A stretch of 18,864 bases of DNA, from positions 1 to 18,864 of the forward strand of contig JANXXA010000167.1 of assembly GCA_025350885.1 (NCBI GenBank), given 5' to 3'. This document shows, one piece after another, positions 1 to 18,864 of the stretch (its first letter is position 1; every line of letters starts with the position of its first letter). A program made the translations under genes and the position numbers. The notes under the pieces were generated by a model, which saw only the letters and a list, made by a program, of their open reading frames with translations, ran no database searches and had not been told where the DNA came from. The DNA comes from Phenylobacterium sp. GTDB taxonomy: Bacteria > Pseudomonadota > Alphaproteobacteria > Caulobacterales > Caulobacteraceae.

Positions 1-1028
1 ACCTGCACCGCATGGCCGCGCGGCGCGGGCACGTCGCCTTGGGTCAAGCGAAGATCCGCCAGCGAGCGGCCCGCGGCGATCTGCAGCTGCAGCCGCACGA
101 GATCCAGGCCGGTGACCTCCTCGGTAACGGTGTGCTCGACCTGCAGGCGCGCATTGCCCTCGATGAACACGAACCGCTCACCGCCGCCCTGGGCGCCCTC
201 CACCAGAAACTCCATGGTCCCCAGGCTCTGGTAGGCCGCCGCCTGGCCCAGGCTGACCGCCGCGGCGAACAGCCGCTCGCGCAAGTCCATCGCCAGCATG
301 TCGGCCGGCGCGATCTCCACCACCTTCTGCCGCTGGCGCTGCAGGCTGCATTCACGGTCCCACAGGTGCGAAACAGAGGCCCCGTCGCCGACGATCTGCA
401 CTTCGATGTGCCGCGCGCGCGGCAGGAACTGTTCGACGTAGAGGTCGCCATTGCCGAAGGCCGCCAAGGCCTCCGAGGCGCAGCGTTCGTAGGCCGCCGC
501 CAGATCGGTGGGATGCATCACGGGCCGCATGCCCCGCCCGCCGCCGCCGGCCACCGCCTTGACCATCACCGCCCCGCCCTGGCCGAGCCCGGCGAAGAAG
601 GCCCCGGCGTCCTCCAGGCTGGTGGCCCCGTCGGTTCCCGGCAGCACCGGCACGCCGCATTGCTGGGCCAGGGTCCGCGCCCGGCCCTTGTCGCCGAACA
701 GCGCCAGGGTCTGCGGCGTCGGCCCGACGAAGGTCAGCCCGGCCTCGGCGCAGGCCCGCGCGAAATCCGCGTTCTCGCTGAGAAACCCATAGCCGGGATG
801 GACGGCGTCACAGCCAGCCGCCGTGGCCGCGGCGACCACCTGGGCGATGTCCAGATAAGCCGCCGGCCCGGAACCGTTCAGCGCCACCGCTTCGTCGGTC
901 TTGCGGGTGTGCAACGAGGCCGCGTCGTCCTGCGAGAACACCGCCACGGTGGCGATGCCCATCTCCGCGGCCGTGCGCGCGATGCGGACGGAGATCTCGC
1001 CCCGATTGGCGATAAGCAGCTTTTTCAC
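1..1028 (-). CDS. Biotin carboxylase domain of a biotin-dependent carboxylase (5' part, runs off left edge)
   Basis: The first 342 residues of an acyl-CoA/pyruvate-carboxylase-type biotin carboxylase, which carboxylates biotin using ATP and bicarbonate. Seen: the N-terminal motif KKLLIANRGEI, HPGYGFLSEN near residues 77-86, the ATP-grasp glycine loop GGGGRGM at 161-167, RDCS-like RECSLQRRxQK region near 225-235, and the active-site stretch FIEGNARLQVEHTVTEEVTG near 288-307, which keeps the Glu, Asn and Arg ligands. The FIExNxRLQVEHTVTEE form is more typical of long fused carboxylases than of stand-alone AccC, so biotinyl and carboxyltransferase domains probably follow outside the window (inference). 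The start is GTG at 1028, directly before the conserved KKLLIANRGE; the upstream RBS is weak. The substrate cannot be assigned from this half. Confidence 0.9.
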   Translation of the reverse strand, partial: MKKLLIANRGEISVRIARTAAEMGIATVAVFSQDDAASLHTRKTDEAVALNGSGPAAYLDIAQVVAAATAAGCDAVHPGYGFLSENADFARACAEAGLTFVGPTPQTLALFGDKGRARTLAQQCGVPVLPGTDGATSLEDAGAFFAGLGQGGAVMVKAVAGGGGRGMRPVMHPTDLAAAYERCASEALAAFGNGDLYVEQFLPRARHIEVQIVGDGASVSHLWDRECSLQRQRQKVVEIAPADMLAMDLRERLFAAAVSLGQAAAYQSLGTMEFLVEGAQGGGERFVFIEGNARLQVEHTVTEEVTGLDLVRLQLQIAAGRSLADLRLTQGDVPAPRGHAVQ

Positions 1029-1115
1029 TGGCGCGTTCCCGAAATTTGAGCAGGCGGTCTGCTGCCTCGGGCGACATCAAGCAAATGCGGAGCGCCAGGC
1101 CAAGCGCCGAGGCCG

Positions 1116-1147
1116 AATAAAAGGTCCGCCGTCCCCACGACGGCGGA
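1116..1147 (-). terminator. Rho-independent terminator downstream of the M20 peptidase gene
   Basis: On the minus strand a perfect 9-bp GC-rich stem (1147-1139 pairing with 1133-1125, 5-nt loop) is followed by CCTTTTATT (1124-1116). It lies after the M20 gene and about 90 nt before the carboxylase start, so the carboxylase probably has its own promoter. The plus-strand side has no T tract. Confidence 0.7.
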
Positions 1148-1156
1148 GAGCCCCCA

Positions 1157-1206
1157 GAGCCCTTCCCACTCAGGTTGGCTCAACCTTCAGTGGAGGAGAA
1201 GGGCTC
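1157..1206. repeat. Long imperfect intergenic palindrome
   Basis: Arms GAGCCCTTC (1157-1165) and GAAGGGCTC (1198-1206) pair over 9 bp. Inside, CCACT (1166-1170) pairs with AGTGG (1189-1193), and AGGTTG (1172-1177) with CAACCT (1181-1186) around a 3-nt loop. That gives about 20 paired bases with small bulges. It may be a copy of a dispersed intergenic palindrome or part of a processed 3' end; the function is not known. Confidence 0.5.
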
Positions 1207-1232
1207 CAGATATAAGCGCCGACGCTGTTCTT

Positions 1233-1263
1233 TCCCGGCTGACGTGATTCGCGTCAGCCGGGA
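1233..1263. other. Perfect 12-bp stem-loop just past the M20 stop codon
   Basis: TCCCGGCTGACG (1233-1244) pairs perfectly with CGTCAGCCGGGA (1252-1263) around a 7-nt loop, 7 nt downstream of the M20 stop codon. Neither strand has a T tract after it, so it is not a canonical terminator. It could protect the mRNA 3' end or help rho-dependent termination (inference). Confidence 0.5.
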
Positions 1264-1269
1264 CAGGGT

Positions 1270-2805
1270 CTAGGTCTTGGCCAGGGCGTAGAGGAATTCC
1301 ACATAGCCTTCGGTGGCGCCGGCCATGCCGCGCACCTTCGGATTTTCCGCCTCGATCACATAGTATTCGTCCGGCGCGTGCTGGCGCGCGCCGTGTCCGA
1401 AGCCGAAGTGTCCGGCGGGCAGGCTGACGGGAGCGGCGGTGAAGATATGGCCCGGCCAGGATCCGGCCAGGCGCGGCGACAGGCCGACGTCCGCGCCGCC
1501 GCGCCGGTAGACATCGAGCGTGGCCTGGATGAGCGCCGACGACTCTTCCGTCTGCGTCGGGTCGTAGCCGCCGGTCACGGTGACCGAGATGTCGCCGTAC
1601 CCGCGCCTGGCCAGGTGTGCCTTGAGCTTGCGCTCGGCCTCCGCCGCGGTCTGGTCCGGCACCAGTCTGAAGTCGAGCTTGGCTACGGCCTTGGACGGCA
1701 GGATCGTCTTGCCGCCGGGGCCGGTGTGGCCGGCATACATCCCCTCGATGTTGACCGTGGGCTGCGAGGCCAGCCTCTCCAGCGCGTCGCGGTAGGACAG
1801 GTCGCGCACCCAGGTCTGCACGCCCATGAACCTTTTGCGGTCGGCCTCGCTGGTGTGGGCGGCTTCCTCGGCGATGATCTGCTTCTGGCGCGGCGTGAGC
1901 GGCCTGACGTTCTCGAACCAGCCATCGATCGCCGGGTCGTTGCCGTCTTCCGAGACCAGGGTCGAAAGCGCTTTCACCAGTCGCCAGACCGGGCTGTCCA
2001 GCTCGGCTTTGAACGAGGAATGGATGTCGCTGAGCGCACCGCGGCCCCAGGCCTTGGTGGTGCAGACCAGCTCAACCTCGATTATCCCCTTGGCGCCAAG
2101 ATCGACTTCCACCCCGCCGGTCGGCGTCTGGGCGGCGAAGGGCATCCAGACCTCGTGACATGTCTTCAGCGCCGCCAGAACTTCGGCGCGGTGAACCACC
2201 TGAGCGAAGTGCGGCGAGCCGATCTCCTCCTCGCCCTCGGCTACCAGGACGAAGTTCACCGGCGGTTTGCGCCCTGCCGCGCGCAGGGCGTGCAGCGCCG
2301 CCAGGAAGGTCGCCTCGGGACCCTTCTGATTCACCGCGCCCCGGCCGATCATCACCTTGCCAAGCCCCGGGCGCTCCACGATCCGCGCCTCCAACGGCGG
2401 GGACGACCATTCCGACGGGTCGAACTGCTTGACGTCATACATGAAGTACATGCCCACGGTCCGGGCCGAGCCGTTGTCCATGGTGGCGAAGACGCCGGGC
2501 CGGCTGTCGGTCTGGACGATCTCGGCGCTGTGGAATCCGGCATCGCGCAGCAGCTCGGCCGTATGCTTCGCGCCTTCCTGCACGTTGCGGCCTTCTGCGG
2601 CGATCGAGGGCAGCGCGATCCAGTTCTGCAGGCGCCTGATAGCTTCGGGCCGCTGCCGCTCGATGGCGGCGCGGACATCGCTCAGGTCACCGCCGCGGGG
2701 CCTCGCCGCGAGCAGCCGGTTCGGCGTTGTCAACGCCACGCCGGCGGCGCCCGCCATCAAGATCAGTCCGCGTCGATGCGGCGTTGTCGACATTCGTTCG
2801 CCCAC
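1270..2805 (-). CDS. Exported M20-family metallopeptidase-like protein with altered metal-ligand motifs
   Basis: A 511-residue M20/M25/M40-type hydrolase. The N-terminus (RRGLILMAGAAGVAL, about 11-25) looks like a Tat or Sec signal, so it probably acts in the periplasm. Family landmarks: YFMYDVKQFDP (120-130) at the place of the usual HxDxxP motif, GRGAVNQKG (154-162) at the place of GRGxxDxKG, AEGEEEIGS (189-197) with the base/ligand Glu pair, and a C-terminal GHGARQHAPDEYY carrying the last His ligand. The His of HxD is Met122, and the bridging Asp of GRGxxD is Asn159. Start: GTG at 2805 has GGGGA 7 nt upstream; ATG at 2793 is the alternative. It lies 107 bp behind the molybdopterin subunit gene on the same strand and may share its operon. 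Confidence 0.8.
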   Translation of the reverse strand: MGERMSTTPHRRGLILMAGAAGVALTTPNRLLAARPRGGDLSDVRAAIERQRPEAIRRLQNWIALPSIAAEGRNVQEGAKHTAELLRDAGFHSAEIVQTDSRPGVFATMDNGSARTVGMYFMYDVKQFDPSEWSSPPLEARIVERPGLGKVMIGRGAVNQKGPEATFLAALHALRAAGRKPPVNFVLVAEGEEEIGSPHFAQVVHRAEVLAALKTCHEVWMPFAAQTPTGGVEVDLGAKGIIEVELVCTTKAWGRGALSDIHSSFKAELDSPVWRLVKALSTLVSEDGNDPAIDGWFENVRPLTPRQKQIIAEEAAHTSEADRKRFMGVQTWVRDLSYRDALERLASQPTVNIEGMYAGHTGPGGKTILPSKAVAKLDFRLVPDQTAAEAERKLKAHLARRGYGDISVTVTGGYDPTQTEESSALIQATLDVYRRGGADVGLSPRLAGSWPGHIFTAAPVSLPAGHFGFGHGARQHAPDEYYVIEAENPKVRGMAGATEGYVEFLYALAKT

Positions 2806-2912
2806 GGACTATTCCCCAAACGACGCAGAGATAGGCCTGGATAGCGGCCCGCACTCCGTTCCTACGGTCTCATCGCCCGATTGGCTCCGCGCAGATTCCG
2901 GCCCCCGGCGGT

Positions 2913-5099
2913 TCAAGCCTTCAGCTGGCTGGTATCGATCGGCAGCGAGCGGATGCGCTTTCCGGTCGCCGCGAAGATCGCGTTGGTCAGCGCTGGGATC
3001 ACCGGCGGCAGGGCCGGTTCGCCGAGCCCGGTGGGCGGATAGTCGGTGATCACGAACTTCACTTCCACCGGCGGGGAGTCTTTCATCCGGATCAGCGGAT
3101 AGTCGCCGAAGTTGCCCTGCCGGGTCGCGCCGTTCTCGATGGTGATCTTCTGATAGAGCGCGTGGCTGAGCCCCTCGATCGCCGCGCCCTGGACCTGGTT
3201 GATCGCCCCCAGCGGATTGACGATCTGGCGGCCCACGTCGGCGGCGATCCACACCTTATGGACCTTCACCGCGCCGGCCGCGTCGACGCTGGCCTTCACC
3301 ACCTCGGCGAAATAGCCCATGTGGCTGTAGTGGAAGGCGACGCCCAGGCCCGCGCCCTTGGGCAGCTTGCCGCGATCCTTCCAGCCGCTCATTTTCTCGA
3401 CGGCGGCCAGGACGCCCTTCATGCGCGCGGCGTTGTAAGCGCTCGATTTGTCGCCGACCAAGGGCGTGTCGCCGAGCAGTTTCATGCGGAAGGCCAAGGG
3501 ATCGGCGCCGGCCGCGTGCGCCAGTTCGTCGATGAAGCTCTGGTTGACGAAGGCCAGGGCGTTCGAGCCCGGCGCCCGCAGCGGTCCCATCGGCACGCCG
3601 GCCGGCATGGTCGACTGGTCGGCGCGGAAGTTGGCCAGGAAGCGGCTGGGAAACTCGTTGCCGCCCATCCCCGCGCTGGACGCCACCTGGGCGCCCTCGC
3701 CAAAGGTCACGAAGTGGTCGTGCCAAGCGCTGACATTGCCCGCCGCGTCCACCCCGCCCTTCAGATAGTGGTAGCCGGCGGGCCGATAGAAATCGTGACG
3801 CATGTCGTCTTCGCGGGTCCACAGCAGCTTCACCGGCGCCCCGGTCTCGCGGGCGATCCACGCCGCCTCGACCATGTAGTCGTTGGACAACCGGCGACCG
3901 AAGCCGCCGCCGCAGCGGGTCATGTGCACGGTGATGTCGTCAGGTTTCATCCCCAGCGTCTTGGCCACCAGCTGGCGGCCTGGCTCGGGATTCTGGCTGG
4001 GCGCCCAGATCTCCAGCTTGCCGTCCTTGAAGTGGGCGGTGGTGTTCTGCGGCTCCAAGGGCGTGTGCGCCAGGAACGGATAGGCATAGGCCGCTTCGAC
4101 CACATGGGCCGAGCCCTTCAGCGCGGCGGCCACGTCGCCGTCATTGCGCAGAGTGGTCATGGGTGACCCGGCGGCCAGTTCGGCGGCGCGCCTGTCGAAG
4201 CCGGCCGTGCTCTGCTTGCCCGTCGGATGGTCCGCCCACTGGGTCTTCAGCACATTGCGGCCCTTGCGCGCCGCCCACCAGGTGTCGGCGACCACCGCCA
4301 CGCCCGGCAGCAGGCCGGAAAGGTCGGTCCCGCCATCGACGACGAAGGCTTTGCGCACGCCCTTGACGGCGCGGGCGGCGTCCAGATCGGCGCTGGCCAC
4401 CTTGGCCCCGAACACCGGGGCCTTTTCGAAGGTCGCGTAGAGCATCCCGGGAACCCGCACGTCGATGCCAAACAAGGGCTCGCCCTTGACGATCCTGGCG
4501 ACGTCGTACTGGGCCTTGGGATGGCCGATGATCTTGTAGGCCTTGGGGTCCTTCAGCGGGATGGTCTTCGGGTCGGGTGTCGCCAGGCCCGCGCACTGCC
4601 CGGCCAGGGCGCCATAGCTCGCCTTACGGCCCGTCGCGACGTGGATCACCTGGCCTTCGGCGGTCTTGCAGTCGCCGGAGGCGCAGTTCCAGGCCTGGGC
4701 CGCGGCGTTGACCAGCATGGCGCGCGCCACCGCACCCACACGGCGCAGATCCTCGTAGTTCATCGGCGTGGCCAGCGATCCGCCGGCGAACTGGCGCGAA
4801 TAGAGCTTGGGATCGTTATCCGCCTGCTCGATGCGGACGTTCTCCCAGGCGACGTCCAGCTCCTCGGCGATCATCATCGGCAGCGAGGTCTTCACGCCCT
4901 GACCGATCTCCGGGTTCTTGGCCATGATGGTGACGATGCCGTTGGGCGCCACGCGCACATAGGCGTTCAGCGCCTGGGCGCCGGCCGTCTCGGCGGCTTC
5001 CGCCTTGGCGGCGATACGGAAGGAAAGGACCAGGCCGCCACCGACGACGGAAGCCTTCAGGAGGTCTCGGCGCGAGGCGCCGGTGAGGTGCAGGGTCAT
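2913..5099 (-). CDS. Molybdopterin-binding subunit of an aldehyde oxidase/isoquinoline oxidoreductase-type hydroxylase
   Basis: A 728-residue large subunit of a xanthine dehydrogenase-family molybdenum hydroxylase, of the single-chain IorB type. The N-terminal [20 protein letters not shown] is a twin-arginine signal, so the mature complex is probably exported folded with its cofactor. Visible motifs: GGGFGRR around residues 397-403 (molybdopterin binding) and GLGEPALPP with the catalytic Glu near residue 694. I chose ATG 5099 because it sits 4 nt after the stop codon of the [2Fe-2S] subunit and has AGAAGG upstream; in-frame codons back to 5141 would overlap that gene. The two genes form the usual small-large pair. 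The substrate is unknown. No FAD subunit, cytochrome c or XdhC-type maturation gene lies nearby. Confidence 0.92.
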
Positions 5100-5103
5100 G
5101 GCG

Positions 5104-5565
5104 CTACGCCTTCTGGCCGGAGGCTTGTTTGATCGCCGCACGGATGCGCGTGTAGGTGGCGCAGCGGCAGAGGTTGCCGTTCATCGCCGCGTCGATGTCG
5201 GCGTCGGTGGGCTTGGGCGTCTTGGTCAGGAGCGCGGTGGCCGACATGATCTGGCCCGGCTGGCAGTAACCGCACTGGGCCACGTCCAGCTCCATCCAGG
5301 CGGCCTGTACGCGCTTGCCGATGGGGTCAGCGGCCATGGCGTCGATGGTGGTGATTCTGGCGTCGCCGACGCGCGACACCGGCAGGGTGCAGCTGCGCCG
5401 CGCCTGTCCATCGACATGTACCGTGCAGGCCCCGCAGGCTCCGACGCCACAGCCGAACTTGGGACCCGTGATCCCCAGCGAGTCACGCAGGACCCACAGC
5501 AACGGGGTGTCCGGATCGACATCCACCTCGCGGACCTTACCGTTGACGTTGAGCTTGAAGGCCAT
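5104..5565 (-). CDS. [2Fe-2S] subunit of the molybdenum hydroxylase
   Basis: A 153-residue protein with a plant-type ferredoxin domain (Cys39, Cys44, Cys47, Cys59) and a second [2Fe-2S]-binding helical domain (Cys98, Cys101, Cys133, Cys135; motifs CGYCQPG and CRCATYTRIR). All eight cluster ligands of the CoxS/IorA family are present and the length is typical. It passes electrons from the molybdenum site of the downstream large subunit to an external acceptor. It has no signal of its own, so export together with the Tat-tagged partner is likely (family knowledge plus inference). ATG at 5565 has AGGGAG 8 nt upstream. The large subunit gene starts 4 nt after its stop codon. Confidence 0.95.
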   Translation of the reverse strand: MAFKLNVNGKVREVDVDPDTPLLWVLRDSLGITGPKFGCGVGACGACTVHVDGQARRSCTLPVSRVGDARITTIDAMAADPIGKRVQAAWMELDVAQCGYCQPGQIMSATALLTKTPKPTDADIDAAMNGNLCRCATYTRIRAAIKQASGQKA

Positions 5566-5613
5566 GGCGCCGCTCCCTCTTGTTGCGCCAAGGGTAAGGC
5601 GGCGGCGTCCTTC

Positions 5614-7032
5614 TCACAAGCGTCCCCTGCCAGGCGCGACCCTTCCGGTGGCGACCGGAAAATCCACACGCGCGCTGAACCCCTGCGGCGAGAAGTCGAA
5701 GGTGACCTTGCCGCTCTGGTTGCGCAACGCCTGCTGCAACAGGCGCGTGCCGAACCCCTGGCGCGTCGAAAGCTTCACGATGGGGCCACCCGCCTCGCGC
5801 CACTCGAAGGTCGCCCGGCCCACATCCGCCGGCTCCAATGTCACCGTCACCCGACCCGCGTCGCTGGAGAGCGCGCCATACTTCACCGCGTTGGTCCCCA
5901 TCTCATGCAACAGCAGGCCCATACCCACCGCCATGTCGCCCCGCACCGTGATCCCGGCCAGAGCGGGATCGAGATCAAAGCGGCCCTGGCCGAACACCGC
6001 GACCGCCTGAGCGACGACCTCAGCCAGGACCACGGGCTTGCCGCCCGCCGCGGTGACCAGGTCCTGCGAGGTAGCCATCGCCTGCAACCGGGCGGTCAGC
6101 AACTGGCGGAAACTCTCGACCGTGGACTGGCCGCGCGCGCTCTGGCCGACGATAGCCATGATCACGGCGATGAAATTCTTTGCACGGTGCGCCAGTTCGC
6201 CCGCCACCAGAACGCCCCGCTCCTCGGCCGCCTTGCGTTCGGTAATGTCCAGGGTGGTGCCGACGACCAACCGGGTCTGGCCATCCGCGGCGTTTGAGAC
6301 GCGAGCATTCGATGACAGCCAGCGGGTCCCTCCGTCCGGCGCGACAACCCGGTGCTCGATCGAATAGTCGCCCCCGTGGGGCTTTGCTCGCGCCGCCTCG
6401 AAGGCGCCCTGCACGGCGGCGACGTCATCGGGATGGACCAGCGCGACATAGCTGGCCACCGTAACCTCGGTGTCTGCCGGCAGGCCGTGCAGGTGCTTGT
6501 TGCGGTCCGACCAGGCGACGCGGTCGGCGTCCACGTCCCATTCCCAGAAGCCCAGGCCCGTCGCGTCCACCGCCACCGCCAGCCGCCGGCGTTGCTCGAT
6601 CAGTTCGGCGGCCATGCGCCTGCGGTCGGTGACGTCGACCTGCAAGCCATCCCAAAGCACAGAGCCGTCGGGCTGTGGCCTGGGCAGCGAGGCGAACCGG
6701 TGCCAGCGGACCTCACCGTCGGGACGGCGCATGGCGACCTCGATATCGAAAGGTCGCATGTGCGCCAGCGCATCGGCCTCGGCGGCGGCGAAGGCGGCGC
6801 GATGTTCCGGCAGGATAAGGTCATACAGCAGGGCCGCGTCGCCCATCACCGCCTCGCCCTCCACGCCGTTGACGCTCAGGCAGCGGGGACCCGCGAAGAT
6901 CAAGCGCCGCGTTCCATCCGGCCGGCTCTCGCTGACGAAAGCCATGCCCAACGCCGTCGCATCGGCCGACGGCCGCACGATCGGGTGGTCAGCGCCCGAC
7001 ACTTCAAGCGAGGGATTCATCGGATCTTGCAT
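5614..7032 (-). CDS. PAS-PAS HWE-family sensor histidine kinase
   Basis: A 472-residue soluble kinase without membrane segments. Two PAS-like domains lie at about 25-135 and 145-265; the second ends in the typical GTTLDITERK linker. The H-box ELAHRAKNFIAVIMA has the phosphoacceptor His near residue 282. The N-box LLLHEMGTNAVKYGALS, WREAGGP, and the G-box GFGTRLLQQAL follow. The His in the N-box and the WxE motif are HWE-family hallmarks. HWE kinases in alphaproteobacteria often feed light or general-stress responses through single-domain regulators, but no response regulator is encoded nearby. ATG 7032 follows GGTGG; GTG at 7113 would add 27 residues without domain features, and ATG 7020 is also possible. 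The gene ends 48 nt before the [2Fe-2S] subunit gene, which could be co-transcribed. Confidence 0.9.
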   Translation of the reverse strand: MQDPMNPSLEVSGADHPIVRPSADATALGMAFVSESRPDGTRRLIFAGPRCLSVNGVEGEAVMGDAALLYDLILPEHRAAFAAAEADALAHMRPFDIEVAMRRPDGEVRWHRFASLPRPQPDGSVLWDGLQVDVTDRRRMAAELIEQRRRLAVAVDATGLGFWEWDVDADRVAWSDRNKHLHGLPADTEVTVASYVALVHPDDVAAVQGAFEAARAKPHGGDYSIEHRVVAPDGGTRWLSSNARVSNAADGQTRLVVGTTLDITERKAAEERGVLVAGELAHRAKNFIAVIMAIVGQSARGQSTVESFRQLLTARLQAMATSQDLVTAAGGKPVVLAEVVAQAVAVFGQGRFDLDPALAGITVRGDMAVGMGLLLHEMGTNAVKYGALSSDAGRVTVTLEPADVGRATFEWREAGGPIVKLSTRQGFGTRLLQQALRNQSGKVTFDFSPQGFSARVDFPVATGRVAPGRGRL

Positions 7033-7154
7033 GTCCGCCACCACCGATCCGCAATCTCTCGCGGGCTGCCAAGCGTCGCAAGGCAGAAGATGTATCGCTA
7101 AGAGCTCGCACACCCTGTGCGGCCAAAATGGCTCATGGCGCTGACGCGCGGCGC

Positions 7155-7856
7155 TCAGAGCGAGGGCAACACCACAACCGCGTCGGACAGTTCGTTGGGA
7201 TTGTCGCCTGGCCGGGGCGGAAACTCCTTTGCCAGAATCTCCGCGCAGAGCCGGACCGCGCCCGCGAACCCGGCGCCAGGATCGCCCCGCTTCAGGCCCT
7301 CGGTCAGGGCCGCCATGGCGCGGTCCCAGACGTGGGCGTCCACCTGGGCGGCAATCCCCTCGTCGGCGATCAGCTCGGCCATCCGCTCGCCCAGCGAGAC
7401 GAAGATCAGCACACCCGTCCGCTCGCGGGTCAGATGCAGGTTCTTACCCAGGAACTGTTCAGTCGCGCGCCTGCGGACACGGTCGCGCTTCAGCCCGCGG
7501 GGGGTCAGGGCGCGGCGCACCGCCGGGATCGCCACGATCAGCGCGGTGGCGGCGAACAGCAGGCCTTGCAGCACGATTGTCCCGATCAGCGCCCGGCGCA
7601 CCGAGCCTTCCACCGCCGCGCCGACCTGGGCCGCGCTCCAGCTGGAGAAGAGGTCCGGGATGGTCACCTGCACGCCGCCGAGCAGCAGCAGAGCCGGCGC
7701 CAACAGGGCGATGCCGGCGGCCCAGGCCAGCGGGGTCTCGCCATAGGTCGAGCTTGCCTCGGCGACCACGCAATAGATTTCGCCGGTGGTGCGGCTCTCG
7801 GCCTCGCGCACCGCGGCCTCGATGGCAGCCAGGTCAGCTGGCGACAGGGTTTTCAT
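7155..7856 (-). CDS. TPM-domain membrane protein (second of two)
   Basis: A 233-residue protein starting MKTLSPADLAAIEAAVREAE. It shows the start of a TPM-like fold (SRTTGEIYCVVAEAS, 21-35). Two hydrophobic segments at about 43-66 and 90-113 are probable membrane helices. A conserved block follows, LGKNLHLTRERTGVLIFVSLGERMAELIADEGI (about 136-168). This layout matches the short membrane TPM proteins that accompany YgcG-like proteins. ATG 7856 shares its A with the TGA of the preceding gene (TGATG), so translation is coupled. The open frame continues upstream through the Gly-rich coding region of the neighbour, but that extension is Arg/Trp-rich shadow sequence. The biochemical role is not established; the lemA-TPM-TPM arrangement suggests an envelope function. 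Confidence 0.85.
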   Translation of the reverse strand: MKTLSPADLAAIEAAVREAESRTTGEIYCVVAEASSTYGETPLAWAAGIALLAPALLLLGGVQVTIPDLFSSWSAAQVGAAVEGSVRRALIGTIVLQGLLFAATALIVAIPAVRRALTPRGLKRDRVRRRATEQFLGKNLHLTRERTGVLIFVSLGERMAELIADEGIAAQVDAHVWDRAMAALTEGLKRGDPGAGFAGAVRLCAEILAKEFPPRPGDNPNELSDAVVVLPSL

Positions 7857-8686
7857 CACCAGCTCCCCGAAGATCCGCCGCCGCCAAACGAGCCGCCGCC
7901 GCCGGAGAAGCCACCGCCACCGCCACCGCCTCCGCCGCCTCCGCCCCAACCGCCACCACGTCCGCCACCCAGGAACAGGAACGGCAACCACCACAGCCCG
8001 CCAAGTCCGCCGCCGCGCCCACCTCGCCCGCCGCCAGCGGCGCGCAGCAGTCCGGAGATGACCCAAAAGACGATCAGGATGATCAGGAAGACCGGGATGT
8101 GCGGCCCCACGCCGCGTCCCGCTTGGGCCTGCGGTTGTGTGGCGGCGTGGGCGACGTTGGCCCTGGCCTGGTCGTCAGGCAGGCCAAGCTGGCCGATCAG
8201 CGCCTCGGCCCCGGCCACGACGCCGTCTTCCATGCGGCCCTGCTTGAAACGCGGCAGCACCTTTTCCTGCAGGATCACGCTGGTCAGCGCGTCGGTCAGC
8301 ACCGGCTCCAGGCCGTAGCCCACCTCGATGCGCACCTTGCGCTCCTTGGGCGCCACCAGCAGGATCGCGCCGTCATTCACGCCCTTGCGGCCCAGGCCCC
8401 ACGCCCGGCCGAGCTGATAGCCGTAGTCCTCGATCGCATAGCCCTGCAGGTCGGGGATGGTGGCGACTACCAGCTGATGGCCGCTCTGAGCCTCAAGCGC
8501 GGCAAGCTCGCCGTCCAGTTTCTGCACCGTCGCCGGCGAAAGCACATGGGCGTCATCGACCACCCGGCCGCTCAGCGCCGGGAACTTCGGCGCGGCCAGG
8601 GCGGCGCCGGCCAGCGCCGCGAAGGCCACGATCAGCGCCACGAACCCTCCCCGACGACGGGGAAGGCCCTGGCCGGACGGGATCAC
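7856..8686 (-). CDS. YgcG-like TPM-domain protein with Gly-rich tail
   Basis: A 276-residue envelope protein. It has an N-terminal signal sequence (about 12-32, AGAALAAP), then a TPM domain (about 36-165) that opens with LSGRVVDDAHVLSP and contains the GRKGVNDGAILLVAPKERKVRIEVGYGLEP core. A membrane helix follows (about 197-215, IPVFLIILIVFWVISGLL). The C-terminal tail from about 217 is almost pure Gly with a few Trp, Arg and Phe, and ends GGGSSGSW. This is the standard architecture of the YgcG/TPM_phosphatase family. The start is GTG 8686, overlapping the lemA stop as GTGA, so the two are translationally coupled. The Gly-rich tail creates long spurious proline- and arginine-rich open frames on other frames. 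Confidence 0.92.
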   Translation of the reverse strand: MIPSGQGLPRRRGGFVALIVAFAALAGAALAAPKFPALSGRVVDDAHVLSPATVQKLDGELAALEAQSGHQLVVATIPDLQGYAIEDYGYQLGRAWGLGRKGVNDGAILLVAPKERKVRIEVGYGLEPVLTDALTSVILQEKVLPRFKQGRMEDGVVAGAEALIGQLGLPDDQARANVAHAATQPQAQAGRGVGPHIPVFLIILIVFWVISGLLRAAGGGRGGRGGGLGGLWWLPFLFLGGGRGGGWGGGGGGGGGGGGFSGGGGSFGGGGSSGSW

Positions 8687-9342
8687 TGGGTCGCCGGCGC
8701 CTGGCCCGGCGGCAGGGCGGCCGCGGCCGGAGCCGCGGGCGCATCAAAGCTGACGGAGGGCGCGTTCTGGGCCTGTGGCGCGGCCGAGAACAGCACCATC
8801 GCCTTGGAGCTGGCGTACATGGTCTTGGCGTAGAATACCTGCGGGAAGGTCCGCAGGGTGGTGTTGAAATCCTGGACGCTGAGGTTGTAGTCGCGGCGCG
8901 CGATGGCGATGCGGTTCTCGGTGCCTTCGAGCTGGCTCTGCAAAGCCATGAAGTTGGTGTTCGACTTGAGCTCCGGATAGTTTTCCTGCAGGACCCGGAA
9001 CGGGGCTAGAGCCAAGGACACGCCGTTCTGCGCCGACTGGTAGCGCTGGAAGGCGGCCGGGTCGGTGGTGATCGAGGCGTCGGACTTCACCTGCATGGCT
9101 CCGGCGCGGGCTTCGGATACGCCGATCAGCACCTTGCTCTCCTGGGCGGCATAGCCCTTCACCGTCGACACCAGATTGGGGATCAGGTCGCTGCGGCGCT
9201 GGTACTGATTCTGAACTTCCGCCCACTGCGCCTTGGCGGCTTCTTCCTTGGTCGGGATGGTGTTGACCCCGCAGCCGGCGACGATCAGCGGCGCGAGCGC
9301 GATCAGGGCGACGCGCGAGAAGCGGTTCTTGATGGTGGTCAC
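8683..9342 (-). CDS. lemA: LemA family lipoprotein
   Basis: A 219-residue LemA-family protein. The N-terminus is a lipoprotein signal ending in the lipobox IVAGC, so the mature protein is probably anchored by a lipidated Cys. The LemA signature is clear: WAEVQNQYQRRSDLIPNLVSTVKGYAAQE, followed by long helical segments, NYPELKSN, ENRIAIARRDYN and VQDFNTTLRTFP. I chose GTG 9342 because GGGGGAG lies 9 nt upstream; a TTG at 9360 would place the start inside that RBS. It is the first gene of the coupled lemA-TPM-TPM set. LemA proteins are widely paired with YgcG-like proteins, but their precise role is unsettled. Confidence 0.93.
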   Translation of the reverse strand: MTTIKNRFSRVALIALAPLIVAGCGVNTIPTKEEAAKAQWAEVQNQYQRRSDLIPNLVSTVKGYAAQESKVLIGVSEARAGAMQVKSDASITTDPAAFQRYQSAQNGVSLALAPFRVLQENYPELKSNTNFMALQSQLEGTENRIAIARRDYNLSVQDFNTTLRTFPQVFYAKTMYASSKAMVLFSAAPQAQNAPSVSFDAPAAPAAAALPPGQAPATQ

Positions 9343-9464
9343 GGGTGTCTGCTCCCCCAAAGGCTCGACCTCGAGCTTGGTGTCGGGGATATTTGGCCCC
9401 GGCGTCGATCCAACGCAATGTCACTCAGCATGACAGTTCTGTTAGACGGCGGAGGTTCCTAGAG
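9343..9464. promoter_or_regulatory. Divergent intergenic region between lemA and the methyltransferase gene
   Basis: These 122 bp must hold the start signals for both genes. A small hyphenated inverted repeat, TGTCA (9419-9423) and TGACA (9431-9435) with a 7-nt spacer, lies in the middle and could be an operator. No convincing -35/-10 pair was found for either direction. Confidence 0.3.
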
Positions 9465-10232
9465 ATGGGACAGGTGCGACCCTACTATGCCGACAGGGGC
9501 CTCAGCGCGGCGTTCTACGACACGGTGACCGGGGCTGACGAGCGGCTGGCCGGGGACATCGCGATCTATGCGGACCTGGCCGGGACGGAGGGGCGCATCC
9601 TCGAGCTCGGCGCCGGCACGGGCCGCGTCGCCTACGCGCTAGCCGCGCTGGGTCACCGCGTCACCGGGATCGAGATCGCTCCGGCGATGCTGGCGCAGGC
9701 GCAGGCCCGCCGCGCCGAGGTCCCCGCCGACATCGGCCACCGGGTGACCCTGCGCCGCGGCGACATGACGTCGATCGATCTGAAGCAGGAATTCGACTTG
9801 GTCGTCTGTCCCTATTTCACCCTGGCCCATGTGCCGCGCGGGGCGGCCTGGAAGAACACCTTCGCCACGGCGGCCCGGCACCTGCGCCCCGGAGGCCTCG
9901 CCGCCTTTCACCTGCCGCTGCTTGAGGTCATGCGCCGGCCCGGCCCGGTCAATCCCGCCGTGCCGGTTCTGGACCGCCCGACCCCGGCCGGCGGCCGGCT
10001 TTTGCTCTACATCCGTCAGCGGAGCTTCCGCGCGGAGGTGGGCCGACTGGATCAGGTAATCGAATATGTGGAGCACGATGCCCGCGGCGCGGTGCTGCGC
10101 CGCGGCGACGAGCGGCTGACCTATTATCTCACCGACCCGCAGCCCCCGGCCGCCAGCGTCGGCCTGCTCTGCGACCGCGCGCCGATTCCACTGGGCGGCG
10201 TCGGCGAGATCTGGGTGTTCGTGAAGGCGTAG
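9465..10232 (+). CDS. Class I SAM-dependent methyltransferase
   Basis: A 255-residue Rossmann-type methyltransferase. Motif I is ILELGAGTGRVAYAL (45-59), with the acidic ribose-binding residue in GIEIAPAML (Glu70). Further motifs are RRGDMTSIDL (about 104-113, adenine contact), DLVVCPYFTLAHV and the post-motif HLRPGGLAAFHLPL. The C-terminal part is a beta-rich extension, GGVGEIWVFVKA at the end. The substrate is unknown. ATG 9465 has GGAGG 9 nt upstream and directly precedes the recognisable domain; an in-frame ATG at 9345 would add 40 residues without homology and would overlap the lemA start. It stands alone, divergent from lemA. Confidence 0.88.
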   Translation: MGQVRPYYADRGLSAAFYDTVTGADERLAGDIAIYADLAGTEGRILELGAGTGRVAYALAALGHRVTGIEIAPAMLAQAQARRAEVPADIGHRVTLRRGDMTSIDLKQEFDLVVCPYFTLAHVPRGAAWKNTFATAARHLRPGGLAAFHLPLLEVMRRPGPVNPAVPVLDRPTPAGGRLLLYIRQRSFRAEVGRLDQVIEYVEHDARGAVLRRGDERLTYYLTDPQPPAASVGLLCDRAPIPLGGVGEIWVFVKA

Positions 10233-10486
10233 GCCTGCTCGGACAAGATGTGCCGCCACCCGGGTTGGGGGTTACGCCGAGCCCCCTCCGCTAAGCGTCC
10301 ACGGATGGTCGTCGGCGCGCCCGCATCGCGGCGCGGACAGATCACGAGCTACAAAAACCGGACATCTTTACAAGCTAGCGACAGCCACAAGCTCAAACCG
10401 CATTCCGCCAGCGCACGCGCGGGTCTACACCGACAGCTTCAACAGGATGATCTTGATCCCCATGCGGCTGGCGACGTGAGCGGGTA
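10233..10486. other. Intergenic region upstream of the alpha-galactosidase gene
   Basis: 254 bp without a supportable gene. The stretch 10340-10400 is noticeably less GC-rich than its surroundings and carries the heptamer ACAAGCT twice, about 18 bp apart. It may contain the promoter of the alpha-galactosidase gene, but no clear promoter boxes or terminator could be identified. Confidence 0.3.
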
Positions 10487-12631
10487 ATGCAGGTCCATGG
10501 CACGGAGTTCATCGCGCTGCATGGGCGGGCAAGTTCGGCGATCCTCGAACTTGCGCCGGGCGAGGCGCCGCTCTGGCGGTACTGGGGTCCGCGGCTTGCC
10601 GATCACGCGCGCCCGCATGGCCCGATCCGTGACGGTCGCGCCCGTCCGTCCTTCTCCCTCGACCACGATCAGCCGCTGACGGCCTTTCCGACTTTCGGCG
10701 TCGGCTGGTTCGGGCAGAGCGCGCTCATCGCCCATCGCGACGGCCGCGATTTCGCCCAGGCGTTCACCGAGACGCAGGTTCACTGGATCGAGCCGGAGCG
10801 GCGGGTCGAACTCACACTCATCGACCCGGTCGCCAGGCTCAGCGTGCGAGTCTGCCTGGCGATGGACCCGGCCAGCGATGTTCTGACGCTGTCATCGCGG
10901 CTGACCAACGACGGGCCGGACGACATCGAGGTGCAGTGGCTCGCGGCCGCGGTCTTGCCCCTGCCGCCGGTGGCGTCCCACGTCGGCTATGTCTCGGGCC
11001 GGCACAATGGCGAGTTCCAGCCTTGCGAGGACCGGCTGGGGCGCGCGCTGTGGCGGCGGGAAAACCGCAGGGGCATCACCTCGCACGACGCATTTCCCGG
11101 CGCGATCGTGCGGGAGGCGGGCGCGACCCAGGACGCGGGTCTGGTCTATGGCGCCCAGCTGGCCTGGTCGGGCAACCACGCCCAGATGATCGAATGGCTG
11201 GACGATGATCGCTTCCAGTGGCAGCTGGGGGAAGGGTTCGCGCCGGGCGAGGTGCGGCTTGCCCCCGGAGCCTCGCTGGTGACGCCGCAGGTTCTGGCGA
11301 CGGTTTCGGGCGCGGGCCGGAACGGCGTGGCGCAGAATTTCCATGCGGCGATCCGCGCGCGCATGGTTTGGCCCGGCGGCGCGATGCGGCCGCGACCGAC
11401 CCACCTCAACACCTGGGAGGGCGTCTATTTCGATCACGATGAAGCGACGATGAAGGCGCTGGCCACGACCGCGGCGGACCTCGGCCTGGAGCGGTTCGTG
11501 CTTGACGACGGATGGTTCCACCGGCGTGACAACGACACGCGGGCGTTGGGCGACTGGCGTCCCGACAGCCGAAAATACCCGCGAGGTCTGGCGCCGCTCG
11601 CGGCTCACGTGACCGCGCTCGGCCTGGAGTTTGGCCTGTGGGTTGAGCCGGAAATGGTCAATCCGGACAGCGACCTCTATCGTGCCCACCCCGACTGGGC
11701 GCTGCGGATCGAGGGTCGCCCGCGACTGACCGCCCGCAATCAGCTGGTGCTTGACGTCGGCCGGCCCGAGGTCGCCGAGTACCTGTTCAGCCAGCTCGCC
11801 GCGCTGCTGGAAAGCCTGCCGATCCGCTATCTGAAGTGGGACCACAACCGCGACCTGACCACCGCCGGCGGCCCCGACGGTCGCGCCCGCTATCGCACCC
11901 AGACACTGGCCTTCTATGCGCTGATCGAGCGGATACGGGCGACCTTCCCTGCGGTGGAGATCGAGAGTTGCGCCGGCGGCGGCGGCCGGATCGACGCCGG
12001 CGTCCTGCGCTACGCCCATCGCGTCTGGACCAGCGACTGCATCGATGCGGTGTCGCGGGTAACGATCCAGCGCGGGTTCCTGCAGTTCCTGCCGCCGGAG
12101 ATCATGGGCGCGCACGTTGGCGCCGCCCCCGCGCACAGCACCGGACGCAGCCAGACTCTGGCGTTCAGGGCCGCCGTCGCGCTTCCCGGCCACTTCGGCG
12201 TGGAACTTGACGCCGGCGCCCTGAGCGCCGCGGACAGGACCGAACTTTCCGTCTGGGTCGCTCTGCAGAAATCCCTGCGCGATCGGCTGCACGCCGGCCA
12301 GGTCTGGCTTGGCGATGCCGGCGACAACCTCCTGTGGCAGGCGCACGGGCAGGCGGCGGATCTGATCCTGCTGGTCCACAGGATGGCGCCGAGCACCCTT
12401 CGCCACACGCCGTCCGTGCGGTTGCCGATGCTCGATGCAACGCGGCGCTATCGCATCCGACGTATCGACCCACCGGGTCCAGGATCTGGGGCGTCGGCCG
12501 CAACAGCCAATTTCGCGGCCCTGAAGGGCGACGGCCTGGTTGTCGACGGCGCCTGGCTCTGCGCCTCCGGCCTGACCGTCCCCCCGTCGAAAGCAGAATC
12601 CTGCGCGATCTTCACCGTCACGGCGCTGTAG
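10487..12631 (+). CDS. Alpha-galactosidase, glycoside hydrolase family 36
   Basis: A 714-residue GH36 enzyme that hydrolyses terminal alpha-galactosides such as melibiose and raffinose. Layout: an N-terminal beta-sandwich (about 1-300), a catalytic barrel starting at THLNTWEGVYFDHDE, and a C-terminal beta domain. The nucleophile is Asp452 in YLKWDHNRD; the acid/base is Asp517 in TSDCID. DDGWF and FGLWVEPEMVNPDSDL are further family motifs. There is no signal peptide, so it is probably cytoplasmic. The RBS before ATG 10487 is weak (GAGCGGG). No sugar transporter or regulator gene lies beside it, which is unusual for a catabolic galactosidase. Its 3' end overlaps selA by 14 nt on the opposite strand. 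Confidence 0.95.
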   Translation: MQVHGTEFIALHGRASSAILELAPGEAPLWRYWGPRLADHARPHGPIRDGRARPSFSLDHDQPLTAFPTFGVGWFGQSALIAHRDGRDFAQAFTETQVHWIEPERRVELTLIDPVARLSVRVCLAMDPASDVLTLSSRLTNDGPDDIEVQWLAAAVLPLPPVASHVGYVSGRHNGEFQPCEDRLGRALWRRENRRGITSHDAFPGAIVREAGATQDAGLVYGAQLAWSGNHAQMIEWLDDDRFQWQLGEGFAPGEVRLAPGASLVTPQVLATVSGAGRNGVAQNFHAAIRARMVWPGGAMRPRPTHLNTWEGVYFDHDEATMKALATTAADLGLERFVLDDGWFHRRDNDTRALGDWRPDSRKYPRGLAPLAAHVTALGLEFGLWVEPEMVNPDSDLYRAHPDWALRIEGRPRLTARNQLVLDVGRPEVAEYLFSQLAALLESLPIRYLKWDHNRDLTTAGGPDGRARYRTQTLAFYALIERIRATFPAVEIESCAGGGGRIDAGVLRYAHRVWTSDCIDAVSRVTIQRGFLQFLPPEIMGAHVGAAPAHSTGRSQTLAFRAAVALPGHFGVELDAGALSAADRTELSVWVALQKSLRDRLHAGQVWLGDAGDNLLWQAHGQAADLILLVHRMAPSTLRHTPSVRLPMLDATRRYRIRRIDPPGPGSGASAATANFAALKGDGLVVDGAWLCASGLTVPPSKAESCAIFTVTAL

Positions 12632-13928
12632 ATTTGCCACCTTCGCCGGCCTGCCGGATGGCCAGGGCCAGGGCCGGCAGCTGCGCGTCGGCGACCGTGC
12701 GCAGGTCGATGAGGACGCGGTCACGCTCGATCCGGCCGAGCACCGGCGGTGTTCCGGTGCGCAGTCGTCGGGCCAGCGCATCGGCGCCGAGGCTCGGACC
12801 AGCCAAGGTCACGGCGCAGCTGGGCAGCGCCTGCATCGGCAGGGCGCCGCCACCGGCGTAGCCCACGGTGTCCTGGACGCCGACCTCCAGCGCCGGAAGA
12901 TCGGCGATCAGCGCCCGCAGCGCCTGCGCCCGCGCCGCCACCACCGCGGCCGACTGGGTCAGCATGCGCAGCACGGGCACCCGCGCGACCGGATCGCCGG
13001 GCGGCCGATAGAGCCTGAGCGTCGCGGCGAGCGCGGCGACGTTCAGCTTATCCAGCCGCAGGGCCCGCGCCAGCGGATGGCGGGAGAGCGCTGCGACCAG
13101 GTCGCGGCGTCCGGCGACAATCCCCGACTGCGGTCCGCCCAGGAGCTTGTCGCCGCTGAACAGCACCAGATCGACGCCGGCGCGCAGGCTCGCCTGAACC
13201 GTCGGCTCATCGGCGATCCCGTAGGGTTTCAGGTCGATCAGCGCCCCGCCGCCCAGGTCCTCGATCAGCAGCAGCCCCTCGGCCCGCGCAAGGCCGGCAA
13301 GCGCATCCAGGCCGGGCGCGCTGGTGAACCCGCTCATGCGGAAATTGCTCGGATGGGTGCGCAGGATCACCCGCGCATCGGGATGATCGCGGACCGCACG
13401 CTCATAGTCGCTGAGGTGGGTGCGGTTGGTGGTCCCGACTTCGACGAGCCGCGCGCCACTCTGGGCCACGATCTCCGGCACCCGGAAACCGCCGCCGATC
13501 TCGATCAGCTCGCCGCGCGAGACGATCACCGGCGTCTCCGCCGCCAGCGCCGCCAGCGCCAGGAGCACGGCGCCGGCGCAGTTGTTGACCGCCAGTCCGG
13601 CTTCCGCCCCCGTGACTTCGGCGATCAGCGCATCGAGATGATCGTGGCGCGAGCCGCGGCGCCCGGTTTCCAGATCAAGCTCCAGGTTGCCATAGCCGGC
13701 CGCCGCCTGCATCGCGCTGACGGCTTCCGGCGCCAGCGGGGCGCGTCCAAGATTGGTGTGGATCACCACCCCGGTGGCGTTGATCACCGAAAACAGGGTC
13801 TCCCGGGCGCCGTGCCCGAGCCGCCGCGCCGCCGCGTCCAGCAGACTAGCGACGGTTGGGACAGCGCGGCTTTCATTGACCAGGCTCGCCCTGGCCTGCG
13901 CCAGCACATCGCGCAGAGCGTCGGCCAC
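12618..13928 (-). CDS. selA: L-seryl-tRNA(Sec) selenium transferase (SelA); 5' end uncertain
   Basis: A PLP enzyme that converts Ser-tRNA(Sec) to Sec-tRNA(Sec) with selenophosphate. From GTG 13928 it has 436 residues. SelA hallmarks: VINATGVVIHTNLGRAPL, VNNCAGAVLLAL, SRGELIEIGGGFRVPEI, EVGTTNRTHLSDY, HPSNFRMSGFT, and FSGDKLLGGPQSGI with the PLP Lys at residue 261. Compared with E. coli SelA (463 residues) the N-terminal tRNA-binding region is missing from this start. The same frame continues upstream with clear SelA homology, but no ATG, GTG or TTG occurs before an in-frame stop at 14066-14064. It is divergent from selB and its 3' end overlaps the galactosidase gene tail to tail. Confidence 0.93.
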   Translation of the reverse strand: MADALRDVLAQARASLVNESRAVPTVASLLDAAARRLGHGARETLFSVINATGVVIHTNLGRAPLAPEAVSAMQAAAGYGNLELDLETGRRGSRHDHLDALIAEVTGAEAGLAVNNCAGAVLLALAALAAETPVIVSRGELIEIGGGFRVPEIVAQSGARLVEVGTTNRTHLSDYERAVRDHPDARVILRTHPSNFRMSGFTSAPGLDALAGLARAEGLLLIEDLGGGALIDLKPYGIADEPTVQASLRAGVDLVLFSGDKLLGGPQSGIVAGRRDLVAALSRHPLARALRLDKLNVAALAATLRLYRPPGDPVARVPVLRMLTQSAAVVAARAQALRALIADLPALEVGVQDTVGYAGGGALPMQALPSCAVTLAGPSLGADALARRLRTGTPPVLGRIERDRVLIDLRTVADAQLPALALAIRQAGEGGKSTAP

Positions 13929-14067
13929 GGCCGCAGGCCCGAACTGCGCGTTCAGCGGCTGGGCGGCGGGGTCAGCACAGATCGTCCCGACCGCCGGCAG
14001 GCGACGGCGCGGGTCAGGTTGGCCGGGCTGGGGGCTGTGCGGCGCGACCGTTCGTCTCCCCGTTCAT
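13929..14067 (-). other. selA: Probable missing 5' coding part of selA (frameshift or non-AUG start)
   Basis: Reading minus-strand codons upstream of GTG 13928 gives RRRLPAVGTICADPAAQPL and then NAQFGPAAVADALRDVLAQAR. This aligns with the E. coli SelA N-terminus (recalled as LPAIDRLLRDSS, then YGHTRVVELLRQMLDEAR). The frame is open for 45 codons up to TGA 14066-14064 but has no standard start codon. An ATG at 14067-14065, with GAGG 3 nt upstream, lies one base out of frame. Losing one base from the GGGG run at 14061-14058 would join it to SelA and give a protein of about 480 residues starting MNGRRTVAP. Whether this is a sequencing error, a real frameshift, or a non-AUG start cannot be told from here. 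Confidence 0.65.
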
Positions 14068-14219
14068 TGACCTCGCGCCCGATCATTGCCCCGACACGCA
14101 CGCAACACCAGCCTATGGCGGCGAGAATATCGCCTTGAGTGACGCGCCCGGCGGTTCGCTGTAGGGCCATTGCGATGCGCGCCCGTGCGGACCGGGGATG
14201 CGCGGGGAAGGACGAGCGC
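14068..14219. promoter_or_regulatory. Divergent selA-selB intergenic region
   Basis: 152 bp separate the presumed selA start (ATG 14067) from the selB start. It should contain promoters for both arms. Only a weak palindrome, GGCGA-5-TCGCC at 14120-14134, stands out. No confident promoter elements were found. Confidence 0.3.
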
Positions 14220-16139
14220 GTGACCGCACCCCTGAGCCTGGCGGTGATCGGCCATGTCAACCATGGCAAGTCGGCCCTGGTCCGCGCCCTGACCGGCATC
14301 GAGACCGACCGGCTGAAGGAAGAGATCGCGCGCGGGCTCTCCATCACCCTGGGGTTCGCCTGGCGCGACTATCGCGCGGGCTCGGTCGAGTTCATCGATG
14401 CGCCAGGCCATGAGGATTTCATCCGCGCGATGGTGATGGGCGCCACCGGCGCGCGCGCGGCGATGCTGGTGGTCTCGGCCACCGAGGGGTTCGGCCGCCA
14501 GACCTGGGAGCACCTGCGCATCGCCGGCCTGCTGGGCATCCGCGCGGGGATCGTGGCGGTCACCAAGGCCGACCTGCTGGCGGACGGCGCCGAGGCCGAG
14601 GTCCGAAGGAGGATCGCAGCCGAGCTCATCGACACATGCCTGGCCGGTGAACCCATGGTCTTCTGCTCATCGGTCTCCGGAGCAGGACTGGACGACCTGC
14701 AGGAGCAATTGCGGGCCCTGGTAGAGCGGAGTCCGGCCCCGGAGCGGTTGCCGGGCGCGTACCTGCCGCTGGACCGGGTGTTCAGCGTCGCCGGGGCCGG
14801 GACGATCGTCACCGGCACGCTGCTCGGCGGGCCTCTGGGATTGAGCGAGGCGGCCTTGCTGGAGCCGTCGGGCCGCCGGGTCAGCCTCCGACAGATCCAG
14901 GTCCATGGCCGGACCACCGAGCTTGCCGCACCCGGCGGTCGGGTCGCCGTCGGCCTTCGAGGGGTGTCGGCCGATGAGATCCGGACGGGCGAGGTCCTGT
15001 GCGCGGCGGGCTGCTACGCGGCCAGTCTGCGGGTCGATGTCGAACTGAGCCTGTCGCCGGACTGCGCGCGCCCGCTGAAGTCGACCGACGAGGTGCGGGT
15101 GATGTGGGGCGCCCGGCAGGATGTCGCCAGGCTGCGGCTGCTCGGGGCCGGCGCGATGCTGCCGGGCGAGCGGGGCTTGGCGCAGCTGCGGTTTTCAGCC
15201 CCCGTCATCGCTCATGCTGGCCAGCGCGCGATCCTGCGGCGGCCGTCGCCGGCCGAGACGATCGGTGGCGCCGTGGTGCTCGATCCAACAGCACCGCCGC
15301 TGCGCGGGGCGATGAGCGGCGGTATCAGCGGGCGGCAGAGCCTGCTGGAGGCCACCCTCGCCGGCGACCTGGCCCGGATCGCCCTGCGGTTGGCGCAACG
15401 TGACGGCGGCGCCCTGCGGATCGCCGAGGCCGCCCGGCTTGCGCGCCGCAGCGCCACCGATGTCCGCCAGCATCTGGCCGCGGACTTCGAGGACATCGCC
15501 GCCGACATCATGGCCACGCGGGTCGCCGTCGTCGGCGCGCGACAGGCCTACCTGGAGCGCCTGAGCGAGGCGCACCGTCAGGCGCCGGCGAGGTCGTGGG
15601 CGGCGGCCGGCGGGGTACGCGGCGGCGCGGGCGGGGCGTCCCGCGACCTCGTGGCCCACGTCGAGGCGCGGCTGGCGGTGGCCGGCGAGATACGGCTGGA
15701 GGGCGCGCTGGTGGCGCGGACCGGGCACGATCCGCTGGCGACCCTGTCCCCCGAGGCGCTCGCCCAGCTGCGCCGGATCGAAGGCGCGCTGCGGGACGGG
15801 GGCCTCTCGCCACCGGATGCGAGTGTCGAAGATCAGGATCTGATCCAGCTGTTGATCGAGACCGGACGCGCCGTGTCACTGCGCAATCACGCGCTGCGCC
15901 AGACCCTGGTGTTCCACATCGACGCGCTGGCCGCGGCGCTGACAGCGCTCAGCGCCGCCTTTCCCTCGCCGGCCGAGTTCACCACCGGGCAGGCGAGGGC
16001 CGCGCTGGGGACAAGCCGCAAGTTCATCGTGCCCGCGCTGGAGTTTCTTGACGCCAAAGGCGCCACTGCGCGCCACGGCGACGTTCGCCAGGTAACCGGC
16101 GCGGAAAACCCCTTCGGCGTTTCGCCAAACCCCATCTAG
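14220..16139 (+). CDS. selB: Selenocysteine-specific elongation factor SelB
   Basis: A 639-residue translational GTPase that delivers Sec-tRNA(Sec) to UGA codons marked by a SECIS hairpin. G domain: G1 GHVNHGKS (11-18), RGLSITLGFAW in the switch I region (39-49), G3 DAPGHEDF (60-67), G4 TKAD (115-118) and SSVSGAGLDDL. EF-Tu-like beta domains follow (LDRVFSVAGAGTIVTGTLLGG). C-terminal winged-helix repeats end in EFTTGQARAALGTSRKFIVPALEFLD, the SECIS-binding part. GTG 14220 is preceded by GGGGAAGGA at suitable spacing; an in-frame ATG at 14175 would add 15 residues before the conserved start. The P-loop differs from the usual GHVDHGKT (Asn14, Ser18). The selC gene begins 13 nt after its stop, so both are probably on one transcript. 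Confidence 0.95.
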   Translation: MTAPLSLAVIGHVNHGKSALVRALTGIETDRLKEEIARGLSITLGFAWRDYRAGSVEFIDAPGHEDFIRAMVMGATGARAAMLVVSATEGFGRQTWEHLRIAGLLGIRAGIVAVTKADLLADGAEAEVRRRIAAELIDTCLAGEPMVFCSSVSGAGLDDLQEQLRALVERSPAPERLPGAYLPLDRVFSVAGAGTIVTGTLLGGPLGLSEAALLEPSGRRVSLRQIQVHGRTTELAAPGGRVAVGLRGVSADEIRTGEVLCAAGCYAASLRVDVELSLSPDCARPLKSTDEVRVMWGARQDVARLRLLGAGAMLPGERGLAQLRFSAPVIAHAGQRAILRRPSPAETIGGAVVLDPTAPPLRGAMSGGISGRQSLLEATLAGDLARIALRLAQRDGGALRIAEAARLARRSATDVRQHLAADFEDIAADIMATRVAVVGARQAYLERLSEAHRQAPARSWAAAGGVRGGAGGASRDLVAHVEARLAVAGEIRLEGALVARTGHDPLATLSPEALAQLRRIEGALRDGGLSPPDASVEDQDLIQLLIETGRAVSLRNHALRQTLVFHIDALAAALTALSAAFPSPAEFTTGQARAALGTSRKFIVPALEFLDAKGATARHGDVRQVTGAENPFGVSPNPI

Positions 16140-16152
16140 TGTCGCCGCCGAT

Positions 16153-16247
16153 GGAGGTGACTGGAGTCTGGTGGCTTCCCCGGTCTTCAAAACCGGTGAC
16201 ACGTCCCAAAGGCGTGTGGTGGGTTCGATTCCCATCCACCTCCGCCA
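16153..16247 (+). tRNA. selC: tRNA-Sec (anticodon TCA)
   Basis: A 95-nt selenocysteine tRNA, the same length as E. coli selC, with encoded CCA. Fold: acceptor strands GGAGGTGA (16153-16160) and CCACCTCC (16236-16243), discriminator G16244; 6-bp D stem GGAGTC/GGCTTC with a 4-nt loop TGGT; anticodon stem CCGGT/ACCGG with loop CTTCAAA and anticodon TCA at 16187-16189; long variable arm ACACG/CGTGT; 5-bp T stem GTGGG/CCCAT with loop TTCGATT. The long acceptor, the 6-bp D stem and the long extra arm are specific to tRNA-Sec. The eighth acceptor pair is A-C, a mismatch. It decodes UGA in the selenoprotein gene about 2 kb downstream. Confidence 0.97.
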
Positions 16248-16300
16248 ACCGCCGGGCCGCGTGGTCCGATGGGCGCGGACGAAAAGATGAGGACTGCCGG

Positions 16301-17887
16301 ATGACCGCTGCCCCGTCGGGATTTTCTCTGCGCGACCTGACCGGCGCGGCCCGGGCCTTCCCCACGGGTCGTCCCAGCCTGATCTGTTTCGTCAAGGAAG
16401 ACTGCAACACCTGCAATCTTGTCGCCCCGCTTCTGGAGGCGTTTCACCAGGCCTGGGGCGGGGCGGCGGACATCTGGATGCTGGGGCAGTCCGCGGACGG
16501 AAATGCGATCCTCAAGGACCGCCACGGCCTCACCCTGCCGATCCTCGACGACAGCGCGCTGCGGACCTCGCTGGCCTGGGGCTTCGAGATCGTGCCGGCG
16601 GTCTACTGGATCGGCGCCGACGGCCAGCGGCCTGCACCGCTGGAAGGTTTCGTGCGCCAGGAGTGGGAAGACCTCGCCCGGCGTATCGCCGCCGATCTGG
16701 CCGCGCCGGCGCCGGCGGTCGCCTGGTCGGAGCTTCCGGACTGGCGGCCGGGCTGTGGATCGAAACACCTGGACCCGGATATCCACGACCGCCTGCTGGC
16801 CGAGGCGCAAGGCAGTCCCATCCGCGCGCGGCAGATCGAGATCGCCAGCGCCGATGACGTCGACGAATTCATGTTCGACCAGGGCTTCAGCGACGGCCTG
16901 CCGCTGGTCCCCCCGACCCCGGAGCGGGTGTTGCGCATGCTGTCGGGCACCTCCCGCGACGCCCAGGACATCGTCGCCGTGGTCCCCCCGAACATGGCCC
17001 CCGCGACCGTCGAAAAGATCGCCATCAACGCGGTGATGGCCGGTTGCCGGCCGGAGTATCTGCCGGTGGTGATCGCCGCGGTGGAAGCGGTCTGCACCGA
17101 TGAGTTCAACATGCACGGCGTCACCGCGACCACCATGGGCGCCTCGCCGGTGCTGGTGATCAACGGCCCGATCCGCGAGCGCATCGGCATGAACATGAAG
17201 CTGGGCGCGCTGGGGACCGGCAACCGGGCCAACGCCACCATCGGCCGGGCGCTGCGCCTGGTGGTGCGCAATATCGGCGGCGCCCGCCCCGGCGGTGTCG
17301 ATCGATCCACGCTCAGCACACCGATGAAGTTCACCATGTGCTTCGCCGAATGGGAGGAAGGCTCGCCCTGGGACCCGCTGCACGTGGAACGCGGATTCCA
17401 GCGTGAGGACTCGGTGGTGACGGCCTTCGCCATGACCAGCGGCCCGGTGCAGATCGTCGATCAGGAATCCCGCGGACCCGACCAGATCGCCGGCACGCTG
17501 GGCCTGGGGCTCGAGGGCATGTTCCTGTCCAAGATCCACCGCATGCCGGTGGACGCCCTGCTGGTGGTCTGTCCCGAGCACCTCAGGACGCTGACCTCCG
17601 AGGGACCCTACGCCAAGGCCAGACTTCGCGATCGCATCCAGGCGGTCACCACGCGACCCTTGCGCGAGATGGTGGCCAATGCGGTCTCGGGCGCCGGGAT
17701 TCCGGTCGCCTCGGCCGCCAGGATGAGCGAGGCGCAACTGTCCGCGCCAGCGGCGAAGTTCGCCAGCGACAAGCACATTCACATCGTCGTCGCCGGGTCC
17801 GAGGCGGGAAAATTCTCCGCCTGCTTTCATGGGTGGGTCACCGGCCCGGCGGGTTCAGCCGTCGTTTCCAGGAAAATCGAATGCTGA
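16301..17887 (+). CDS. Thioredoxin-like domain fused to a conserved domain of unknown function; UGSC partner
   Basis: A 528-residue cytoplasmic protein without signal or membrane segments. Residues about 8-135 resemble thioredoxin: a beta strand PSLICFVKED, the active site CNTC (Cys35, Cys38) and a cis-proline motif EIVPAVYWI (Pro99). A short linker holds Cys152 (PGCGSKHLDPD). The large second domain (about 178-527) contains FSDGLPLVPPTPERVLRML, PPNMAPATVEKIAINAVMAGCRPEY, FNMHGVTATTMG, VLVINGPIRERIG and GNRANATIGRALRL. I recall this block from conserved proteins found beside UGSC-type proteins; its reaction is unknown. It lies between selC and the selenoprotein gene, 31 nt before the latter. 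ATG 16301 has GAGGA upstream; the open frame extends back across selC but that part is not coding. It ends Cys-TGA-TAG. Confidence 0.8.
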   Translation: MTAAPSGFSLRDLTGAARAFPTGRPSLICFVKEDCNTCNLVAPLLEAFHQAWGGAADIWMLGQSADGNAILKDRHGLTLPILDDSALRTSLAWGFEIVPAVYWIGADGQRPAPLEGFVRQEWEDLARRIAADLAAPAPAVAWSELPDWRPGCGSKHLDPDIHDRLLAEAQGSPIRARQIEIASADDVDEFMFDQGFSDGLPLVPPTPERVLRMLSGTSRDAQDIVAVVPPNMAPATVEKIAINAVMAGCRPEYLPVVIAAVEAVCTDEFNMHGVTATTMGASPVLVINGPIRERIGMNMKLGALGTGNRANATIGRALRLVVRNIGGARPGGVDRSTLSTPMKFTMCFAEWEEGSPWDPLHVERGFQREDSVVTAFAMTSGPVQIVDQESRGPDQIAGTLGLGLEGMFLSKIHRMPVDALLVVCPEHLRTLTSEGPYAKARLRDRIQAVTTRPLREMVANAVSGAGIPVASAARMSEAQLSAPAAKFASDKHIHIVVAGSEAGKFSACFHGWVTGPAGSAVVSRKIEC

Positions 17888-17918
17888 TAGGCTCGCCACA
17901 GATGCTCGGAGGACGTCG

Positions 17919-18437
17919 ATGACGACAATTCTGGATCCCACCGACGAACGCGTTCCCGTCGCCCGACAGGTTACCGCGCGGACCGGGGACATCACCGGCG
18001 TGATCGGCCTGCTCGACATCAGCAAGCCGCGCGGCAACGTCCTGCTGGACGAGCTGGAACGACTGCTGGCGGGCCGCTACCCGGGCGTCGCGATCAGGCG
18101 TTACGCCAAGCCGACCTTCGCCAAGCCCTGCCCGCCGGACCTGCGGCTGAAGATCCGCTCGGAGTGCAGCGTCCTGGTGGAAGCCCTCGCCGATTGAGGA
18201 TCGTGCACGACGTGCAGTCTGCACGACACTGTATGGTTCGAGATCCAGGGTCTTCCCGCCGTCTCCATCGCGTCCAGCGAATTCGCCGAGGCCGCCCAGG
18301 TTCAGCGCACGGCGCTGGGCATGGACGACGCGCGCTATGTGCTGGTCGATCACCCCATCCAGGACGCCACGGATGACGAGATGCGCGCCAAGGCCCGCGC
18401 GGTTCTGGACTCGGTCGTCGCCGCCCTGACCACTTGA
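17919..18437 (+). CDS. UGSC-family selenoprotein, with in-frame TGA read as selenocysteine
   Basis: A 172-residue selenoprotein: 92 residues, Sec at position 93 (TGA 18195-18197), then 79 residues to the stop at 18435-18437. Around the Sec the reading is VEALAD-U-GSCTTCSLHD, the Sec-Gly-Ser-Cys motif that names the family, with Cys96 and Cys99 close by. Both halves fit one family: LLDISKPRGNVLLDELERLLAGRYPG and the basic stretch YAKPTFAKP before it, and FEIQGLPAVSIASSEFAEAAQ and ALGMDDARYVLVDHPIQDA after it. Frame, composition and conserved blocks continue across the TGA. ATG 17919 has GGAGGA 6 nt upstream. The Sec is probably the redox-active residue, paired with Cys96; substrate unknown. 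The upstream CNTC thioredoxin-like protein is a plausible reductant (inference). Confidence 0.93.
18195..18229 (+). promoter_or_regulatory. Bacterial SECIS element at the UGA of the UGSC selenoprotein
   Basis: Right after TGA (18195-18197), CGTGCA (18211-18216) pairs with TGCACG (18220-18225) around the loop GTC; GTG (18203-18205) can add an outer stem with CAC (18227-18229). The loop begins with G and lies 19 nt after the UGA, and the upper stem is 6 bp. All three agree with the published bacterial SECIS rules as I remember them. The core TGCA-GTC-TGCA closely resembles TGCA-GGTC-TGCA of E. coli fdhF at nearly the same distance. An alternative fold pairs TCGTGCA (18201-18207) with TGCACGA (18220-18226). 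SelB's C-terminal domain should bind it. Confidence 0.88.
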
Positions 18438-18532
18438 GATAAGGCTGACTGGGGTCGCTGGGGCCGATGAACGCCGCCTGACCTGCCCGCTCAGAACAAG
18501 CTCATCTGCAATGCGTTCTAGTGGTTTGGCGC

Positions 18533-18547
18533 TTCAAGGCGCTTGAA
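18533..18547. repeat. Small perfect palindrome upstream of the last gene
   Basis: TTCAAG-GCG-CTTGAA (6-bp arms) lies 14 nt before the start codon of the following gene. It could be an operator or a leader hairpin of that gene; a partial direct repeat GGCGCTT overlaps it. No function can be assigned. Confidence 0.35.
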
Positions 18548-18560
18548 CAAGGATAGGCAG

Positions 18561-18864
18561 ATGAAAAAGCTAATGGGAGCCCTGCTTGCGGCGGCCGCGA
18601 TCGGCGCCGTCGCCAGCCCGGCCTTCGCTCACCCCGACGACGAGGACAACAACACCGCCGGCTACAGCCAGTATTATGGCGGCTATCAGACCTTCGACGC
18701 CCTCTATCAACATGAGGTGCAAGGCATCCAGCACAGTGTCGGCGACGGCGCCTACAGCCGCCGCGAGGCTCGCTACTTCCTCTCCGAGTTGCGGGGTATT
18801 CGCCAGCGCGAGAACTACTACCGCTCGCAGGATGGCTATCTCAGCCCGCGGGAGGGCCAGGACA
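18561..18864 (+). CDS. Small exported protein of unknown function (3' end outside window)
   Basis: The first 101 residues of a secreted protein. The N-terminus MKKLMGALLAAAAIGAVASPAFA is a textbook Sec signal with cleavage after AFA (residue 23). The mature part starts HPDDEDNNTAGYSQYYGG, rich in Tyr, Gln and acidic residues, and continues as a charged helical stretch (YSRREARYFLSELRGIRQRENYY) that ends DGYLSPREGQD. The latter is mildly reminiscent of an EF-hand-like Asp-rich turn, but that is not enough for a call. ATG 18561 has AAGGA 7 nt upstream. The 123-bp gap to the selenoprotein gene and the signal peptide suggest it is an independent gene rather than part of the Sec island. I do not recognise the family. 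Confidence 0.8.
   Translation, partial: MKKLMGALLAAAAIGAVASPAFAHPDDEDNNTAGYSQYYGGYQTFDALYQHEVQGIQHSVGDGAYSRREARYFLSELRGIRQRENYYRSQDGYLSPREGQD

Follow-up and report, generated by a model that had tools for sequence, protein, structure and literature searches.

A UGSC-family selenoprotein gene of Phenylobacterium read through an in-frame UGA, with a constant partner gene and a possible likeness to glycine and D-proline reductases

The window analysed here is a stretch of 18,864 nucleotides from Phenylobacterium sp. (G000:C414:1-18864), and the genome to which it belongs comprises 3.09 Mb in 598 contigs and is 73% complete. The window encodes SelA, SelB and tRNA-Sec of the selenocysteine (Sec) decoding machinery, a protein that we call the partner, and a protein of the UGSC family (Table 1). 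The match to the SelA family extends to 14006, so that the true start of selA may lie further upstream than the one given in the table. Elsewhere in the window, a molybdenum hydroxylase pair on the minus strand (2913-5565), consisting of a large subunit and a 2Fe-2S small subunit, is related to the xanthine dehydrogenase and 4-hydroxybenzoyl-CoA reductase models, with scores below their cut-offs. At the end of the contig, just 3' of UGSC (18561-18863, plus strand), a small protein begins; its N-terminus looks by eye like a signal peptide, and it has no Pfam or NCBIfam match. Rfam matches to mir-598 and COG2908 in the window were far under the gathering scores and were dismissed.

Table 1. Features of the Sec locus, in positions of the window
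Feature	Position	Strand	Remarks
SelA, L-seryl-tRNA(Sec) selenium transferase	12618-13928	-	TIGR00474, 506 bits
SelB, Sec-specific elongation factor	14139-16139	+	TIGR00475, 259.6 bits (cut-off 242); winged-helix domain PF09107
tRNA-Sec (selC)	16153-16243	+	Rfam RF01852, 78.6 bits; ARAGORN 16153-16247
Partner gene, 528 aa	16301-17887	+	Trx-like N-terminal part (CxTC) and C-terminal domain; directly upstream of UGSC
Partner C-domain ('DGLPxVPPT' domain)	16847-17845	+	Constant companion of UGSC
UGSC-family selenoprotein gene, 172 aa	17919-18437	+	TGA at codon 93 read through; terminator TGA 18435-18437
TGA as selenocysteine codon (residue 93)	18195-18197	+	In-frame TGA in 92/97 family matches and 109/109 motif loci; TGC/TGT in nine Cys forms
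Bacterial SECIS apical stem-loop	18211-18225	+	Stem 18211-18215/18221-18225; loop AGUCU (18216-18220), conserved GU

The frame of the UGSC gene opens with ATG, meets the in-frame TGA and continues for 79 codons to its terminator. Read through, the protein matches the family model NF041046 over its full length with 165.9 bits (cut-off 125) and PF24696 with 167.2 bits (E 5e-49, cut-off 25), whereas the first 92 residues alone reach 53.2 bits with NF041046, below the cut-off. The protein, of about 18 kDa, contains U93-G-S-C; Sec or Cys followed by G-S-C is a feature of the family. The first-pass annotation had described the codons after the TGA as family-like and had proposed a protein search with the 172-residue product; this search places it in UGSC, above both curated cut-offs. 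It had also predicted that a standard gene caller would halt at 18197, and according to the open reading frame listing this is true. The locus is also an example of how the C-terminal half of proteins like this goes missing in gene calling. The longest ATG/GTG/TTG frame that closes at this TGA has 122 residues, starting from 17829; the start was placed at 17919 because the family alignment supports it. A sequence search of the PDB found no relative of UGSC, and the best hits of a profile search (E 0.044) were to unrelated chains. At the level of sequence, 17919-18437 is confirmed as a genuine UGSC-family selenoprotein gene.

Comparison across genomes shows decoding of the UGA at codon 93. In 385 genomes, a drawn sample of a single class, 92 of the 97 UGSC matches have one in-frame TGA; the other five are four long matches and a partial one, G313:C311, which covers model positions 2-77 only. 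TGA is present at the site in every one of the 109 loci that have G-S-C-x-x-C after it, which represent 108 places, since one of the loci (L001) repeats the window. In the genus of the window, UGSC occurs in 25 of 100 genomes: 23 have the TGA form, which is partial in one of them, and two have solely a stop-free form. selD is above the cut-off in 21 of the 23 genomes with the TGA form (not in G711 and G772), and in neither of the two with stop-free UGSC. Nine loci carry Cys forms with TGC or TGT at the site, and their frames extend 73-79 residues past it. Homologues ending at residue 92 had been named beforehand as counter-evidence, and no full relative ending there was seen. In all nine comparisons, purifying selection acts on the codons 3' of the TGA to a degree comparable to that on the codons before it. 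In alignment A1 (65 of 151 UGSC domains, similarity-filtered), position 93 is Sec or Cys in all 65 rows, and Cys96 is conserved in 64. The nearest named relatives among the matches listed are metagenome assemblies of Phenylobacterium and other Alphaproteobacteria, with a top identity of 91%.

A SECIS element downstream of the UGA is likewise shown by comparison. Taken alone, the hairpin of the window has only a modest folding advantage over shuffled sequences (z -1.7 to -2.2), and the case therefore rests on related sequences. The covariation set contains 109 of 116 distinct stretches; set aside were six with the stem in a shifted register and L135, which has no clear counterpart of the stem. 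Across the 109 distinct sequences, 99.8% of the cells of the five core pairs are paired and 14 cells are compensatory; none of 2000 shuffles reached either the observed core pairing or the observed compensatory count. The covariation counts refer to sequences that are related to each other, and not to independent events. For an eight-pair stem, pairing is observed in 88% of cells, compared to at most 51% when the 3' side is slid by 1-3 bases. Slid stems still show many changes: their compensatory cells number as many as 12, against 16 in the unslid stem, and their extra pair types as many as 10, against 7. Hence pairing carries more of the argument than the counts of changes. In eight sequences, the innermost C-G pair is swapped to G-C, which alters Cys to Trp and Leu to Phe in the protein, so that RNA pairing is preserved at the protein's expense. 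Where the loop codon encodes Ser it is AGT (103 of 103 cases), and where it encodes Cys it is TGT (5 of 5 cases); in 106 stretches of the partner gene, used as background, AGT makes up 3.7% of Ser codons and TGT 23% of Cys codons. The core pairing, the compensatory changes and the constraint on the loop codon support the claim of the first-pass annotation that a SECIS-like hairpin follows the TGA at the right distance. The idea that the hairpin is lost in Cys forms was partly borne out: the loop GU is missing in all nine, and the five core pairs are still possible in two of them (L198 and L200), with four of five in a third (L134).

Judging from gene content, UGSC is made by the SelA, SelB and tRNA-Sec encoded alongside, plus the SelD of the genome. 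The selD gene, whose absence would have spoken against a selenoprotein, is present on a separate contig (G000:C222:352-1290, 410 bits). The earlier description of a self-contained Sec locus is thus apt for selA, selB and tRNA-Sec, and slightly too strong with respect to selD. The window protein has 440 confirmed matches, of which the best 80 (L033-L112) served as related loci, and counts of the cassette are therefore biased to close relatives; one of the 80, L071, is a cultured Sulfitobacter type strain. More than 5.5 kb of upstream sequence is available for 62 of the 80, and among these the partner is found in 62, selB in 60 and selA in 59. tRNA-Sec was detected in 59 of 60 related loci scanned. 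In 13 related loci, a gene of an NADH-dehydrogenase-SelD cluster lies 3' of UGSC on the same strand; the scanned member of this cluster, from one locus, has Pyr_redox_2 and AIRS domains. In the 385 genomes of the class, selA is above the cut-off in 56, UGSC is present in 38, and both are found in 35. One of the three UGSC genomes without selA is 77% complete, and the other two have stop-free UGSC. Formate dehydrogenase was considered as a further Sec client, and none of the seven PF00384 places in five genomes of the genus has a TGA.

These data also bear on the alternative of a genuine stop, or a sequencing error, at the TGA, with a decaying gene downstream, as the endpoint assigned by a standard gene caller would have it. 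Chance and sequencing error are excluded by the conservation of the TGA in all motif loci and in 23 of the 25 UGSC-bearing genomes of the genus, and decay is contradicted by its presence in nearly all family matches, the purifying selection on the downstream codons, the SECIS covariation and the regular occurrence of tRNA-Sec in related loci. We consider this explanation to be practically discounted.

UGSC and the gene upstream of it form a constant two-protein unit, in which comparison shows the partner to be obligate. The first-pass annotation had not picked out this upstream gene, although no other part of the locus is as informative. In the 385 genomes, the UGSC and partner families are found in an identical set of 38, with no discordant case (at most five candidates were scored per genome in the partner search). 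The partner C-domain lies within 1.5 kb and on the same strand for 134 of 140 distinct UGSC genes, upstream of 114 and downstream of 20. The remaining six UGSC genes comprise three at contig ends and three that are unlinked to a partner but have one elsewhere in the genome. The partner is adjacent in all nine Cys-form loci, and it is fused to UGSC in 10 open reading frames, nine of them with the Sec TGA.

The partner gene of the window matches no Pfam or NCBIfam model, and a sequence search of the PDB found no relative of its product. Homologues of its first third are named, for example, TlpA in their sources, one of them has a PF00578 match, and the CxTC motif is present in all 77 homologous stretches that reach it. 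We call this part Trx-like on these grounds; a Pfam search with this part of the partner encoded in the window gave no match. The Trx part was undetected in 20 of the 29 loci L004-L032, which have short flanks. The partner alignment (A6) consists of 36 of 40 rows, the partial rows L096, L008 and L021 being omitted, as was L100, which has in-frame TGAs. The partner has invariant Asp, Gly, Arg, Asn and Glu residues and a near-invariant Cys. When a model of a UGSC-partner fusion was used for a fold search, all matches were on the UGSC half.

UGSC genes occur in up to eight copies per genome (G187 and others), and their motif varies, UGSCSSWSFHD and UGSCTPAV being examples. The variants and the many copies suggest a diversification of substrates. 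In seven loci of the UGSCSSW type (L122, L126, L131, L139, L150, L152 and L156), two distinct partner domains come one after the other downstream of UGSC; in four of these (L131, L150, L152 and L156), there is in addition a gene of an FAD/NAD disulphide-reductase cluster. The UGSC genes of L129 and L148 have no partner next to them, and the genes downstream of the two resemble each other in sequence, with 'VIxGxTxxRLWSxP' as a motif identified by eye.

The UGSC family has been known in print since 2008 (PMC2398784; also PMC9312934, PMC7539508 and PMC13188914), and it is represented in databases by NF041046 and PF24696. The window protein conforms to it in having the UGSC motif, Sec and a length of about 170 residues. 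In the accessible portions of the literature on UGSC selenoproteins and the family names, we found no functional study, experiment, constant partner or link to GrdB, in agreement with the remark of the first-pass annotation that the function of the family is unexplained. The same portions describe a protein no different from the one in the window, and leave the fixed partner and the cassette with sel genes unmentioned, save for one fusion: Figure S1A of PMC2398784, as far as the available text conveys it, depicts UGSC joined to a domain termed 'Unknown_1'. Like the partner C-domain, 'Unknown_1' is a conserved domain fused to UGSC, and the two are probably the same; the difference is that, among the 385 genomes, the partner C-domain described here occurs in the 38 with UGSC and in no others. 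The protein itself thus belongs to a known family, and what is new is the constant partner, the flavodoxin-like look of the predicted fold and the possible link to GrdB.

The fold of UGSC looks flavodoxin-like in the predicted model, and not like the thioredoxin-like fold that, according to the accessible text of PMC2398784, was suggested by the describers of the family. The AlphaFold2 model, a confident one (pLDDT 95.9), has the order beta-alpha-beta-alpha-beta-Sec-alpha-beta-alpha-beta-alpha, with five strands and Sec at the end of the third. In Foldseek, the top PDB matches belong to azoreductases, flavodoxins and lumazine synthases, but their TM-scores are modest (about 0.4-0.5), and VIA-align returned many tied Rossmann-like rows. 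Thioredoxin-fold selenoproteins share a UxxC motif with UGSC, but differ from it in the predicted order of strands and helices, and in that the best fold matches of UGSC are flavodoxin-like.

A weak and remote likeness may connect UGSC to the Sec-bearing B subunits of reductases. Glycine, sarcosine, betaine and D-proline reductases have a thiol-reducing system and a separate partner subunit, and UGSC with its partner would resemble them in both. Aligned by hhalign to a profile of 37 PrdB-like proteins (alignment A5, from 4 loci and 33 of 120 listed proteins), UGSC scores 36.9 with a probability of 58%, and Sec is aligned on Sec; the best of 60 column-shuffled controls scores 20.3, and the reversed profile 13.2. 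The Sec-x-x-Cys motif is in the same place as in GrdB, GrdF, GrdH and PrdB (PF07355, TIGR01917, TIGR04483) in this remote profile alignment. The NCBIfam GrdF, GrdB and PrdB models match 3, 3 and 1 of 65 UGSC members, respectively, at E <= 1e-3, and several partner-fused members match B-subunit models weakly (E <= 1). The scores to models of this type that were inspected range from 11 to 21 bits, far below the curated cut-offs. One of the members matched at E <= 1e-3 is L140, an unfused Sec form, which reaches 20.7 bits with the GrdB model (model positions 332-408) over its C-terminal part.

There are also differences. UGSC is shorter than the GrdB and PrdB models, which have 431 and 238 positions, and the window UGSC sits in a cassette with a Trx partner, without a recognisable GrdE/PrdA partner. 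The window protein has no match to PF07355 at E <= 10, and none to a GrdB/PrdB model at E <= 1. With PF07355, the Pfam model for GrdB/PrdB, not one of the 65 UGSC members gives a match at E <= 0.1, and none of ten further members scanned matches GrdB/PrdB-type models at E <= 0.01. In view of these results, UGSC may work like GrdB/PrdB, and we do not claim membership in the family. A pyruvoyl subunit of the GrdE/PrdA type (PF09338) was not recognised in the partner; a PF09338 search in 349 genomes of the phylum gave no matches, with none for the controls either. A single PF09338 match among the 65 UGSC members (E 0.068) was taken as chance. Stand-alone PrdB-like genes (PF07355) interrupted by an in-frame TGA are found at L113-L116 in three genomes, all of which have UGSC too; a PDB sequence search found no relative of one of them (L115).

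With modest preference over the alternatives, we regard UGSC and its partner as the two components of a Sec reductase that is coupled to thioredoxin and acts in the manner of glycine or D-proline reductase, with UGSC as the catalytic subunit and the partner encoded upstream. Sec93, at the end of a beta-strand, would be the nucleophile that attacks the substrate, and the partner C-domain would bind or activate the substrate together with UGSC. Cys96 of the UxxC motif would act as the resolving thiol, giving a selenenylsulfide, and the N-terminal Trx-like CxTC domain of the partner would then re-reduce UGSC, as thioredoxin does for glycine reductase. The chemistry would be closest to that of the B subunits GrdB, GrdF, GrdH and PrdB of the glycine, sarcosine, betaine and D-proline reductases. 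In the glycine reductase equation, as given in an excerpt of PMC10298544, the reductant is thioredoxin dithiol.

The neighbours of the paralogous UGSC genes fit a catabolic reductase, as far as their annotation goes, and name no substrate. In a scan of 66 of the 93 homologue-supported genes, themselves drawn from 258, ABC transporters and FAD/NAD disulphide reductases were found six times each, and CoA-transferases, enoyl-CoA hydratases and luciferase-like monooxygenases three times each. The genes of FAD/NAD disulphide-reductase type are near six paralogous loci, of which L150 was scanned.

It appears improbable that UGSC is a thioredoxin-like thiol/peroxide oxidoreductase, as proposed in 2008, with the partner as its dedicated substrate or reductant. 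The resemblance of UxxC to CxxC, and the fusion of a CxTC Trx-like domain to the partner in this clade, would be natural in that case, but the position of Sec after the third strand of the AlphaFold2 model, the modest matches to PDB entries of flavodoxin and lumazine synthase type, and profiles that lean to GrdB/PrdB argue against it. A slightly better, though still rather poor, prospect is a redox, metal-handling or detoxification pair that does not reduce C-X bonds. In such a pair, Sec would bind or transfer an atom, and the likeness to GrdB would reflect a shared ancient fold only. The paralogue neighbours look catabolic and not metal-handling, in a tally that is small and mixed.

The Sec reductase interpretation can be extended, tentatively and with less conviction than its general form. 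UGSC and the partner may constitute a new class of two-component Sec reductase, in which UGSC would be related, as a protein standing alone, to the catalytic Sec domain of glycine and D-proline reductases. An as yet unclassified activating subunit would replace GrdE/PrdA, and in this clade the pair would come with its own thioredoxin and Sec-decoding genes.

UGSC selenoproteins are numerous, and the family has awaited an explanation since at least 2008. With a partner that co-occurs without exception in 385 genomes, with natural fusions, a Trx-like domain and a possible remote link to GrdB and PrdB, this family becomes a two-protein system that can be expressed, pulled down and assayed. If the proposed new class is real, it would mean Stickland-type reduction of C-X bonds in bacteria like Phenylobacterium and Sulfitobacter, and the paralogues, as many as eight in one genome, would serve different substrates.
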